Assembly (NCBI GenBank): GCA_018645405.1
Contig: JABGOQ010000072.1
Location: 1 to 64,000, forward strand
Reading direction: 5' to 3'
From: Anaerolineae bacterium
GTDB taxonomy: Bacteria; Chloroflexota; Anaerolineae; Anaerolineales; Villigracilaceae
DNA: 64,000 bases
Below, in pieces: positions 1 through 64,000 of the stretch. A program made the translations under genes and the position numbers. The notes beneath the pieces were generated by a model. The model was not told where the DNA came from, did no database searches, and saw only the letters and a list, made by a program, of their open reading frames with translations. How positions within the stretch are numbered: position 1 is the stretch's first letter; every line of letters begins with the position of its first letter.

Positions 1-127
1 CTCTTTTTATTTTGTGTCTTGTTTTAGGGGGGCAGTTCACATGAGAGGCGTTTTTGATTTAATTATTCACGGACACTTTCATCTGATTACAGTGAGATAT
101 CAACAGAGCTTCTACGAGAATATTTTT

Positions 128-856
128 TTAGGCTCTTGATAACTTTTTCTCCAACATCCACAACGTACCTGCAAGAAGAATCAACGCGACGATCTGCGTT
201 GAACGGATTTCGTTAAATATCAGTGTGCTGTCGCCGCGAAAGGCTTCGAGGAAGAGGGTGTATCCGGCGGTGAAGGCGATGAAGGTCAGGAAGGTGATAC
301 CAGCTTGGGGCTGGGCATCCCGTTTGGGAGGCCAGAGCAAGTTTAGGGTCACGAGCGCAGCCAGCATTGTATAAACTTGAGAAGGGTGTTTATTCATCCC
401 CCAAAGCTCAATCGCCCACGGGACGCTGGTCTCCATCCCAAATGCGTTGCCTGAAGAAAGGTTTGAGGTAGCGAATCCGATTGCCAGCATCCCAAAAAAG
501 GGGACGAGGGCATCTAGCGTATTCCACAGCTTCATTTCTTTTTTCTGCCCATAAATCATTGCGCTAATAATGGCTGCGGCTATCCCGCCTGTGACGTCGA
601 GCAAGCCGGGGTTGAGCGAGAGCATATTGAGCGGATTGCTGGTGAAAGCCTGTGGAAAGCGGGCAATATAGGCAATGCGTGCGCCGATTACGCCAGTGAC
701 TAAGGCAATCAGAATAAGGTTTGAGAGTTTTTCAGTAGAAACTTTATACGCCTTTGCGCTTTTTTCAGCGAGGGTGATGCCGATCCAGAGCGAAATGAGA
801 AGCATCAGCCCGGGGGCTTGCAGGGCTATAGGCCCGATTTGGATAATAGGAAACAT
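128..856 (-). CDS. Lgt-like (prolipoprotein diacylglyceryl transferase family) membrane protein
   Basis: A 242-residue polytopic membrane protein with the Lgt fold: an N-terminal helix pair, a GVIGARIAY segment near residues 55-63 and the family signature HPSQVY at 157-162. The family moves diacylglyceryl from phosphatidylglycerol to lipobox cysteines at the cytoplasmic membrane. The catalytic core looks eroded. HGGL is replaced by VTGGI, and in the segment matching GRxGNFxNGE only the Asn (about N132) and the Gly remain, while the Arg and Glu positions read Ala and Asn. Enzymatic activity is therefore doubtful. It lies just downstream of a TlpA-type thioredoxin on the same strand, so a thiol-redox or membrane role tied to that protein is possible. 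Family assignment is firm; function is open. Confidence 0.75.
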   Translation of the reverse strand: MFPIIQIGPIALQAPGLMLLISLWIGITLAEKSAKAYKVSTEKLSNLILIALVTGVIGARIAYIARFPQAFTSNPLNMLSLNPGLLDVTGGIAAAIISAMIYGQKKEMKLWNTLDALVPFFGMLAIGFATSNLSSGNAFGMETSVPWAIELWGMNKHPSQVYTMLAALVTLNLLWPPKRDAQPQAGITFLTFIAFTAGYTLFLEAFRGDSTLIFNEIRSTQIVALILLAGTLWMLEKKLSRA

Positions 857-871
857 AATTTCTCCAAGACT

Positions 872-897
872 CCCCTCTCCGTTTTCTGGGAGAGGGG
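872..897. repeat. Palindromic intergenic repeat (CCCCTCTCC type)
   Basis: Nine-base perfect inverted repeat, CCCCTCTCC (872-880) and GGAGAGGGG (889-897), followed by a G-rich CTGGGGGGAGTGG tail. It sits upstream of the Lgt-like gene, immediately beside a second palindrome. The motif resembles G-rich 'gagaggggctggggg' elements seen in many environmental bacterial genomes (from memory, not searched). Confidence 0.6.
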
Positions 898-915
898 CTG
901 GGGGGAGTGGCTAAG

Positions 916-987
916 AACCGCAGATAAAAAAGGATAAACGCGGATTTATGATTTTTTATCCGCGGTTATCTGTATTCATCTGTGGTT
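916..987. repeat. Long imperfect palindrome (CCGCAGAT type)
   Basis: Two 30-base arms, 916-945 and 958-987, are inverted copies of each other with 24 of 30 positions matching and a 12-base A/T-rich centre. The arms begin AACCGCAGAT and end ACGCGGAT. The element fills the gap between the tlpA-like gene and the Lgt-like gene. There is no U-tract, so it is not a simple terminator; it looks like an extragenic palindromic or MITE-like element. Confidence 0.65.
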
Positions 988-992
988 AAAAT

Positions 993-1535
993 TTAACGAA
1001 GCAATGCTTCAATTCTCGAGTGGATCAATGCTTCAGCGATAGGGCCGCCAATCACCACTTCACTGATTATGCCCTCTTTATCAACAAAAAAGGATGTTGG
1101 TAGTGAGCGCACCTGATAAAGTTGGTTGACTGCGCCATCGTTGTCGAGAACAATCGGAAAACTCAGCCCGTATTCTGTGATAAAAGCATCAATATCGGTC
1201 AGGTTATCTTGAGTTGTGGCATTGACCGCTACGATTATAAAGCCTTCTTCTTCATAATCAGCATAAGCCCGCTGAAAAGCAGGCATTTCAGCGCGGCAAG
1301 GCGGACACCACGTTGCCCAAAAATTGACCAAAACCGCTTGCCCACGCAAATCTGAAAGGGTTACTGCTTCTCCATCAAGAGTTTCCAGCGTGAAATCAGG
1401 CGCAAGAAACCCTTTTTGGGGAGCAGGAATTAATCCTGCCGTTGAACCGCCACTTTTGTCTGCGCTGAGCAATGTCCATATTGCGCCCAGCAATATAATA
1501 CCGATAAATAAAATCCGTCTACGAGATTGTTGCAT
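993..1535 (-). CDS. TlpA/ResA-type membrane-anchored thioredoxin
   Basis: A 180-residue thiol-disulfide oxidoreductase facing outside the cytoplasmic membrane. One N-terminal helix (about residues 8-24, after an RRR stretch) acts as uncleaved anchor. The redoxin domain runs from about residue 45 and carries the active site WCPPC (C77, C80) in the ATWCPPCRAEMP context typical of TlpA/ResA/CcmG. Such proteins reduce disulfides in apocytochromes or envelope proteins. The Lgt-like gene lies downstream on the same strand across a palindromic repeat. A pentaheme cytochrome elsewhere in the window would be one possible client, which is inference only. Confidence 0.88.
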   Translation of the reverse strand: MQQSRRRILFIGIILLGAIWTLLSADKSGGSTAGLIPAPQKGFLAPDFTLETLDGEAVTLSDLRGQAVLVNFWATWCPPCRAEMPAFQRAYADYEEEGFIIVAVNATTQDNLTDIDAFITEYGLSFPIVLDNDGAVNQLYQVRSLPTSFFVDKEGIISEVVIGGPIAEALIHSRIEALLR

Positions 1536-1596
1536 AACTCTCCATTTTCGTCTAAACTGATACTATCTTGTCGTGTTCAAAGGGATATATCTTACT

Positions 1597-2361
1597 ATGC
1601 TTTTCACACAAACTGCGTATATTGGTATCGATCTAACCGGTCGCAAAGCCTTCACTTATGCTGCTCTTAATGCGGATTTAGAACTTCTGGCTTTGGCAGA
1701 TGGTGATCTGGAAGATATTCTGACCTTCATCGGAGGGCAAGCATCAGCTTTTGTGGCAGTTAATGCGCCAGCGAAACCGAATCAGGGACGCGTGCGCGCG
1801 TTGCTCGAATCCAAAAGCCTGACAACAGGCAAATCTGCACTACGCGGGGCTGACATGCGTCTCGCGGAATATGAGCTTCGTCAGCGCGGAATCAAAGTTG
1901 CCGCGACCCCGGCTCATCCTGACCGCTGCCCCTCATGGATGCGCTCTGGATTTGCTCTCTACGAAAAGCTAGCAGGTTTGGGCTTTGTATCGTATCCTGC
2001 TAAAGAGGCAACTCATCAGCTTTTAGAGACACATCCCCAAGCTGCGTTTATCGCCATGGCAGAAGGGAATCTACTCTCCGCATCTGCTCTGGAGGGACGT
2101 TTGCAGCGCCAAACGATTTTATATGTCGAAGGCTTGCAAATCCGTGATCCGATGATCTTTTTTGAAGAGATCACGCGCCACAAACTAAAACAGGGAATCT
2201 TGCCGCTTGAGCAGATTTACGCATCCAGCCAGTTGAATGCACTTCTCGCTGCGTATACTGCTTGGTTGGCGGCAGAAAAGCCCAAAGATACGATATCCCT
2301 CGGTGATGAGGATGAAGGGAAAGTTTATTTACCCGTGAGCAAGTTGAAATCCACGTATTAG
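1597..2361 (+). CDS. DUF429 family protein (predicted RNase H-like nuclease)
   Basis: A 254-residue protein opening with the GIDLTG strand that starts the RNase H-like fold of DUF429, followed by the conserved AVNAPAKPNQG segment, an ETHPQAAF motif and a C-terminal ALLAAYTAWLA helix. The usual Asp before the last helix reads Asn here. The ATG at 1597 is chosen because AAAGGGA lies about 11 bases upstream and the GIDLTG motif follows directly; an in-frame GTG at 1573 is the alternative. The gene is transcribed divergently from the tlpA-like gene. Family members are predicted nucleases without an established substrate. Confidence 0.7.
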   Translation: MLFTQTAYIGIDLTGRKAFTYAALNADLELLALADGDLEDILTFIGGQASAFVAVNAPAKPNQGRVRALLESKSLTTGKSALRGADMRLAEYELRQRGIKVAATPAHPDRCPSWMRSGFALYEKLAGLGFVSYPAKEATHQLLETHPQAAFIAMAEGNLLSASALEGRLQRQTILYVEGLQIRDPMIFFEEITRHKLKQGILPLEQIYASSQLNALLAAYTAWLAAEKPKDTISLGDEDEGKVYLPVSKLKSTY

Positions 2362-2382
2362 CACCCTCTGCCTTTCGAGCAT

Positions 2383-2415
2383 CTCCCCCAAATTCTAAAA
2401 GCGAAATTTAGGGGA
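2383..2415. repeat. Palindrome (CTCCCCnAAATT type), copy 1
   Basis: Arms CTCCCCCAAATT (2383-2394) and AATTTAGGGGAG (ending 2415) pair with one mismatch around a short A-rich loop. A second copy with the same core lies at 37079-37108. No U-tract follows, so this is a repeat element rather than an obvious terminator. Confidence 0.55.
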
Positions 2416-2450
2416 GAATAACAAAGACAAAGTATCCAAAGGAGCAATTA

Positions 2451-2942
2451 ATGTTAAATATTGGCGATAAAGCCCCCGACTTCACCCTTCCTGACGAAAA
2501 CGGGAAGATGGTCTCACTAAGCGATTATGCAGGCAAGTGGCTGGTGGTCTATTTTTATCCAAAGGATGATACACCCGGCTGTACAAAAGAAGCCTGTGAT
2601 TTTACAGAGAATAAGAACGAGTTTGCTGGGCTGAATGCAGAAGTGGTTGGCATTAGCCGTGACAACGCAGAGAAGCATCAGAAGTTCATCGCCAAATATG
2701 ATTTGAACCTAACGCTCTTGAGCGACCCCGACCATATCGTTCACGAAGCCTATGGTGGGTGGGGAACAAAGATTAATTATGGCAAAGAGATTGTGGGCGT
2801 GATCCGCTCAACCTATATTGTCTCGCCCAATGGTGAGATTGCCGCGCTCTGGCGAAAAGTGAATGTGCGCGTAAATCGAAAAACGGGCACGGTGAAGCAC
2901 GCCGATAAAGTAAGAGAGAAATTAGCAGCGTTGCAGGCATAA
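2451..2942 (+). CDS. bcp: Thiol peroxidase of the BCP/PrxQ family
   Basis: A 163-residue cytoplasmic peroxiredoxin that reduces hydrogen peroxide and alkyl hydroperoxides with thioredoxin. The motif DDTPGCTKEACDF places the peroxidatic Cys at 44 and the resolving Cys at 49, the five-residue spacing of atypical two-Cys BCP enzymes. An AAAGGAGCAATTA sequence directly upstream supports the ATG start. Length and full-length similarity are normal for the family. It appears to be a single-gene transcription unit, ended by a strong hairpin at 2947-2986 and followed by a convergent gene. Confidence 0.95.
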   Translation: MLNIGDKAPDFTLPDENGKMVSLSDYAGKWLVVYFYPKDDTPGCTKEACDFTENKNEFAGLNAEVVGISRDNAEKHQKFIAKYDLNLTLLSDPDHIVHEAYGGWGTKINYGKEIVGVIRSTYIVSPNGEIAALWRKVNVRVNRKTGTVKHADKVREKLAALQA

Positions 2943-2946
2943 ATCA

Positions 2947-2986
2947 AAAATCCCCATTTTATTTTAGGAGACGGGGATTTTTCTTT
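2947..2986. terminator. Rho-independent terminator after bcp
   Basis: Stem AAAATCCCC (2947-2955) with GGGGATTTT (2973-2981), then a T-rich tract TTCTTTT. Located between the convergent bcp and GGDEF genes, it could serve both. Confidence 0.85.
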
Positions 2987-2998
2987 TGAGAGTAGTAT

Positions 2999-3967
2999 TT
3001 ACTTGCTGGCTATTTTGCCTCGTCCATCGCTTTTTGCACGATAAACACGCTGGTCGGCTGCTTTGAGCAATGCTTTTGGTGTTTCGCCATCTGTTGGGAA
3101 ATAAGAAATGCCAGCGCTGAAACCGATTGTTACTGGAGGTTCGCCAGGAATCGGGGTTGCGCTCATATCATCCAGTAATTGTTGCACCAACGTGGGGCCA
3201 CGCATTTCATCGATACCCTGTAAAATGAGCACAAACTCATCGCCGCCATAGCGAAAGAGTATATCGGTGGTACGTATGCCATTCATGACGCGTTTGCAAA
3301 ACTCGATCAAAACTTCGTCACCACGCGCATGCCCGTGTGTGTCGTTAACTTCCTTGAAATGATCGAGATCAAGAAAGACAAGTGAAAAACTGTAGTCATA
3401 TCGTTGGGCACGCTCAATTTCTTCAAGGAAACGGAAGTCGAAAGCCTGACGCGATAATGCACCCGTAAGGTGATCGTAGAGACCTGCGCTATATTCGGCG
3501 GGTTTGATCTCGCGCAGGCGAGTGCTAAGCAGGCGGAGTAGCTCTATTCCAAATCCAGGAATTAGCGCGAGAAGTCCTTCAAATTTTTCTTTGCTTAGAT
3601 ATTTTAGATGTGTTTCTATAATAGCCGCAACAGATGCTGTGCGCTGGATATTTTCGAGAAGTGCAATTTCGCCTACAACATGCTCTGGTCTACGAAAGGT
3701 AAGTACGCGTGGCTCTTTGAGATCACCTTGTAAAATAACCAAAATGCCATCATCTATCCAATACAGCCCATTGGCAGCATCACCCTCTAAAAATAGGGTT
3801 TCACCAGGTTCTAAAATCATATCTTCGCCATAGGCTGTTAGAAATTCCTTTAGACCAGAATCAAATTGTGTCTGGTTCTCTAAAGATTTATCGTGCTCAG
3901 GAAAATGCTCATAAGTGCTTTGAATTTTTTCCAATACGTTTTCGGGAATTAGTTTTTTATTTATCAT
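2999..3967 (-). CDS. Diguanylate cyclase with N-terminal cyclic-nucleotide-binding-type sensor domain
   Basis: About 322 residues. Residues about 40-150 form a CRP/cNMP-binding beta-roll (ILEPGETLFLEGD, then GEIALL in the phosphate-cassette region). Residues about 160-320 form a GGDEF domain with DLDHFKEVNDTHGH and an intact active site GGDEF at about 241-245. An RTTD inhibitory I-site lies exactly five residues before it, so product feedback by cyclic di-GMP is expected. There is no helix-turn-helix, so the roll works as an input domain rather than in DNA binding. ATG at 3967 is chosen over an upstream in-frame TTG at 3976. A PilZ effector gene lies at 17639-18037. Confidence 0.9.
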   Translation of the reverse strand: MINKKLIPENVLEKIQSTYEHFPEHDKSLENQTQFDSGLKEFLTAYGEDMILEPGETLFLEGDAANGLYWIDDGILVILQGDLKEPRVLTFRRPEHVVGEIALLENIQRTASVAAIIETHLKYLSKEKFEGLLALIPGFGIELLRLLSTRLREIKPAEYSAGLYDHLTGALSRQAFDFRFLEEIERAQRYDYSFSLVFLDLDHFKEVNDTHGHARGDEVLIEFCKRVMNGIRTTDILFRYGGDEFVLILQGIDEMRGPTLVQQLLDDMSATPIPGEPPVTIGFSAGISYFPTDGETPKALLKAADQRVYRAKSDGRGKIASK

Positions 3968-4018
3968 GGTTTCCAAATTTATAATGAAGAATGCGAACTT
4001 GTTATTTTAGGAAAGAGC

Positions 4019-5083
4019 CTATAGCCGAATTATAGCTCCGCAATACTCGCAAGTGATGCTCTCCATGCCGCGTAGCACAACTTGATTAAAAACCCCACCA
4101 CAAGACGCGCACTGGGTTGGAGCACTCTTTACTTTTGCGGCAAGCTCCTCATCAATTTTAATCGCGCGTGTTGCGTCAAATTCTTTCGCTTTTGCTCTTT
4201 TGAACAGAGTCTTCCAATCGTCTCCGCTTTGCCAAATATGGAGATAAACAGTATCGAAGGGTGCGTCACTCTCACAGCCTACTTCGATAAAATCGTCTTT
4301 ATTCATAAAGCCTTCTTTGCTGGCTTTCGTTTCTTTGATCAATGCGATGGGGGCTTCCCAAAGCAATTTCTGCACCAATTTCTTCTCTGTCGCCACAAAA
4401 AGAACCTTCTTCGTTGCAATCTTTTCTTTCTGTTCGAAAAGTAGACGTTGGTCAGTTAAGTACAAAACACCTTCAGGATCATCTTTGCGTTCCTTGCCAT
4501 CTTTTGCCCAAACCGCCTTGACCGCCATGATCCCAGCTTCAGTTGCCAGCAAATCGAAAGTGGCTTCATCAAATTTTTCTAGCATCTGCTCTAGTTTATA
4601 TAAATGGGATTTGACTTTCTGCACATCGCCGCTAAATTGATCGTATCCACCGCGAATACTTTGTTCCGCTGCTTCAACACGACTTTCCATCGCATCAATA
4701 CGTGACTTCAGCTTGCTTGCCATTGGACGCAACGCTGCCGGCGCACCAGATGTTGCCGCCAACTGCGTAATCTCTCTATCCAACGGGCGCAGTAAGTTTT
4801 GCAACGATCTGGCTTCCTTCTCAATTTGAGTGTTGAGATTGGGCGCAATTTCATCCCACTGCTCAACAAAATCAGCTGCTTTTTCCTCTAAATCCTTTTC
4901 AAAAGCATACCCACGCTCACGTAAGGATTCGATGCGTCTGTCCATCCCACTCACAGAAGTTTGCAAATCTTCCACATTATCTCTAATATCGCTCATTCGT
5001 ACACGTCTTTGCAAATCCTGCAAAGACGATTGTAAACCTCGAATATCACTTTTTACTTGCTCGGCAAGGCTGGGAGTAGCCAT
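4019..5083 (-). CDS. Coiled-coil protein with PH/GRAM-like domain and C-terminal zinc ribbon
   Basis: A 354-residue protein of unknown function. Residues about 1-165 are highly charged heptad-rich helix, predicted coiled coil. Residues about 195-300 (GVLYLTDQRLLFEQKEK onward) resemble bacterial PH/GRAM-like domains. The C-terminus is a zinc ribbon with two CxxC knuckles, C325/C328 and C345/C348. No signal peptide or membrane helix is visible, so it is probably cytoplasmic or peripheral. It lies divergently upstream of the transketolase gene. Coiled coil plus lipid-binding-like fold plus zinc ribbon suggests a scaffold, but that is inference. Confidence 0.7.
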   Translation of the reverse strand: MATPSLAEQVKSDIRGLQSSLQDLQRRVRMSDIRDNVEDLQTSVSGMDRRIESLRERGYAFEKDLEEKAADFVEQWDEIAPNLNTQIEKEARSLQNLLRPLDREITQLAATSGAPAALRPMASKLKSRIDAMESRVEAAEQSIRGGYDQFSGDVQKVKSHLYKLEQMLEKFDEATFDLLATEAGIMAVKAVWAKDGKERKDDPEGVLYLTDQRLLFEQKEKIATKKVLFVATEKKLVQKLLWEAPIALIKETKASKEGFMNKDDFIEVGCESDAPFDTVYLHIWQSGDDWKTLFKRAKAKEFDATRAIKIDEELAAKVKSAPTQCASCGGVFNQVVLRGMESITCEYCGAIIRL

Positions 5084-5277
5084 GAGTTCTCCTTCTTATA
5101 AAAACTTTCCCTAATTCTAACTGATTTTATCCGTTTTCTAAGCAAATCCGAAGTTTGCAAGATTTTCGCACGTTTTAGCTTATCGCAAAATGGTAAAATA
5201 GCAGGGTTATTTCCAAAGAAATTAAAATTCGTGCAATTTGCCGAATTCCTATCATTTGTGATAAATTGAGGCTCCTT

Positions 5278-7263
5278 ATGAAAACAAAAAACCTTCAAGA
5301 ACGTGCTATCAACGCTCTCCGCTTCCTCTCTGCTGACGCAATCCAACAAGCCAATTCGGGGCATCCTGGCCTCCCGATGGGCGCAGCCGCGATGGCATAT
5401 ACCATCTGGACGCGCCACTTGTGTCATTATCCCCAAAATCCCAATTGGTTCGACCGTGACCGTTTTGTCCTTTCAGGTGGGCATGGCTCGATGCTCTTAT
5501 ATTCTCTTCTGCACCTCACGGGCTATGATCTTTCTCTTGACGACCTAAAGAACTTTCGTCAGTGGGGAAGTCTCACGCCTGGGCACCCAGAATATGGGCA
5601 TACACCTGGTGTTGAAGTTACCACAGGTCCTCTTGGGCAAGGATTTGCTAACGGCGTTGGCTTTGCGATTGCAGAATCTCATCTTGCCGCGCGCTTCAAT
5701 CAAATGGGGCAAAAGATAGTCAATCATTATACTTATGCCATTGTTACTGATGGCGATCTCATGGAAGGTGTTGCCTCCGAATCCGCTTCGCTGGCGGGCA
5801 CACTCAAACTTGGCAAACTCATATATTTATACGACGACAACCATATCTCCATCGATGGCTCAACCGATCTTGCCTTTACCGAAGATCGCGCCGCTCGTTT
5901 TGAATCCTACGGCTGGCATGTGCAGACTGTGGAAGATGGAAATAATGTTGACGTAATTGACGCTGCCATTAAGATGGCTAAAGCGGATTCGCGCCCCTCG
6001 ATCATTATGTGCCGTACCATTATCGGATACGGCTCCCCAAACAAACAGGGGACGCATGGCGTTCACGGCGCACCGCTCGGGGACGAGGAACTTGCTTCCG
6101 CTAAAGAGAACTTGGGGTCCGATCCCGAACTTCGTTTTGCTATTGAAGACGACGTGCTCGAACACTATCGTGAAGCCATTCCACGTGGACGTGAACTCGA
6201 AGCCGATTGGAAGATGCGCCTTGAAGCCTACGGTCGTATTGCTCCAACGAAAGGCAAAGAGCTGCAACGTCGTATGGCTGGCAAACTCCCCGAAAATTGG
6301 ACAGATTCCCTCCCCACCTTCGAAGCGAATTCCAAAGGCATGGCATCGCGCGCCGCTTCAGGCAAAGTTTTGAACGCGATTGCTGAAAGCCTCCCCGGAC
6401 TAATTGGTGGTTCTGCGGATTTGGCTCCCTCGAACAAAACCTGGCTGGACGGCTACGATGCTTTTTCTGCTGAAACACCTGCTGGACGCAACTTCCACTT
6501 TGGAGTGCGCGAACATGGTATGGGTGCAATCGTTAATGGGATGGCCGTTCACGGTGGCATTATTCCTTATGGCGGTACTTTCCTCGTCTTTGCGGATTAT
6601 ATGCGTGGCGCGCTGCGTGTAGCAGCCCTCTCGAAATATCCTGCGATCTGGGTCTTTACCCATGATAGCATTGGCGTTGGCGAAGATGGTCCCACACATC
6701 AGCCGATTGAGCATTTTGCCGCTTTACGCGCTATCCCCGGGATGACGGTCATCCGTCCTGCAGATGCGAATGAAACTGCCCAAGCGTGGAAATCTGCCAT
6801 CGAGAATCGCAATGGCACGACGGCCTTAATTCTGACGCGTCAAAATCTGCCGACTTTGGCAGAAGAAACACATGTTGAAAAAGGTGCTTATGTTTTGAAG
6901 GATTTTGATGATAATCCCGAAATTATTTTGATGGCATCTGGTTCGGAAGTCAGTCTGGTTCTTGCTGCTGCTGAGAAACTGGCAGAAGAAGGCGTGAAGG
7001 CGCGCGTGGTATCTGTTCCGTCGCTCGAGTTGTTCGAGAAAGAGGAGCAAGCCTATCGTGAGTCTGTTCTCCTGCCGCAGATCGGGGCGAGACTCGCTGT
7101 CGAAGTGGGAATCGCCCAAGGTTGGTGGAAGTATGTTGGCTCGGATGGCGGCGTTTTATCTATAGAAAAATATGGTGCATCTGCTCCAGCTGGAAAGATT
7201 TTTGAAGAATACGGCTTCACAGTTGAAAACGTGATCGCCAAAGCAAAAGAATTGTTGAAATGA
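5278..7263 (+). CDS. tkt: Transketolase
   Basis: A 661-residue thiamine-diphosphate enzyme of the non-oxidative pentose phosphate pathway, moving two-carbon ketol units between sugar phosphates. Visible signatures are the N-terminal SGHPGLPMG motif, the ThDP-binding GDGDLMEGV...DDN block, [15 protein letters not shown] with the catalytic Glu in the pyrimidine domain, and the C-terminal transketolase domain ending in [21 protein letters not shown] at 5278 is chosen because GAGG lies six bases upstream; an in-frame TTG at 5266 would overlap that site. It overlaps rpiB by four bases, indicating translational coupling. Confidence 0.97.
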
Positions 7264-7712
7264 AAATAGCGATAGCTTGCGACCATGGCGGTTTCCCGCT
7301 CAAAGAGACTGTGATCGATGTAGTATGCGCGGCAGGGCATGATGTTTTTGACCTCGGCACGGACAGCGTGGAAAGCGTCGATTATCCTGATTTTGCTGAA
7401 AAATTGGGGCGTGCTATTCAGTCTGGCGAAGTCGAACGCGGGGTTTTGATGTGTGGCTCAGGGGTGGGAGCGAATATCGCCGCGAATAAAATGAAAGGCG
7501 TTTATGCTGCAATTTGCCATGATACTTACTCGGCGCATCAGGGCGTGGAACACGATGATATGAACGTGCTTTGTCTGGGTGCCAGAATTGTTGGCCCCGA
7601 GCCTGTAAAAGAAATTGTGGAAGCTTTTTTAGGAGCGCGCTTTGTCGGAAATGATGCTGGCGAAGAGCGTCATGCACGCAGAGTAAATAAAGTTAGAATA
7701 TTAGAAGGTTAA
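7260..7712 (+). CDS. rpiB: Ribose-5-phosphate isomerase B
   Basis: A 150-residue RpiB/LacAB-family enzyme that interconverts ribose 5-phosphate and ribulose 5-phosphate. The opening [14 protein letters not shown] motif, the catalytic-Cys region [17 protein letters not shown] and the [27 protein letters not shown] block are all intact. Its ATG overlaps the tkt stop (ATGA), and both enzymes act in the same branch, so they are co-transcribed. A complex palindrome follows before tal. Confidence 0.96.
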
Positions 7713-7719
7713 TTTTAAA

Positions 7720-7807
7720 ATCCACGAAGTCACACGAAGGAACACGAAATATTTTTTCGCAAAGCGAAAAAATAAAAACTTAGTGCTTCTTCGTGTCCTT
7801 CGTGGAT
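7720..7807. repeat. Nested palindrome (CCACGAAG type) between rpiB and tal
   Basis: Outer arms ATCCACGAAG...ACACGAA (7720-7748) and TTCTTCGTGTCCTTCGTGGAT (ending 7807) are imperfect inverted copies. Inside lies a perfect hairpin TTTTTTCGC/GCGAAAAAA (7752-7760, 7764-7772). The arms consist of a reiterated CACGAAG word. It occupies nearly all of the gap between rpiB and the tal ribosome-binding site and may modulate downstream expression. Confidence 0.65.
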
Positions 7808-7824
7808 ATTTTTTAGGAGATATT

Positions 7825-8922
7825 ATGAATAACCCCATTACAGAACTTACAAAATTAGGTCAGTCGATTTGGTACGATAACATTCAACGAAAACTATTAG
7901 AAAACGGCGAACTTGCCGCAATGATCGAGCGCGGCGAGATTCGTGGCGTGACATCCAACCCGAGCATTTTTCAGAATGCCATCGCTAAATCAAATGATTA
8001 CGATGCCGCGTTGGTGCCTTTGGCTAAGGCTGGTGAAGATTCAGAATCTATTTTTTGGGAACTTGCGATCAAAGATATTCAAGATGCTTGTGACATTTTC
8101 ACACCCCTTTATGAAGAAAGCGAAGGCGGTGATGGCTACGTCTCACTCGAAGTTAGTCCCTATTTGGCAAATGACACCGAAGGCACAACCAAACAGGCGA
8201 GCGAACTTTGGGCACGTGTCAATCGGCCCAATTTGATGATAAAAATCCCTGCAACCAAAGAAGGTTTGCCCGCCATTCGTCAAACTATTGCCGCGGGTAT
8301 TAATGTCAATGTCACGCTCATTTTTTCCATCGAGCGTTATCGTGAAGTCATGGATGCTTATATGTCCGGTCTCGAAGTTCGCATCCTCGCCGAAGATGAT
8401 GCAGGCAGCATTGAGAACGTCCACTCTGTTGCATCTTTCTTTATTTCCCGCCTCGATAGCATCATCGACAAGCAACTTTCCGCCGATTCTCCTCTGCGCG
8501 GAAAAATTGCGATTGCCAACGCCAAGCTCGCTTTTGAAGCCTTTCAGGAAGTCACTAGCGGCATCCGATTTGGCAAACTCCAGCTTGCCCGCGCCAACTA
8601 TCAGCGTCCGCTTTGGGCGTCCACCAGCACTAAAGACCCCGCCTATCCCGACACTCTCTACATCGATGAACTGATCGGACCCGCCACCGTCAACACCGTC
8701 CCGCCTGCGACTCTCGACGCTTTCAAGGATCACGGTACAGCGGCAGCGACTCTCACCGCTGATCTTGCTGCAGCACATCAGGCTTGTGCCGATCTTGAAA
8801 AAGCAGGCGTTTCCCTTGCTAAAGCTACACAGGATTTAGAAGATGCGGGCGTCAAAGCCTTTGCGGATGCCTTTACTGGCTTACTCGAAACCATCGAGGA
8901 GCGACGCCGTGACGCAGCTTAA
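7825..8922 (+). CDS. tal: Transaldolase
   Basis: A 365-residue transaldolase that transfers a dihydroxyacetone unit between sugar phosphates in the pentose phosphate pathway. The family signature GVTSNPSIFQNAI and the Schiff-base lysine region LMIKIPATKEG are present, followed by NVTLIFSIERYREVMDAY. ATG at 7825 is set by AGGAGA five bases upstream; an in-frame GTG at 7783 falls within the palindrome and is rejected. The length and the tight coupling to pgi resemble bifunctional Tal-Pgi proteins of other bacteria, but here the two are separate reading frames overlapping by 14 bases. Confidence 0.95.
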   Translation: MNNPITELTKLGQSIWYDNIQRKLLENGELAAMIERGEIRGVTSNPSIFQNAIAKSNDYDAALVPLAKAGEDSESIFWELAIKDIQDACDIFTPLYEESEGGDGYVSLEVSPYLANDTEGTTKQASELWARVNRPNLMIKIPATKEGLPAIRQTIAAGINVNVTLIFSIERYREVMDAYMSGLEVRILAEDDAGSIENVHSVASFFISRLDSIIDKQLSADSPLRGKIAIANAKLAFEAFQEVTSGIRFGKLQLARANYQRPLWASTSTKDPAYPDTLYIDELIGPATVNTVPPATLDAFKDHGTAAATLTADLAAAHQACADLEKAGVSLAKATQDLEDAGVKAFADAFTGLLETIEERRRDAA

Positions 8923-10528
8923 ATTTTTACTTGCTCCCGTTACTAAACGGATTACCCAATTTGAAGCGGATTCCGTTAATTCCCGCCTTTGGGCGCATGA
9001 TCCCACCTTGTGGACAGAAGACCCCGCCGGACAAGCCGAAGTCAAAATAAGACTTGGCTGGCTCGATTTGCCCAACACCTCCCGCAACTTAGCAGATAAT
9101 GTGACGGCTTTTGCCAAAGAAGTCAAAGATGCTGGTATCCACAAAACCTTATTACTCGGCATGGGCGGTTCATCTTTAGGCCCCGAAGTAATGTCTTTAA
9201 CCTTCAACCTTAAACCTGAAACCTTCGCTATTCTTGATTCAACTGACCCAGCCCAAATCGCCGAAGCCGCACAAAACTTCCCGACAGATGAGACACTCTA
9301 TATTGTCGCCAGCAAATCTGGTGGCACAGCCGAGACCATGTCTGCGTTTTATTATTTCTGGGAGAAAAGCGGTGGAGATGGAAGCCATTTTGTTGCTATC
9401 ACCGACCCTGGCTCTAATTTAGAAAAAATGGCTAAAGAACGCAACTTCCGCAAAATCTTTATGGCAGATTCTACTGTGGGCGGGCGTTATTCTGCATTGA
9501 CAGCTTTTGGGCTTGTCCCCGCGGCGTTGATGGGGATTGATGCAAATAAAGCCTTGGATAGTGCCGCAACAATGATGGCAGAAGCAAAAAAAGATATAGA
9601 TAATTCTGCGCTTTATCTGGGCGCAGTCATGGGTGAAGCTGCTCTAAATGGACGAGATAAGTTGACGCTTATTACCGATTCCGCATTTGAGTCTTTCGGT
9701 GCGTGGGCAGAGCAATTGATCGCTGAATCGACAGGCAAAGAAGGGAAGGGGATTGTGCCTATAGATGGCGAATCTCTTCTCCCCGCAGAAAAATATGGCG
9801 ATGACCGTCTCTTTGTCTATCTCCGCTTGGATAGCGAAAATGATGAGTTTGTCACTGAATTAGAGAAGGCAAACCAACCTGTTCTTGAGATACAGATTAC
9901 TGATAATTACTCATTATTTACTGAGTTCTATCGCTGGGAATACGCGACCGCAGTTGCTTGCCATATTTTGGGCGTAAATGCCTTTGACCAACCCAATGTT
10001 GAAGCCGCAAAGATAGAAGCTCGCGCTCAAATTTATGCGTATAACCAAAAAGGTGTCTTAGATGAAGGCGAGCCAACATGGGAAAAGGAAGATGTTAAAA
10101 TCTACACCAATGTTGATATAGTGGGAGCAAACTTGAATTCCGCGATTGATTCGTTTTTTGATAAAGGGCGGGAGGATGATTACGTTGCTATCCAAGCTTA
10201 TTTGCCGCGCAACAACCAAACAGCGACATCCCTCCAAAAAATCCGTAAAGCTATCCAGGAAAAAACAGGATTGGCGATAACACTCGGGTTTGGTCCCCGT
10301 TTTTTACATTCAACTGGACAACTCCATAAGGGCGGCGCGAATAACGGTATTTTCATCCAAATTACCGCAGATGCGGAGGCTGATATCGACATCCCCACGC
10401 AGGGAATGAGTTTTGGTACGCTCGAACGCGCCCAAGTTCTCGGCGATTATGCTGCACTGGAAGCTGCTGGGCGGCGTGTACTGCGAATCCATCTCTCTGG
10501 ATTGAATTTGCTCAGTTCATTAGAATGA
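8909..10528 (+). CDS. pgi: Glucose-6-phosphate isomerase (Pgi-domain type)
   Basis: A 539-residue phosphosugar isomerase interconverting glucose 6-phosphate and fructose 6-phosphate. SIS-domain signatures are GMGGSSLGPEV, ASKSGGTAETMS and ITDPGSNLEKMA; the C-terminal GFGPRFLHSTGQLHKGG block is typical of the Pgi half of Tal-Pgi fusions. GTG at 8909 is chosen because GAGGAG lies seven bases upstream and the N-terminus then begins VTQLKFLLAP. The start lies inside tal in another frame, so this pair may descend from a split fusion, or may represent the state before a fusion. Confidence 0.93.
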   Translation: MTQLKFLLAPVTKRITQFEADSVNSRLWAHDPTLWTEDPAGQAEVKIRLGWLDLPNTSRNLADNVTAFAKEVKDAGIHKTLLLGMGGSSLGPEVMSLTFNLKPETFAILDSTDPAQIAEAAQNFPTDETLYIVASKSGGTAETMSAFYYFWEKSGGDGSHFVAITDPGSNLEKMAKERNFRKIFMADSTVGGRYSALTAFGLVPAALMGIDANKALDSAATMMAEAKKDIDNSALYLGAVMGEAALNGRDKLTLITDSAFESFGAWAEQLIAESTGKEGKGIVPIDGESLLPAEKYGDDRLFVYLRLDSENDEFVTELEKANQPVLEIQITDNYSLFTEFYRWEYATAVACHILGVNAFDQPNVEAAKIEARAQIYAYNQKGVLDEGEPTWEKEDVKIYTNVDIVGANLNSAIDSFFDKGREDDYVAIQAYLPRNNQTATSLQKIRKAIQEKTGLAITLGFGPRFLHSTGQLHKGGANNGIFIQITADAEADIDIPTQGMSFGTLERAQVLGDYAALEAAGRRVLRIHLSGLNLLSSLE

Positions 10529-11391
10529 GCTTTCCTGAAAAAAGAAAATCTCGCCTTTCAAGGCGGGATTTTTTGAAATTCATCGGGCTGGCAGGCTTTA
10601 GTGGTTTAATCTATGGAACACAAATAGAGCCAGATTGGTTAGAGGTGGTTGAGATGCCTTTGACATTGCCTCGTTTAGACGCTGCCTTTTCTGGCTTTCG
10701 GGTGGTGCAGATTAGCGATATTCACATGGGTGGATGGATGAGCCGTGAGCGTTTTGGGGCAGTTGTTGATGTCGTTTTAGAGAAAGACCCAGACCTTGTT
10801 GCGATCACCGGTGATTTTATTGTGGGGGGAAAGAAGGCAAGCTGGTATGTTGATGTTTTGAATAATCTCTTGGTCGAGTTAAAGCGATTGTCTGATAAAT
10901 TCCCAACTATCGCTGTATTGGGAAACCATGATGTGTATACTGATGCTTCAATGGTACGCAAAATATTATTAGAGGCAAATGTTGTAGAGTTAGAGAATGA
11001 TATTTTTTCTGTTACTCGTGACTTTTCAAGCCTCCATTTTTGTGGGGTGGATGATGTGATGTTCGGAGCACCTAATCTTGAAGATATTTTCGCAAAGTTA
11101 CCTGAGCTTGGATCTGCTGTTCTTTTGGCACATGAACCTGATTTTGCAGATTTTAGTGCTGCAGCTGAACGTTTTGATTTACAAATATCCGGGCACTCGC
11201 ACGGAGGGCAGATTGTTTTATTTGAAGATACTATACCAATTAAGCCACCCTTGGCTAAGAAGTATCCATCTGGTTGGTACCAAGTTGCTGGTATGCAGCA
11301 ATACACAAATAGAGGCTTAGGGATGTCGCATTTGAATATCCGCTTAAATTGCCGTCCTGAAATTACTGTGTTTACGTTAATGGCATTGTGA
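10525..11391 (+). CDS. TAT-exported metallophosphoesterase (YkuE/YaeI type), paralogue 1
   Basis: A 288-residue calcineurin-like phosphoesterase with a twin-arginine signal (SRRDFLKF, residues 12-19) followed by a hydrophobic helix. Dimetal motifs are complete: DIHMGG, ITGDF, GNHDVY and SGHSHGGQ. Relatives such as YkuE and LpxH-like enzymes act on phosphate esters at the cell surface or membrane; the substrate here is unknown. It overlaps pgi by four bases (ATGA) and continues the operon. A close paralogue, sharing the motif spacing and the C-terminal QYTNRG block, lies at 15998-16888. Confidence 0.88.
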   Translation: MSFPEKRKSRLSRRDFLKFIGLAGFSGLIYGTQIEPDWLEVVEMPLTLPRLDAAFSGFRVVQISDIHMGGWMSRERFGAVVDVVLEKDPDLVAITGDFIVGGKKASWYVDVLNNLLVELKRLSDKFPTIAVLGNHDVYTDASMVRKILLEANVVELENDIFSVTRDFSSLHFCGVDDVMFGAPNLEDIFAKLPELGSAVLLAHEPDFADFSAAAERFDLQISGHSHGGQIVLFEDTIPIKPPLAKKYPSGWYQVAGMQQYTNRGLGMSHLNIRLNCRPEITVFTLMAL

Positions 11392-11395
11392 ACTG

Positions 11396-11737
11396 ATGAT
11401 TAAACCTTTAGCTGAATTTAGATGTATACCGTGCAGGGGCGATACCCCAGCTTTATCTTTCGATGAAATCGAATATCTTTTGCCTGAAGTTCCTGAATGG
11501 CAATTAATCGAAGTGGAGGGGATCCCGCGTCTTGAGCGCGTTTTTCTTTTTAAAGACTTTGCTGAGGCTTTAAAATTTTCAAATCGTGTGGGTGCGATTG
11601 CAGAAGCCGAAGACCATCATCCACGTATTATTATTGAGTGGGGGCGTGTTGCAGTAGAATGGTGGACTTATGCAATTAACGGGCTTCATAAAAATGATTT
11701 CATCATGGCAGCAAAGATAGATATGCTTGAATTTTAG
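11396..11737 (+). CDS. phhB: Pterin-4a-carbinolamine dehydratase (4a-hydroxytetrahydrobiopterin dehydratase)
   Basis: A 113-residue member of the PCD/DCoH family, which dehydrates 4a-hydroxytetrahydropterin during pterin-cofactor recycling. The signature EAEDHHPRI (H74, H75, P76) and the downstream W82 and WTYAINGL block are intact. A 25-residue N-terminal extension with CIPC precedes the domain. No aromatic amino-acid hydroxylase is seen nearby; PCD proteins without one are also proposed to serve molybdopterin or folate metabolism, which fits the moeA genes in this window only loosely. Four bases separate it from the preceding phosphoesterase gene. Confidence 0.85.
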   Translation: MIKPLAEFRCIPCRGDTPALSFDEIEYLLPEVPEWQLIEVEGIPRLERVFLFKDFAEALKFSNRVGAIAEAEDHHPRIIIEWGRVAVEWWTYAINGLHKNDFIMAAKIDMLEF

Positions 11738-11746
11738 GAGATTTGT

Positions 11747-12949
11747 GTGGGAGAAGTAAATAATAAATCCGCATTGGGGATGTGGGTTCAAAACTTTTTT
11801 GGGCTTGGCTTGGGGCTAATCGCTTCACTTTTTAGTATCCGATTGATCGTTGATACCAGCTTTCGTATGCTATATCCTTTTGTACCCCAAATTTCTGGGG
11901 GCTTGCAAGTTAGCATTACCGTTTTTGGCTGGCTCTTGATGATCCGCTCAGCCTCTGCAATTTTTAGCCCAATGATCGGCTCGCTCGCAGATCGCTATGG
12001 TCGGCGCAAGATCATGGCTTTTGCACTGCTTTCTCAATTTATAGGCATGGCAGGAATCACTTTTTCACGGGGCTGGTGGACTGTGCTGCCATTGTTTTTT
12101 TGCGGTTTAGCAGTGAACGCTTATTTGCCTGCCCAGCAAGCCTATATCAGCGATTTGGTTTCTTTTGAGCGGCGTGGACGTGCGTTGGCATCAACAGATG
12201 TCGCTTTTGCAGTTTCAGGCATGGTCATGATGCCCATCATCGGTTGGCTAATTAACGCCTATGGTTGGCGTGCACCCTTTTTGGGGTTAAGTATTTTAAG
12301 TGTATTCATTGCTATCTTAACTTGGAGCTATTTGCCAGAAACGAAAAAACGTACATCAGAAAAGCAAGCCTCCGCAAATATGTGGGAACTTCTGCGAAGA
12401 AGAAATATTCAGGCCTCGATGGGTGTCTCGATATTGTTTTTTATCGGTGTCGGCATCTATATGACTTTTTGGAGCATTTGGTTGACTGAAGATTTTGGAT
12501 TCGACGCCCTTGACTCAGGCTTGATGGCGCAACAAATAGGCATCGCCGAGTTGTTTGGCGCGGTTCTTGCTGGCCTCGTCGTGGACCGTTTCGGTAAACG
12601 CCGTACCAGCTTAACAGGTGTTCTCGCCTCAGCAATCATGTTCGCCTTGATTCCATTAGCGCGTGAAAATCTGCTTGCAATTCGCATTCTTTTAGTGATC
12701 ACCGTCTTTTGGGTTGAGCTTGGGATTGTTGCTCTTTTCCCACTATATGGTGAACAGGCTCCGAATGCACGCGCAACTATTTTTGCGCTGATTGCGCTGG
12801 GGAATGGAATCGGTTTGGCAGTTGGCCCCCTTATCACCACCAGCTTATGGGATTTATACGGTCTTGGCGCAATCACGGCTGTTGCTGCTATAAGCCTTAT
12901 CTTGGCGACGGGGTTGATTTGGTTCTTTTTGAACGATAGGGTTGAGTAA
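11747..12949 (+). CDS. Major facilitator superfamily transporter
   Basis: A 400-residue, twelve-helix MFS carrier. The loop 2-3 signature GSLADRYGRRK and its repeat in the second half, GLVVDRFGKRRT, are clear. The substrate cannot be told from sequence; the pattern is that of drug- or metabolite-efflux subfamilies. It starts at GTG 11747 with TAGGAG about six bases upstream, nine bases after the pterin dehydratase gene, so it lies in the same operon. Confidence 0.88.
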   Translation: MGEVNNKSALGMWVQNFFGLGLGLIASLFSIRLIVDTSFRMLYPFVPQISGGLQVSITVFGWLLMIRSASAIFSPMIGSLADRYGRRKIMAFALLSQFIGMAGITFSRGWWTVLPLFFCGLAVNAYLPAQQAYISDLVSFERRGRALASTDVAFAVSGMVMMPIIGWLINAYGWRAPFLGLSILSVFIAILTWSYLPETKKRTSEKQASANMWELLRRRNIQASMGVSILFFIGVGIYMTFWSIWLTEDFGFDALDSGLMAQQIGIAELFGAVLAGLVVDRFGKRRTSLTGVLASAIMFALIPLARENLLAIRILLVITVFWVELGIVALFPLYGEQAPNARATIFALIALGNGIGLAVGPLITTSLWDLYGLGAITAVAAISLILATGLIWFFLNDRVE

Positions 12950-12959
12950 GGAGTCACCT

Positions 12960-14357
12960 ATGCAAAGAAAAACTATTTTCATTATCATCATCTTGAGCTT
13001 GTTACTTGCTAATCTTGCATTTTCTAGCTCCGAAAAAATATCCGTTACGCGTGCTGCAGATGTCACAAACGATCAGCCCACGCTCAATTTTCCGGATAGT
13101 ATCACCTTGCGCGCTACACTCAAATCGGATGCACCGATCACTTCTGTTGTCCTTGAATATGGTACCGGTGAGTTGACCTGTGGCACAGTTCTTGCAAAAG
13201 CCTTTCCGCAATATACGCCCGCCACAAGCGTTGATGTTGAGTGGATTTGGGAGATGAAGCAGTCTGGCTCCTTACCCCCTGGCACATCTCTTTGGTGGCG
13301 TTGGCGTTATACTGACGAAAATGGTGTAGAAAGCCTTTCTGAGAAAAAAACAGTTACGTGGATCGATTCAAAGCATAATTGGCAAACGCTCACATCAGGC
13401 TTCATTAACTTGCATTGGTATTCTGGTGATCAATCTTTTGCCCAAGACCTTCTTAATGCCGCAGAACTCGGGTTGGAGCGTTTAGAAGTTGACGCTGGTC
13501 TCCAGCCAGATGCGCCTATTCATCTTTATATTTATGGTAATACAGAGGATATGAGAGATGCCATCCTCTACGAGCCAGGCTGGACAGGCGGCTTGGCATA
13601 TCCCGGACATAATATTGTCATTATTGGGATTTCTGAGCGTGATATCGAATGGGGACGCTCAACGATTGCTCATGAGCTAACGCATGTATTGGTCGGTCAC
13701 CTTACCTTCTCTTGTTTGGGCGATGTCCCCACCTGGCTCAACGAAGGTCTGGCTGTTTATGGCGAAGGTGAGCTTGATGAAAATTCAAAAACGCAATTGA
13801 ATGAAGCGATCGGCAATGATGAGTTGCTTACCCTTCGTTCGCTCAGTGGTGGTTTCTCTGAAGTATCCAGCAAAGCGCATCTTTCTTACAGCCAATCCTA
13901 TAGCGTTGTCAAATTTTTGATCGAAACCTACGGGCAAGATCAGGTGAACTCTTTGTTGATCGCCCTGCGGGATGGGACGACAATTGATGGCGCACTCCTA
14001 AAAGTATATGGATTTGATGTGGAAGGTTTGGAGGACGCTTGGCGGGATGCGATCGGCGCGACGCCTCAACTTGCTTCCGCGCAACCAACAGCGCAGCCTA
14101 CCCCAACTTTTGTCCCCACGTATGTGCCCTTTGCTGGAACATCACTGGATATAACCCCAACGCCTTATACGATCCCCACATCATCGGCTGATCAAGAATC
14201 ACCCTCTGTTACTGATAGTTTTCCTCCCTTTCCCATGACTGTAGTTTTAGGCACCCTGTGTTGTTGTCTGATATTTTTGCTTCTTGGCGGAGCAGGAATA
14301 TGGTTCTTCATCTCATCTCAAAAGCGTAAAGGAGATAATAATGAAACAGAGGCATAA
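12960..14357 (+). CDS. Secreted, membrane-tethered HExxH metalloprotease (peptidase MA-like)
   Basis: A 465-residue protein with a signal peptide (residues 4-22), a beta-rich N-terminal region to about 135 and a gluzincin-type catalytic domain: HELTH at 238-242 with the third ligand probably E262 in WLNEGLA. A Pro/Thr-rich linker (about 365-415) leads to a C-terminal membrane helix and a short charged tail, so the protease domain faces outside. ATG at 12960 has TAAGGAG seven bases upstream. The next gene starts inside its last codons. The substrate is unknown. Confidence 0.82.
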   Translation: MQRKTIFIIIILSLLLANLAFSSSEKISVTRAADVTNDQPTLNFPDSITLRATLKSDAPITSVVLEYGTGELTCGTVLAKAFPQYTPATSVDVEWIWEMKQSGSLPPGTSLWWRWRYTDENGVESLSEKKTVTWIDSKHNWQTLTSGFINLHWYSGDQSFAQDLLNAAELGLERLEVDAGLQPDAPIHLYIYGNTEDMRDAILYEPGWTGGLAYPGHNIVIIGISERDIEWGRSTIAHELTHVLVGHLTFSCLGDVPTWLNEGLAVYGEGELDENSKTQLNEAIGNDELLTLRSLSGGFSEVSSKAHLSYSQSYSVVKFLIETYGQDQVNSLLIALRDGTTIDGALLKVYGFDVEGLEDAWRDAIGATPQLASAQPTAQPTPTFVPTYVPFAGTSLDITPTPYTIPTSSADQESPSVTDSFPPFPMTVVLGTLCCCLIFLLLGGAGIWFFISSQKRKGDNNETEA

Positions 14358-15951
14358 AACTTTCACCTTTATCTTATTTGCTCTACTGTTGCTCCTTGTT
14401 ATAAGTGGAGCCAGTGACGCGAACAAAGCCTCAGCCAGCGTAGACATACAAGGATCTCTGGAGCAAGCCTTGGTCCTCGCAGGTGGCGAAAGTACCAATC
14501 CGCGTGAATATGATCCAGCCACCACACATGGCTCGGGGAATAAACTCATCTACAGTGGTCTGGTCGCATTTGATCCTTATTTAAACCTAACCCCTGATTT
14601 GGCTGAAACCTGGGATATCAGCTCAGATGGCAGAATCTACACCTTTCATCTCCGAGAAAACGCAAAATTCCATGACGGTCGCGCAGTAACATCTCAAGAT
14701 ATTATCTATTCTTGGGAGCGTGCTCTCAGCCCCGCTTTGCGATCAGATACAGCCTTGACCTATCTCGGAGAAATTGTCGGCGCACGTGAGATGGCTTTGG
14801 GGCAGGTTGATCATCTTTCTGGGGTGGAAGCATTGGATGAGCATACCCTGCAAGTAACGATTGATGCCGCCAAACCCTATTTTCTACTCAAACTGACTTA
14901 CCCAACATCTTTCGTTGTAGATAAAGCCAACGTGGAATCAGGTGAAGAATGGTATCGAGCGCCTAATGGTACAGGCCCTTTCACGTTGACTGAATGGAGA
15001 CGTTTTGAGCAGATAACGTATAAAGCAAACTCCGAATTTTACTTGGGCAAGCCTTCGATTCCTTATGTGATCGTTCAATTATATAGCGGTGTGGGGATTC
15101 GCTTATATGAAGCCGGCGATATTGATATGACAGGAGTCTCGTATTATTCCGCCGAACGCTTTCTTGATCCAACCGAGCCACTGCACGATGAATTGCTAAC
15201 AGGCGTAAATTTATGTACAGGCTATGTGGTTTTTGATACCACAAAACCACCCTTTGATGATGCTAAAGTACGCCAGGCTTTTTCGATGGCATTTGATCGT
15301 CAAAAATATATAAATGTGGTTTTACGGGGTAGATCATTACCAGCAATCGGCATCTTCCCACCAGGTCTACCGGGATTCAATATTGGCTTACGCGGCATCA
15401 CCTATGATCCTGAAGGGGCTCGACAGTTATTGGCAGACTCTAAATATGGCAGCGCGGATAATTTGCCTCCCATCATCTATACCGATGCGGGGATTGGCTC
15501 CTATATCGGTGCAGATGTAGCTGCAATCGTGCAAATGTGGCAACAGGTACTTGGTGTGGAAATAACAGTCGAAAATCTGGAACCAAATTTTTATATTGAT
15601 CAGATTTATGCCGGACAGCATGGACAGATTTTTGGCGGTGGTTGGTGTGCTGACTATCCCGACCCAGAAAATTTCGCTGATGTACTTTTCCACAGCGGAT
15701 CAGCACAAAATAACGGTGGCTACTCAAATCCAGAATTGGATGCTTTGCTCGAATTCGCGCGTGTAGAACAGGATGTGACCACGCGCATTGAGATGTATCA
15801 GCAGGCTGAACAGATCATCGTGAATGAAGCCCCTGTACTCTTTACTACCCATTCCTTATCGTATCAGTTGGTGAAACCTTATGTGAAAGGCTACGTTTTT
15901 ACGCCGATTGATATGCCGATCGAAAGATATATGTGGTTGGAAGGGAAGTAG
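14341..15951 (+). CDS. Oligopeptide-type ABC transporter substrate-binding protein (SBP family 5)
   Basis: A 536-residue extracytoplasmic solute receptor. It has an N-terminal signal helix, then the SBP_bac_5 pattern: LAETWDISSDGRIYTFHLRENAKFHDG, the DIIYSWERAL segment, NGTGPFTLTEW and ADYPDPENF near the C-terminus. No lipobox Cys is visible, so export is by ordinary cleavage or the helix stays as anchor. AAAGGAG lies directly before the ATG. The gene overlaps the upstream protease gene by 17 bases. No permease or ATPase genes are near, so it is an orphan receptor, possibly taking up peptides released by the neighbouring protease (inference). Confidence 0.9.
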   Translation: MKQRHKTFTFILFALLLLLVISGASDANKASASVDIQGSLEQALVLAGGESTNPREYDPATTHGSGNKLIYSGLVAFDPYLNLTPDLAETWDISSDGRIYTFHLRENAKFHDGRAVTSQDIIYSWERALSPALRSDTALTYLGEIVGAREMALGQVDHLSGVEALDEHTLQVTIDAAKPYFLLKLTYPTSFVVDKANVESGEEWYRAPNGTGPFTLTEWRRFEQITYKANSEFYLGKPSIPYVIVQLYSGVGIRLYEAGDIDMTGVSYYSAERFLDPTEPLHDELLTGVNLCTGYVVFDTTKPPFDDAKVRQAFSMAFDRQKYINVVLRGRSLPAIGIFPPGLPGFNIGLRGITYDPEGARQLLADSKYGSADNLPPIIYTDAGIGSYIGADVAAIVQMWQQVLGVEITVENLEPNFYIDQIYAGQHGQIFGGGWCADYPDPENFADVLFHSGSAQNNGGYSNPELDALLEFARVEQDVTTRIEMYQQAEQIIVNEAPVLFTTHSLSYQLVKPYVKGYVFTPIDMPIERYMWLEGK

Positions 15952-15997
15952 TTCCACATATTATTACACTTCCATTCCTTAGTGAGATGCTAATCTT

Positions 15998-16888
15998 ATG
16001 AAATCTAAAGAGAAGAGAAAACTTCGCCTTACAAGGCGGGACTTTCTTAAACTAATCGGGCGCATTGGGGCATTTGGCTTGGCAACAGGTTTGGGAGGCT
16101 GGACTTACGCCACGAAAATAGAACCAAGTCAACTGGACTTGGTCAAGTTACCGCTTTTCTTACCACGCTTGGCACCTGTATTTGATGGGCTTAGAGTGGC
16201 AATAATTAGCGATATCCATTTGGGCGGATGGATGACACGCGAGCGTTTAATTCCCGTGATAGACATGATTTTGGAGCAATCGCCTGATATTATTTTAATT
16301 ACAGGTGATTTTATGTATGGGCATGGGTGGAGTGATGAAACTCAAATACATGCAGACGATCTAGCTGCTGAGTTGCTTCGTTTATCAGAAAAAATAACAA
16401 CGCTGGCAGTTATGGGCAATCACGATTATTGGACGAGTGCTCCTGATGTACGCCGAGCCTTGAAAAAAGCCAACGTTATCGAACTTTCAAATACTTTTTA
16501 TTCCATGACGCGTGGGACAGAGCAACTCCATTTTTGCAGCGTAGATGATATTTGGGAAGAGCAAGATGACCTTGACTCTCTTCTTATGCAATTACCGGCA
16601 GAAGAGGCTGCTATCCTTATGGCACACGAGCCAGATTTTGCCGATATTAGTGCGGCAACAAGACGTTTTGATTTGCAAATATCCGGGCATACACATGGTG
16701 GGCAGGTTGTCTTCCCCGATCAGCCTCCTCCAGTTCTCCCTTATTTAGGACAAAAATATCCATCTGGATTATATGAAGTTGAAAAAATGTGGCAATATAC
16801 GAATCGTGGAGTAGGAATGGGCAGAATATCTGTGCGTTTTAATTGCCCTCCTGAAATAACAATCCTGACATTGAAAACTACACTTTGA
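15998..16888 (+). CDS. TAT-exported metallophosphoesterase, paralogue 2
   Basis: A 296-residue paralogue of the phosphoesterase at 10525-11391, with the twin-arginine motif TRRDFLKL (12-19), a following hydrophobic helix and all metal motifs: DIHLGG, ITGDF, GNHDYW and SGHTHGGQ. The two genes are alike from the signal peptide to the C-terminal QYTNRGVGMG, so they arose by duplication with four unrelated genes between them. The spacing to the upstream receptor gene is 46 bases. Sequence divergence in the middle (GHGWSDETQIHADD against GGKKASWYVD) suggests different substrates. Confidence 0.87.
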   Translation: MKSKEKRKLRLTRRDFLKLIGRIGAFGLATGLGGWTYATKIEPSQLDLVKLPLFLPRLAPVFDGLRVAIISDIHLGGWMTRERLIPVIDMILEQSPDIILITGDFMYGHGWSDETQIHADDLAAELLRLSEKITTLAVMGNHDYWTSAPDVRRALKKANVIELSNTFYSMTRGTEQLHFCSVDDIWEEQDDLDSLLMQLPAEEAAILMAHEPDFADISAATRRFDLQISGHTHGGQVVFPDQPPPVLPYLGQKYPSGLYEVEKMWQYTNRGVGMGRISVRFNCPPEITILTLKTTL

Positions 16889-16907
16889 GCTTTATACCCC
16901 TCTGGTT

Positions 16908-17573
16908 TTATTTTTCTAATAACTCTTTCAGCCTCTCATGCTCCGCATAAAACCCTCTATACTTCTCTGGCAGCATCGCCGCAATTTTGCACATTATTTC
17001 ATCAGTGTATTCGCTTAAAGCCTCATCTTTATTTGTTTTTGGCAGCGGTGGCAAAGTGAATGCCTCTCCGATCGTAACAGTGACGCTTGTCTGCTTTAGG
17101 CGTTTTAAATTACCTAAAAGAACACGGTCTTCTGTCCCAGCCAATGCGACCGGTATGACCGGAAACTGGGTCTTTGACGCCAAATAACTGATCCCAGATT
17201 TTCCCTCTGCCATTTTTTCATTGCGGCTGCGCGTGCCCTCTGGCGCGATGATGAGAACCTGCCCCTCATTCATGCGGCGCAATATCTCGCGCAGAGCGTG
17301 GATGTCGGGATTGAAACGATCAATGAAGATCACGTTCAGGTGTTTTCCCAGCCAGCGAAGAAAGGCAGACTCTTCCCATTTTTCAGCAACAGGAATGAAA
17401 AAATCCCAGCGTTCAAGAACGTAATATGCAAGGAGAGCATCTAGAATACCGAGATGATTGGTTGCGAAAGCGTAACTCCCACTTTCTCGGAGATTTTCTT
17501 TGTTAATAATTTCAATTTTTGCAACGAGACGAATTAATGCGCGGATAATAGAGCGAAGGATGGTTTTAGTCAT
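16908..17573 (-). CDS. plsC: 1-acyl-sn-glycerol-3-phosphate acyltransferase family protein
   Basis: A 221-residue LPLAT/PlsC-family acyltransferase, making phosphatidic acid from lysophosphatidate at the inner membrane face. Motif I reads NHLGILD (NHxxxxD catalytic pair) and motif III reads APEGTRSR; an FIDRF block and PVIPVAL follow in the usual order. One hydrophobic segment near residue 40 may be peripheral. It is convergent with the preceding phosphoesterase gene. The gene symbol is by family; other LPLAT acyl acceptors are possible. Confidence 0.88.
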   Translation of the reverse strand: MTKTILRSIIRALIRLVAKIEIINKENLRESGSYAFATNHLGILDALLAYYVLERWDFFIPVAEKWEESAFLRWLGKHLNVIFIDRFNPDIHALREILRRMNEGQVLIIAPEGTRSRNEKMAEGKSGISYLASKTQFPVIPVALAGTEDRVLLGNLKRLKQTSVTVTIGEAFTLPPLPKTNKDEALSEYTDEIMCKIAAMLPEKYRGFYAEHERLKELLEK

Positions 17574-17611
17574 GGCGCTAATTGTATGCTACTTTGCGGA
17601 GCAGAGCAACA

Positions 17612-17636
17612 AAAAAAGCCCCGTTAGGGGCTTTTG
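17612..17636 (-). terminator. Rho-independent terminator after the PilZ gene
   Basis: Read on the minus strand: AAAAGCCCC, loop TAAC, GGGGCTTTT and then a T run. It lies immediately past the PilZ stop codon, between that gene and plsC. Confidence 0.85.
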
Positions 17637-17638
17637 AT

Positions 17639-18037
17639 TTACCATTTGTTTGTGCGAGGAGAGAGTGGTGCGGTGTCACTGCCTTTTTTAGGTTTAGCCT
17701 TCCCGTATAACTGTAAAACGCGATTGAAAACATCACGATCTTCTGAGTGCATTTGAAGAATGTGGAAACCAATATTAAAAACAAAAGGATCAATTGGGTC
17801 AGACTGACACCATTTGCTACGCGCGCTAAAAATCATAAAGGGTTTTTCAGCAACGTCAGGTGTCAGCGCAAGATGAAAACGAAAATCTTGCTCAACAGGA
17901 ATAACTTCATCGCTATCCAACTTAAAACCACCTGTGCTAATATCTGATAAATGGCCAATAAGTTTTTTTGTCGTTGCATCGGTCAGACGCATATAATATG
18001 AAAAATCTTTTCTGTTTTCAACTCTTTTTTCAGCCAT
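17639..18037 (-). CDS. PilZ domain protein (cyclic di-GMP receptor)
   Basis: A 132-residue single-domain PilZ protein. The cyclic di-GMP contacts are both present: an N-terminal arginine-rich segment (KRVENRKDF) and DISTGGF, the D/NxSxxG motif. The C-terminal tail is basic and low-complexity. Such proteins convert the second messenger into changes in motility, adhesion or polysaccharide synthesis through partner binding. It has its own promoter (18066-18094), a strong AAGGAGG ribosome-binding site and its own terminator, so it is a monocistronic unit. Confidence 0.9.
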   Translation of the reverse strand: MAEKRVENRKDFSYYMRLTDATTKKLIGHLSDISTGGFKLDSDEVIPVEQDFRFHLALTPDVAEKPFMIFSARSKWCQSDPIDPFVFNIGFHILQMHSEDRDVFNRVLQLYGKAKPKKGSDTAPLSPRTNKW

Positions 18038-18065
18038 AAGAGACCTCCTTCTCTTTTACTCTCCT

Positions 18066-18094
18066 AGTATAAGTGAAATTGAAGTGAAATTCAA
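18066..18094 (-). promoter_or_regulatory. Sigma70-type promoter of the PilZ gene
   Basis: On the minus strand, TTGAAT (18094-18089) and TATACT (18071-18066) are separated by exactly 17 bases. Transcription would start near 18059, giving a leader of about 20 bases with AAGGAGG. Confidence 0.7.
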
Positions 18095-18101
18095 CTTTTT
18101 G

Positions 18102-19253
18102 TCATGCAATTTTAAGGATATGCGTAAGAATACTTGCGCCAGAGCCACCTATATTTTGTGCCATCCCAATTTTTGCTCCATCTACTTGTGTTTCTCCACA
18201 TTCACCACGTAATTGTTGGACGGATTCGACGATTTGGTACATCCCCGTTGCGCCTACTGGATGCCCGCGCGCCTTCAATCCTCCACGTGTGCAAATCGGG
18301 ATGCGCCCTCCTTTTATCTTGATCTCGTCATCTAAACCGAGTCTCGGCCCTTGTCCTTTTTCTGCAAACCCGCAAGCCTCCAGAGAGAGCGCAGTCATGA
18401 TCGAGAAAGCATCGTGTAATTCGAAAAAATCAATATCATCAGGAGCGACCCCAGCTTGTGCATAAGCGCGTTCTACCGAAAGATATGCCGCCTGTAAAAA
18501 TAGCGGAGTCTTTCGTGAGTGAACACTAATTGTATCGGTAGCAGCTCCACTTCCCGCGATTTGTACCGCTTGCTTATCGCCGCGTACACTCTCGAAGGGC
18601 ACAATTAATGCGGCAGCCGCACCATCGCCCGTCGGCGAAGCATCCATCAAGTTGATAGGCGCAGCGATCATTGCTGAGTTTGTATATTGCTTTGCGCTAA
18701 TTGCAAAGGGCAGTCGTGCGTAAGGATTGTGTATGGCATTCGCATGAGAGTTGATAGAAAAAGGCGCAAAATCTTCGTGCTTCCAGCCATATTCGTACAT
18801 ATAGCGGCGCATAATGAGCGCATTTAACCCAACAAAAGAAATGCCCTGCTCTAACTCCCAATCAGAATCGGCAGCTGTTGCCAGCGCGGAGGTGACTTCA
18901 GTAGGTGCAGCATCAGTCATCTTTTCGACACCGACCACCATCGCTGAATCAATTTCTCCAGAAGCGACTGCAATGATCCCTGCTCGAAATGCGGAAGCCC
19001 CTGAAGAGCAAGCAGATTCGATTTTGGTGGCTTCACCCTTCAAGCCGACCCAGTCAGCGACAACCGTTCCGAGATTGTTTTGTTGATCAATTAGCCCGGA
19101 GAGCATATTTCCTAGAAAAAGTGCCTCAACAGACTCGCGTCTTGCGTCTTTTAACGCAGCGAAAAAAGCTTCGCCCGCTAAGTCTCTAATGGAGCGTTCC
19201 CAGTGTTCGTGTATTTTTGTTTGTCCAATGCCAATAATTGCGATTTCGCGCAT
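18102..19253 (-). CDS. Thiolase family protein (acetyl-CoA acyltransferase / SCP-x type)
   Basis: A 383-residue thiolase-fold enzyme. The nucleophilic Cys lies in ESACSSGASAF; His motifs are HDAF (in FELHDAFSIM) and GHPVGATG. The C-terminal active-site Cys region of degradative thiolases is replaced by GMAQNIGGSGA, as in SCP-x-like and archaeal HMG-pathway thiolases. Those usually pair with a DUF35 zinc-ribbon protein; none is adjacent here. ATG at 19253 is preferred to 19265 because GATGAGG then becomes the ribosome-binding site. Acyl-chain cleavage or acetoacetyl-CoA formation cannot be separated from sequence alone. Confidence 0.85.
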   Translation of the reverse strand: MREIAIIGIGQTKIHEHWERSIRDLAGEAFFAALKDARRESVEALFLGNMLSGLIDQQNNLGTVVADWVGLKGEATKIESACSSGASAFRAGIIAVASGEIDSAMVVGVEKMTDAAPTEVTSALATAADSDWELEQGISFVGLNALIMRRYMYEYGWKHEDFAPFSINSHANAIHNPYARLPFAISAKQYTNSAMIAAPINLMDASPTGDGAAAALIVPFESVRGDKQAVQIAGSGAATDTISVHSRKTPLFLQAAYLSVERAYAQAGVAPDDIDFFELHDAFSIMTALSLEACGFAEKGQGPRLGLDDEIKIKGGRIPICTRGGLKARGHPVGATGMYQIVESVQQLRGECGETQVDGAKIGMAQNIGGSGASILTHILKIA

Positions 19254-19324
19254 GAAGTACCTCATCTTATTGTATACTTTGATGATAATTCTAACCGAAG
19301 GTACTCTCAGGGTCTATCAAAAAA

Positions 19325-19846
19325 ATGACAAATAAAAAATGGAAGAAAGCGGTTCTTGAAAAACTTGCTGAAACAGGGAGCTTGGGCAGAGAATCGGCTG
19401 AATATATCCGCAAATATAAGGCGCGGATTTATTTTAAGAAATATTCTAAAAGCACGGGTGCGCGTTGGTTCTTATTTCACCAGATTTCGCTTAATACACG
19501 TTATTACTCCACCAATACTGATTTGAATAATCCCAAGCTCTTAAGTTTATTGGTACATGAAGTTCATCATCTCAAACAAGGAGTGTTAACCGCACTCTCT
19601 GTTTATGGAGAGCTGGATGCCTGGCAGGTGGAATATCGCTTTCATAAAGAAATTTCTCCTGCGAAGCTGCATTCCGCACTGGAAGAGATACTTATATTAC
19701 CCCTCAATTGGGATCGTGATAATTTACGCCGCGCTGCGAAACTCATGCAAGATTATGCGGGGAAGGGCTACCGTATCAATTGGCTGCCGCTATATCCTAT
19801 TCATAAAGAGATTACGTATTGGGTGAAAAGAAAGAAACCAGCTTGA
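19325..19846 (+). CDS. Small HExxH-motif protein, putative zinc metallopeptidase
   Basis: A 173-residue protein I do not recognise by name. It carries LLVHEVHHLKQG, that is HExxH at residues 78-82, followed 14 residues later by YGELDAWQ, which could supply an acidic third zinc ligand (E96) as in short gluzincin-like folds. There is no signal peptide or membrane helix, so it is probably cytoplasmic. It ends at a strong terminator and stands alone between the divergent thiolase gene and the tetR promoter. Zinc binding is inferred; substrate and role are unknown. Confidence 0.6.
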   Translation: MTNKKWKKAVLEKLAETGSLGRESAEYIRKYKARIYFKKYSKSTGARWFLFHQISLNTRYYSTNTDLNNPKLLSLLVHEVHHLKQGVLTALSVYGELDAWQVEYRFHKEISPAKLHSALEEILILPLNWDRDNLRRAAKLMQDYAGKGYRINWLPLYPIHKEITYWVKRKKPA

Positions 19847-19868
19847 CATCTGTTTGTTTGTGTTTCTT

Positions 19869-19910
19869 ACGGGATATTTGTTTTTAAGCAAATATCCCGT
19901 TTTTATTTTT
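19869..19910 (+). terminator. Rho-independent terminator after the HExxH gene
   Basis: Perfect 12-base stem ACGGGATATTTG/CAAATATCCCGT (19869-19880, 19889-19900) followed by TTTTATTTTT. It insulates the tetR operon promoter that begins 11 bases further on. Confidence 0.92.
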
Positions 19911-19920
19911 AAGAATTAAC

Positions 19921-19949
19921 TTGACTTTCTCCTCTAAAAATGCTAATAT
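19921..19949 (+). promoter_or_regulatory. Promoter of the tetR efflux operon
   Basis: TTGACT (19921-19926), 17-base spacer, TAATAT (19944-19949): a near-consensus sigma70 promoter. The predicted start point falls inside the palindromic operator just downstream. Confidence 0.85.
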
Positions 19950-19955
19950 AAAAAC

Positions 19956-19967
19956 GAACGATCGTTC
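19956..19967. promoter_or_regulatory. Palindromic operator, probable TetR autoregulatory site
   Basis: Perfect 12-base palindrome GAACGATCGTTC, within ACGAACGATCGTTCAT, lying at about +1 to +12 of the promoter and 17 bases before the tetR start codon. Position and symmetry are those of a TetR-family operator blocking transcription initiation. Confidence 0.75.
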
Positions 19968-19984
19968 ATTTCTATGGTAAATAT

Positions 19985-20587
19985 ATGACAGAGCCCATCT
20001 TATCCAAAGGTAAACGCACAAGACAAGCGATTGAAGAAGCTGCTTACGAACTCTTCCTTGACCAAGGGTATTCGGCTACGTCCATGCGTCAGATTGCAGA
20101 GCAGGCGGGCATAGCATTGGGTGGAATCTACAATCATTTTGCTGGCAAAGAAGCTATTTTTACCGCTGTTATTCTCAACCAACATCCTTATAAGCAGATT
20201 CTTCCTATAGCTTTGGCTGTAGAAGGGGATGACGTAGAATCATTTGTATATAACACTGCACAGGCGTTGGTAGATGAACTTGGGTACAGCCCAGATTTCT
20301 TAAAACTGGTCTTTATCGAAGTCGTTGAGTTTGGCGGGAAGCATATGGCTGCTCTTTTTCAGGATGTTTTCCCGCAAATTTTGCCTCTCTTGGAGCGTTT
20401 TCAATCAGATAAAGTGCGTGCTATCCCGCCAGTCATGTTAATGCGTGTTTTTATTGGCACCTTTATTGCCTATTACTTAACAGAAGAAATGTTAGGAGAT
20501 GTCGTGATGCCAGACTTGCAAGAAGAAGCAATGGGACATTTTGCAGATATTTTTTTACACGGCGTATTAAAGCCAAAGGAGCAATAA
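19985..20587 (+). CDS. TetR/AcrR family transcriptional regulator
   Basis: A 200-residue repressor with the TetR helix-turn-helix at about residues 10-55 (TRQAIEEAAYELFLDQGYSATSMRQIAEQAGIALGGIYNHFAGKEAIF) and an all-helical ligand domain. It heads an operon encoding a membrane methyltransferase homologue, an ABC-2 permease, an HlyD protein and two ATPases. This order recalls the CecR (YbiH)-YbhGFSR system of E. coli. The palindrome at 19956-19967 is the likely binding site, so it probably represses itself and the whole pump until a toxic ligand binds. Confidence 0.92.
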   Translation: MTEPILSKGKRTRQAIEEAAYELFLDQGYSATSMRQIAEQAGIALGGIYNHFAGKEAIFTAVILNQHPYKQILPIALAVEGDDVESFVYNTAQALVDELGYSPDFLKLVFIEVVEFGGKHMAALFQDVFPQILPLLERFQSDKVRAIPPVMLMRVFIGTFIAYYLTEEMLGDVVMPDLQEEAMGHFADIFLHGVLKPKEQ

Positions 20588-20590
20588 GCG

Positions 20591-21256
20591 ATGTTTAAAA
20601 AACAAGGTTGGCATTTCTTGTCTTTAGTAGTCTTGCTGGCAGGCGTTGCCGCGCTCTTTGGGGATGATTTTGCAAGTGGGCAATTATGGGGCGCAAGTAC
20701 AAAGTTTTGGTTCTGGTTTGCGATTGGTGTTCCGGTTGCGCATCAGATAGTTGTGCCCATAATTTGGCGGGGAGAACTTTATCATCAGTGGATGACCAAA
20801 ATCTTCGGAGATAAAGGCTTTTTGATTTATAAAATTATTTTCAGCATCCTTTTCATTGCGCGCCCTATTTCTGTGATTTTGGTTGGCATTTCCAACAAAA
20901 ACACGCTCCATCTAAATCCCTTTTTTGCGTATATTTTGGGGTTTCTTTTACTCATCCCAGCAGTTTACGGCATGTATTCAGTCATCCGCTATTTTGGCAT
21001 AGATCGTGCTTATGGCATCGACCATTTTGAGCCAGAAATATATTTGAATAAACCATTCGTAAAACAGGGCTTATTTAAATATACTGACAATGCCATGTAT
21101 AAATTTGTCTTTTTAGCACTTTGGGCTATAGGCTTAGGCTTTCTCTCCAAAGCAGCCTTATTGGTGGCAGCATTCAATCATCTATATATCTGGGTGCATT
21201 TCTACTTTACAGAATTGCCTGATATTCGCCACATATACGGTCAATCTGCCGAATAG
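20591..21256 (+). CDS. PEMT-like integral membrane methyltransferase family protein
   Basis: A 221-residue protein with five to six membrane helices. The C-terminal half fits the phospholipid/isoprenylcysteine methyltransferase superfamily: FVKQGLFKYTDNAMYKFVFLALW, where relatives have a GLF..xR/TNPMY motif, and the terminal HFYFTELPDIRHIYG, where Glu and Asp-Ile/Met before the end are characteristic. Asn-Pro reads Asn-Ala here. The substrate could be phosphatidylethanolamine or another small lipid. It follows tetR by three bases, so membrane-lipid modification may accompany the efflux response. Confidence 0.65.
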   Translation: MFKKQGWHFLSLVVLLAGVAALFGDDFASGQLWGASTKFWFWFAIGVPVAHQIVVPIIWRGELYHQWMTKIFGDKGFLIYKIIFSILFIARPISVILVGISNKNTLHLNPFFAYILGFLLLIPAVYGMYSVIRYFGIDRAYGIDHFEPEIYLNKPFVKQGLFKYTDNAMYKFVFLALWAIGLGFLSKAALLVAAFNHLYIWVHFYFTELPDIRHIYGQSAE

Positions 21257-21263
21257 GAGACGT

Positions 21264-22391
21264 ATGAATTCTCGATTAATTTCAATTATCCGCAAGGAAT
21301 TCATTCAGATTATTCGTGATCCACGTACTCTGGCAATGATCCTTGTTGTTCCGGTCATGCAATTATTTCTGCTGGGTTATGCCGCAACCACCGATGTGCG
21401 GAATGTCCCCATTGCGGTTTGGGATCAAAGTCGCAGCCCAGAATCTCGCGCTTTGCTGGATGCATTTCGCTCCGCAGACTATTTCCGTATCGCCTTTGAT
21501 ATTTGTTCAGATGCTGAACTACGCGACCTGATTGAAAGGGGTGAAGCACGCGCTGCCATCATCATCCCGCCAGATTATAGCCAGCGTCTGCTCGAAGGGG
21601 ATGCTCAAGTCTCGATGATTCTGGATGGTTCCGATTCCACTGTTGGGGGAACGGCGCTCTCCACCGCACGACTGATCGGGCAATCACACGCCACTAAATT
21701 AATGCAGGAGCAAGCCGCTCGGTCCGGGAGAAGCGCAGAATTTAATCCCCCTTTAGAAGTTCGCACGCAGGTTTGGTACAACCCCGATTTGAACTCTGCC
21801 TACTTCATGATTCCTGGCGTGATCGGAATGATCCTTTTTGCCATCACATCCATTCTGACGGCAACGACTATCGTCCGTGAGCGAGAACGTGGCACCATCG
21901 AGCAATTGATCGTCACGCCTATCCGTTCATGGGAGTTGGTGGTTGGTAAATTGACACCTTATGTCATCCTTTCCCTTTTTGATACGCTGGTTGTGCTAGC
22001 GGTTGGAAATTTTTGGTTCAAGGTGCCAGTTCGCGGCGATCTTGGTTTGATCATTGGCACATCTGGATTACTACTTCTTTCTGGTCTGGGAATTGGCTTA
22101 TTTGCTTCGACTACAGCAAATACGCAACAAGAAGCCTTTATGACTGTCTGGATGACTCTCTTACCAGCCATATTTCTTGCCGGTTTTTTATTTCCAATAG
22201 AAGCCATGCCCCTAGTCTTACGCTGGGTTTCCTATATTATTCCCCTGCGCTACTATTTGGTTATTATTCGCGCATTATTACTCAAAGGTGTTGGCGCGGC
22301 AGCCTTGCAAAATGAGATCATTGCCCTTGCTATTTTTGGCGTCGGCATTATGAGCGCAGCTGCAATGCGTTTCCGTAAACGACTTGATTAG
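21264..22391 (+). CDS. ABC-2 type transporter permease (YhhJ/YbhR-like)
   Basis: A 375-residue ABC-2 permease: one N-terminal helix, a large extracytoplasmic domain (about 45-170), then five helices with the conserved ATTIVRERERGTIEQLIVTPI block and the LAGFLFPIEAMP segment. Proteins of this kind form the membrane part of drug or lipid exporters. It sits between the PEMT-like gene and the HlyD gene with spacings of under ten bases. Only one permease gene is present although two ATPase genes follow, so it should work as a homodimer. Confidence 0.92.
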   Translation: MNSRLISIIRKEFIQIIRDPRTLAMILVVPVMQLFLLGYAATTDVRNVPIAVWDQSRSPESRALLDAFRSADYFRIAFDICSDAELRDLIERGEARAAIIIPPDYSQRLLEGDAQVSMILDGSDSTVGGTALSTARLIGQSHATKLMQEQAARSGRSAEFNPPLEVRTQVWYNPDLNSAYFMIPGVIGMILFAITSILTATTIVRERERGTIEQLIVTPIRSWELVVGKLTPYVILSLFDTLVVLAVGNFWFKVPVRGDLGLIIGTSGLLLLSGLGIGLFASTTANTQQEAFMTVWMTLLPAIFLAGFLFPIEAMPLVLRWVSYIIPLRYYLVIIRALLLKGVGAAALQNEIIALAIFGVGIMSAAAMRFRKRLD

Positions 22392-22399
22392 GAGTTCCC

Positions 22400-23704
22400 A
22401 TGCATAAAAAACGTCCCCCCATTCCTGTAATTGTGATTATCCTTTTAGTTGTTCTAATTGGTGGCTATTATGGATTAGAAAATTTATTCACGGAAAATAA
22501 CAGCGGATTAAGTGCCTCAGGCAGTATTGAAGCTGTGGAGGTTAACGTCTCGCCAGAGATGGCGGGCAAAGTTAGCGAAGTTCTCGTTGCTGAGGGCGAT
22601 TCCGTTCAGGCGGATTCACCGCTTCTCGCTCTTGACCCGAGCTTGCTCGCTGCGCAACGAACGGTTGCCCTATCCCAAGTAGATTCCGCCAACGCTGCAT
22701 TAAAGACTGCTCAATACCAATATGATCTTACACTCCAAAATGCGTTGATTGCCCAACAAGCATCCACCGCCATAGATTGGCGCTACGCCTCCCCTGATGA
22801 GTTCAGTCAGCCTCTTTGGTTCTTTCTCAAAACCGAACAGATCGATGCGGTGGAAGAAGAATTAAAAAGAGCTGAAACCGCACTATCTGATGCTCAAAAT
22901 GAGCTGGCGACAATCATCTCAGATTTGGATAACACCGAGTTTTTGGTAGCAGCAGAACGCCTTAACCTCGCTCGGATTGCATTTCTTGTTGCCAGAGATG
23001 TCAAAATTCAATCGGAGTATGCTGCACAGGGTGGTGGTTTGCGTGATGCATCTTATGATGCCTATAACGATGCAGAGGACGAGCTTAACGCCGCAGAAGA
23101 AGCCTATTTTGACTTGCTCAATACCGAAGCAGAAGATGATGTGCAAGATGCGCGCGGAAAAGTCGTTGTCGCCCAGCAACGCTATGATGTAGCTTATACA
23201 CATCTCCTTGCGCTCCAAACTGGTGAAGAATCAGCGGCAGTAACCAGCGAGCAAAATGCACTTGGGCAAACGCAAAGCGCATTGGATCAAGCTAAAGCAA
23301 ATTTGGCTTTGCTCGATACCCAGATCGCCAAATTAACGATTTATGCTCCCGCAAGCGGAACTGTTTTGACACGCAACGTAGAGCCGGGCGAATTCGTTCA
23401 GCCGGGTGCAACAGCCCTTACCCTCGCTGATCTATCTGAATTAAAGATTACAGTTTACGTCCCCGAAGATCGCTATGGTGAAATCTCTCTGGGACAGCAG
23501 GCTGAGATCAGTGTCGATTCTTTCCCCAATGAAACCTTTTCTGCCACAGTGGTTTATATTGCAAACTCAGCCGAATATACACCGCGCAATGTCCAGACAG
23601 TGGAAGGGCGCAGCAGCACAGTTTATGCCGTCAAACTGAAAGTGGATGATCCAGCAGGGAAGCTCAAGCCAGGTATGCCCGCAGATGTGAAATTTAACGA
23701 GTGA
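22400..23704 (+). CDS. HlyD/EmrA-family membrane fusion (adaptor) protein
   Basis: A 434-residue periplasmic adaptor-type protein: one N-terminal anchor helix (about 8-28), first half of the lipoyl domain (SGSIEAVEVNVSPEMAGKVSEVLVAEGDSV), a long coiled-coil hairpin (about 85-300, DAQNELATIISDLD and LDQAKANLALLDTQ), the second lipoyl half (APASGTVLTRNVEPGEFV) and a beta-barrel ending LKPGMPADVKF. It corresponds to YbhG/YhiI. In an organism without an obvious outer-membrane channel partner nearby, it would extend the pump outward from the membrane. Confidence 0.93.
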   Translation: MHKKRPPIPVIVIILLVVLIGGYYGLENLFTENNSGLSASGSIEAVEVNVSPEMAGKVSEVLVAEGDSVQADSPLLALDPSLLAAQRTVALSQVDSANAALKTAQYQYDLTLQNALIAQQASTAIDWRYASPDEFSQPLWFFLKTEQIDAVEEELKRAETALSDAQNELATIISDLDNTEFLVAAERLNLARIAFLVARDVKIQSEYAAQGGGLRDASYDAYNDAEDELNAAEEAYFDLLNTEAEDDVQDARGKVVVAQQRYDVAYTHLLALQTGEESAAVTSEQNALGQTQSALDQAKANLALLDTQIAKLTIYAPASGTVLTRNVEPGEFVQPGATALTLADLSELKITVYVPEDRYGEISLGQQAEISVDSFPNETFSATVVYIANSAEYTPRNVQTVEGRSSTVYAVKLKVDDPAGKLKPGMPADVKFNE

Positions 23705-23711
23705 GGAAATA

Positions 23712-24176
23712 ATGAGTGTAGATGATTTCAACTGGCAGCGCATGAAATATATCCAAAAGCTTCATCGTGTTCTCTACGCGATCGGGCTTGGACCGCTTAT
23801 CGGAAAAATCATCCTTCTTTTAACGACAACTGGCAGAAAATCAGGGTTGAAGCGCGTGACACCCTTGCAATATGAAGAAATTGACGGCAAATATTATCTT
23901 GGCTCAGCGCGTGGCCTGAACGCAGATTGGGTACGTAATATTCAAGCAAACTCTCAAGTGAATATTCGAGTCAAATCAGACTCTTATCAAGGCCAAGCCG
24001 AGATTGTTACCGACCCAGCCCGTTTTGCGGATTTTATCGAAATTCGCCTTGAGCGGCATCCAGTTATGGTTGGCTTGATGATGGAAAAAGTGCACGGTTT
24101 ATCCAAAGAACCCAGTCGTGAAGAATTGAAAAAAATGGCAGAAAAAGAATCCTTGGTGATCATTACACTTCTTTAG
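23712..24176 (+). CDS. Deazaflavin (F420)-dependent nitroreductase/quinone reductase family protein
   Basis: A 154-residue split-barrel protein of the DUF385/Ddn family. The motifs LLLTTTGRKSGLKRVTPL, YLGSARGLNADWVRNIQANSQVNI and the terminal VIITL strand are the family pattern that holds F420H2. Members reduce quinones and nitro compounds. It lies within the efflux operon between the adaptor and ATPase genes, so chemical reduction may accompany export of xenobiotics. The NADPH:F420 oxidoreductase gene at 31409-32077 supports presence of the cofactor. Confidence 0.82.
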   Translation: MSVDDFNWQRMKYIQKLHRVLYAIGLGPLIGKIILLLTTTGRKSGLKRVTPLQYEEIDGKYYLGSARGLNADWVRNIQANSQVNIRVKSDSYQGQAEIVTDPARFADFIEIRLERHPVMVGLMMEKVHGLSKEPSREELKKMAEKESLVIITLL

Positions 24177-24193
24177 GGTAGCGAGAATAATTG

Positions 24194-25135
24194 ATGGAAT
24201 ATCTAATTCAAGCAGAAAATCTCCACAAATCCTTCGGTGAAAACCACGCTGTTAATGGTATTTCCCTGCAAGTTGCCGAGGGCGAGATATTTGGTCTCGT
24301 TGGCTCTGATGGTGCAGGAAAAACCACAACCTTGCGCCTTCTGGTTGGTGCTATGTTGCCAGATTCCGGAAAAGTTATCGTAGAAGGACAGCCTCTCTCT
24401 GATTACGAAGAAGAAATTCGTGCCCAAATTGGTTACCTCTCGCAACGCTTCTCGATGTATGAAGATTTGACCGTCTTGGAAAATATCCGTTTCTTTGCCG
24501 AAGTACGTAATCTCTCTGCAAAAGAATGGCTACCGCGCAGCATGGATATTCTGGATTTTGTTGGCTTGGCTGATTTCAAAGATCGTCGCGCGAGTCAACT
24601 CTCAGGTGGGATGAAACAGAAACTAGGGCTGGCGAGCGCGCTTGTCCATCGTCCGCGCATCTTATTGCTCGACGAACCAACGACAGGCGTCGACCCTGTC
24701 ACCCGCCAGGATTTTTGGCAACTCATCATTCGCCTCGTCTCCGACGAAAGCCTGACCGTTCTGATCAGCACCCCCTATATGGATGAAGCAGCTCGCTGCG
24801 GGCGTTTGGGATTTATGCGGGATGGACGTCTGCTTAAGAGCGGGACACCCGCTGAGTTGCGTGCAGATCTTGATGGAAGCATCCTTGAATTACGCGGGGA
24901 ACCGCTCCGTGATTTACGCTTGCTCGCCGCTATGGATGAAGATGTCCTCGACGTACACACTTTCGGCGACCGCCTTCATCTGCGGATTACCAGCGGGCAG
25001 GCTGATGCGCTTCTCAAACGCTTACCGCAGCAACTTGCTACACAAGGCGGAAAAGTGGATACCCTTCGCATAATTCCCCCAACGCTGGAAGATGTTTTTA
25101 TTGCCCTAACCGCTTCGGAGATTGCAGATGCCTGA
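24194..25135 (+). CDS. ABC transporter ATPase with altered H-loop
   Basis: A 313-residue ABC ATPase. Walker A GSDGAGKTT, the signature LSGGMKQKLGLASAL and Walker B ILLLDEPTTGVDP are present. The switch histidine is missing: STHYMDEA of the family reads STPYMDEA, so this site is probably slow or inactive. It matches the first half of RbbA/YbhF-type double ATPases, where the N-terminal copy is also the atypical one. It overlaps the next ATPase gene by eight bases. ATG at 24194 is used; a TTG precedes it in frame. Confidence 0.93.
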   Translation: MEYLIQAENLHKSFGENHAVNGISLQVAEGEIFGLVGSDGAGKTTTLRLLVGAMLPDSGKVIVEGQPLSDYEEEIRAQIGYLSQRFSMYEDLTVLENIRFFAEVRNLSAKEWLPRSMDILDFVGLADFKDRRASQLSGGMKQKLGLASALVHRPRILLLDEPTTGVDPVTRQDFWQLIIRLVSDESLTVLISTPYMDEAARCGRLGFMRDGRLLKSGTPAELRADLDGSILELRGEPLRDLRLLAAMDEDVLDVHTFGDRLHLRITSGQADALLKRLPQQLATQGGKVDTLRIIPPTLEDVFIALTASEIADA

Positions 25136-26039
25136 ACCCGCCATCATCACTCACGATCTAACACGCCGTTTTGGCGAATTTGTCGCCGTTGACCACATCT
25201 CGTTTCAAGTCAATCAGGGCGAAGTTATAGGTTATCTTGGGCCCAATGGGTCAGGGAAAACCACCACCATCCGGATGTTATTGGGATTATTGAAGCCTTC
25301 GGAAGGGCATGCAACTGTTTTGGGTTACGATGCTTTTCGCCAAACAGAAGAAGTACGCGCGCGCGCGGGTTATATGTCACAGAAATTTGCTTTATATGAT
25401 GATCTGACAGTCTGGGAAAATATTGAATTCTACGGCGGTGTTTATGGTGTGCGTGATAAGAAACTTTTAAACGCGACTCTGGAACGAGTCGGGTTAATTG
25501 GTTATGAACGTGAGAATACTGGCAGCCTTTCAGCAGGCTGGAGACAACGCCTTGCGCTTTCGATTGCGCTGGTACACAAGCCAAAATTACTCTTTCTCGA
25601 TGAACCAACCAGCGGAGTTGATCCAAACGCTCGTCGCGTTTTCTGGGATTTGATTTATGATCTCGCCAATGAAGGCACGACGGTCTTTGTGACCACACAT
25701 TATATGGACGAAGCGGAGTATTGCGAGCGAGTGGGTATTATGCGTGATGGGAAATTATTGGCAATGGATAACCCCGCGATACTTAAAGAGGAGACACTCC
25801 CTGGTCCCGTCTGGGATTTATTTGCGACACCCTTGGAAACAGCTCTGGACGCACTTTCTACTGTTGATGGAGTTTTACGGGCGGGCTTGGCTGGAAATCA
25901 CTTACGAATTATTACAGAACCGAAAATAGTTGCACTGGATGTGATAGACCCACTCAGAGCTGCTAATGTGGAGGTAAATACAATCAAACGCGGTGACCCT
26001 ACGTTAGAAGATGTGTTTTTATCCTTGGCAAAAGATTAA
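25128..26039 (+). CDS. ABC transporter ATPase with complete catalytic motifs
   Basis: A 303-residue ABC ATPase: Walker A GPNGSGKTTTIRML, signature LSAGWRQRLALSIAL, Walker B LLFLDEPTSGVDP and an intact H-loop TTHYMDEA. It corresponds to the second half of YbhF/RbbA. ATG at 25128 has CGGAG seven bases upstream and overlaps the preceding stop. The pair is expected to form an asymmetric heterodimer on the single ABC-2 permease upstream. It ends the operon before a bidirectional terminator. Confidence 0.94.
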   Translation: MPEPAIITHDLTRRFGEFVAVDHISFQVNQGEVIGYLGPNGSGKTTTIRMLLGLLKPSEGHATVLGYDAFRQTEEVRARAGYMSQKFALYDDLTVWENIEFYGGVYGVRDKKLLNATLERVGLIGYERENTGSLSAGWRQRLALSIALVHKPKLLFLDEPTSGVDPNARRVFWDLIYDLANEGTTVFVTTHYMDEAEYCERVGIMRDGKLLAMDNPAILKEETLPGPVWDLFATPLETALDALSTVDGVLRAGLAGNHLRIITEPKIVALDVIDPLRAANVEVNTIKRGDPTLEDVFLSLAKD

Positions 26040-26062
26040 GCAAGATTGACATGAAATAAAGT

Positions 26063-26098
26063 AAAAAATCTCAAGTATTTTAATGCTTGAGATTTTTT
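26063..26098. terminator. Bidirectional terminator between the efflux operon and pspC
   Basis: Perfect 13-base stem AAAAAATCTCAAG/CTTGAGATTTTTT (26063-26075, 26086-26098), with A and T tracts that give a U-run in both directions between convergent genes. Confidence 0.93.
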
Positions 26099-26116
26099 AG
26101 TAGAAAGAGAGCTAAA

Positions 26117-26323
26117 TCAGGATGCAATTGGTGCAGGCGGGATAACGGCCATCATGATCAGATATGCCAGCAAGATGCCAGGACCTGTGATGAAGAAGGC
26201 TGTTACGAAAAGCAGGCGGACAATCGTTGGGTCAAGATTGGCGTATTCTGCTATTCCGCTGCATACGCCTGTGAGCATTATGTCGTTGAGATTGCGATAA
26301 AGTCTTTTGTAGTTTTCAGTCAT
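26117..26323 (-). CDS. PspC domain membrane protein
   Basis: A 68-residue PspC-domain protein: a short amphipathic start (KRLYRN), the signature MLTGVCSGIAEYANLDPTIVRLLFV, then two hydrophobic stretches. PspC domains sense or signal envelope stress in proteobacteria; stand-alone small versions in other phyla have no settled role. It stands alone, convergent with the efflux operon. Length and signature are complete. Confidence 0.88.
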   Translation of the reverse strand: MTENYKRLYRNLNDIMLTGVCSGIAEYANLDPTIVRLLFVTAFFITGPGILLAYLIMMAVIPPAPIAS

Positions 26324-26552
26324 TTTATTCTCCTTTGTGTTTTTCTATATTACTTACGCAGGAGTTTGAAGAAGGTTGCGCAAAGATTTGGAGAAGATGT
26401 TGAACTTAGACTCAATTCAATTTATCGGTAGCAAGTTGAGGTCATGTTTGATTCCCCGCCGCTTCTTAAATGGGTATTCTTACTAGGAGGTGTAGATGTG
26501 CAAGATGAAATCTGTGTTTGGGTTAGGTGGCGGCGGCATCCATAAAATATTT

Positions 26553-26936
26553 TTAATTGCCAAGAAAGATGACGATGGTGCGCCCCAGCCAAACGGCGCC
26601 AAGACCAAAGATGACGCTTGCCCCGATATTGAGATAAAAAAGAAAATTATCGCCCGCGCTGATGAGATTGAAACTGTCGGAGCTGAAGGTGGAGAAGGTC
26701 GTGAAGGCGCCCAGAAAGCCGAGAAAGACGAGAGAGCTGCTTTCTGGAGTGAAGATATTGCGGGCTTCGGCAAGTTGAGCGAGTGCGCCGATTAGCAAAC
26801 AACCAATCAGATTAACAACCAATGTGCCAAGTGGGAATTGTGGGGTTTTTGACCAATCTTGTACAAAAGTGCTGAGCGCGTAACGCATGACTGCTCCGAA
26901 AAATCCGCCCATACCAATTAAAAGAAAAATGCCCAT
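26553..26936 (-). CDS. crcB: Fluoride channel CrcB (Fluc family)
   Basis: A 127-residue four-helix Fluc protein that exports fluoride as a dual-topology homodimer. Diagnostic motifs are GGFFGAVMRY near the start, PLGTLVVNLIGCLLIG and the selectivity segment TTFSTFSSD. ATG at 26936 is preferred since GGAG lies nine bases upstream; the ATG at 26951 has no ribosome-binding site. A dedicated promoter (27016-27044) and a leader resembling the fluoride riboswitch (26959-27004) precede it, which would couple expression to fluoride. Confidence 0.94.
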   Translation of the reverse strand: MGIFLLIGMGGFFGAVMRYALSTFVQDWSKTPQFPLGTLVVNLIGCLLIGALAQLAEARNIFTPESSSLVFLGFLGAFTTFSTFSSDSFNLISAGDNFLFYLNIGASVIFGLGAVWLGRTIVIFLGN

Positions 26937-26958
26937 TTGCTTTTGCTCCATGTGTAGA

Positions 26959-27004
26959 TTTGTTGGAGTTTTAGCCCAGGGGCAATATTTGAAACTCCAT
27001 CGCT
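26959..27004 (-). promoter_or_regulatory. Candidate fluoride (crcB-motif) riboswitch, degenerate
   Basis: Minus-strand leader with GCGATGGAGTTT at its start, a GCCCCTGGGC mini-hairpin and AAACTCC closing a perfect seven-base stem with GGAGTTT. This is the layout of the crcB RNA (GAUG, outer stem, inner GCC/GGC hairpin, UAA, closing stem). The GC pseudoknot between the 5' end and the internal loop is not evident; only AU pairing (ATAT with ATAT) could replace it. It starts within a few bases of the predicted transcription start. Confidence 0.4.
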
Positions 27005-27015
27005 ATATGCGAGCT

Positions 27016-27044
27016 ATTTTACAGGCGATGGGGTAAGGTAACAA
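27016..27044 (-). promoter_or_regulatory. crcB promoter
   Basis: On the minus strand TTGTTA (27044-27039), 17-base spacer, TAAAAT (27021-27016). The start point would be about 27009, right at the 5' end of the riboswitch-like leader. Confidence 0.65.
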
Positions 27045-27047
27045 GGG

Positions 27048-27632
27048 TTATTTCTTGTGCTCAAGTTCTTTTCGATAAAGTTTCATTTGGAATTTTAGAA
27101 AGAGAAGCCCCCCAATCACAGCACCTGCAATAAGAAGAGGATTAGTTTCTAAATTTTCTGTGATGGCTAAGCCCGCGTAGAAAGTCATCGCGCTAAAAGT
27201 AACCGCACCGAGCATGGCAACCTGCTGTGCAAGATAATAGGCTACACTTTTCGGTTTATATAGTGCTGGGAGCGTTTTTGTCTGCCAGCGAAAAGCTTTA
27301 TCAAGTTCTTTGTTTTGCGTAATCAGAAAATCTTTGATCTGGTTCATTGCACGCGCTGATTCAAACCAGGCCAGCCTTAATTGGATCAGCTGGCGTAAGG
27401 TGATAATCCCAAAATAAGAGAGAAATAAAAATAATCCCGTGAAAGCCCACAGCGTTGTTTGTTCTGTTGTTGGTGTTGTTCCAAAAAATGCACCAAAAAG
27501 ACTGCCTACACTGACCAGATAAAAAGTTGTCACACGGGCGCGATCTTCCTGTGCCTGAAAAGCTGTTTGAGCAACATATTGATATTCCTCTGCTACAACC
27601 TCTTCAACTTCAAATCTTTTTTCATTACTCAT
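27048..27632 (-). CDS. Hypothetical four-helix membrane protein
   Basis: A 194-residue protein not recognised by family. It has an acidic N-terminal tail (residues 1-33), a helix pair at about 36-80, a helical cytoplasmic-type segment with many charged and aromatic residues (about 83-128), a second helix pair at about 133-185, and a basic C-terminal tail. The two-helix/linker/two-helix layout resembles small membrane proteins of the SLATT type, but I cannot make that assignment. Its stop codon lies three bases from the crcB promoter. The genes upstream on this strand encode YjbQ and a GyrI-like protein. Confidence 0.7.
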   Translation of the reverse strand: MSNEKRFEVEEVVAEEYQYVAQTAFQAQEDRARVTTFYLVSVGSLFGAFFGTTPTTEQTTLWAFTGLFLFLSYFGIITLRQLIQLRLAWFESARAMNQIKDFLITQNKELDKAFRWQTKTLPALYKPKSVAYYLAQQVAMLGAVTFSAMTFYAGLAITENLETNPLLIAGAVIGGLLFLKFQMKLYRKELEHKK

Positions 27633-27650
27633 AAAAGCCTCTTTGTCGTT

Positions 27651-28070
27651 TTATTCCCCGATGATCTGCACGATCAATTCTCTTTGGCGAGGGTGAACAT
27701 CAAAATCAACAAACATGATCTGTTGCCAGGTCCCCAGAGTGAGTTTTTCTTCCACAAAGGGAATGGTGATCGATGGACCTATCAAAGCAGCCCGAACATG
27801 TGAATGTCCATTCCCATCGTGCCAGCGTGCTTCATGCGCATAATCTTTTTCTGGTGATGCCAATTCATCCATTAAACGGCGAAAATCGCTCAGGCAACCG
27901 CTTTCGTATTCAATCGTTGTTAGTCCACTGGTTGATGATGGGGTGAAAAGAGTCACCGTCCCATTTTGAATGCCGCTCTTAACTACCGCATCCGAAACTT
28001 GACGGGTGATGTTAAGGCTATCAGCATTCCCTTGTGTATTAAAGCGAAGGGTGTCTGTAAGCACTGCCAT
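27651..28070 (-). CDS. YjbQ family protein (UPF0047)
   Basis: A 139-residue UPF0047/YjbQ protein. The signature block EARWHDGNGHSHVRAALIGPSITIPF and the C-terminal LGTWQQIMFVDFDVHPRQRE are complete; the conserved His and Asp residues form a putative metal site. Some homologues show weak thiamine-phosphate synthase activity and the true function is unsettled. It begins directly after the stop of the GyrI-like gene, with GAGGG as ribosome-binding site, so the two are one operon. Confidence 0.9.
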   Translation of the reverse strand: MAVLTDTLRFNTQGNADSLNITRQVSDAVVKSGIQNGTVTLFTPSSTSGLTTIEYESGCLSDFRRLMDELASPEKDYAHEARWHDGNGHSHVRAALIGPSITIPFVEEKLTLGTWQQIMFVDFDVHPRQRELIVQIIGE

Positions 28071-28724
28071 CTATTTTCCCTCTTTTTTAGATCCAGATAT
28101 TATTTTTATTGGGTACCGTAAAATCGTGCGTTGCTTCTCAGGTTTGGTATGTCGTGGATCGCTGAGATAGATTTCGTGATAGGGTTCGCCTAGCTGATAC
28201 TTCTCTTTGCGGGCATAATTCTTTATCCGCTCAATGGTCATTGGTACCAATCCGGGGGAGCTGACATGCATGATTTGGACTGCCGAACCTTCGTGAAAAG
28301 GTTCAAAGCGAGCTAATTTTAGCGCAGAAATTCCGCTACGTTTTTTTCTTAAACTACTCACGGCATCTTCAAACATATCTGTACTGATATGTTCAGGTTG
28401 CATCATCATTAGAGTCCATTTCCAGCCACTTCGGTTTTTGAAATCGTTTTTTCCTGAAGGGTGCCATAACCCTTCCAGAGGCATGGTATTGTAGTCAATC
28501 GGGTTTTTTCGATTGAGCTTGGATATAAATTTTAGCGTGAAGGAAATCCCATTGAGTGCATTTAGCGCATCTTGGAATGAGTCTGATGTTGTTCTATTAG
28601 TTCCCTCCTCAAGTTGACCATCGATCATTATAAAATTAAACAAAGGAACATCAACCATTTCTACTCCGCGAGCAGATGATGTGTATAGCTCTCTAATTTC
28701 CTCTGTCAACTCTAATTTGGCCAT
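28071..28724 (-). CDS. GyrI-like small-molecule-binding domain protein
   Basis: A 217-residue protein resembling stand-alone GyrI-like (AraC effector-binding, SOUL-type) domains: the opening VDVPLFNFIMIDGQ, the paired beta-alpha repeats with MPLEGLWHP and KWTLMMMQPEHI, and a terminal HEIYLSDPRHTKPEKQRTILRYPI of the 'Y..DPRRT.PEKLKT.LR' kind. No DNA-binding domain is attached. Related proteins bind hydrophobic cations or hydrolyse small electrophiles. It is in an operon with yjbQ. Confidence 0.72.
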   Translation of the reverse strand: MAKLELTEEIRELYTSSARGVEMVDVPLFNFIMIDGQLEEGTNRTTSDSFQDALNALNGISFTLKFISKLNRKNPIDYNTMPLEGLWHPSGKNDFKNRSGWKWTLMMMQPEHISTDMFEDAVSSLRKKRSGISALKLARFEPFHEGSAVQIMHVSSPGLVPMTIERIKNYARKEKYQLGEPYHEIYLSDPRHTKPEKQRTILRYPIKIISGSKKEGK

Positions 28725-28826
28725 AAAACACTCCCGAAGAAAACTTCTAACAATATTTATCTATTATACCCTCTAATTATTATTACTCAGGCATTCCCCT
28801 CAAAGAAAATCTGTTCCAATCAGTTT

Positions 28827-30011
28827 TTATGAATTTTTCTCCTTTTTTGCCTTGCTTCCGCGTTGAATAATGCTTTCACCAAAGCGTTCATGAAGCTCAT
28901 CCAGAATATTTTCCAGTTCACGTGATTTTTTAGCACCTTCTTCCCAGAGAGATAGCTGTCGTAGCGGAGGGCCTAACCCGCTTACGCCCACGCCGATCAA
29001 CCGCACCGGTTTTCCTGGCGGGCGCAGTTTTTTCAGCAAAGAGAGTGCTGCTTCGATAATTTCAGCTTCGCTATCTGTCATTGTGGGGAGTGTTTTTTGT
29101 CTTGTCAGGGTTGTAAAATCGCTCCAACGGATTTTTAATTTCACCGTTTTTCCAGCCAAATCAGCTTTCCTTAAACGGCGAGCAACTTTCATTGTCAGCG
29201 TGCGAAGCGTCTTTTCTAATTTCTCATCGTCGCTTATATCACGGAGAAAAGTTGTCTCCTGGCTAATCGATTTGACTTCACGCTCCGTTGTTACAGGGCG
29301 TGTATCAATCCCGCGCGCATGACGAGATAGATCTCGACCGTGTTTGCCGAATCGCCGTGACATCTCTTTTTCGGGCAGATTGGCAATTTCTCCGATTTTG
29401 TAAATTCCTGTTTCGGCTAACTTCTGCGCCGTTTTTGGCCCCACACCCCAGAGCATTTCTACAGGAAGCGGGGATAGAAAATTGGACTCCTGCCCCTCAG
29501 GCACGATAGTGGTCGCGAAGGGAGAAATGCCGCGTTGGACTGCTTTTTTGCCGACATCATTTGCGATTTTTGCGACTAATTTATTCGTTGCGATTCCGAC
29601 TGAGGAAGATAGATCGAGCTCGCTCTTGATTTGGGCTTGCAACCGTTTCCCAATCGTTTGTGCGGTTTCAGGCAGGTCACTGACATCCAGGAATGCTTCA
29701 TCTACAGAAATTTGCTCAAGGAGGGGCGTAACATCTTTCAAAAGAGCCATCACCTTTTTAGATGCCTCGCTATATAAATGATGCTTCGCTGAGACAATTT
29801 GTAAATCCGGGCAGAGCGAAATGGCACGCCCCATCGGCATCGCGGAGCGGACCCCCCGCGCCCGTGCAGCATAAGAACAGGATGCGACCACACCGCGCTC
29901 TTCTGGTTTTCCGCCCACTGCGAAAGCTTTACCGCGTAGAGAAGGATCATGTGATTCTTCTACTGCGCAGAAAAAAGCGTCTAGGTCGAGGTGTATGATT
30001 TTTCGGGGCAT
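28827..30011 (-). CDS. dinB: DNA polymerase IV (Y-family translesion polymerase)
   Basis: A 394-residue Y-family polymerase for bypass of DNA lesions. Palm-domain acidic residues sit in IIHLDLDAFFCAVEE and SVDEAFLDVS; the SYAARARGVRSAMPM fingers motif, helix-hairpin-helix (VEMLWGVGPKTAQKL) and a little-finger domain follow. No clear beta-clamp motif is seen in the basic tail. The ATG starts one base after the stop of the RdhA homologue, so expression is coupled to that gene; no LexA-type box is visible. Confidence 0.96.
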   Translation of the reverse strand: MPRKIIHLDLDAFFCAVEESHDPSLRGKAFAVGGKPEERGVVASCSYAARARGVRSAMPMGRAISLCPDLQIVSAKHHLYSEASKKVMALLKDVTPLLEQISVDEAFLDVSDLPETAQTIGKRLQAQIKSELDLSSSVGIATNKLVAKIANDVGKKAVQRGISPFATTIVPEGQESNFLSPLPVEMLWGVGPKTAQKLAETGIYKIGEIANLPEKEMSRRFGKHGRDLSRHARGIDTRPVTTEREVKSISQETTFLRDISDDEKLEKTLRTLTMKVARRLRKADLAGKTVKLKIRWSDFTTLTRQKTLPTMTDSEAEIIEAALSLLKKLRPPGKPVRLIGVGVSGLGPPLRQLSLWEEGAKKSRELENILDELHERFGESIIQRGSKAKKEKNS

Positions 30012-30012
30012 T

Positions 30013-31380
30013 TTATTGTTTTACAGATATATCCGTCCATGCAGGTGCGGGGCGGGGAGCTGGTTTACGCCCGTAAAACAAATTATCCATCCATAGGGCA
30101 AAGCGGCGGAAAAATCCTGAGCGAGCGATTCCCCAGCGGACAAGATTATGAGCAAAATTATTTGGGTGCGCATAAGGGCAGACTGTCATGCAGCGACCAC
30201 AATCTGTGCCGATGACATTCCAATAGGCAAAACAAGTATCGGGATTAATATGCCAACGAGCTGCATCATCTACTTTTTCACGCTCATCAAAGGGTATTGA
30301 TTTGCTTGGGCAATTTTCAGCACATTTTTTGCAGATATTGCAAAAGTCAATTGTTGTCGCATCTATGGAACGCGCATCAGCGACTAAGGGGAGGTCGGTG
30401 GTCACTACACCAACGCGGACACGCGGCCCCTCCTGTGGCGTCATTAATAAGGACATACGTCCAAACTCACCCAAGCCTGCATCACGGGCAACGAGCGGAG
30501 CGATGACTTGATAATTCCCGTCAATATGAGCACGAGCGGCATATCCCAACGAGCGAATCACTTCTGCTACTTGTACAGCCACACGCGCACTTTCTACATA
30601 TTGTTTCGCAGATTCCATTACAACGGGCGCATATGGTGCAGCACCCATCATTTCAAAATCCATTTCAACGGTCAGTGCGATGGCGTATTTGTGATCAAGT
30701 TCTATCGGCGCACCATAAATACCTACTCCACGACCAGTGTGTGAGTAAATATGATAAGGCTGCAAAGGGGTAATACCTACATCTAGCGCGCCGAAGTAGT
30801 GCGTCATTTCTTTGATATAAGCTGTTATTTCAATTGGTGTTAACGCTATTTTTTCTGATGCTGGGGTCCCGTCCACAGCATCTCGGAGGGCAGATGTTAG
30901 GGCAAAGCTGGCGTTTGGCGCGGTAAAAAGAATCGGGTCGAAAAATTTTGATTGCGGCGAGAGCAAGCCCGGTTTGTCGCGCGAGCCGTCATCCGTCAAT
31001 TTATCTTCGGGATGTAGCGCATAATAACTTTCATATTCGGGTGTGCCAGATTTTAAATTCGCCCTCGCAAACATAATTTTGCGCTCATCAAAGCGTTTTG
31101 ATGGAATATCGTTCTCAGTTTTGATGATCCCGATGGGGAGGAAGAAGAGGATGACAAATCCGGTGAGAATAGCTGTAAGGATAAAAATCAGCGTGGCACG
31201 CGTGGACGCGGGCAGGCTTGCCGCCAAAATAAAAAATACCGCCCCAAGCACTGCTCCACTAAAGGAGACGCGGACGGCGCGTTGCTCCTTCTCGGCAATG
31301 GAGACGAAGCCAAAGGCAGCGAGGCTGAGCGAAAAAACTGATCCAATGAGAAGAAGCGTGATTTGGGTGAATTGCTCCAT
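30013..31380 (-). CDS. Reductive dehalogenase (RdhA) homologue with fused N-terminal membrane domain
   Basis: A 455-residue protein. Residues 1-88 carry three membrane helices (about 6-28, 38-57, 61-86). From about 180 the sequence follows RdhA: a KYAIALTVEMD strand, ARDAGLGEFGRMSLLMTPQEGPRVRVGVVTTDLPL and two [4Fe-4S] sets, C347-C350-C353-C357 (CxxCxxCxxxCP) and C383...C394-C397-C401. The terminal RSGFFRRFALWMDNLFYG segment is characteristic of RdhA and not of QueG. Corrinoid binding is expected from the family. No TAT signal exists. Basic residues after helices 1 and 3 put the catalytic domain in the cytoplasm. A gene for NADPH:F420 oxidoreductase lies 28 bases upstream. The substrate is unknown. 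Confidence 0.85.
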   Translation of the reverse strand: MEQFTQITLLLIGSVFSLSLAAFGFVSIAEKEQRAVRVSFSGAVLGAVFFILAASLPASTRATLIFILTAILTGFVILFFLPIGIIKTENDIPSKRFDERKIMFARANLKSGTPEYESYYALHPEDKLTDDGSRDKPGLLSPQSKFFDPILFTAPNASFALTSALRDAVDGTPASEKIALTPIEITAYIKEMTHYFGALDVGITPLQPYHIYSHTGRGVGIYGAPIELDHKYAIALTVEMDFEMMGAAPYAPVVMESAKQYVESARVAVQVAEVIRSLGYAARAHIDGNYQVIAPLVARDAGLGEFGRMSLLMTPQEGPRVRVGVVTTDLPLVADARSIDATTIDFCNICKKCAENCPSKSIPFDEREKVDDAARWHINPDTCFAYWNVIGTDCGRCMTVCPYAHPNNFAHNLVRWGIARSGFFRRFALWMDNLFYGRKPAPRPAPAWTDISVKQ

Positions 31381-31408
31381 GGAGAAGTTCCTTTGAATAA
31401 TTTATAGG

Positions 31409-32077
31409 TCAATCAACCCCAGTGATTTTAATCCCCGCTGATTTGACCTTGTTTTGTTTATTGATATAGATCAGCAAGGATGTCATCCCCTCCACAACGG
31501 CAGCATTTTCGATTACGCCCGCATCCCAGCCTTTCATCCCCGCGGCTTCGACGAGTTTCAGCACTTCAAGACGGGCAGCTTTTCCCTTGCCTGTGACCAA
31601 AACATCACAGTTGATTGGATGATCGTCAAAAAGATGCTCATGGGAGATATTCTGAAAAGCAGCTACTACGCTAACGCCTTCGCCGAGAATTTCTTGCGCT
31701 TCTTGTGCCGCGCTCCCGGCTTTGGGCATTTGTACTTTTGTTACCTTTGGTGGGATAAGGGGGACTGTCACATCAACAAGGATTTTGCCTTGTGCGGCAT
31801 CTTTGACACTTTCAAGCGTAGGTATATGCGCGCTGTAGGGAACAGTCAGCACGAGAATATCTGCTTTTTTAGCCGCGTTAAGATTTTGTAGCCCCTCAAT
31901 AATTTCTTTGCCAAGCATTTCGTTCAAATCATCGGCAGCGACTTTTGCTTTCTCATTTGTGCGTGAACCGATAATGACGCGGTAGCCCGCTTTTGCCCAT
32001 CTATAGGCAAGACCTTTCCCCTCTTTTCCTGTGCCACCAAGCACGGCGATTGTTAATAATATTGAGTCTGGAGTCAT
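31409..32077 (-). CDS. npdG: NADPH:coenzyme F420 oxidoreductase (F420H2:NADP+ oxidoreductase)
   Basis: A 222-residue Rossmann enzyme exchanging hydride between NADP(H) and coenzyme F420. The dinucleotide site IAVLGGTGKEGKGLAYRWAKAG ends in GSR, the usual NADP phosphate contact, and the C-terminal ENAAVVEGMTSLLIYINKQNKVKSAGIKITG block is the F420-side signature of Fno/NpdG. It lies upstream of the RdhA homologue in the same direction, so reduced F420 or NADPH could feed that enzyme (inference). No F420 biosynthesis genes occur in the window. Confidence 0.9.
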   Translation of the reverse strand: MTPDSILLTIAVLGGTGKEGKGLAYRWAKAGYRVIIGSRTNEKAKVAADDLNEMLGKEIIEGLQNLNAAKKADILVLTVPYSAHIPTLESVKDAAQGKILVDVTVPLIPPKVTKVQMPKAGSAAQEAQEILGEGVSVVAAFQNISHEHLFDDHPINCDVLVTGKGKAARLEVLKLVEAAGMKGWDAGVIENAAVVEGMTSLLIYINKQNKVKSAGIKITGVD

Positions 32078-32345
32078 TTTATTTTTAAGTCTATGTAGAT
32101 AATTTCTAAGGATAAGGGATTAAATAACTTTCCCGTTTCAAAACTAAATAGTCGCGACGATTTAGTGGGTGACAATATTTCCATTGCCTGTATCGAAATC
32201 AAAGCGGGTTATCAAAAAATATATTCTTCTCGCAAATTCGCTCTAGTTTACCCCTTAGGGCATGATATCGATACGGCGAAGAACACCGCTTACTCAACCG
32301 CCGCTATCATAATGATGAAATAGTTAAGTTATTTACTGCTCATTT

Positions 32346-33686
32346 CTAAGCTAACTCTTCGTATCTCTTCCAAGTCTGCGCAGAAAACTCTCTTGCTTTT
32401 GCGGCAATCTCTTCTTCATCTAGCGTAAGCAGTTCTCGGTCTTTCATCAGTATTTCTCCACCCACAATTGTTGTTGTGATCATGCTTTCGTTGAAGCCAA
32501 AGAGGATATGCCACGGCAAATTGCCAGCGTTCAAATCGGTGAAAGGGTGATAATCTACAAAAATCAAGTCGGCAAAGGCGCCCACACTGATCTCAGCTAA
32601 GGGTGCGTCAGGGAAAAAGATTTTGGCAAGTGCAGCATTATTCTCGACTGCCAATTTCTTCACATCGTAGCCGCCCATTCGGCGGGGATCGCTGTGTTTT
32701 GATTTATGCAGCAAATACGCCGCTTTCCATTCATCCCACATCGTATTGGAGAATCCGTCATTGCCCAAGCCGACATTTACGCCTGCACGGAGCATCGACT
32801 CAATAGGTGCAACACCAACGCCGTTATTCATATTTGAGCGTGGTTGATGTGTGACCCATATTCCTGTGTCCGCCAAAATTTCGATTTCGCGCGCGTCCAC
32901 GTGGATGGCGTGTGCAGCGATGCTTTTTGGCCCTAAAATACCGTGTTTCTCAAGTCTATCAATTACGCGTAAACCTGATTTTGCAAGACTATCATCTTGA
33001 TCGGCGAGACCTTCTGCGGCGTGGATGTGGAATCCGCTTTCTTCTGGGATGGATTCGCGGCAATATTCTAATGTGGATTCAGATAGTGTTAGACTGGCAT
33101 GCAGACCAAAGCTCGCGGCGAGACGCGACTCAGGTTGGGCTTGATTCCGCTTAATAAATCGGACGTTCTCTTCAACACCTGCCCGCATTTTTTCTTCCCC
33201 ATCTCGGTCAGTGACTTCGTAACAAAGCGATGCCCGCAGCCCAGATTTGGTGACAGCATCTGCAACGACGTCGAGAGATCCATCAATGAAGCTAGGTGAT
33301 GCGTGATGATCTATTAACGTAGTTGTGCCATGCTTGATTGCGTCCACGAGACAGACGAGGGCTGAGGAGCGAACATCGTCTACGTTGAGGGCTTTATCCA
33401 GTCGCCACCAGAGTTTATCGAGGATTTGGGGGAAATTTTTCGGGGCTTCGCCAGGGATGCCCATCCCACGTGAAAATGCGCCGTAAAAATGGGTGTGTCC
33501 ACAGATATTGCCGGGCATCACGAATTGACCACCTGCATCTATGCGTACCGCGTTCGGGTAACGCTCAGCAAGTTCCGGGTCAGGGGCGATATCGGATATT
33601 TTATCCCCTTCAATATAAATTGAATATCCATGCAAGATTTGATTTTCTGGTCCCCAAGTAATTAAGTTTGCGTTAGTAATAAGCAT
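32346..33686 (-). CDS. ssnA: SsnA-like amidohydrolase/aminohydrolase
   Basis: A 446-residue metal-dependent amidohydrolase. The metal ligands lie in CGHTHFYG, in AAHAIHVD and in GNDGFSNTM. The long match around FPQILDKLWWRLDKALNVDDVRSSALVCLVDAIKHGTTTLIDHHASP is typical of the putative aminohydrolase SsnA rather than of guanine or adenosine deaminases. SsnA proteins are linked to purine catabolism gene sets in other bacteria. Here no xanthine dehydrogenase or transporter partner is near. A good AGGAG site precedes the ATG. The 268-base gap to npdG holds nothing recognisable. Confidence 0.82.
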   Translation of the reverse strand: MLITNANLITWGPENQILHGYSIYIEGDKISDIAPDPELAERYPNAVRIDAGGQFVMPGNICGHTHFYGAFSRGMGIPGEAPKNFPQILDKLWWRLDKALNVDDVRSSALVCLVDAIKHGTTTLIDHHASPSFIDGSLDVVADAVTKSGLRASLCYEVTDRDGEEKMRAGVEENVRFIKRNQAQPESRLAASFGLHASLTLSESTLEYCRESIPEESGFHIHAAEGLADQDDSLAKSGLRVIDRLEKHGILGPKSIAAHAIHVDAREIEILADTGIWVTHQPRSNMNNGVGVAPIESMLRAGVNVGLGNDGFSNTMWDEWKAAYLLHKSKHSDPRRMGGYDVKKLAVENNAALAKIFFPDAPLAEISVGAFADLIFVDYHPFTDLNAGNLPWHILFGFNESMITTTIVGGEILMKDRELLTLDEEEIAAKAREFSAQTWKRYEELA

Positions 33687-33699
33687 GAGAGTCTCCTGG

Positions 33700-33728
33700 T
33701 AAAAAAGTCCCTGCTTTTGGGCAGGGAT
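33700..33728 (-). terminator. Terminator after the NACHT gene
   Basis: On the minus strand TCCCTGC, short loop, GCAGGGA and then CTTTTTTA. It lies between the NACHT gene and the ssnA-like gene, both on this strand. Confidence 0.85.
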
Positions 33729-33757
33729 AATAAGATCAAAGGTTGATGAAATGCGTT

Positions 33758-36256
33758 TTAGGCAAATCCATAGCTTTGCGGTTCGGGTAGTGGAACACCG
33801 CTGGCGGCAATTTCAGTGAGGGCAAGAAAAACCGCCTCGCGCATTTCTATATTGCCGCCATACATTGCGTGGTAAAGTGCGTTGATAACACCCTCGCTGG
33901 GGGTTTTGCGTAAATATGAGAGGGCGGCGAGATTTTCATCTGGGTCTTCGCTCTTGAGCGCAAGCAAGAGGACATCGGTGGCGGGGGCCCCTGCAGAAAT
34001 ACCCATTCCTTGTGAACCGGCAAAGGCGATTAGCCATGGGCTTTCGGATGGAGGAGAAAGTTTACTTGGAACGCGCAGTTTTGCACTTTTTTCTTTTTCA
34101 AGAATATTGGTAGCAATATCGCGCACAGCCCATTCTTTATCTTCAATTTGAGTGTGAGCAAGCAATTCTTTTGCCCAAGGTTCTTGGACGCGAGCCAGTC
34201 CATAAACGGCAGAACGACGGACGAGAATATCGTCTATTTCAAGGGCTTCTCTGAGAGTGGGCCAGCCTTCGGCAGGGTGGTTGGCGAGAGATTCTGCTGC
34301 GGCACGGCGTAGATTTTCATCACCTTGCATGAGAGCACCAGCGATGGCGTCAAGAGCGGCGTCTGAGCCAATGGCGCTGAGCGCAAGACATACGGCTGTG
34401 AGCGTGAAGGTGTTCTGAACTATTTGGAAGATATTTGCTAGATTTTGTGTTGCTTTTTTATCTTGCATTAAACCGCTACCGAGCGCAGCTAGTTGAAGGA
34501 CATAAGCGGATTTGGATTGCAAGAGTTGCCTGAAGAGTGCTGCAACGCTGGGGTCTTCGCTTTTAGCGAGAGAGGCAACGATTTGTCCACGCAACCTGAG
34601 GGGCTGTGTATCGTCCTGTAGGGTTTTTGCAAGAGCCGTCAGAACTTTGCCGCGCCATGCTGATTTACGCGGTGCATCTCGGAGCCATTCTCCCATGAGG
34701 ATCAGATTTCGTTTTAATATGGGATCAGGCGTCCCCAAGAGCGTTTCGACGAGGGATGAGACATCACCTGTTGCGGCGAGATAGTGCATCGAGAGCGTTT
34801 TGCCGCTCCAGAAGGTTTGTCCTGTTAAACGCTCGTCGACGTTATAGTTGCTGAGGGCTCGACCAGCGAGAAACCCGCCAAAAACAGGATGTGCGAAACG
34901 CATTTGATTATCACGATGCTCAATAAGCAGGCCGCTTTGCGCCATTTTATCAAGCAAGCCTCGCTTGGGCGCGATTTTTTCTTTTTTCTCTTCGCCATCT
35001 TCTCTCTCAACGGGGATTTCTTCAGGTGGTTCAAAAGATTTAATCCAACCGCGTGCATTCCCAGAATTGAAAATAGGCTGAGATGTCAGGCTGATTTGCA
35101 TCGCGAGCATTTCTAATGCTGCGACAGGGATATCTTTGGGAGAAATACGGCGAAGATGTGTTTCGATGGCATTTAGTGTCGTTGCACCACGTCCATCACC
35201 TGCGTAAGCTCCCCAAGCTTTAAGGGTGAGTTCAAGTGGACTGAGATTTAAAGAATCGATCTCTAACCAAGTGTTGAGCAAAATGGGGTCAATTTGTTCT
35301 GGCCCAGCCTGTACCCAAGCTTCGAGGGCGACATAGTTTTCCCAAAGGCTTCCCCATTTTTTAAGAAATTCTTCTTGTTCAGATGAATTCCATCTTTTTA
35401 AACTAAGCGGAACAAAAGAAAGATGAATGAGCCGATCTAGATATTCGAGTGTACCTGTTGTGATGATGCGAATCTTGGGATAACTTACAAGAAGTTTTTC
35501 TAAATAGTTGACTACTTTTTCGATCTCATCCGGTGGGATTTCATCCAACCCATCGAGGAGAAGGGTTGCACGCCCGCTACTAAAACTAAAACGAATAAAT
35601 TTGGGCAGGCGTGAAGCATCGAAAAGAGAAGCACCTTCAGTGATGAATTCGATAATGGGGTCGAGAATCTCAGTTAAGTCTTTATCAGGGAGATTTAAGT
35701 CAGCGATATGCAAAAGAATGGGAACAGATTCGGTGAGTGCACCAATTTGCGAATCACGTTTGGCGATTAAGCTGGCGATATGTGCTAAAGTAACCGTTTT
35801 CCCGATCCCCGCTTTTCCAACAATGGCGAGGTGTGTTCCTCCAGAAAGAGCGTCAGAAAAACTGAGAGTTTCGGTTCTGTAAAAAGAGGCAAGGGCAGAA
35901 TCTTGGGGAAGATAAGGAACAGTCAGATTTGTTTGATCTCGGCTTATCAATTCTTCGCTGCCGGGTTCGGTTTGTGCTGGCGGTGCAAGGAAGCTGGGCG
36001 AGAGAATAATTTCATCAAGCGAAAAGAGCGGAGCGGCTAAATGCATCCCCTGTGCTTTTTTGAGCACTCTCTGACGGTGATGGTCTTCAATATTGCTGGA
36101 GCCACGCATTGCTGCTACTTCGCGTCGTTTTTGCCAATTTTCACGGACCTGCCTGAGCAAGGGACGCGCCCAGCCCAGCATCAGCCAGAAAGCTGAGGCA
36201 ACAGCAACCCCGATCCAAAAGGAGATGGCATCAACGACGAGATTTGAAAAACGCAT
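33758..36256 (-). CDS. Membrane-anchored NACHT NTPase with HEAT-like repeats
   Basis: An 832-residue STAND-type protein. One N-terminal helix (about 9-28) and a basic stretch anchor it with the bulk in the cytoplasm. The NACHT domain has Walker A GKAGIGKT (147-154) and the diagnostic Walker B TLLLDGLDE (231-239). The C-terminal half (about 500-820) consists of HEAT/armadillo-like helical repeats (for example DPSVAALFRQLL, DAALDAIAGALMQGDENLRRAAAESL, DILVRRSAVYGLARV). Such proteins act as ligand-triggered oligomerising switches in signalling and phage defence. No separate effector domain is visible. It follows the zinc-ribbon gene by three bases. Confidence 0.83.
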   Translation of the reverse strand: MRFSNLVVDAISFWIGVAVASAFWLMLGWARPLLRQVRENWQKRREVAAMRGSSNIEDHHRQRVLKKAQGMHLAAPLFSLDEIILSPSFLAPPAQTEPGSEELISRDQTNLTVPYLPQDSALASFYRTETLSFSDALSGGTHLAIVGKAGIGKTVTLAHIASLIAKRDSQIGALTESVPILLHIADLNLPDKDLTEILDPIIEFITEGASLFDASRLPKFIRFSFSSGRATLLLDGLDEIPPDEIEKVVNYLEKLLVSYPKIRIITTGTLEYLDRLIHLSFVPLSLKRWNSSEQEEFLKKWGSLWENYVALEAWVQAGPEQIDPILLNTWLEIDSLNLSPLELTLKAWGAYAGDGRGATTLNAIETHLRRISPKDIPVAALEMLAMQISLTSQPIFNSGNARGWIKSFEPPEEIPVEREDGEEKKEKIAPKRGLLDKMAQSGLLIEHRDNQMRFAHPVFGGFLAGRALSNYNVDERLTGQTFWSGKTLSMHYLAATGDVSSLVETLLGTPDPILKRNLILMGEWLRDAPRKSAWRGKVLTALAKTLQDDTQPLRLRGQIVASLAKSEDPSVAALFRQLLQSKSAYVLQLAALGSGLMQDKKATQNLANIFQIVQNTFTLTAVCLALSAIGSDAALDAIAGALMQGDENLRRAAAESLANHPAEGWPTLREALEIDDILVRRSAVYGLARVQEPWAKELLAHTQIEDKEWAVRDIATNILEKEKSAKLRVPSKLSPPSESPWLIAFAGSQGMGISAGAPATDVLLLALKSEDPDENLAALSYLRKTPSEGVINALYHAMYGGNIEMREAVFLALTEIAASGVPLPEPQSYGFA

Positions 36257-36259
36257 GGG

Positions 36260-36961
36260 CTAGTTCCCGTAAAGAATTCGTTGGCAAGATGTACAATACA
36301 CAAACTCGGCTTTAGAGCGCGCTTTTTGTTGTAAACCAGGTGTCAACGTTGCACCGCAAGCCGAGCAACCCCCATCATTAATCGCGGCAACTGCAACACC
36401 GCGTTTTCTTTTACGAAGTTTATTATAAAGCTCAAGGTGAGCAGCATTTACAGCAGGGAGTGCAACATTGCGTTCTTTGAGCATTCGGGCTTTTTCTTTT
36501 TCTAATCCGCTTTTCTCGCCGCCCAATTGGCTATGTTCTTGAGCAAGTTTTGTCTCTAAGCTAGTCAAATCATTTTTTGCACTTTGCAAAATCTCATTTT
36601 CTTCATCGTTGGCGAGCATAGCTTCAAGTTGTACATCTTCCAGGGTAGCGAGATGGCGTTTCAAAGATTCTGATTTTTTTTGTAAGTCCTGTACTTCTTT
36701 CGGGTTTTTTATGTTCCCACTATAAAGCATTGCTTCTGTCTGTTCAATTTTTATACGCTGTTGCTTTACTTCACCTTCTGCTTTACGCAAAATTTTCTCA
36801 GTCTTTTCTTGCGCGGCTTCGCATTTTGCCAAATAAGCCTTAACGCGCTTTACCTCACTATTATCGTCCAGGATTTTCTGAATCTCACCCAAGCGACGTT
36901 GAGTCTCATCAATTTGACTGTCAATTTCTTGTAAACGGTAAAGGTGAAATGTTGTAGACAT
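36260..36961 (-). CDS. C4-type zinc-ribbon coiled-coil protein (CdsZ/CT398-like)
   Basis: A 233-residue protein with a long antiparallel coiled coil (about 1-185, with the NIKNPKEVQDLQ turn conserved in the family) and a C-terminal C4 zinc ribbon (CSACG and CTSCQ knuckles). Homologues such as chlamydial CT398/CdsZ bind sigma-54 or envelope-machinery partners. It is in an operon with the NACHT gene. There is no signal peptide. Confidence 0.88.
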   Translation of the reverse strand: MSTTFHLYRLQEIDSQIDETQRRLGEIQKILDDNSEVKRVKAYLAKCEAAQEKTEKILRKAEGEVKQQRIKIEQTEAMLYSGNIKNPKEVQDLQKKSESLKRHLATLEDVQLEAMLANDEENEILQSAKNDLTSLETKLAQEHSQLGGEKSGLEKEKARMLKERNVALPAVNAAHLELYNKLRKRKRGVAVAAINDGGCSACGATLTPGLQQKARSKAEFVYCTSCQRILYGN

Positions 36962-37078
36962 AGAGAGATTATAAACGATGTTTCTATAAGGTAGTGAAAT
37001 TTCTCTGGGATTAGGACGAATCGCCCGTGCTTTGGGCTTGCTTCCATTAAGTCAACATGTTCTGAGCATCTTCTTTTT

Positions 37079-37108
37079 CCCCTAAATTCTACACTTAGAA
37101 TTTAGGGG
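37079..37108. repeat. Palindrome (CCCCTAAATTC type), copy 2
   Basis: Perfect 13-base arms CCCCTAAATTCTA and TAGAATTTAGGGG around a four-base loop. It shares its core with the element at 2383-2415. Neither strand gives a U-tract after the stem, so it is not a normal terminator. Confidence 0.65.
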
Positions 37109-37132
37109 AAATGCCCTGTAAGGTCGAAAGAG

Positions 37133-38629
37133 TTAAAAATCGCTCAAATTAAAATAATTATAAATAGCCTGCGTCAACTCCACAAAAAGCGGATTGACCT
37201 CTCCCCAAATCCCTTGCACGGGATGGTAGGTGTAGATCGCGAGAACAAAATCACCGCCGGGAGTATAGATAATACCCACATCGCTGATGTCGTGTACAAC
37301 GCCGAAACGATCAGGGATAAACCCGTGCTTATGGGCAACTTTTGTCCCGTCGGGAAGACCAGCTTGGATGAGGGAGCCAAATTTATCTTGCTCCATATAC
37401 TCGATCATCAATTTGCAATCTGCCTGGCTGATCTGATTTGGGAAAGCCGCCACCAAGGCACCGCCGCCTGTCTCGGAACATTGGTAGATATCTGTGAGCA
37501 ACATCCCAATATCTGAAGATGTCGTTTGATTATAATCATCTGGATTTGTATAGACATCCGTTCGTTGATTGGCGGGGGTGCTGTATCGCTTCAAAAGCGG
37601 ACAAGGATTTGTTGGATTACAGAAGAATCCCGCCATGAAAGTATTTTCCAGCCCAAGGGCTTGCAAATCTTCGGTCACAATTATTGGGCCTTGGAAAGCG
37701 TTGATTTGCGTCATCAGAATATCAGCAGCAGCATTATCAGATTGCTGGAAGACATCTTCCATATACCCTGCTGTTTTTTTATCAGGTGTGCCGCGATGAA
37801 TGATATTGGAGAGCATAATCGGAATCTTGATCGTGCTAGATGCGGTGATGGCAACATCGGGATCTACGGATAGTTCCTCGCCGTTATCAAGGGAAAAATG
37901 GATTTCTTGCGCGTTTTGAAGGTCGCTCAGATAGAAGTTGATGACACCATCAAAACCAGAAAGGTCGATGATTTGCTTGAGCAGGATTTCGAGATTCTCC
38001 ATCGTAGGGCGGGCTGGTGCGGTACGTTGATAGGAGAGAGAGACGACTCTATTGGATGGGGAATTTAAGGCATCTTCGATCAACGTTAAGGCACGATTGA
38101 TATTGAGTTCTCGGCCAGATTCCCCTGTTTCAAAGTTGACGCTACCTGCAATTGGTTGGGCGGCAGAAGCTGGTAGATCGTAACGCGCAGCTATTTCAGT
38201 CTCGAGGTAGGCGAGCAACTGCTCATCTTCCAGTGATGCTCGGAGGGGAATCGCAGATGCGGGTCGCGGGCGATTCCAGAGGTTATCCCAAAATCCGCCC
38301 CAGAATGATGATGTGGTGCGGGCCAGATCGGCTGCGGCGAGCATACTTTCGATATCCACACTAAAACCAACTTGTGCCGGGGAGATATGGATACTTTCAC
38401 CGGCATATTGAATTTCGACAGGCTGAGTATAAACTTGCAGCACTCGTTCAGATGCAATTTGGGCATTTACGCCGCCCACAGCAATGCCGCCAATGGTCAT
38501 CCCGGCAGGATAATTATTGCGTTCGCGGCTGTAGTTAACTAGCTGAAATAGCGTTAGCGCAACTGCGGCAACGACAAAGATTAGGGAGATAAAGCGTAAA
38601 ATAATGGATGATGTGTTTCGGGTTCTCAC
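37133..38629 (-). CDS. Serine hydrolase: YoaR-like peptidoglycan-binding domain fused to class A beta-lactamase fold
   Basis: A 498-residue exported protein. Residues 12-32 form a signal/anchor helix. Residues about 40-200 resemble the YoaR-type peptidoglycan-binding domain usually joined to VanW (GMTIGGIAVGGVNAQIASERV, then ISPAQVGFSVD). From about 215 it is a class A beta-lactamase fold: STIK (S265, K268), SDN (297-299) and KHG (434-436) in place of KTG. The substitution argues for a peptidoglycan hydrolase or sensor rather than a drug-inactivating enzyme. GTG start with GGAGG five bases upstream. Confidence 0.83.
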   Translation of the reverse strand: MRTRNTSSIILRFISLIFVVAAVALTLFQLVNYSRERNNYPAGMTIGGIAVGGVNAQIASERVLQVYTQPVEIQYAGESIHISPAQVGFSVDIESMLAAADLARTTSSFWGGFWDNLWNRPRPASAIPLRASLEDEQLLAYLETEIAARYDLPASAAQPIAGSVNFETGESGRELNINRALTLIEDALNSPSNRVVSLSYQRTAPARPTMENLEILLKQIIDLSGFDGVINFYLSDLQNAQEIHFSLDNGEELSVDPDVAITASSTIKIPIMLSNIIHRGTPDKKTAGYMEDVFQQSDNAAADILMTQINAFQGPIIVTEDLQALGLENTFMAGFFCNPTNPCPLLKRYSTPANQRTDVYTNPDDYNQTTSSDIGMLLTDIYQCSETGGGALVAAFPNQISQADCKLMIEYMEQDKFGSLIQAGLPDGTKVAHKHGFIPDRFGVVHDISDVGIIYTPGGDFVLAIYTYHPVQGIWGEVNPLFVELTQAIYNYFNLSDF

Positions 38630-38766
38630 GGAACCTCCGAGCGTGTTTTATTTTTAAAATTGATGACTTTTGTCACCCGCAGAGTATAACACGCTCACTC
38701 TAATCTGGTTTGCTATCCTGTTATGCTATGATGGTTAAACAAACCGCAAACTAATTAGGAGAAAAA

Positions 38767-39732
38767 ATGCTTCGTTCTTTTTTAATTTATTTATCACAAG
38801 CAGGGTGGGCGCAACGGATGGTTACTGGCTGGTCTTTTGCCTGGAACGTTGCCTCTCGATTTGTGGCGGGGGAAACAAATGAAGAAGCGATGGCTGTGGT
38901 TAGAAAACTAAATGCCAAAGGCATTAACGCAACATTGGATCAGCTTGGCGAACATACCTCGATGGCTGAAGAAGCCGTGCAATCAACAGAGCAAATTTTA
39001 GGTATTTTGGACGCAATCGAAGAAGCTGATGTTCGTGCCGGCGTTTCGATCAAGCTCACTCAAATTGGAATGGGGCTTGATTCAACCATTTGTCGCCAAA
39101 ATTTGCGCCGTATCCTCGAAAGAGCACAAGAATATAAGAATTTTGTGCGCATCGATATTGAAGACACCCCTTATACCGACATCACAATTGAAGCCTATAA
39201 TGCAATGCTAGCAAATGACTATTCGCCTGAAACCGTTGGCATGGCAGTGCAATCTTATTTGTATCGTGCAGAAGAAGATACACGCAAAATGCTCGAAGAT
39301 CGTACACGTTTTCGCCTAATTAAAGGTGCGTATAAAGAGCCACCTGATTTGGCTTATCCTAAAAAAGAAGATGTAGATGCCAACTTCGATTTGCTCACAA
39401 AAATCCTGATGGACGCCGCGCTTGCGGCTGGCTCACCTAAAGTGAGCGAGGACGGACGTATCCCACCCATCCCGGCAATTGCCACGCAAGATGATAAACG
39501 TGTTGATTTTGCAAAACAATACGCGAAGAAAATTGAATTAGATAAAGAAGCCTTTGAATTTCAAATGCTCTACGGTATTCGCCGAGATTTGCAGAATCAG
39601 CTTATAGAAGAAGGCTATCAAGTTCGTGTTTATGTTCCTTTTGGCACGCAATGGTATCCCTACTTTATGCGCCGCCTGGCAGAACGCCCTGCAAATTTGT
39701 GGTTCTTTATTTCTAATTTCTTTAAGAAATAA
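38767..39732 (+). CDS. putA: Proline dehydrogenase
   Basis: A 321-residue monofunctional FAD-dependent proline dehydrogenase (the PutA N-terminal domain or ProDH type), oxidising proline to pyrroline-5-carboxylate. The TIM-barrel landmarks are GINATLDQLGEH, GVSIKLTQIGMGLD, FVRIDIEDT, FRLIKGAYKEP and the substrate-site motif RRLAERPAN. TTAGGAG precedes the ATG, and a terminator follows. No pyrroline-5-carboxylate dehydrogenase gene is in the window, so the second step is encoded elsewhere. Confidence 0.93.
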   Translation: MLRSFLIYLSQAGWAQRMVTGWSFAWNVASRFVAGETNEEAMAVVRKLNAKGINATLDQLGEHTSMAEEAVQSTEQILGILDAIEEADVRAGVSIKLTQIGMGLDSTICRQNLRRILERAQEYKNFVRIDIEDTPYTDITIEAYNAMLANDYSPETVGMAVQSYLYRAEEDTRKMLEDRTRFRLIKGAYKEPPDLAYPKKEDVDANFDLLTKILMDAALAAGSPKVSEDGRIPPIPAIATQDDKRVDFAKQYAKKIELDKEAFEFQMLYGIRRDLQNQLIEEGYQVRVYVPFGTQWYPYFMRRLAERPANLWFFISNFFKK

Positions 39733-39754
39733 ATGCGCAATCAAGGTACACTTG

Positions 39755-39785
39755 GTGCGGAGAATTTTCTCCGCACTTTTTATTT
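39755..39785 (+). terminator. Terminator after proline dehydrogenase
   Basis: Nine-base stem GTGCGGAGA/TCTCCGCAC (39755-39763, 39768-39776) and then TTTTTATTT. Confidence 0.88.
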
Positions 39786-39789
39786 AACG

Positions 39790-39865
39790 CTCGTATTCCG
39801 TATTCCGTATTGCGTATTTCGTAATGATTTTGCTACCAAAAGTAAAAACCATTACGAAATACGAG
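39790..39865. repeat. Reiterated CGTATTC/CGTAATG palindrome
   Basis: A roughly seven-base unit (CGTATTC, CGTATTC, CGTATTG, CGTATTT) is repeated from 39792. CGTATTTCGTAATG (39813-39826) is inverted perfectly at 39850-39863. It fills the leader of the following SDR gene and ends two bases before its first possible ATG. Confidence 0.65.
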
Positions 39866-39885
39866 AGATGAGAAAACACCCACCT

Positions 39886-40617
39886 ATGAACTCCTCCTCC
39901 CCCCTCGCCATCGTTACCGGAGCCGCCCATCGTTTGGGACGTGTTTTCGCACACACCCTTGCCAAGCAGGGATACGCAATTTTTCTTCATTATAATAATG
40001 CTGCGGATGAAGCGGAGTCGACCGCCGCCGAGTTGCGTTCGTTGGGCGTGGATGTCATCTTGGCAGAAGCCAACCTCGCGGATGCGGACTCAACCCAGGG
40101 CTTGTTCGCCCTTGTAGATTCATCTCCTCATCCTCTACGCGTTCTCGTTAACTCCGCCGCGACGATGCAGCGTGCCGATGCTCGTGAGTTAACGATTGCT
40201 GATTGGGATGCGACGATGAATCTCAACCTCCGTGCCCCTTTCATTCTTGCCCAGCAAGCCCAAAGTCGGATGAGCGCAGCGGGCGGCGGGCTGATTGTCA
40301 ATATCACCGATGTTGCCGCCGAGAAAGCATGGTCGGGATTTCCCACTTATACTGTTAGCAAAGCCGCCCTCCAATCCCTTACAAAAATTTTGGCGCGTAG
40401 CTTTGCACCAGAAGTGCGTGTTAATGCCATTGCCCCGGGACTCGTCCTCCCCGCCGATGATTTCCCTCCTGAAGAATGGAAACGTCTTATAAATCGCCTC
40501 CCCTTGAAACGCCCTGCCAGCATGGACGAGATTGCCTCCGCGCTCGAATTTTTGCTAAAAAATGAATATATGACCGGGCAGACTATTACCGTGGGTGGCG
40601 GGTATTCACTTTTGTAA
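39886..40617 (+). CDS. SDR family oxidoreductase (FolM/pteridine reductase-like)
   Basis: A 243-residue short-chain dehydrogenase. It shows the cofactor site VTGAAHRLGR, then LHYNNAADEAE, the structural VNSAATMQ block and the catalytic YTVSKAALQ (YxxxK). Similarity around the cofactor site and HYN is to pteridine reductase and FolM-type enzymes, while general 3-oxoacyl reductases remain possible. ATG at 39886 places the first beta strand directly after the start; ATG at 39868 would add six residues. Neither has a good ribosome-binding site, and the leader is a palindromic repeat, so translation may be weak or regulated. Confidence 0.82.
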   Translation: MNSSSPLAIVTGAAHRLGRVFAHTLAKQGYAIFLHYNNAADEAESTAAELRSLGVDVILAEANLADADSTQGLFALVDSSPHPLRVLVNSAATMQRADARELTIADWDATMNLNLRAPFILAQQAQSRMSAAGGGLIVNITDVAAEKAWSGFPTYTVSKAALQSLTKILARSFAPEVRVNAIAPGLVLPADDFPPEEWKRLINRLPLKRPASMDEIASALEFLLKNEYMTGQTITVGGGYSLL

Positions 40618-40619
40618 AA

Positions 40620-40662
40620 ACCAGTCAGACCAGGGACCAGTAGACCAGCAGACCAGGAGACT
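40620..40662. repeat. Reiterated AGACCAG repeat
   Basis: Short direct repeat of (A)GACCAG words between the SDR and DinB-fold genes: CCAGTCAGACCAG, GGACCAG, TAGACCAG, CAGACCAG, GAGAC. It covers the intergenic gap and supplies the GGAG of the next ribosome-binding site. Confidence 0.65.
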
Positions 40663-40667
40663 AAATA

Positions 40668-41135
40668 ATGCCAAAATCCCCTCAATTTCTTATCAAACGC
40701 CTCCGCAGCGAAGGATCAAAGATGACCGAATTCTTCGAAGGTTTGGATGATTCTGCTTGGGCAAAAACCGTTTACACCGAAGGTGGTGAGTGGACAATTC
40801 GCAATGTCCTCGCGCATTTCGTGACTGCTGAAAAGGCATTTCTGAAACTTTTTCCCAACATTGTTGATGGTGGTGAAGGCGTATCTAAAGATTTTAGCGT
40901 AGATCGTTATAATGCCCGCCAACAAGAGAAAACAGAAGAGCTTTCACCAAGTGAATTATTGATAAAATTTCAAGATGTCCGCGCTAAGATGGCGACTTGG
41001 GTAGAAACGCTCAACGAAGAAGATCTGCAGAAAGAAGGACGGCATCCTTTTCTTGGGGAAACCACAGTAGAGGAGATGATCAAGTTGGTCTATAGACATA
41101 ATCAAATCCATTATCGGGATATGCGTAAAAGTTAA
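40668..41135 (+). CDS. DinB-fold (DinB_2/mycothiol-type) protein
   Basis: A 155-residue four-helix-bundle protein of the DinB/YfiT superfamily. The conserved opening helix (LRSEGSKMTEFFEGLDDSAW), GEWTIRNVLAHFVTAEKAF with the first metal-ligand His and the terminal LVYRHNQIHYRDM with two further His match the metal-binding triad. Members are thiol-transferases or nuclease-like stress proteins of mostly unknown substrate. GGAG lies eight bases before the ATG. The next gene follows one base after the stop. Confidence 0.8.
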   Translation: MPKSPQFLIKRLRSEGSKMTEFFEGLDDSAWAKTVYTEGGEWTIRNVLAHFVTAEKAFLKLFPNIVDGGEGVSKDFSVDRYNARQQEKTEELSPSELLIKFQDVRAKMATWVETLNEEDLQKEGRHPFLGETTVEEMIKLVYRHNQIHYRDMRKS

Positions 41136-41136
41136 A

Positions 41137-42015
41137 ATGTCTCGCCTAAAACCCCTCCTCACCTTCTCTAACCCTCCTCTCCTTGCCCTGGCTGTGCTGA
41201 CCTATGCCCTCGGCGCGGGTATTGCGCGCTATCTTGGGCGAGCCAATAATCCCCTTCTCTTTGGGTTGGGATTTATCTGGATTCTGCTCCTCTTTTTGGC
41301 GATGAGTTTACTCACGATCTATTTTCGCCCGCATAATGAGCCTCTGGTCAAAGGTGAAACGATCAAAGAACAAAATTGGTTGCGTGCTGCCTTATTTCAG
41401 GTTTCCATCGCTGCACTTGGGATAGCGGCTTTATTATTTGTCACTTTTCTTCAGATGGGGGTTTCGCCTCCAGCTATTTTTTATGCAGTATTGATTTTTC
41501 TTACTGCCCTTATCTACGCCCTTCCACCTTTGCGGTTGGCTACCAATGGCTTTGGAGAATTGGCTCTCGCCGTTCTTATTGCCCTGCTCATTCCCGCTTT
41601 TTCTCTTAGCTTGCAGATGGGTGAAATCCATCGATTGCTGGGGGCATTTTCTTTTCCGCTCGTTGCACTCAGCCTCGCTTATTTCCTTGTTCTTGATTTC
41701 CCTACCTACAAAGAAGATCGCAAATATGAACGAGGCAATCTTCTCTTTCGTATCGGCTGGCAGCGTGCCATTCCCCTCCATCATATTCTGATCCTGACAG
41801 CTTATTTTCTCTTTGCCACCATGCCGCAATTTGGTTTCCCTTGGGCAATTATTGGCCCTGTTTTTCTCGTGATGCCTTTTGCCCTTTTTGAAATCTATTG
41901 GATGCAAGAAATTGCGAGTGGCTCAAATCCAAACTGGCGTTTTCTTAAAATCATTGCCACGACCGTGATAGGATTAACCCTCTACATCATCACCTTCACC
42001 CTCTGGACACGCTAA
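41137..42015 (+). CDS. UbiA-family membrane protein with incomplete active site
   Basis: A 292-residue protein with about eight or nine membrane helices and the UbiA prenyltransferase layout. The second Asp-rich loop is clear (LDFPTYKEDRKYERGNLLFRIG), as is YALPPLRLATNGFGELALA. The first loop, normally NDxxDxxxD, reads LTIYFRPHNEPLVKGE and lacks both metal-binding aspartates. Prenyl transfer is therefore uncertain; it may be a divergent or non-catalytic relative. It starts one base after the DinB-fold gene and is probably co-transcribed with it. Confidence 0.7.
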   Translation: MSRLKPLLTFSNPPLLALAVLTYALGAGIARYLGRANNPLLFGLGFIWILLLFLAMSLLTIYFRPHNEPLVKGETIKEQNWLRAALFQVSIAALGIAALLFVTFLQMGVSPPAIFYAVLIFLTALIYALPPLRLATNGFGELALAVLIALLIPAFSLSLQMGEIHRLLGAFSFPLVALSLAYFLVLDFPTYKEDRKYERGNLLFRIGWQRAIPLHHILILTAYFLFATMPQFGFPWAIIGPVFLVMPFALFEIYWMQEIASGSNPNWRFLKIIATTVIGLTLYIITFTLWTR

Positions 42016-42057
42016 CCCTAACCTTAAACTTTCAACTTTAAATCTTCAACTCAAAAT
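42014..42057. repeat. Reiterated CTTTCAAC/CTTCAAC spacer
   Basis: Low-complexity spacer AACCCTAACCTTAAAC, then TTTCAAC, TTTAAATC, TTCAAC words, between the UbiA-like gene and moeA. It contains no recognisable ribosome-binding site and resembles the other word-repeat spacers of the window. Confidence 0.5.
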
Positions 42058-43308
42058 ATGCCTGAATTTCTGACTCTCCTCCCCCCAAAAGAATCACTGG
42101 ATAAATTACTGCGGAACCTTCCTGACCCTAAGCTTGCCACCGAAACGATTAGCACCGATTCGGCCTTAGGCAGAATCACCGCAACCGACCTCCGCGCCCC
42201 GCACGCTTTACCCGAATTCCCCCGCTCAACGGTGGACGGATTCGCGGTCAAAGCCGCCGATACTTATGGCGCATCGAATTTTCTCCCTGCCTACCTAAAC
42301 CTGATTGGCGAATGTCCAATGGGCGCGGCTCCTGAGCTTGAGATCACGCCCACGACAACGGCCATTATCCACACCGGTGGGATGCTTCCCAAAGGCGCGG
42401 ACGCAGTCGTCATGCTCGAATATACCCAAACCGTTGATAATGAAATCGAAATTCTACGTGCTGTTGCCGATGGGGAGAACGTGATCCGTATCGGTGAAGA
42501 TGTTGTTGAAGGAAGCCTCATCAAGCCCAAAGGGAGTTCGATCCGCCCGGCTGAGGTGGGGGGGATGATGGCACTCGGCTTCACACAAATCGAAGTGGCG
42601 AAACATCCCAAAATCGGAATCATATCCAGTGGTGATGAAGTGGTCACGCCAGAAAAACGCCCAGAACCCGGGCAAGTCCGAGACATCAATTCCTATACAT
42701 TATCAACTTTGGTAGAGAAATATGGGGGCGAGCCTGTGATTTACGGCATCGTAGCAGATAGTTTGGACGCGATGAAAATGGCGATATCGCGTGCCTTAGA
42801 CGAATGCGAAATGGTGCTGATCACAGCCGGATCATCCGCCAGCGCACGCGATATGACCGCCGCCGCGATAGGCGAATTGGGCGAGCCAGGCGTGCTGGTG
42901 CATGGCGTAAACACCCGCCCCGGAAAGCCGACCATTTTGGGCGTTTGCGATGGCAAAGCGGTGATTGGCTTGCCAGGAAACCCTGTGAGTGCGTTGGTGA
43001 ATGGATACGTTTTCGTTGCGCCCCTAGTGCGCCGATTATTGGGGCAAAGCGCAGAAGAATTGCGCCCCAGCATCTCGGCGAAGTTGACGGTAAATATCCC
43101 CTCACAGGCTGGGCGGGAGGATTGGATACCTGTAAAACTAGTCCCTGAGCGGAGCAGAGCGCAGTCGAAGGGCGGCTTTCTTGCTAATCCCATTTTTGGA
43201 AAATCAAATTTGATTTTCACCCTTGTCTCAGCGGATGGTTTGTTGAAAATCTCTGCGGATGCAACAGGCTTGAGCACAGGCGAGATCGTGGAAGTAATAT
43301 TAATTTAA
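42058..43308 (+). CDS. moeA: Molybdopterin molybdenumtransferase MoeA
   Basis: A 416-residue MoeA that inserts molybdate into adenylated molybdopterin. Motifs: FPRSTVDGFAVKA, SSGDEVVTP, DINSYTL, TAGSSASARDMT (GGSSxGxxD region) and GLPGNPVSALV. The C-terminal domain IV starts at about 340. Residues 362-372 (VPERSRAQSKG) are encoded by a 30-base palindromic repeat lying in frame in a domain IV loop (43143-43172). It is followed by a lipoprotein gene and a second moeA-type gene. Confidence 0.94.
   Translation: MPEFLTLLPPKESLDKLLRNLPDPKLATETISTDSALGRITATDLRAPHALPEFPRSTVDGFAVKAADTYGASNFLPAYLNLIGECPMGAAPELEITPTTTAIIHTGGMLPKGADAVVMLEYTQTVDNEIEILRAVADGENVIRIGEDVVEGSLIKPKGSSIRPAEVGGMMALGFTQIEVAKHPKIGIISSGDEVVTPEKRPEPGQVRDINSYTLSTLVEKYGGEPVIYGIVADSLDAMKMAISRALDECEMVLITAGSSASARDMTAAAIGELGEPGVLVHGVNTRPGKPTILGVCDGKAVIGLPGNPVSALVNGYVFVAPLVRRLLGQSAEELRPSISAKLTVNIPSQAGREDWIPVKLVPERSRAQSKGGFLANPIFGKSNLIFTLVSADGLLKISADATGLSTGEIVEVILI
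43143..43172. repeat. In-frame intragenic repeat (CCCTGAGC...GTCGAAGGG) in moeA
   Basis: Thirty-base element beginning CCCTGAGCGGAGCAGAGCG and ending GCAGTCGAAGGG, inside the moeA reading frame with no frame change. I recognise it as resembling a widespread extragenic repeat normally found between genes; here it adds about ten residues. Confidence 0.7.
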
Positions 43309-43328
43309 TCAAAAAATACTGAGATCAT

Positions 43329-44060
43329 ATGAAAAAGATAACGAAGAAATATAATAAACAAAGCCTTATTGCAATAGTTATGCTGATTGCATTTCTTGCA
43401 CAAGCCTGTCTTCAAACTGTAGAGAAAGATATGGATGCACCCCAGAGCAGCCCAGCGGTGAGTGAAACCTCAACCTGGACGCCGAGCCCCGCATCACCAA
43501 CCGCGCTGCCAACTGCAACCAAAACCCCGATCTCAAATACCCCAACTGCTAGCCCCGCTCCTACTCAAGTACAAGAGGTTGTCTTTACAGTTTCTGGTGG
43601 AAATCTGAATATGCGTCGAGGATCCGATCTGGCTTATAACTTCGTCGGTGTGTTGTATGACGGAGATGTAGCTGATGCAATCGGGCGTGACAGGAGGGGG
43701 GATTGGCTGTTGGTAGAATTACCCTCTAATCCAGACATGAAGGGATGGGTAACTACTGAGACAGAGTATTCTTCGGTAGAAGGAAATATTAAATCCCTTC
43801 CGCTTGTGGAAGTAGAAGCGGCTCTTCCTGCCTTTATACGTAACTGCACAAAACATACGATTTTAGTGCAGCCTGGAGATGTGCAATTGCTCAATAAATA
43901 TAATGAAGCCGATAACGAAGGACACTTTGATGTGCTCACATACCAGATATACGATCTGGATGTGGCGGGTTCCCCGCGCTTAGAGGATGTCAGGCTGGCT
44001 GAAGGAAAAAGGGTAGATATTAACAACGATGGAAACGGGGATAAATCGAAGTGTGAGTAA
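43329..44060 (+). CDS. Putative lipoprotein with SH3-like domain
   Basis: A 243-residue exported protein. A basic start and a hydrophobic helix end at a Cys at about residue 27 (FLAQAC, a plausible lipobox). A Thr/Pro/Ser-rich linker (about 35-75) leads to a bacterial SH3-type domain (GGNLNMRRGSDLAYNFVGVLYDGDV...GDWLLVEL...KGWV). The C-terminal 90 residues end in DINNDGNGDKSKC. SH3 domains of this kind bind peptidoglycan or metals. It lies between two moeA-type genes, but a link to cofactor synthesis is not evident. Confidence 0.75.
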   Translation: MKKITKKYNKQSLIAIVMLIAFLAQACLQTVEKDMDAPQSSPAVSETSTWTPSPASPTALPTATKTPISNTPTASPAPTQVQEVVFTVSGGNLNMRRGSDLAYNFVGVLYDGDVADAIGRDRRGDWLLVELPSNPDMKGWVTTETEYSSVEGNIKSLPLVEVEAALPAFIRNCTKHTILVQPGDVQLLNKYNEADNEGHFDVLTYQIYDLDVAGSPRLEDVRLAEGKRVDINNDGNGDKSKCE

Positions 44061-44117
44061 GTTGAGTTGGTAGCCTATTCTATTACCTAACGTATAAAAT
44101 TTATTTTCTAAAAAACT

Positions 44118-46043
44118 ATGCCCCTATACCTCCACGACATCCCCCTCGATAAAGCCAAAGCCGCGCTCAAAGAAGCTCTGCAAAATGCCGATTTGTGGCG
44201 CGTGCTTGGCAAAGAAAATATCCCCCTTGATGAAAATGCGCTCGGGCGCATTCTTGCTGAGCCAATTTGGGCAAAAGTCTCCTCGCCGCATTATCACGCC
44301 TCCGCGATGGATGGATTCGCTGTCCGTGCAAAAGATACGGGGGGCGCAACCCTGACCGCGCCACTCACGCTTCAAATTGGTGAGCAGGCGCAATATGTCG
44401 ATACAGGTGACCCCCTCCCTGAAGAATTCAATGCTGTTATTATGATCGAAGAGACCGAAGCCCTTGATGCCAATGGTGAAATCACATCTGCCATTCGTGA
44501 GCCGAAATCTATTCGCATTCGAGCATCCGTTGCGCCGTGGAAACATGTCCGCCCGCTCGGCGAAGATATTGTTGCCACGCAACTGGTTTTGCCCGCTGGT
44601 CATATTCTTCGTCCCGCTGATTTAGGCGCGATTGCGGCTTCGGGGCATACCGAAATCCCTGTGGCGCGCAAGCCCCGCGTTGCCATTTTGCCCACTGGCA
44701 CCGAGCTGGTTGAAATTGGCTCCGAACTCAAGCGCGGCGATATTCTCGAATATAACTCTCTCGTTTTGGCGGCGCAAATTAAAAAATGGGGCGGTATCGC
44801 TACCCGTTTCCCCATCACGATTGATGATTTTGACCTCATCTCCCAGCGTGTAGCCGAAGCCGCCCGCGACCACGATCTGATTTTGCTCAACGCTGGTTCA
44901 TCGGCAGGTGCGGAGGATTTCTCGGCGGGCGTGGTGGAGAAACTTGGCACGCTCCTCGTACATGGTGTTGCCGTTCGCCCTGGACATCCTGTCATTATCG
45001 GGATGATTGATAATAAGCCGATTATTGGGATGCCGGGATACCCCGTCTCAGCCGCATTGACGGGGGAAATCTTCGTCGAGCCGATGATCGCCAAATGGTT
45101 GGGACGCGCGCCAATTCAACTTGATACCGTTAAAGCAACTCTGACGCGGAAAACAACATCTTCCGCTGGAGACGACGATTATATCCGCATGGCAGCTGGA
45201 CGTGTGGGTGAGAAGATGCTCGCCGCGCCGCTGAATCGCGGAGCTGGGGTCATCTCATCTCTTGTTCGCGCAGATGGACTTGCCATCATGCCACGCGGCA
45301 CACAAGGCGCGGAGGCAGGAGATATGGTAGATATTCATCTTTATCGGACTCGTGCTGAATTGGAGAAGACCATCTTCTGCATCGGTTCGCACGATATGAC
45401 GCTGGATTTAATTGCACAATATCTTTCTATGCGTAATCGGCGTTTAGTTTCATCGAATGTTGGCTCATTGGGCGGACTTGTGGCATTAAAACGCGGAGAA
45501 GCGCATCTCGCTGGCTCTCATCTGCTTGATCCCGAAACTGGAATTTACAACGACAGCTATATTGCCAAGTATTTAACGGAAACACCTGTCCAGCAGGTGA
45601 TGTTGGTTAAACGGGAGCAAGGTCTAATTCTCCCACGAGCGAATCCGAAAAAACTCAAAAGTCTGGAAGATGTCGTTAGTTCGGGCATCCAATTTGTAAA
45701 CCGCCAACGCGGTGCGGGGACGCGCGTCCTCCTAGATTATCACCTAAACTTATTGGGGATAGCCCCAGAGCAGGTTCTTGGCTATAATGACGAAGAATTT
45801 ACACATTTAGGCGTGGCGGCGGCTGTCGCTTCGGGGCGTGCTGATTGCGGTTTAGGGATCGCAGCGGCGGCTCAGGCTCTTGAGTTGGATTTTGTGCCCC
45901 TGTTTCAGGAGCGGTATGAGCTAATTATCCCCGATATTTATTTTGATAGCCCGCTTTTGGCTCCGCTTTTTGAAGTGATAAAAACAAAAGAATTTAGAGA
46001 AACTGTCGCAGAGATGCCCGGTTATGAATTTGGAGAAGAATAA
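44118..46043 (+). CDS. MoeA fused to a periplasmic-binding-protein-like (molybdate/tungstate-type) domain
   Basis: A 641-residue fusion. Residues 1-415 are MoeA (HYHASAMDGFAVRA, PTGTELVEIG, NAGSSAGAEDF, GMPGYPVSAALTG). Residues about 418-640 form a PBP-like domain starting IFCIGSHDMTLDLIAQYLS with QRGAGTRVLLDYHLNLLG and GRADCGLGIAAAA, as in the LysR-substrate/PBP_like extension of archaeal and clostridial MoeA proteins. The extra domain may bind oxyanion or cofactor. With the separate MoeA upstream, the cell has two paralogues, possibly for molybdenum and tungsten (inference). Confidence 0.92.
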   Translation: MPLYLHDIPLDKAKAALKEALQNADLWRVLGKENIPLDENALGRILAEPIWAKVSSPHYHASAMDGFAVRAKDTGGATLTAPLTLQIGEQAQYVDTGDPLPEEFNAVIMIEETEALDANGEITSAIREPKSIRIRASVAPWKHVRPLGEDIVATQLVLPAGHILRPADLGAIAASGHTEIPVARKPRVAILPTGTELVEIGSELKRGDILEYNSLVLAAQIKKWGGIATRFPITIDDFDLISQRVAEAARDHDLILLNAGSSAGAEDFSAGVVEKLGTLLVHGVAVRPGHPVIIGMIDNKPIIGMPGYPVSAALTGEIFVEPMIAKWLGRAPIQLDTVKATLTRKTTSSAGDDDYIRMAAGRVGEKMLAAPLNRGAGVISSLVRADGLAIMPRGTQGAEAGDMVDIHLYRTRAELEKTIFCIGSHDMTLDLIAQYLSMRNRRLVSSNVGSLGGLVALKRGEAHLAGSHLLDPETGIYNDSYIAKYLTETPVQQVMLVKREQGLILPRANPKKLKSLEDVVSSGIQFVNRQRGAGTRVLLDYHLNLLGIAPEQVLGYNDEEFTHLGVAAAVASGRADCGLGIAAAAQALELDFVPLFQERYELIIPDIYFDSPLLAPLFEVIKTKEFRETVAEMPGYEFGEE

Positions 46044-46408
46044 TGAGCGAAGTCATTGTAATTGATGATAATCGTAATACTGCAGATGCTTTGGTAGAAA
46101 TGTTGAGAATATTGGGGATTGAAGCTCGCGCTGCTTATGGCTCAAGCCCAGCGATGACTTTGTTGGCAGAGCAGACTCCTCCCTTAGTTTTGCTGGATGT
46201 GAATATGCCCGGTGTGGATGGCTTGGAGATTTTAGCCTATATACGTCGTGAACCACGTCTGATGAAGGTGCCTGCAATCATCATCACTTCAGATGATCAG
46301 CCAGAAACAAAAAAACGTGCGATGGATGGCGGGGCGCAAGCGATGATCATTAAGCCGGCGTCTATAAACCAGTTGGAGAGTGCTTTGAAAAAAGTAGGGG
46401 CTATGTAG
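46043..46408 (+). CDS. Single-domain response regulator (CheY-like receiver)
   Basis: A 121-residue receiver domain with the acidic pair DDN at the start, phospho-acceptor Asp in LLDVNMPGVDGLE, conserved Thr/Ser in IITSDD and Lys in IIKPASI. There is no output domain. Its ATG overlaps the last base of the preceding stop (TAATG), so it is translationally coupled to the MoeA-PBP gene. No histidine kinase is adjacent. Confidence 0.92.
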   Translation: MSEVIVIDDNRNTADALVEMLRILGIEARAAYGSSPAMTLLAEQTPPLVLLDVNMPGVDGLEILAYIRREPRLMKVPAIIITSDDQPETKKRAMDGGAQAMIIKPASINQLESALKKVGAM

Positions 46409-46431
46409 TTTTTCTCATTTCCTAAAAAGAA

Positions 46432-46466
46432 AAAACCTAAGATTTTCAAGATCTTAGGTTTTTTCT
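46432..46466. terminator. Bidirectional terminator
   Basis: Twelve-base stem AAAACCTAAGAT/ATCTTAGGTTTT (46432-46443, 46451-46462) with flanking A and T tracts, between the convergent receiver and cytochrome genes. Confidence 0.9.
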
Positions 46467-46494
46467 TTTAAAGTGGAGGTTTATTGTGAGCTTA

Positions 46495-48210
46495 TCAGGG
46501 TGTGACTATTTCTTGTTCTACAATGGTAGTGGGTAAGTTCGATACTGCATTGTAGTAGCCTAAAAACTCATCTGTTTCTGTGGTGGCGTAGGGGGCTAAA
46601 TTCTGTGCCCAGCGATATCCAATAGATTGATAAAGTAGCTTAGCGGTGACCGTAAAAGGGCCTTTTGCGGGGTCAATCGCAATTGTATATTGGGTTGTGT
46701 CTCCACCGCCGATGAAATCAACATCGTTTGCAGCCAGTCCACGGACGGCGATATCTGCCGATGCATTAGCAAGGTCGAAGCCATTAGGCAGAAGGCGATT
46801 ATCCTTAGCGTAGTTGGCTGCGTAGAGCAGACCTGTAGTTACCGCACCGCTATCGTCCTGGAGGATGGTTTCGTAGATTTGCACTTGATCGGGTGTGGAT
46901 ATATCGAGATAATGCGGCTCGAAGGTAGTTGCATCAATGTCGTTGGCGTTGTCTGTGATCTCGCCGTTGGGGCCTACTTCACCTGATTCAAAGACTTTTT
47001 CTCCGCTGGCATCTGTGACGGTGACGTGAAGCCATGCGCGACGGGATGGATATCCGCTAGGGAATTTGTGGCCTGTTTGGGTCTTGATAGCGACGTTAAA
47101 CGCTAGTAACGAATCCATAATCTCAATTGCATCAATGCTCAAATCTGCAGTTTGATTTTGGAGCATATTGGTTGTTTCGTGTATGGGTGTTTCGAAATCC
47201 TCTTCTGTGGATGAGATATCAGCTGTTTCGCTCATTTTCTGTAGGATACGTAGCATATAGATATTGCCGCCAGTAAAAGTATGCTGCAAGAAAGGGCTGC
47301 GTGCCTCTCCGCCAGTGATGGAAAGCACCACGCCACCTTCTGCTGTGGGCATATGGCAATCCTGGCATGAGGTGTTGTCTTTGTAGATTGAATTTTCCCA
47401 CTCAAGATAGGGTGTTTGCTCAGGGAAAAGTGTTTCGCTAAGAGAGCCATCTGCCAGCAAGTAGGATGTATAGAGGGTATGGCAGGTTGCACACATTTTT
47501 GAATCGGAGAGATGGTCGCTTTGGACGGGCAAGAAACCAGATGCTGCGGTCATGATATTTGCTTGAGTTTCATCTACCGCATATGGCCCATAAAGGGGAC
47601 GCTTGCCTTTCGGACTTTCTATATCGAAGAGAAGATGTCCGCTGGTTGGATCTTTTTGGGCGAAGGTCTCGGGTGCAAGTTGGTGGCAGGCTGTGCAGGA
47701 AATACCTTCCATTGCCATATCGTGAAGTGGGTTTTCTGCTGACAGGAATCCCTCTGTTCCAAATATTGCGGTTTCCCCACCCGCAGCTTTTGTTGCAAAG
47801 TGCGCCATCGGCATGTGGCAGGGGGCACATTTATCTTCGATTACAGTTTGCAATTCAGGGTGAGCCGAAATTTCTGAACTTACTGTGGCACGATAATAAG
47901 GATCATCAACAGCGTGTGCCATAATACCTGCTTGCCATTGCGCGGAATAAGAGACATCGTTCCCTGCCTCATCGGTCATGGCAGTGTGGCAAGCCGTACA
48001 ATTATCTGCCGAGATGAACATATCTTCGAGATGAGATAGCTCTTCAGATGCTGGTGTGTCTGGTGGAGTGGGTGAAATGACCTGAGGGGGTTGTGTTGGT
48101 GCCTGAGTGGAAATAGAGTTTGGAACTGAAGCAGGTCCGCAGGCACTTAGTCCCAGTGCTGCTGCGAGAGCTGCGAGCAGGATGATCAAAAATAAGTGAT
48201 GGTTTTTCAT
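46495..48210 (-). CDS. Pentaheme c-type cytochrome lipoprotein
   Basis: A 571-residue exported lipoprotein (LSAC lipobox, Cys 24). Five CxxCH haem sites lie at about 71-75, 128-132, 172-176, 240-244 and 282-286. After the haem region comes a beta-rich C-terminal domain with GHKFPSGYPSRRAWLHV, a motif seen in multihaem c554-like proteins. It probably carries electrons at the outer face of the membrane; the donor and acceptor are not encoded nearby. ATG at 48210 has GGAGG upstream; a TTG further upstream in frame is rejected. Confidence 0.88.
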   Translation of the reverse strand: MKNHHLFLIILLAALAAALGLSACGPASVPNSISTQAPTQPPQVISPTPPDTPASEELSHLEDMFISADNCTACHTAMTDEAGNDVSYSAQWQAGIMAHAVDDPYYRATVSSEISAHPELQTVIEDKCAPCHMPMAHFATKAAGGETAIFGTEGFLSAENPLHDMAMEGISCTACHQLAPETFAQKDPTSGHLLFDIESPKGKRPLYGPYAVDETQANIMTAASGFLPVQSDHLSDSKMCATCHTLYTSYLLADGSLSETLFPEQTPYLEWENSIYKDNTSCQDCHMPTAEGGVVLSITGGEARSPFLQHTFTGGNIYMLRILQKMSETADISSTEEDFETPIHETTNMLQNQTADLSIDAIEIMDSLLAFNVAIKTQTGHKFPSGYPSRRAWLHVTVTDASGEKVFESGEVGPNGEITDNANDIDATTFEPHYLDISTPDQVQIYETILQDDSGAVTTGLLYAANYAKDNRLLPNGFDLANASADIAVRGLAANDVDFIGGGDTTQYTIAIDPAKGPFTVTAKLLYQSIGYRWAQNLAPYATTETDEFLGYYNAVSNLPTTIVEQEIVTP

Positions 48211-48337
48211 GAGGTGTTCCTCCAAAATTGGTTATTATTTGCGCACTAGAAGTGTACAACAAAACAACTTTTTGTTACAAGGGCTAATTATCCTAAATTT
48301 ACCAATATTAACATTTGATTAGAATTTCTAACACTAC

Positions 48338-48366
48338 TTGACTTCGTGTCCCTTATTTTGTATAGT
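48338..48366 (+). promoter_or_regulatory. Promoter of the gld-type ABC operon
   Basis: TTGACT (48338-48343), 17-base spacer, TATAGT (48361-48366). Transcription would start near 48373, leaving a leader of about 150 bases before the ATPase gene. Apart from this promoter and an AGCC/GGCT mini-hairpin, I see nothing else in the 313-base gap (48211-48523). Confidence 0.72.
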
Positions 48367-48523
48367 GAAACAGTCACTTTCTAATCGGCATTGTAGCCTT
48401 CTGGCTTCCGTGCCTTTTTATTTTGTATATGTTGCCAAAAATCAAATCTTTTGCACGATATTTCTGTATTATATAGGGGAATATTAAGCAATTCCTTTTA
48501 CGCTGTAGAAGCGTGGAGCAAGC

Positions 48524-49450
48524 ATGATCGAAGTAAAATCACTAACTAAAAACTACGGTGCGCGGCGGGCGGTTGATTCCATTAGCTTTAAAGCTAAAAA
48601 TGGAGAGATTGTTGGTTTTCTCGGTCCGAATGGGGCGGGGAAGACAACCACCATGCGTATCCTGACGGGATATTTGCAACCCACAGATGGTGAGGCAAGT
48701 GTGGCTGGTTTTGATGTCGTCGAAGATTCTCTCGAAGTTCGCAGGCGGGTGGGATATATGCCAGAGAGCGTTCCTCTATACGATGATATGCGCGTTTTTG
48801 ACCAACTGAAATTCATGGCAGATTTGCATCATCTTAAAAATGCAGATGAGCGCGTGATGGATGCGCTTGAAATGGTCGGAATGCAAGATCGCGCTGATGG
48901 GTATATCGCCAAGCTTTCAAAGGGGATGCGTCAGCGAATTGGATTGGCTCAAGCTTTACTCCATAAACCTGAAGTGCTCATTCTCGACGAGCCGACCATC
49001 GGGCTTGACCCGGCGCAGGTTGTAGAAGTGCGTAATTTGGTGCAGGAGATCGGCAAGGAGCGTACAGTTTTGCTTTCTACGCATGTTCTTTCAGAAGCGC
49101 AACAGCTTTGTGATCGTGTCTTGATTATCAACAAAGGCAAAATTATTGCCGAAGATTCTCCCAGTGCGCTGGGATCGCGTTTGGCGGGTGCAGAGCGAGT
49201 GGAGGTAAGTGTACGGGGTGATGCGAATCTTCTTGCCGAGAAAATAGCAGAAATTGATGGGGCGCAGGATATAAACGTCCATAACGGGGGCAAGTTGGAA
49301 TTTGCGTTCGTCGCGGAGAACGATATCCGGCCACAGGTTGCGCGCGCAATAGTCGAATCCGATTTTGAGTTGCTTGAGATGAAATCCCTCGGGATGAGTC
49401 TCGAAGATGTTTTCCTACAATTAACTCGTGAGGAGAAATCCGATGCGTAA
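48524..49450 (+). CDS. ABC transporter ATPase, GldA-like
   Basis: A 308-residue ABC ATPase: Walker A GPNGAGKTTTMRIL, signature LSKGMRQRIGLAQAL, Walker B VLILDEPTIGLDP and H-loop STHVLSEA. It has the C-terminal extension common to GldA/NosF-type ATPases. It is the first gene of a four-gene unit with a permease, a large auxiliary protein and a DUF4340 protein. Its last codons overlap the permease start. The substrate is unknown; in gliding Bacteroidota the homologues are needed for motility, but this gene set is widespread in non-gliders. Confidence 0.93.
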   Translation: MIEVKSLTKNYGARRAVDSISFKAKNGEIVGFLGPNGAGKTTTMRILTGYLQPTDGEASVAGFDVVEDSLEVRRRVGYMPESVPLYDDMRVFDQLKFMADLHHLKNADERVMDALEMVGMQDRADGYIAKLSKGMRQRIGLAQALLHKPEVLILDEPTIGLDPAQVVEVRNLVQEIGKERTVLLSTHVLSEAQQLCDRVLIINKGKIIAEDSPSALGSRLAGAERVEVSVRGDANLLAEKIAEIDGAQDINVHNGGKLEFAFVAENDIRPQVARAIVESDFELLEMKSLGMSLEDVFLQLTREEKSDA

Positions 49451-50192
49451 TATCTGGACACTCGCGAAAAAAGAGTATAAAAATTATTTCAATAGCCCGA
49501 TTGCCTATATTGTCGCTTTCGTGATTTTGCTGGTTTTGGGGATTTTCTTTGCCCTGAATATCACATACCTGACACTGAATTCTTTTCAGGCTTATGGCTC
49601 CAGCCCTGATGCGGGCGTGGTCACCGGGCCCTTCGCTTTTATGTTGGTTCTCTCGCTACCTGCGTTAACGATGGGCTTGCTCGCCGATGAAAAACGAATG
49701 GGAACAATGGAATTATTGATGACCGCGCCACTGAGAGACGCAGAACTGGTGATTGGCAAATGGTTGGGCGCGTTTCTTTTTATACTGACGGTGATCGCGA
49801 TCACATTGATTTTTCCACTAATCATGCACTTTTTAGTCTATCCAGGCATTGATGGTGGCCAGCTTTTCTCTGCCTATTTAGGGATTATTCTTGTCTCGGC
49901 CTCTTTTTTAAGTATTGGTGTGGGCATTTCTGCGCTTTTTAGCAATCAGATTGCGGCGTTTTTTGCCACTTTGGTCAGCTTCATTATTTTATGGTGGCTA
50001 ATTGGTTTCCCCGCACAAATTATGCCATCAGGTGTAGATGTTTTCCGCTACCTTGATATGCAGGCACATTTTTATAACTCTTTGAATGTGGGTGTGATCA
50101 AACTCTCTGACATTATCTACTTTCTCAGTTTGATCGCACTCGGTTTATTTATAGGCACCTCAGCAGTTGAAACGCGGAGGTTGCAGTCATGA
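49443..50192 (+). CDS. ABC-2 permease, GldF-like
   Basis: A 249-residue ABC-2 permease with six helices: the NIWTLAKKEYKNYFNSPIAYIV opening, then PALTMGLLADEKRMGTMELLMTAPLRDAELVIGKWLGA in the first cytoplasmic loop. ATG at 49443 has AGGAG upstream; it overlaps the ATPase gene by eight bases. It couples by ATGA to the following gldG-like gene. Confidence 0.92.
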   Translation: MRNIWTLAKKEYKNYFNSPIAYIVAFVILLVLGIFFALNITYLTLNSFQAYGSSPDAGVVTGPFAFMLVLSLPALTMGLLADEKRMGTMELLMTAPLRDAELVIGKWLGAFLFILTVIAITLIFPLIMHFLVYPGIDGGQLFSAYLGIILVSASFLSIGVGISALFSNQIAAFFATLVSFIILWWLIGFPAQIMPSGVDVFRYLDMQAHFYNSLNVGVIKLSDIIYFLSLIALGLFIGTSAVETRRLQS

Positions 50193-51769
50193 AAAAAGAA
50201 AAACTTGCTATAGCTGGTCCTATTCTCTCTGCGCTGGCGGTTTTGGTTGCGCTCGCTTCATTGACGATGAAAGCCTTTCAGAGCATAGGCATATATACAC
50301 CTACCAATCCCGATGCGCTCATATTGGCTCTCCAGATTAGCGCGGCGGTTTTTATCTTGGGTTTGGCGTTTTTCGCCATCATTTTGCCTGATAAAACACG
50401 CCAGATCCTCACGGGCAAAACCGTGCGTTATGGGAGCAATTTACTCATTATCACGCTCGCTTTTCTCGGCATTTTGATTACGCTCAATTACCTTGCTTAT
50501 AAAAACCCCAAAGAATGGGATCTCACGGCTGAAAAATCGCATACTCTCGCACCAGAAAGTATTGCCATTCTTGCTGCCTTGCCCGAAAAAGTTGAAGCAA
50601 TTGCCTTTTTCTCTGCCTATACCCCGATGGATGCTGCCGACCAACTCTTGCTCGATTTCAAGGCAAATAGTAACGGAAAATTTGATTATCAATTTGTAGA
50701 CCCAGATCTAAACCCTGTTGAAGTGCGCGAAGCTGGAATCACGGGAGATGGCAAAATCTTGCTTCAAATGAGAGAAAAACAAGAAATTATCCCCGTTGCT
50801 TCAGAGCAAGAACTTTTAAGGGGGATGCTGCGCTTGATTAATCCCGATGAGCGGGCGGTTTACTTTTTGACGGGACACGGCGAATACGATAGTGAGATTC
50901 AAGGAGAACGCGCCGTGACGCGCGCCATAGAGACGTTGTACGGGAAGAACTACATTGTCCAGCCCCTCAACTTGCTTGCTGAAAACGCCATCCCCGACGA
51001 TGCTCTGACCATCGTCATCGTGGGGGCTACAAATCCGCTCTCCGCTGATGAGATTGCGTTATTTGATTCGTATCTTGCTGATGGTGGCGGTTTGGTCGCG
51101 TTAGTCGACCCCACACCCTTATCAGAACTTGGAAATGAAGAAGATACGCTTGTTGCGTATCTTGCCGAAAGCTGGGGTGTTCTTCTTGACGATAACCTGA
51201 TTGTTGACCCTTCATCCAATCCACCATCAGATGCCGTTGCATATAGCTATGCAGAGCATCCGATTACGCAGAAGATGAATAACGTTGCGGCATATTTCCC
51301 CTTTGCGCGGAGTATGCAATTTGTTGAAAATAAGAATCTGACTCAAACTCTCCTCGCGTGGACAATAGATCGTGCTTGGGGTGAGTCCAATTTTTCTGCC
51401 CTCGAAGTAGATGGCGACCCCGTCGCGTTTGATGAAGAAGATGATATTCCTGGCCCTCTGGCGATGGCATCTTCGGTAGAAAATATTTCTACAGGTGGGC
51501 GCATTGTCGTCTTTGGGAACGCGGTTTTTGCCGGAGATGAGGCTTTTGATGCTTATGGCAATGGCGATCTATTTATCAATGCGATAGATTGGGCTGCCGA
51601 GCAAGAAGATCTGCTCAATCTGACGCCCAAGCCGCAAGTTGAGCGAACTTTTCTCGCCCCGAACGATTTCCAGCTTATCACCATTCTCTTGGGGACAATC
51701 TGTCTCCTGCCGGGGATGATGATTGTTGGTGGTTTTCTTGCGTGGATGAACAGGAAGAAGAGAGGTTAG
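50189..51769 (+). CDS. GldG-like ABC auxiliary membrane protein
   Basis: A 526-residue protein with three N-terminal membrane helices (within about 1-105), a large extracytoplasmic alpha/beta domain of the GldG/IFT52-like type (SHTLAPESIAILAALPEKVEAIAFFS, YFLTGHGEYD, LVDPTPLSEL) and one C-terminal helix. It pairs with the GldF-like permease. The start overlaps the preceding stop by four bases. Confidence 0.88.
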   Translation: MKKEKLAIAGPILSALAVLVALASLTMKAFQSIGIYTPTNPDALILALQISAAVFILGLAFFAIILPDKTRQILTGKTVRYGSNLLIITLAFLGILITLNYLAYKNPKEWDLTAEKSHTLAPESIAILAALPEKVEAIAFFSAYTPMDAADQLLLDFKANSNGKFDYQFVDPDLNPVEVREAGITGDGKILLQMREKQEIIPVASEQELLRGMLRLINPDERAVYFLTGHGEYDSEIQGERAVTRAIETLYGKNYIVQPLNLLAENAIPDDALTIVIVGATNPLSADEIALFDSYLADGGGLVALVDPTPLSELGNEEDTLVAYLAESWGVLLDDNLIVDPSSNPPSDAVAYSYAEHPITQKMNNVAAYFPFARSMQFVENKNLTQTLLAWTIDRAWGESNFSALEVDGDPVAFDEEDDIPGPLAMASSVENISTGGRIVVFGNAVFAGDEAFDAYGNGDLFINAIDWAAEQEDLLNLTPKPQVERTFLAPNDFQLITILLGTICLLPGMMIVGGFLAWMNRKKRG

Positions 51770-51772
51770 TTA

Positions 51773-52300
51773 GTGCGCCGCTCGATCTGGATTTTGCTGG
51801 CTTTACTAGCCGCGTTGCTTGCTCTGACGTTATTTCTCGAAAATCGAGAAGTGGAGCAGCCAATTATCGGTACGGAGACTTCTAGGCTTATACCCAATTT
51901 TCTCTTCTCCGCAAAAAATGGGCTTGTGACCAGTTTGAAGATTGAGAATGTAGAGGAATATGGCATTTCTTTGCAACGTGGCACAGATGGTCTCTGGGAT
52001 GTGCTTGAACCAGAAGGCGTAGAAATTGAGCAAGGTGTAGCTGAGGCAGCGGTATCTCAGGTGCTTGCACTGCCCCTCTTGGCGGAGGAACTCAGCATCA
52101 GCCCTTTAGATGTTGGGATAGGGAAGCAAGCCCCTCTTGTAGAGGTTGGATTTGCTGACGACGCGGTATCCGTTTTTCGTGTAGGCAATCTTACTTCGAG
52201 CGGAAGCGGATACTATATCCAATATGAAAAAGAGAAGATAGGCATTGTTGGTAGAGATGGTCTTGATTCTTTGTTTAAGTTGCTACTTCTTTTTGAATAG
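51773..52300 (+). CDS. DUF4340 domain protein
   Basis: A 175-residue membrane-anchored protein: N-terminal helix (about 3-20) and an extracytoplasmic beta-rich domain of the DUF4340 type (VTSLKIENVEEYGISLQRGTDGLWDVLEPEG). Such proteins normally follow gldG-like genes, as here (three bases after). It is shorter than many relatives, which carry repeated units. GTG start. Confidence 0.75.
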   Translation: MRRSIWILLALLAALLALTLFLENREVEQPIIGTETSRLIPNFLFSAKNGLVTSLKIENVEEYGISLQRGTDGLWDVLEPEGVEIEQGVAEAAVSQVLALPLLAEELSISPLDVGIGKQAPLVEVGFADDAVSVFRVGNLTSSGSGYYIQYEKEKIGIVGRDGLDSLFKLLLLFE

Positions 52301-52341
52301 AGAATGTAACATTTTGGGAGCTTAATCATCTAAATAGAGTG

Positions 52342-52370
52342 TTGCAATTGTCTTTAAAAAAGAGTATGCT
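52342..52370 (+). promoter_or_regulatory. Probable promoter of the sigma factor gene
   Basis: TTGCAA (52342-52347), 17-base spacer, TATGCT (52365-52370). It gives a leader of about 90 bases before the ATG at 52468. Confidence 0.5.
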
Positions 52371-52467
52371 GGGTAAAAGATATTTCCTAGAAAATGATAA
52401 GTAAAAACGTTTTTGTTGTGTGCAATAACGTTATAACAAAATATGAGAAGGTGTTTTAGAAACTATT

Positions 52468-53679
52468 ATGAGTGAAAAAAATTTGATTGAAGTCGAAGAA
52501 AAAGCATCCCCTGGCATCATTAAGTTACTTGCATTGGGACGCAAGAAGAGTTTTGTCACATTTGACGATATTTTAAATGTTTTCCCAAATGCAGAGCAGG
52601 ATGTTGCCCAGCTTGAAGAGGCTTTTGCCTCCTTACTAAGCGCGGGCATCCCTTTTATTGAAGATGCCACATTGCCTGGTCCTTCTGATCAAGAAGTGGA
52701 GAAGGTTTCGGAAGAGGAAGAAAAAGAAAAAATCGATCAAAATGTTTCCGAAGATTATTTGGCAAATATCGACACAAAAGATACGATTGGCTTATATCTG
52801 AAAGAAGTTAGCCGCGTTCCGCTCCTTACCGCTGAACAAGAGGTGGAGTTGGCGCAGCGTATCGAACGTGGACGCTTGGCGCGTGCTGAACTAGCTCAGG
52901 GGAGAGTTAGCATAAAACGGCGTGACGAATTGCGTGTGCTCATCGAAGATGGCTGGGCGGCGCGCGAACACCTTATTACGGCGAACTCTCGCTTGGTGAT
53001 CAGTGTTGCAAAAAAATATATGGGGCGTGGCGTTCCTTTTCTTGATCTCATTCAAGAAGGGAATATTGGCTTAATCCGTGCAACCAAGAAATTTGACTAT
53101 CGACGCGGACATAAATTTAGCACCTACGCCACTTGGTGGATTCGCCAAGCTGTAACGCGTGCCATCGCCGATCAGGGGCGCACGATCCGCGTTCCCGTTC
53201 ATATGGGTGACCAGATTAATAAATTGCTCCGTATTCAGCATCAGCTCACTCAAAAATTGGGGCGCGCTCCTGCAGTTGAAGAATTAGCGGAGGCTTTGGA
53301 AGTTCCCCCCAAGAAAGTGGAGCATATGATTCAGGTTGCGCGACGTCCGCTTTCGCTGGAAACGCCCACGGATAACGAAGAGGATTCCGTTTTAGGAGAT
53401 TTCATCGAAGACCAAGATTCTCCACCTCCTGATGATACAGCTACTCATCACCTCTTACAAAATCATCTTGTCGAAGTGATGGAAAATTTGCCTCCTCGTG
53501 AAGTTCGCATTTTGCAATTGCGCTACGGCATCCTGGATGGACAAGCCTACACCCTCGAAGAAGTTGGGCGTAAAATGGGCGTGACTCGTGAACGTGTCCG
53601 TCAGATCGAAGCCCAAGCCTTAAGCCGATTGCGGCATCCGACCGTACGGCGTAAGTTAAGAGATTATTTAGGCGAATAA
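52468..53679 (+). CDS. rpoD: RNA polymerase sigma factor, principal RpoD type
   Basis: A 403-residue sigma70 protein. Region 1.1 is present (about 8-65, FVTFDDILNVFPNAEQDVAQLEEAFASLLSAGIPF), so it is a group 1-like factor. Region 1.2 is DTIGLYLKEVSRVPLL; region 2 runs through SRLVISVAKKYMGRGVPFLDLIQEGNIGLIRA and FSTYATWWIRQAVTRAI; region 3 follows; region 4.2 is EEVGRKMGVTRERVRQIEAQALSRLRHP. This is probably the housekeeping factor or a close group 2 paralogue. It is followed by a terminator and a convergent gene. Confidence 0.93.
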   Translation: MSEKNLIEVEEKASPGIIKLLALGRKKSFVTFDDILNVFPNAEQDVAQLEEAFASLLSAGIPFIEDATLPGPSDQEVEKVSEEEEKEKIDQNVSEDYLANIDTKDTIGLYLKEVSRVPLLTAEQEVELAQRIERGRLARAELAQGRVSIKRRDELRVLIEDGWAAREHLITANSRLVISVAKKYMGRGVPFLDLIQEGNIGLIRATKKFDYRRGHKFSTYATWWIRQAVTRAIADQGRTIRVPVHMGDQINKLLRIQHQLTQKLGRAPAVEELAEALEVPPKKVEHMIQVARRPLSLETPTDNEEDSVLGDFIEDQDSPPPDDTATHHLLQNHLVEVMENLPPREVRILQLRYGILDGQAYTLEEVGRKMGVTRERVRQIEAQALSRLRHPTVRRKLRDYLGE

Positions 53680-53690
53680 AGAATGACTAA

Positions 53691-53726
53691 AAAATCCCCG
53701 TTCTTACGAGCGGGGATTTTCTTTTT
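53691..53726. terminator. Bidirectional terminator after rpoD
   Basis: Ten-base stem AAAATCCCCG/CGGGGATTTT (53691-53700, 53711-53720) then CTTTTT, between convergent genes. Confidence 0.9.
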
Positions 53727-53742
53727 AAACTTATTGAGAAGT

Positions 53743-55284
53743 TCATTCACAAGAACTTTCGATCTTATCAGTCACCTCTTCTGCTTGGTAAAGTTTCTCC
53801 CACGGTGAGAAATAAATTTTATCTTCCAAAAGTTCTAAATCTAAATCGAAAATTTCGTTCAAAACAATGCGAAAAGAATTCACTGGGGTAATTGTCTCGT
53901 AAAAAATATCATCCTCTACTGTGGGGAGATAATATGCGTTCAAAATAGATGTGCGTTCACGCAAGCAGGTATTTTCAAGAGATTCAAAATCTAAAAACAT
54001 GCCAGAACCATGATCGCCTTGAATAATGATCACTGGTGGCGTCGCAGAATTTTCAAGGATATTTTCAATAGTTTTTTCTAAAAGTGTACTTGTGTATGCC
54101 ATTTGTTGTGGATACCCGGTTTTATACTCTTCACGACTTCCGGCAAACTCAGTACCATCTAGCCCGTTACAATCTCCATATTTCACGGTATTTCCTTCCG
54201 CATCAAAAACAAAGGGCGGATGTGGTGCCATAATATGCACAAAAACAAATTTCGGTCCGGGTAATGCGGGAACTTTTTCTAAATTCTCAAATATATTCAT
54301 GATACCGCCGCGCTGACTTTCACAATAAAAAGGCAAAAAAAGGTTTTGCATCTTATCGCCAAAAGCGCGCGTGGCAGAGGTCATCAAAATTAGATTTTCA
54401 AGGTCATTTGCCAACTCTACATGATAGGGGATAAAAAAATCTGCATCTGAAATAGTGGTGAGCGCATATCCGGTTGAGAAGCCAATAGTCTGATAGCCAC
54501 GCTCCTCCAAAAACTGACGTAATTCGCTATGATGAATCAACTCTTTCAAAGGCTCTCTATCACTAGATTGAATATCAGCTTCTTCTAAGTTTTCAAGATA
54601 ATCTAAATTCATCGAAGAAGAAAGTGACAAAGAAGTCTGAATATAATTGCTATGGCTTTTTTCTGCGATATAAAAACCACGTGCTTCTAAGAAATTGATA
54701 AAATCAGAATTATCATAATCATATAATTCCTTCACTACATCTGAGCGCCCATAAGCATCGGGGATAATATAGTATATATCGGGTAAATCACTATTATTTT
54801 GCGATACAGCGTCTACGCCATCAAAAGGCGAGGGTGGTTTTATTTTCTGCGGTATCCCCGATTGAGATAAGAATATTAATATCGTGAAAATTGGTTGCAA
54901 CAATAAAAGAAAAGTGATGATATTCAGGCTTTTAATAACTGAATTGATATTTTTAATTCTATATTTTGCCAACATGCCCACAGCCAGTAAAAGCACCCAT
55001 GCGAGCAATAAAATAGCATGGTTTTCCAATCCCAACGCGCGATGAATATGCCCGTAAGTAAAAAATAACCCTACTATAATGGAGGCAGAAAGACCTCCCT
55101 GCCGATGATCTTTCGCCGCTATACTAAATATCAAGGTAAAAAATAACGTAAAAAGAAGGCTGATAACCAAAGGCCTAAAAAGGTCTTTCGGATTTATTTG
55201 ACTGATATTATTTGCCAACAAAAATAATATCGGATAGCTTGCGATAAAAAAAGGATGTAGTGCTAATTCGCTTGTTTTTTTCAT
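53743..55284 (-). CDS. Membrane sulfatase/alkaline-phosphatase superfamily protein
   Basis: A 513-residue protein with five N-terminal membrane helices (to about 150) and an extracytoplasmic alkaline-phosphatase-fold domain: DIYYIIPDAYGR with the first metal Asp, SLSSSMNLDY holding the probable nucleophile, HIMAPHPPF and QGDHGSGM. It resembles membrane phosphoglycerol or phosphoethanolamine transferases, though the family also holds sulfatases. ATG at 55284 is preferred (CAGG upstream) over one seven codons earlier with no ribosome-binding site. It is divergent from the glycosyltransferase cluster. Confidence 0.82.
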   Translation of the reverse strand: MKKTSELALHPFFIASYPILFLLANNISQINPKDLFRPLVISLLFTLFFTLIFSIAAKDHRQGGLSASIIVGLFFTYGHIHRALGLENHAILLLAWVLLLAVGMLAKYRIKNINSVIKSLNIITFLLLLQPIFTILIFLSQSGIPQKIKPPSPFDGVDAVSQNNSDLPDIYYIIPDAYGRSDVVKELYDYDNSDFINFLEARGFYIAEKSHSNYIQTSLSLSSSMNLDYLENLEEADIQSSDREPLKELIHHSELRQFLEERGYQTIGFSTGYALTTISDADFFIPYHVELANDLENLILMTSATRAFGDKMQNLFLPFYCESQRGGIMNIFENLEKVPALPGPKFVFVHIMAPHPPFVFDAEGNTVKYGDCNGLDGTEFAGSREEYKTGYPQQMAYTSTLLEKTIENILENSATPPVIIIQGDHGSGMFLDFESLENTCLRERTSILNAYYLPTVEDDIFYETITPVNSFRIVLNEIFDLDLELLEDKIYFSPWEKLYQAEEVTDKIESSCE

Positions 55285-55409
55285 GAATACCTGTTTTTGG
55301 GGCATGGCATATTTAAATTATTTGCTTTTTGCACGCTCTCGCTATTCTATCTTATTTTCCTTGCGCTTTTCTTATAAGTTACAATAGGATACATAAATGA
55401 GGAGAAAAA

Positions 55410-56870
55410 TTGCCAGAAAAAACTTCAGCTCCCGCCTTCAATCGGCTCATCACCACCATTGCGTTACTACTAACTTTCATTCTCCTCACGCGCACTCCTA
55501 TAGATGCCGATATGTGGTGGCATCTTCGTTCGGGCGAAGAAATCGTCACACAAGGGCAAATTCTCCTTAAAGACATCTTTTCTTATACGCGCTTCGGAGC
55601 AGACAGAGTAAACGCTTATTGGATGGCGGCTAGTTTCCTCTATCTTATTTTTGATTTTGGCAGTTATTTTGCCCTCGCAGGTTTTGTTGCTCTGATTGGT
55701 GTTGCTACATTTAGCATTATTGCTAGGCAGATGCGTGGTCCCGCCTTCATGCGTGCCAGCCTCATTATTCTTGCTGCGATTACAGCCGCGCCAATTTGGT
55801 CTCCCCGCCCGCAACTTTTTTCGTTTTTTTTCCTCGCTATACTAGATTATTGGCTTTCTGTCCTCAAAAAAGATGAAAAAGCGCGCTTTTGGCTCCTCGT
55901 CCCATTTTTTGCGCTTTGGGCAAATCTGCATGGTGGCTATATTTGGGGAATTCTCCTCCTCATCGCCCACCTCATCGGAGAAGTTTTTAACAAATGGCTA
56001 GGCAGAGAGTGCCTCCCTGCAAAAACGCGAAAAAATCTCTCTCTCTATACTATTTTTGCTCTCTTTGCCGTCCTCATCAACCCCAATGGCATAGAGCTTT
56101 GGTTACTTCCTTTTCGTACACTTGGCGTTTCTCCCGGTATTCAAGAGTGGCTCTCCCCCGATTTTCACCAAATCAGCTTTCAGCCCATGCTCTGGATGCT
56201 TTTCCTCTTCATTTTTGCTCTCGCGAATACAGCGAAAAAACTCAATTTTAGAGACTTATTTAAGGTAATGGGATTTACCTACATGACCTTCATTTCCCAG
56301 CGGAATATTGCACCTTATGCCATTATTCTCCTCCCCGTGCTAAGCAGGCAATTTTCATTTTTCTGGGATGAAGAGATCGCACCGCGCGTCTTTCAGCTTG
56401 GGGCGCGTTTTTCAACAAATTCTCAGCCCAAGCAACTCCCGTTAAAACTAACGCACCTCATCAACGGATTCCTCGTATCTCTGATCGTAATTGCCGCGCT
56501 AGGAAATTTATATATCCTCACCCGTCCCACGACAGTGGACGAGAACTACCCTGTCCACGCAGTAGAATGGATTAAAGAAAATCAGCCTGAAGGCGCGCTT
56601 TTCAACTCCTATAATTGGGGCGGCTACTTGATTTGGAATTTGCGCGAGTACCCGGTTTTTATTGATGGGCGCGCCGATCTCTACGGTGAAGAATTGATCG
56701 GACAATGGAAGCAAGTTGCAATCGGGGGCGAAGTGGCGCAGCAAATCCTGAATGAATGGGATGTCCATCTCATCCTGCTAGAACCAAGTTGGGCAGTGGT
56801 TGATGAATTATCCCAATATGGTTGGGAACTTCTCTACGAAGACGAAATGAGCGTGGTTTATGGACGCTAA
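55410..56870 (+). CDS. Membrane glycosyltransferase-like protein (GT-C fold)
   Basis: A 486-residue polytopic protein with about ten helices and an early acidic motif, PIDADMWWHLRSGEE, at the first extracytoplasmic loop, the GT-C position for metal and lipid-phosphate binding. A C-terminal soluble domain contains WIKENQPEGALFNSYNWGGYLIWNL and the FIDGRADLYG block common to this uncharacterised family. It starts at TTG (55410) with GAGGAG upstream, and its end overlaps the next gene by 11 bases. The donor and acceptor are unknown. Confidence 0.75.
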   Translation: MPEKTSAPAFNRLITTIALLLTFILLTRTPIDADMWWHLRSGEEIVTQGQILLKDIFSYTRFGADRVNAYWMAASFLYLIFDFGSYFALAGFVALIGVATFSIIARQMRGPAFMRASLIILAAITAAPIWSPRPQLFSFFFLAILDYWLSVLKKDEKARFWLLVPFFALWANLHGGYIWGILLLIAHLIGEVFNKWLGRECLPAKTRKNLSLYTIFALFAVLINPNGIELWLLPFRTLGVSPGIQEWLSPDFHQISFQPMLWMLFLFIFALANTAKKLNFRDLFKVMGFTYMTFISQRNIAPYAIILLPVLSRQFSFFWDEEIAPRVFQLGARFSTNSQPKQLPLKLTHLINGFLVSLIVIAALGNLYILTRPTTVDENYPVHAVEWIKENQPEGALFNSYNWGGYLIWNLREYPVFIDGRADLYGEELIGQWKQVAIGGEVAQQILNEWDVHLILLEPSWAVVDELSQYGWELLYEDEMSVVYGR

Positions 56871-58854
56871 AGCAAAGAAAACGCTTTTGATCGGTTTGGC
56901 TGGTATATTATGGCTATTGGCGGTCATGCTGGGCTACGCCTATACCCATAAACCATTTTCCCCTGAACAAGTCTTTGTTTTAGGAAAGGCTTTTTGGCAA
57001 CTATTCATCGGGGTTGGCATCATTTCACTGATGGGCGCATTGGGGGAAAGATTTTTTCCGATTATCAAAAAAGAATTTTCACCCTTAGAAGCTATCGCAA
57101 TCCAATCTGCGCTCGGGATGGGCGTTCTTGGTATTTTTGTTCTCGTGCTCGGCATGAGTATCGGTTTTTCCTCTATTATTTTTGGTGTTTTGTTTTTAAT
57201 CCTGGCTATTTTCCTTCGGAAAGACCTCCTCCTTTGGTGGAGATCATGGGGTGCGTTTACTCCAATTTGGCGAAAAAGCACAGTTTTTGAAAAAATACTT
57301 GCCAGCGGTGTTCTTTTTATCCTTATCGTTACCCTCGCCAAATCTCTCGTGCCGCCCTTGGCTTTTGATAGTCTTGTATATCACCTTACCCTTCCCAAAA
57401 TTTACCTGCTTGATGGCAGTATAAATTATGTCCCTGAACTGATTTTTTGGGGGATGCCGCAAATTCAAGAAATGGGGCAAACTTTTGCTATGGCGTTGGG
57501 CGGCACAGAATCAGCAACAGTTTTTAGCTGGACTTTAGGCGCACTTACACTAACAGGGTTGCTTGGCTTTCTTAGTGAGAAATTTTCCACGCGCACAGCG
57601 TGGGTTGCATTGGCAACTTTGTTATCAGGATTTTCCCTCTCCGATTCCCTTTCGTGGGGATATGTGGGCTGGGCAACAATGCTCTACGGCCTCAGCTTTT
57701 TTCTTTTATTGGATTTGTGGAGATCGCGCGGCGAAAATAAATTATTGTGGATTTCAGCCCTGATACTCGGTTTTGCAATGGGAACAAAGTACACAACCGC
57801 GATTTTGGCTGGGGGTGCGCTTGTTATCATTTTCTCGGCAAATAACGGACGTGGCATCAAACCCACCTTACGCAATATTTTCATCTTCGGCGGCATCACC
57901 TTTCTGACTTTTTCTCCGTGGCTGATCAAAAACTGGTTGGCAACGGGGAATCCCTTTTACCCTCTTCTTTTCCCCTCAGGTGCGATGGACGCAAATCGAC
58001 TCCTCCTATATCAAGATGATCCTGTCTGGGGAGATTGGCGAGATGCTCTTTTCCTCCCTTGGCAAGCCACAATTTGGGGCGTTGAGAAAAAATCAGGTTA
58101 TTCAGCCGAGTTCGGGGCTTTGTTTCTTGCGCTTAGTCCTTTAGTGTGGGTAGGCTGGCGAGAGCGGAGCAATGAGCAAAGAAAATCTTTGAGCGTTGCC
58201 CTCATTATCACGATAACAGGCTTTATAATTTGGGCAATTGCGGGACGTACAACGCGCTTACTGATTCAAACTAGATTATATTATGCCTTTTTTCCGGCTT
58301 GGGCAATTTTAGCGGGGGTAGGGTTTGATGGTTTCTCAAAGCTCCGTGCCGTAGAAATCCGTTTTGGACGAATTGCCTCAGCTCTTGTTATTTTAGCTTT
58401 CGGATTTAATGTTTTCGTTACGGGTCTAAACTTTACGCAATTACGCGTGGCAGGAGCATTGCTTGGGGCGCAGACTCACGCTCACTACCGGGAACGAGCC
58501 TTGGGCACGTACGAATCGGCAATATCAGCGTTGGTAGAATTGCCCCCAGATTCTCAGGTCCTCATGCTCTGGGAAACGCGTGGGCTTGCTTGCATCCCGA
58601 AATGCAAACCAGACGAAACGATTGATCGCTGGTATGCTGATTTGCGTAATTATGGTTCTTCTGATGCTGTGCTGGATGCTTGGCAATCAGCAGGGAATAC
58701 GCATGTACTTTTTTATAAACGTGGCGCAGATTTTGTCCGTGAAAACGACTCAGCCTATAATGATACAGATTGGTCTGTGCTGGAAATGCTTTTAGAAGAA
58801 CTTATTTTTCTCGAAGATTTTGGTGTAGACTATCAATTATTTTCCTTGCAGTAA
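56860..58854 (+). CDS. Membrane glycosyltransferase-like protein (ArnT/PMT type, GT-C)
   Basis: A 664-residue polytopic protein with twelve or more helices. The PPLAFDSLVYHLTLPKIYLLDGSINYVPEL loop holds the Asp/His pattern of GT-C enzymes that use polyprenyl-phosphate sugars. It ends in a soluble domain (about 560-664). It is translationally coupled to the preceding gene by an 11-base overlap. Together they probably glycosylate an exported polymer or protein. Confidence 0.78.
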   Translation: MDAKAKKTLLIGLAGILWLLAVMLGYAYTHKPFSPEQVFVLGKAFWQLFIGVGIISLMGALGERFFPIIKKEFSPLEAIAIQSALGMGVLGIFVLVLGMSIGFSSIIFGVLFLILAIFLRKDLLLWWRSWGAFTPIWRKSTVFEKILASGVLFILIVTLAKSLVPPLAFDSLVYHLTLPKIYLLDGSINYVPELIFWGMPQIQEMGQTFAMALGGTESATVFSWTLGALTLTGLLGFLSEKFSTRTAWVALATLLSGFSLSDSLSWGYVGWATMLYGLSFFLLLDLWRSRGENKLLWISALILGFAMGTKYTTAILAGGALVIIFSANNGRGIKPTLRNIFIFGGITFLTFSPWLIKNWLATGNPFYPLLFPSGAMDANRLLLYQDDPVWGDWRDALFLPWQATIWGVEKKSGYSAEFGALFLALSPLVWVGWRERSNEQRKSLSVALIITITGFIIWAIAGRTTRLLIQTRLYYAFFPAWAILAGVGFDGFSKLRAVEIRFGRIASALVILAFGFNVFVTGLNFTQLRVAGALLGAQTHAHYRERALGTYESAISALVELPPDSQVLMLWETRGLACIPKCKPDETIDRWYADLRNYGSSDAVLDAWQSAGNTHVLFYKRGADFVRENDSAYNDTDWSVLEMLLEELIFLEDFGVDYQLFSLQ

Positions 58855-58879
58855 AGATTTTAGTAAAAGGTAAAACAAA

Positions 58880-59194
58880 GTGGTAAATAGTCTTTTTGAA
58901 AAATTTGTTGATTTTTTTAATCTTGATTTTTGGGTGCTTTGGGGACTTGCTGCGCAGGGTTTTTTCTTTCTTAGGCTAATTATTCAATGGTTTCGATCAG
59001 AAAAAGAGAAGAGAACTATTGTTCCCTTGAGTTTTTGGTGGTTGGGTATTGCTGGAGCCATCATGTTATTTGTATATGCTATGGTCAGAAGAGATATAGT
59101 ATTTATTCTGACATCTATCTTGCAACTGATTATATATTCCCGCAATTTTTCGATTGCTCTCAATGCAAAGGATAAAGTTTCTCATGACGAATAA
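58880..59194 (+). CDS. LAB_N (lipid-A-disaccharide synthase N-terminal) domain protein
   Basis: A 104-residue protein with three membrane helices. GLAAQGFFFLRLIIQWFRSEKEKRTIVPLSFWWLGIAGAIMLFVYAM matches the stand-alone LAB_N family, which often lies beside glycosyltransferase 2 and membrane GT genes for lipid-linked sugar modification. The presence of this domain does not itself imply lipid A. GTG start; the next gene starts 11 bases before its end. Confidence 0.85.
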   Translation: MVNSLFEKFVDFFNLDFWVLWGLAAQGFFFLRLIIQWFRSEKEKRTIVPLSFWWLGIAGAIMLFVYAMVRRDIVFILTSILQLIIYSRNFSIALNAKDKVSHDE

Positions 59195-59831
59195 AGAGCA
59201 ATCTTCTCCGCATATTTATGGGAATTATGAAGATAAATATAACTCTGAAAATATCATAGCGAAATTTCTGATGAGAAATTTTATAAAAAACTTCAAAAAG
59301 AATCTCTTTTCTTTTGAAGGTAAAAGCGCGGATGCTGTTTGTGAAGTGGGGTGTGGTGAAGGCGAATTATTGAAAATAATTCACGCCATTTATCCAGATG
59401 TTACTCTTTATGCTTCTGATATTTCTGAAGGCGAAATTGCCAAGGCAAAAGAGAATTGCGCGCCTATGTCAGTGAGGTTTTCTGTTCAAAACGCTGAAAA
59501 TTTAGATGAATATGATGATTCAGTCTTTGACCTTGTTGTTTGTTGTGAAGTGTTGGAGCATTTGTCTAATGTTGAAAAGGGATTAAGTGAGTTGTTTAGA
59601 ATTAGCAAAAAACATATTCTTCTTTCAGTACCCAATGAGCCGATATGGAAAATCTTGAATGTCGCAAGAGGTAAATATCTCCGAGATTTCGGCAATACAC
59701 CGGGGCATATTAACCATTGGAATATAGTGCAATTCCCCAAATTTTTAAGCACTTATTCTAAGTATTCACTGATTGAGCGGAGTTACCCTTTTCCTTGGCA
59801 AATGGTTCTTTTGAAAAAGGTGACACGTTAG
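59184..59831 (+). CDS. SAM-dependent methyltransferase (class I)
   Basis: A 215-residue class I methyltransferase. Motif I is VCEVGCGEGELL, motif II region YASDISEGEI, and FDLVVCCEVLEHL is motif IV of the Methyltransf_11 type. ATG at 59184 overlaps the LAB_N gene; an in-frame TTG at 59154 is less likely. In this cluster it probably methylates a sugar or polyprenyl-linked intermediate. Confidence 0.87.
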   Translation: MTNKEQSSPHIYGNYEDKYNSENIIAKFLMRNFIKNFKKNLFSFEGKSADAVCEVGCGEGELLKIIHAIYPDVTLYASDISEGEIAKAKENCAPMSVRFSVQNAENLDEYDDSVFDLVVCCEVLEHLSNVEKGLSELFRISKKHILLSVPNEPIWKILNVARGKYLRDFGNTPGHINHWNIVQFPKFLSTYSKYSLIERSYPFPWQMVLLKKVTR

Positions 59832-59874
59832 CTGTTGATGCAAAATAATCTATCTTCGGATAATGGAGCTGGCT

Positions 59875-60888
59875 ATGAAAGTGATTATTCAAATCCCATG
59901 TTTTAATGAAGAAGGTTCCTTACCCATCACCCTTAAAGAGCTTCCGCGTGAATTAGATGGAGTAGATGAGGTGGAGTGGCTAATTATCAATGATGGTAGC
60001 CAAGATAAAACGATTGAGAAAGCTATAGAGGGTGGTGTGGATTATGTTATCTCGCATATTAATAATCTTGGTTTAGCGCAAACCTTTCTCTCGGGCATGA
60101 CCGCATCTATTCATTTTGGGGCGGATATAGTTGTTAATACAGATGCTGATAATCAGTATTGTGCGAAAGATATTCAAAAACTTGTTGATCCGATTCTCAA
60201 TGGCAAGGCTGAATATGTGATCGGTACTCGGCCGGTAAAAGATATTGAACATTGGTCGTTTCTCAAGAAGAAATTACAGCTTTTTGGAAGTTGGGTCGTA
60301 CGAAAGGCAGCACAAAGAAATGTGGTTGATGCCCCCAGTGGTTTTCGAGCAATTACTCGTTCTGCGGCGATGCGTCTCCATGTTTTTAACCGCTATACTT
60401 ATACAATTGAAACTATTATCCAAGCGGGACACCTTAGAATTCCGATACTTAATATCCCCATCCGCACAAATAAAGAAATTCGCCCATCACGCCTTATATC
60501 TGATATCCCTAGTTATTTAAAACGTTCTTTTTCAACCATCTTTCGCAGCTTCATAACCTATGATCCTATGCGATTTTTTCTTATCCCCGCAATCGCTCTT
60601 TTGCTAGTTACAATCATCCTGGGGATACGGTTCCTATATTTTTTCTCTATTGGCGAAGGTACAGGTCATGTTCAATCTTTAATCCTTGCTTTAGCCATCT
60701 TTGTTTTCAGCACTTCCCTTTTTATTGTAGGATTCCTTTCTGACCTCATCGCTGTAAATCGGCAGATATTGGAAGGTATTGATTATCGATTGCGAAAACT
60801 GGAAGCGCACCAAGTTGAGGATTCATCTCAAAATTCGGAGCATGCTAAAGTTTTCAATCGAGCGTATCTTGTTTATTCTCGCAAATAG
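59875..60888 (+). CDS. Family 2 glycosyltransferase (polyprenyl-phosphate sugar synthase-like)
   Basis: A 337-residue GT2 enzyme: IIQIPCFNEEGSLPITL at the start, INDGSQDKT, the DxD-type motif NTDADNQY and APSGFRAITR acceptor-loop region, then two C-terminal membrane helices (about 225-290). The pattern is that of dolichyl/polyprenyl-phosphate glucosyl or mannosyl transferases, which make the lipid-linked donor used by the GT-C enzymes upstream. ATG at 59875 has GGAG seven bases upstream. Confidence 0.9.
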   Translation: MKVIIQIPCFNEEGSLPITLKELPRELDGVDEVEWLIINDGSQDKTIEKAIEGGVDYVISHINNLGLAQTFLSGMTASIHFGADIVVNTDADNQYCAKDIQKLVDPILNGKAEYVIGTRPVKDIEHWSFLKKKLQLFGSWVVRKAAQRNVVDAPSGFRAITRSAAMRLHVFNRYTYTIETIIQAGHLRIPILNIPIRTNKEIRPSRLISDIPSYLKRSFSTIFRSFITYDPMRFFLIPAIALLLVTIILGIRFLYFFSIGEGTGHVQSLILALAIFVFSTSLFIVGFLSDLIAVNRQILEGIDYRLRKLEAHQVEDSSQNSEHAKVFNRAYLVYSRK

Positions 60889-60910
60889 CTTTTGAAGCGG
60901 ATTTTTTCTC

Positions 60911-62149
60911 TCAAACCTTTTCATTAATCGGTTTCCTATTAATCTTGAAGGGACGAACAAGATAATATAATGAGAGCAAAAGAATTGGTAGCGGATAAAA
61001 GTCTACAAAATAAATTAATCTTTCTCCAATCACCCAGCTTCTCCCCAAAGTGAAAAAGTACCAGCTAAGCCCAATCCATATCCACAGGAAAGAACTCAGC
61101 CAGAATTCACTGTTCTTAAATTTCTTAGATCCATACTGAAGCAATAGTATCACGGCGGGTAGCATAGCAATATAATTGCTTTTTGCTGAAGTAATTCCAG
61201 TGAGGGGCATAATCGCAAATGTAAAACTGGATGCCCAGAGCAAGCCAGAGAAATCTTTTTTAAAAGAGTGAATCCAAATGCCAAGCAAAGTGAAAGTACT
61301 TAGGATTGTTAGCCCCCACGCGATACTATTTGCAAATGGTGCAGGCATCCAATAAGCTAAGATTGCTCGAGGGGTACTCGGGCTGGCAACATTTGTATAG
61401 GTTGTTAGATCGTTGATAAATTCAGCGAACCAGCTTGGTTGCAAAAGAAATGATACGCCAAGCAGAAGGAGTAGCGTAGCCAGAGATGAATAAATAATCC
61501 CCCAGCGTTGCCTAAAGAAAGCCCAAATCCACACCAAAGCGAAAAATAGAATTGCCAATTGGGGTTTTATTGTAGCAAGTGTTAGGAATACGCCGGCCCA
61601 AGTATCAGATTTTCGTGAGATAAAGAAAAGTGAAAGTACAGCAAAGAAGGCTGCTAGGCTAGATGGGTTGCCATCAATTAACGCTTGAGTAAATTCTGCA
61701 CTGAATAATGCAAATAAGGTTAGTGCGAGTATGATCGACTTTGCAGGTATGAACTTTACCATTCGCAATGTGAGCAGGATAATTCCAACATGTGCTAGCT
61801 CCATGAGAGTCATCCATGCAGCGCGTGCCAACAAGAAATCTTTTATGAGAGCAAAAGGGAGAAATACCGCCATCGTGTAATAGGGATAAGCAAATATTCC
61901 AGGCGTTTCATCTTCCCCGTGTGCGTGCCCATGGTGCATCAGTTCAACTTGATATTCTATAGCAGAGCTATAGGGGTTTTGATAATCTTCAAATAGAACT
62001 AGTCGTGTTGGTAGCCATCGGTACAAAAAATCTGTTCCCCCTGGTTGATTTTTTGCGAAAATATAATTCCCGAAAAATAAAAGGGCAATGAATATTGCAA
62101 TTACTATAATAAGGGCTAAATAGTTTTGTTTTTTTTCTTTGCTCGTCAT
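60911..62149 (-). CDS. GT87-type membrane glycosyltransferase (DUF2029)
   Basis: A 412-residue polytopic protein of the GT87/DUF2029 kind: QPGGTDFLYRWLPTRLVLFEDYQNPYS in the first outer loop, the FLPFALIKDFLLARAAWM block, a GNPSSLAAFFAVLSLFF helix and ATIKPQLAILFF. These enzymes use polyprenyl-phosphate mannose or related donors. GGAG precedes the ATG. It converges with the GT2 gene with 22 bases between, so it is a separate unit of the same glycan region. Confidence 0.85.
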   Translation of the reverse strand: MTSKEKKQNYLALIIVIAIFIALLFFGNYIFAKNQPGGTDFLYRWLPTRLVLFEDYQNPYSSAIEYQVELMHHGHAHGEDETPGIFAYPYYTMAVFLPFALIKDFLLARAAWMTLMELAHVGIILLTLRMVKFIPAKSIILALTLFALFSAEFTQALIDGNPSSLAAFFAVLSLFFISRKSDTWAGVFLTLATIKPQLAILFFALVWIWAFFRQRWGIIYSSLATLLLLLGVSFLLQPSWFAEFINDLTTYTNVASPSTPRAILAYWMPAPFANSIAWGLTILSTFTLLGIWIHSFKKDFSGLLWASSFTFAIMPLTGITSAKSNYIAMLPAVILLLQYGSKKFKNSEFWLSSFLWIWIGLSWYFFTLGRSWVIGERLIYFVDFYPLPILLLSLYYLVRPFKINRKPINEKV

Positions 62150-62271
62150 TTTTCTTCTCCACTACTGTTTTTTGAATTTTGAAAATTATACCAACTCATC
62201 AACTTTAGGAAAATAAGAAAAAAAGATTATGGTATTATTTTTTAACTTAATCTACTTTTCAAGGAAAAAAT

Positions 62272-62991
62272 ATGACCAAGTTACTTTGCCAAACCGATAG
62301 TTATCTCAAGGAATTTGATGCGGAAATCATCCGTGTGGATGCCGAATCCCGAGCACTGATTCTTGACCAAACAGCCTTTTTCCCCGGAGGTGGGGGACAA
62401 CCTTGTGATTTTGGCTTGCTGACCGTTAACGGAACAGAGTACCCTGTCACGAAAGTGAAGAAAAAAGGTGCAGATGCCCTCCACTTCATCGGTGGGGAGG
62501 CTGATTTGCCAGAAGTTGGTGAAACTATCCACGGCGTGATCGATTGGAAACATCGTTATCAGCTCATGCGTACGCATACGGCCATGCACGTTCTTTGCGG
62601 TGTTGTTTTTCGCGATTATGGTGCGCTTGTTACTGGTGGGAATATGAATCCACTCAAAGGACGGATGGATTTTGAGTTCGAGACAATGCGTAAAGAGTTG
62701 GTCGAGGAGATTGAAGAAGCGGTTAATGCCGAGGCAGAAAAAGGATACGAAGTAAAAATAGCCATTTTGCCTCGTGAAGAGGCTTTCCAGATCCCTGATT
62801 TGATTCGGACGAAGATCAATTTACTCCCAGAGGGGATTAACGAAATCCGCACAATTGAGCTTGTTGGGCTGGATTTACAGGCGGATGGTGGCACCCATGT
62901 CCACAATACATCGGAGGTAGGGAAGCTGCGCGTGACCAATTATAAGTCGAAGGGAAAGATCAATAAACGGATTTATGTGGAGTTAGAATGA
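62272..62991 (+). CDS. alaX: Alanyl-tRNA editing protein (AlaX type)
   Basis: A 239-residue free-standing editing domain that hydrolyses mischarged Ser- or Gly-tRNA(Ala). It begins with the AlaX-M type Gly-rich FFPGGGGQPCD motif and has the zinc ligands H102 and H106 in RTHTAMH and a C-terminal ADGGTHVHNT. The Cys of the AlaRS CGGTHV motif is Asp here, so the fourth ligand must come from elsewhere or the site differs. It overlaps the following aldo/keto reductase gene by four bases. Confidence 0.88.
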   Translation: MTKLLCQTDSYLKEFDAEIIRVDAESRALILDQTAFFPGGGGQPCDFGLLTVNGTEYPVTKVKKKGADALHFIGGEADLPEVGETIHGVIDWKHRYQLMRTHTAMHVLCGVVFRDYGALVTGGNMNPLKGRMDFEFETMRKELVEEIEEAVNAEAEKGYEVKIAILPREEAFQIPDLIRTKINLLPEGINEIRTIELVGLDLQADGGTHVHNTSEVGKLRVTNYKSKGKINKRIYVELE

Positions 62992-63941
62992 TGAAATATC
63001 GTGAACTTGGCTCTACGGGAATCAAAGTCTCTTCTCTTTGTTTGGGCACAATGCAATTTGGCTGGACAGCAGATAAAGCCACTTCGTTTGGTATTCTTTC
63101 GGCGGCGTATCAGGCAGGTATCAATTTTATTGATACCGCAGATGTTTATTCTCATTGGGTCGATGGGAATCCGGGCGGAGTCTCAGAGGAGATTATTGGT
63201 AAATGGTGGAAGCAAGCCCAAATCCCGCGCGAAAACCTTGTGATCGCGACAAAGGTGCGTGGCGAGATGGGGAATCCGCCAACGGAGGGGCTATCCGGAA
63301 AGAGAATCCTAAAAATGGTGGATGATTCTTTACGTCGTTTGCAAGTGGATTATATTGATTTGTATCAGGCGCATTGGGCGGATAACGAGACTGAAATTGA
63401 AGAAACTTTGTGCGCTTTTGACGAGCTTGTTCAATCAGGAAAAGTACGCGCAATTGGATGCTCTAATTATTCAGCCGCAGAATTAACAGAAGCCTTGGAA
63501 GTTTCAGAACGGTTTGGCTTGGCGCGTTATGAGACGCTTCAACCGCATTATAATTTGGTACATCGCGATGAATATGAGCGTGATCTGGCAGAGATTTGCC
63601 GTGAGAAAAAGATAGGTGTTATTCCTTATAGTCCGCTGGCTGCTGGGTTTTTGACAGGGAAGTATAGAAGAGAAAGTAAGCCTGATTCTGCGCGTGCGGA
63701 GGCTGTGGCAAAGTATTATACAGAGAAAAATTGGCTCTTGCTGGATAAAATGAATGAGATAGCTCTTGCTTGTGGAGCAACAGTTGCACAAATTGCGTTG
63801 GCTTGGCAGTTGGCAGATCTAACAATTTCCAGCCCGATTATTGGAGCGAATTCAATCACCCAGCTTGAGGATAGTTTGGGGGCAGTTGAAATCTCTCTAA
63901 ATTCTCAGGAAAAAGCTCTTTTGGATAAACTTTCATCCTAA
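62988..63941 (+). CDS. Aldo/keto reductase
   Basis: A 317-residue NADPH-dependent (beta/alpha)8 oxidoreductase. Catalytic tetrad: Asp in FIDTADVYS with Tyr four residues on, Lys in VIATKVRG and His in YQAHWAD. The cofactor block IGVIPYSPLAAGFLTGKYR and SPIIGANSITQLED are complete. The substrate is probably a small aldehyde or ketone. It is coupled to alaX by ATGATG overlap and ends shortly before the window edge; the last 59 bases hold no feature. Confidence 0.94.
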   Translation: MMKYRELGSTGIKVSSLCLGTMQFGWTADKATSFGILSAAYQAGINFIDTADVYSHWVDGNPGGVSEEIIGKWWKQAQIPRENLVIATKVRGEMGNPPTEGLSGKRILKMVDDSLRRLQVDYIDLYQAHWADNETEIEETLCAFDELVQSGKVRAIGCSNYSAAELTEALEVSERFGLARYETLQPHYNLVHRDEYERDLAEICREKKIGVIPYSPLAAGFLTGKYRRESKPDSARAEAVAKYYTEKNWLLLDKMNEIALACGATVAQIALAWQLADLTISSPIIGANSITQLEDSLGAVEISLNSQEKALLDKLSS

Positions 63942-64000
63942 GCAACCGATATAAAAGTGCAATGTTTAGAGCATATTATTTGAGTTACACTGGGATTAAA

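Follow-up and report, generated by a model that had tools for sequence, protein, structure and literature searches.

A hybrid reductive dehalogenase homologue in an Anaerolineales genome, with an RdhB-like anchor hairpin that seems to be inverted

The window analysed here, a stretch of 64,000 nucleotides, carries on its minus strand an open reading frame for a 455-amino acid hybrid reductive dehalogenase (RDase) homologue at 30013..31380, with the ATG at 31380 and the TAA ending at 30013. These are the coordinates given in the original prediction, which are correct. The AAGGA sequence at 31389..31393 (minus strand), 8 bases 5' of the ATG, resembles a ribosome-binding site. The next gene upstream, separated by a gap of 28 bases, is npdG-like (31409-32077, minus strand), with 212.6 bits against a cut-off of 149.8 for the npdG model (NADPH-dependent F420 reductase), and dinB starts 1 base downstream. 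A link to F420 through the npdG-like gene was rejected, as the 96% complete genome of the window gave zero matches to CofH of F420 synthesis. Neither an rdh operon nor an adjacent rdhB was found around the gene. The comparison of 28 hybrid loci led us to reject a conserved gene neighbourhood as well, since shared neighbour genes are limited to close relatives. Elsewhere in the window, a gene adjoining ssnA (33758-36256, minus strand) encodes an 832-amino acid protein in which an N-terminal membrane segment is combined with HEAT repeats and a NACHT ATPase domain; it may be an NTPase of signalling or defence.

Structure prediction with AlphaFold2, using an alignment of 43 homologues as input, produced a model with a mean pLDDT of 94.2 and a pTM of 0.91, in which three N-terminal helices precede an RdhA-like core, as had been proposed from the sequence. 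All features of the gene lie on the minus strand. Helix 1 (residues 2-29; 31294..31377) is homologous to TMH2 of RdhB, helix 2 (residues 33-54; 31219..31284) begins in alignment with RdhB TMH3, and helix 3 (residues 58-80; 31141..31209) is an extra helix without RdhB counterpart, followed by a segment rich in lysine and arginine. Between helices 1 and 2, loop 1 holds the EXE motif E30-K31-E32 (31285..31293). Peak 19-residue Kyte-Doolittle means reach 2.1, 2.2 and 2.7 in helices 1-3 and at most 0.96 in the core. The corrinoid/[4Fe-4S] core itself spans residues 98-440 (30061..31089) and is complete, with all eight cysteines of the two iron-sulfur sets present: C347, C350, C353 and C357 in the first (CxxCxxCxxxCP; 30310..30342) and C383, C394, C397 and C401 in the second (30178..30234). 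Y261 (30598..30600) and R322 (30415..30417) are equivalent to the catalytic Tyr246 and to Arg305 of SmPceA, and both are invariant in 43 aligned hybrids. The first 60 residues contain no RRxF motif, so that the claimed lack of a Tat signal holds. As 44 homologues, spread over genomes of Anaerolineales, Spirochaetota and the Bacteroidales type, share this architecture, the feature is not due to chance, and the observation on the gene is confirmed as real. The EXE motif is present in 34 of the 44.

A Pfam search of the 455-amino acid protein found only Fer4 families. The TIGR02486 model (reductive dehalogenase) gave 162.5 bits against a cut-off of 160.35, and among proteins of solved structure NpRdhA, SmPceA and DhPceA are closest in sequence. 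Since the fold is common to QueG, and TIGR00276 (QueG) gives a weak match, a tRNA epoxyqueuosine reductase or an offshoot of it had to be considered, but this identity is exceedingly improbable and was rejected. The TIGR00276 match amounts to 35.3 bits against a cut-off of 200; the Y261 and R322 equivalents are absent in the aligned QueG rows; structural Z values (VIA-align) are 33.0 to NpRdhA (6zxx_B) and 32.4 to both DhPceA (8q4h_A) and SmPceA (5m8u_B), against 15.4 to the best QueG (5d0a_D); and QueG rows form their own group in the tree with full support, a clade of hybrids plus QueG being rejected (p-AU 0.022). Moreover, the genome has a separate QueG-like gene at C151. QueG, which has no transmembrane helices, is a distant fold relative, and the assignment to the RdhA family is supported.

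The trees were built from related sequences, which are not independent events, with Chloroflexota-heavy sampling and partial PDB rows, and agree in keeping the hybrids outside QueG, a nesting within which would have counted against the original prediction. In the 99-row tree, 43 of the 44 hybrids form one clade at 100%, whose neighbour is a group without Tat signal or helices; the remaining hybrid (L076) joins the soluble sister set in free trees, and a single clade of all 44 is not rejected (p-AU 0.81). A careful 37-row tree places the hybrids with the soluble group and with NpRdhA and a relative (support 98/92), apart from the Tat-RdhAs; one clade of hybrids and Tat-RdhAs is not firmly rejected (p 0.098). 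The first AU test, which joined the window protein (P0001) alone to QueG, gave p 0.59, a value that we regard as uninformative because the free quick tree was suboptimal (the hybrid-constrained tree was better by 34.5 log units) and because the question was the attachment point of a very long outgroup; moreover, P0001 and a neighbouring hybrid share 88% identity. The hybrid-near homologues without Tat signal and transmembrane helices (L040, L041, L077, L078, L079, L121 and L122) are apparently a soluble cytoplasmic sister group; they carry Ala or Ser at the position of R415, where L041 is cut short.

Proteins of this kind have been described as "hybrid putative RDases" by Jochum 2018 (PMC6129605) and Atashgahi 2019 (PMC6797604). 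The published hybrids have three N-terminal helices, no Tat signal, no rdhB, an EXE motif in loop 1 and a C-terminus predicted as cytoplasmic or exoplasmic, and they include three Chloroflexi entries (PMC6129605, PMC6797604). Cimmino 2023 considered fused RDases probably related to PceA2B2, with a function that remains to be assessed (PMC10624902). No activity of any hybrid RDase is reported in the literature found (PMC6797604, PMC10624902), and no later assay was found. The window protein shares with the published hybrids a length of ~455 amino acids, three transmembrane helices joined to an RdhA core, the EXE motif of loop 1, the two FeS motifs, a clade of their own and the lack of a Tat signal and of a neighbouring rdhB, with no structural difference between them; it belongs to this class. 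The original prediction was right about the fused anchor and the one-gene architecture, but the architecture is not new, having been published in 2018-2019 with Chloroflexi members. Unlike respiratory RdhAs, the window protein has no RRxFxK motif and no RdhB gene nearby. Its gene is the sole RDH match over the cut-off in its own genome; canonical Tat-RdhA and RdhB pairs are present elsewhere in the genus. Marine bacteria of the Bacteroidales type carry hybrid RDases widely, and in Anaerolineales their occurrence is scattered. In the order to which the Marinilabiliales genome G432 belongs, 41 of the 295 genomes sampled match, compared with only 7 of 400 in the Chloroflexota at E 1e-60, two of the seven being soluble sister forms. 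The hybrid gene is frequent in close relatives, in a genus that includes Candidatus Desulfolinea nitratireducens (L028).

The distribution of positive charges points to a cytoplasmic core across the hybrid family. Lys and Arg together average 3.18 residues in the EXE loop and 4.75 just after helix 3, against 0.23 in the N-tail and 0.50 in loop 2, and by the positive-inside rule N-out/C-in is favoured in 44/44 homologues, whose start codons were picked by alignment and which are related sequences and not independent events. The topology proposed for the window protein agrees with these charges. Being K/R-rich throughout the family, the EXE loop is itself predicted to be cytoplasmic. The same architecture with the core outside, the anchor keeping the orientation of RdhB as in classical respiratory RdhAs, would fit with a hairpin homologous to that of RdhB, where cryo-EM shows the EXE loop on the P side, and with the mixed TMHMM predictions of Atashgahi 2019, in which many members were placed exoplasmic (PMC6797604). 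This arrangement is nevertheless improbable, as the EXE loop and the post-helix-3 segment together carry more Lys and Arg than the N-tail and loop 2 in all 44 homologues, and as the closest non-hybrid kin have neither Tat signal nor helices. The kinship of the hybrids to cytoplasmic enzymes in the tree agrees with an inward core. Some Rieske proteins have an internal Tat motif. Such a motif before helix 3 was rejected for the hybrids: RR is absent from the N-tail and loop 2 in 44/44 homologues, which leaves no sign of an internal Tat signal through which a folded Fe-S/corrinoid domain might be exported.

The three helices had been likened to the three of RdhB, and a comparison of the N-terminal region with RdhB allowed us to trace two of them. 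Against a profile of 13 aligned RdhBs, all from canonical loci, hhalign aligned hybrid residues 1-42 to TMH2-EXE-TMH3 with a probability of 91.8% and a score of 37.6, the EXE motifs of the two being in register. In 60 shuffles that preserved hydropathy, with columns exchanged inside helices or inside loops, the best score was 23.1, and the reversed profile gave 17.9; since the match beats these controls, helices 1 and 2 are derived from RdhB. RdhB TMH1 has no equivalent in the hybrids, and helix 3 is the additional one. Tracing helices 1 and 2, and not helix 3, to RdhB is a difference from the published account. In the 13 RdhBs, mean K/R numbers are 2.15 before TMH2, 0.69 in the EXE loop and 3.23 at the C-terminus, and the EXE loop of the hybrids is significantly richer (3.18; Mann-Whitney p 4e-8). 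According to the cryo-EM structure (PMC10624902), the RdhB loop is on the outer (P) side, which accords with its few positive charges, and the charge pattern of the hybrids points to the opposite side. As the loop is K/R-poor in RdhB and K/R-rich in the hybrids, the RdhB hairpin looks inverted in the latter. That it is inserted inward in the whole family, making the hybrids membrane-coupled RDases that face the cytoplasm and are fed by membrane electrons with no redox-loop proton gradient, is a proposal to which we give slightly less than even chances. The predicted uniform inward topology across the family, against the mixed topology published for the hybrids, and the apparently inverted RdhB hairpin seem to be what is new relative to the literature. 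Three short two-helix RdhB-like proteins were observed downstream of Tat-RdhAs in related genomes (L080 3970-4197, L085 5055-5273 and L086 3418-3645); they miss TMH1 and show the order RRPWYEW, helix, EXE, helix, RRSR.

The electron donor is the weakest step of the explanation. The C-terminal helix pair of the hybrid (30073..30150), aligned to 8q4h_A and 4uqu_A, has H411, R415, D432 and Y436 in the places of H495, R499, D515 and Y520, the menaquinone-pocket residues of DhPceA named in PMC10624902; K489 is replaced by H405. These residues were rejected as proof of quinol use, because the EXE motif and the pocket are also kept in Tat-RdhAs of the quinone-independent Dehalococcoidia type (alignment; PMC10624902). 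Furthermore, no MenD over the cut-off and no MqnA or MqnD was found in this genome (G000), and MqnA/MqnD were found in 0/8 genus members, which are possibly sulfate-reducing Anaerolineales. A quinol donor is therefore plausible as a hypothesis for the hybrid family and weak for this organism. Loading of the core with a cobamide is plausible, since CobS genes are present twice in the genome.

Two characterised enzymes invite comparison. The menaquinol:organohalide oxidoreductase PceA2B2 (8q4h), which fused RDases have been suggested to resemble (PMC10624902), shares with the hybrid the core fold, the catalytic Tyr/Arg, the H/R/D/Y of the quinone pocket and the EXE pair. The hybrid differs from it in being a single chain without Tat signal, in its apparently inverted anchor hairpin, in the missing RdhB TMH1, the extra helix 3 and the K489 to H405 exchange, and in a genome where menaquinone synthesis genes were not found. 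NpRdhA (4ras), a cytoplasmic and catabolic enzyme, also lacks a Tat signal, gives the best structural Z and groups with the hybrids in the tree. In contrast to the 455-amino acid, membrane-anchored hybrid, in which Pfam detects no NADPH-oxidoreductase domains, NpRdhA is a soluble, NADPH-dependent protein of ~700 amino acids without equivalents of H411 and R415, and its catalytic Lys488 corresponds to Arg322.

The gene is still best read as that of a single-gene membrane reductive dehalogenase or of some other corrinoid reductase. The best explanation, and a fairly probable one, is a hybrid RdhB-RdhA corrinoid RDase with an inverted anchor, whose cytoplasmic core meets the EXE loop and reduces small organohalides. 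The RdhB-derived two-helix hairpin (TMH2-EXE-TMH3) would lie in the membrane in the orientation opposite to that in RdhB, and helix 3 would, by geometry, return the chain to the EXE-loop side. The contact known from RdhA and RdhB could for this reason be preserved at the opposite, cytoplasmic face, with the core touching the EXE loop in the way RdhA touches RdhB. The entry point for electrons would be the membrane interface around the EXE loop and H411/R415/D432/Y436; from there they would travel through both [4Fe-4S] clusters and reach a base-off cobamide, and a small organohalide would be reduced, Y261 donating the proton and R322 stabilising Y261. Since the core is predicted to face the cytoplasm and no rdh operon surrounds the gene, the role is likely electron disposal, detoxification or the preparation of a halogenated carbon source, and not the exported PceA2B2 redox-loop respiration. 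Of this explanation, computation shows the fold, the motifs, the hairpin's homology to RdhB, the charge bias across the family and the place in the tree, whereas the actual topology, the loading with cofactors, dehalogenation and the electron donor are inferred.

An RdhA-fold corrinoid reductase with a non-halogenated substrate is an unlikely alternative, though one with several points to recommend it: the stand-alone gene with no rdh operon or conserved neighbours over 28 loci, the broad distribution over genomes in which organohalide use is not known, the lack of reported activity for hybrids (PMC6797604), and a family-specific HIDGNY loop in which Asp287 aligns with the active-site Asn272 of PceA (SmPceA), an exchange that may indicate a different substrate. 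The invariant catalytic Tyr/Arg pair and the structural proximity of the core to NpRdhA and PceA speak for dehalogenation instead. The uniform inward topology, if true, would answer one question left open in 2019 and set the hybrids apart from the redox-loop organohalide respiration of PceA2B2, and the hairpin would be a clear example of an anchor whose orientation was flipped in evolution by charge redistribution.

Two irregular forms of the hybrid gene were also observed. In the same genus, an 82-amino acid frame (L016, G005:C40:4607-4837) joins hybrid residues 1-36 directly to 410-451, either as what is left after an internal deletion or through a collapse in the assembly, and in Marinilabiliales BM703 (L033/L044) the hybrid gene is interrupted by three in-frame stops and is apparently a pseudogene.
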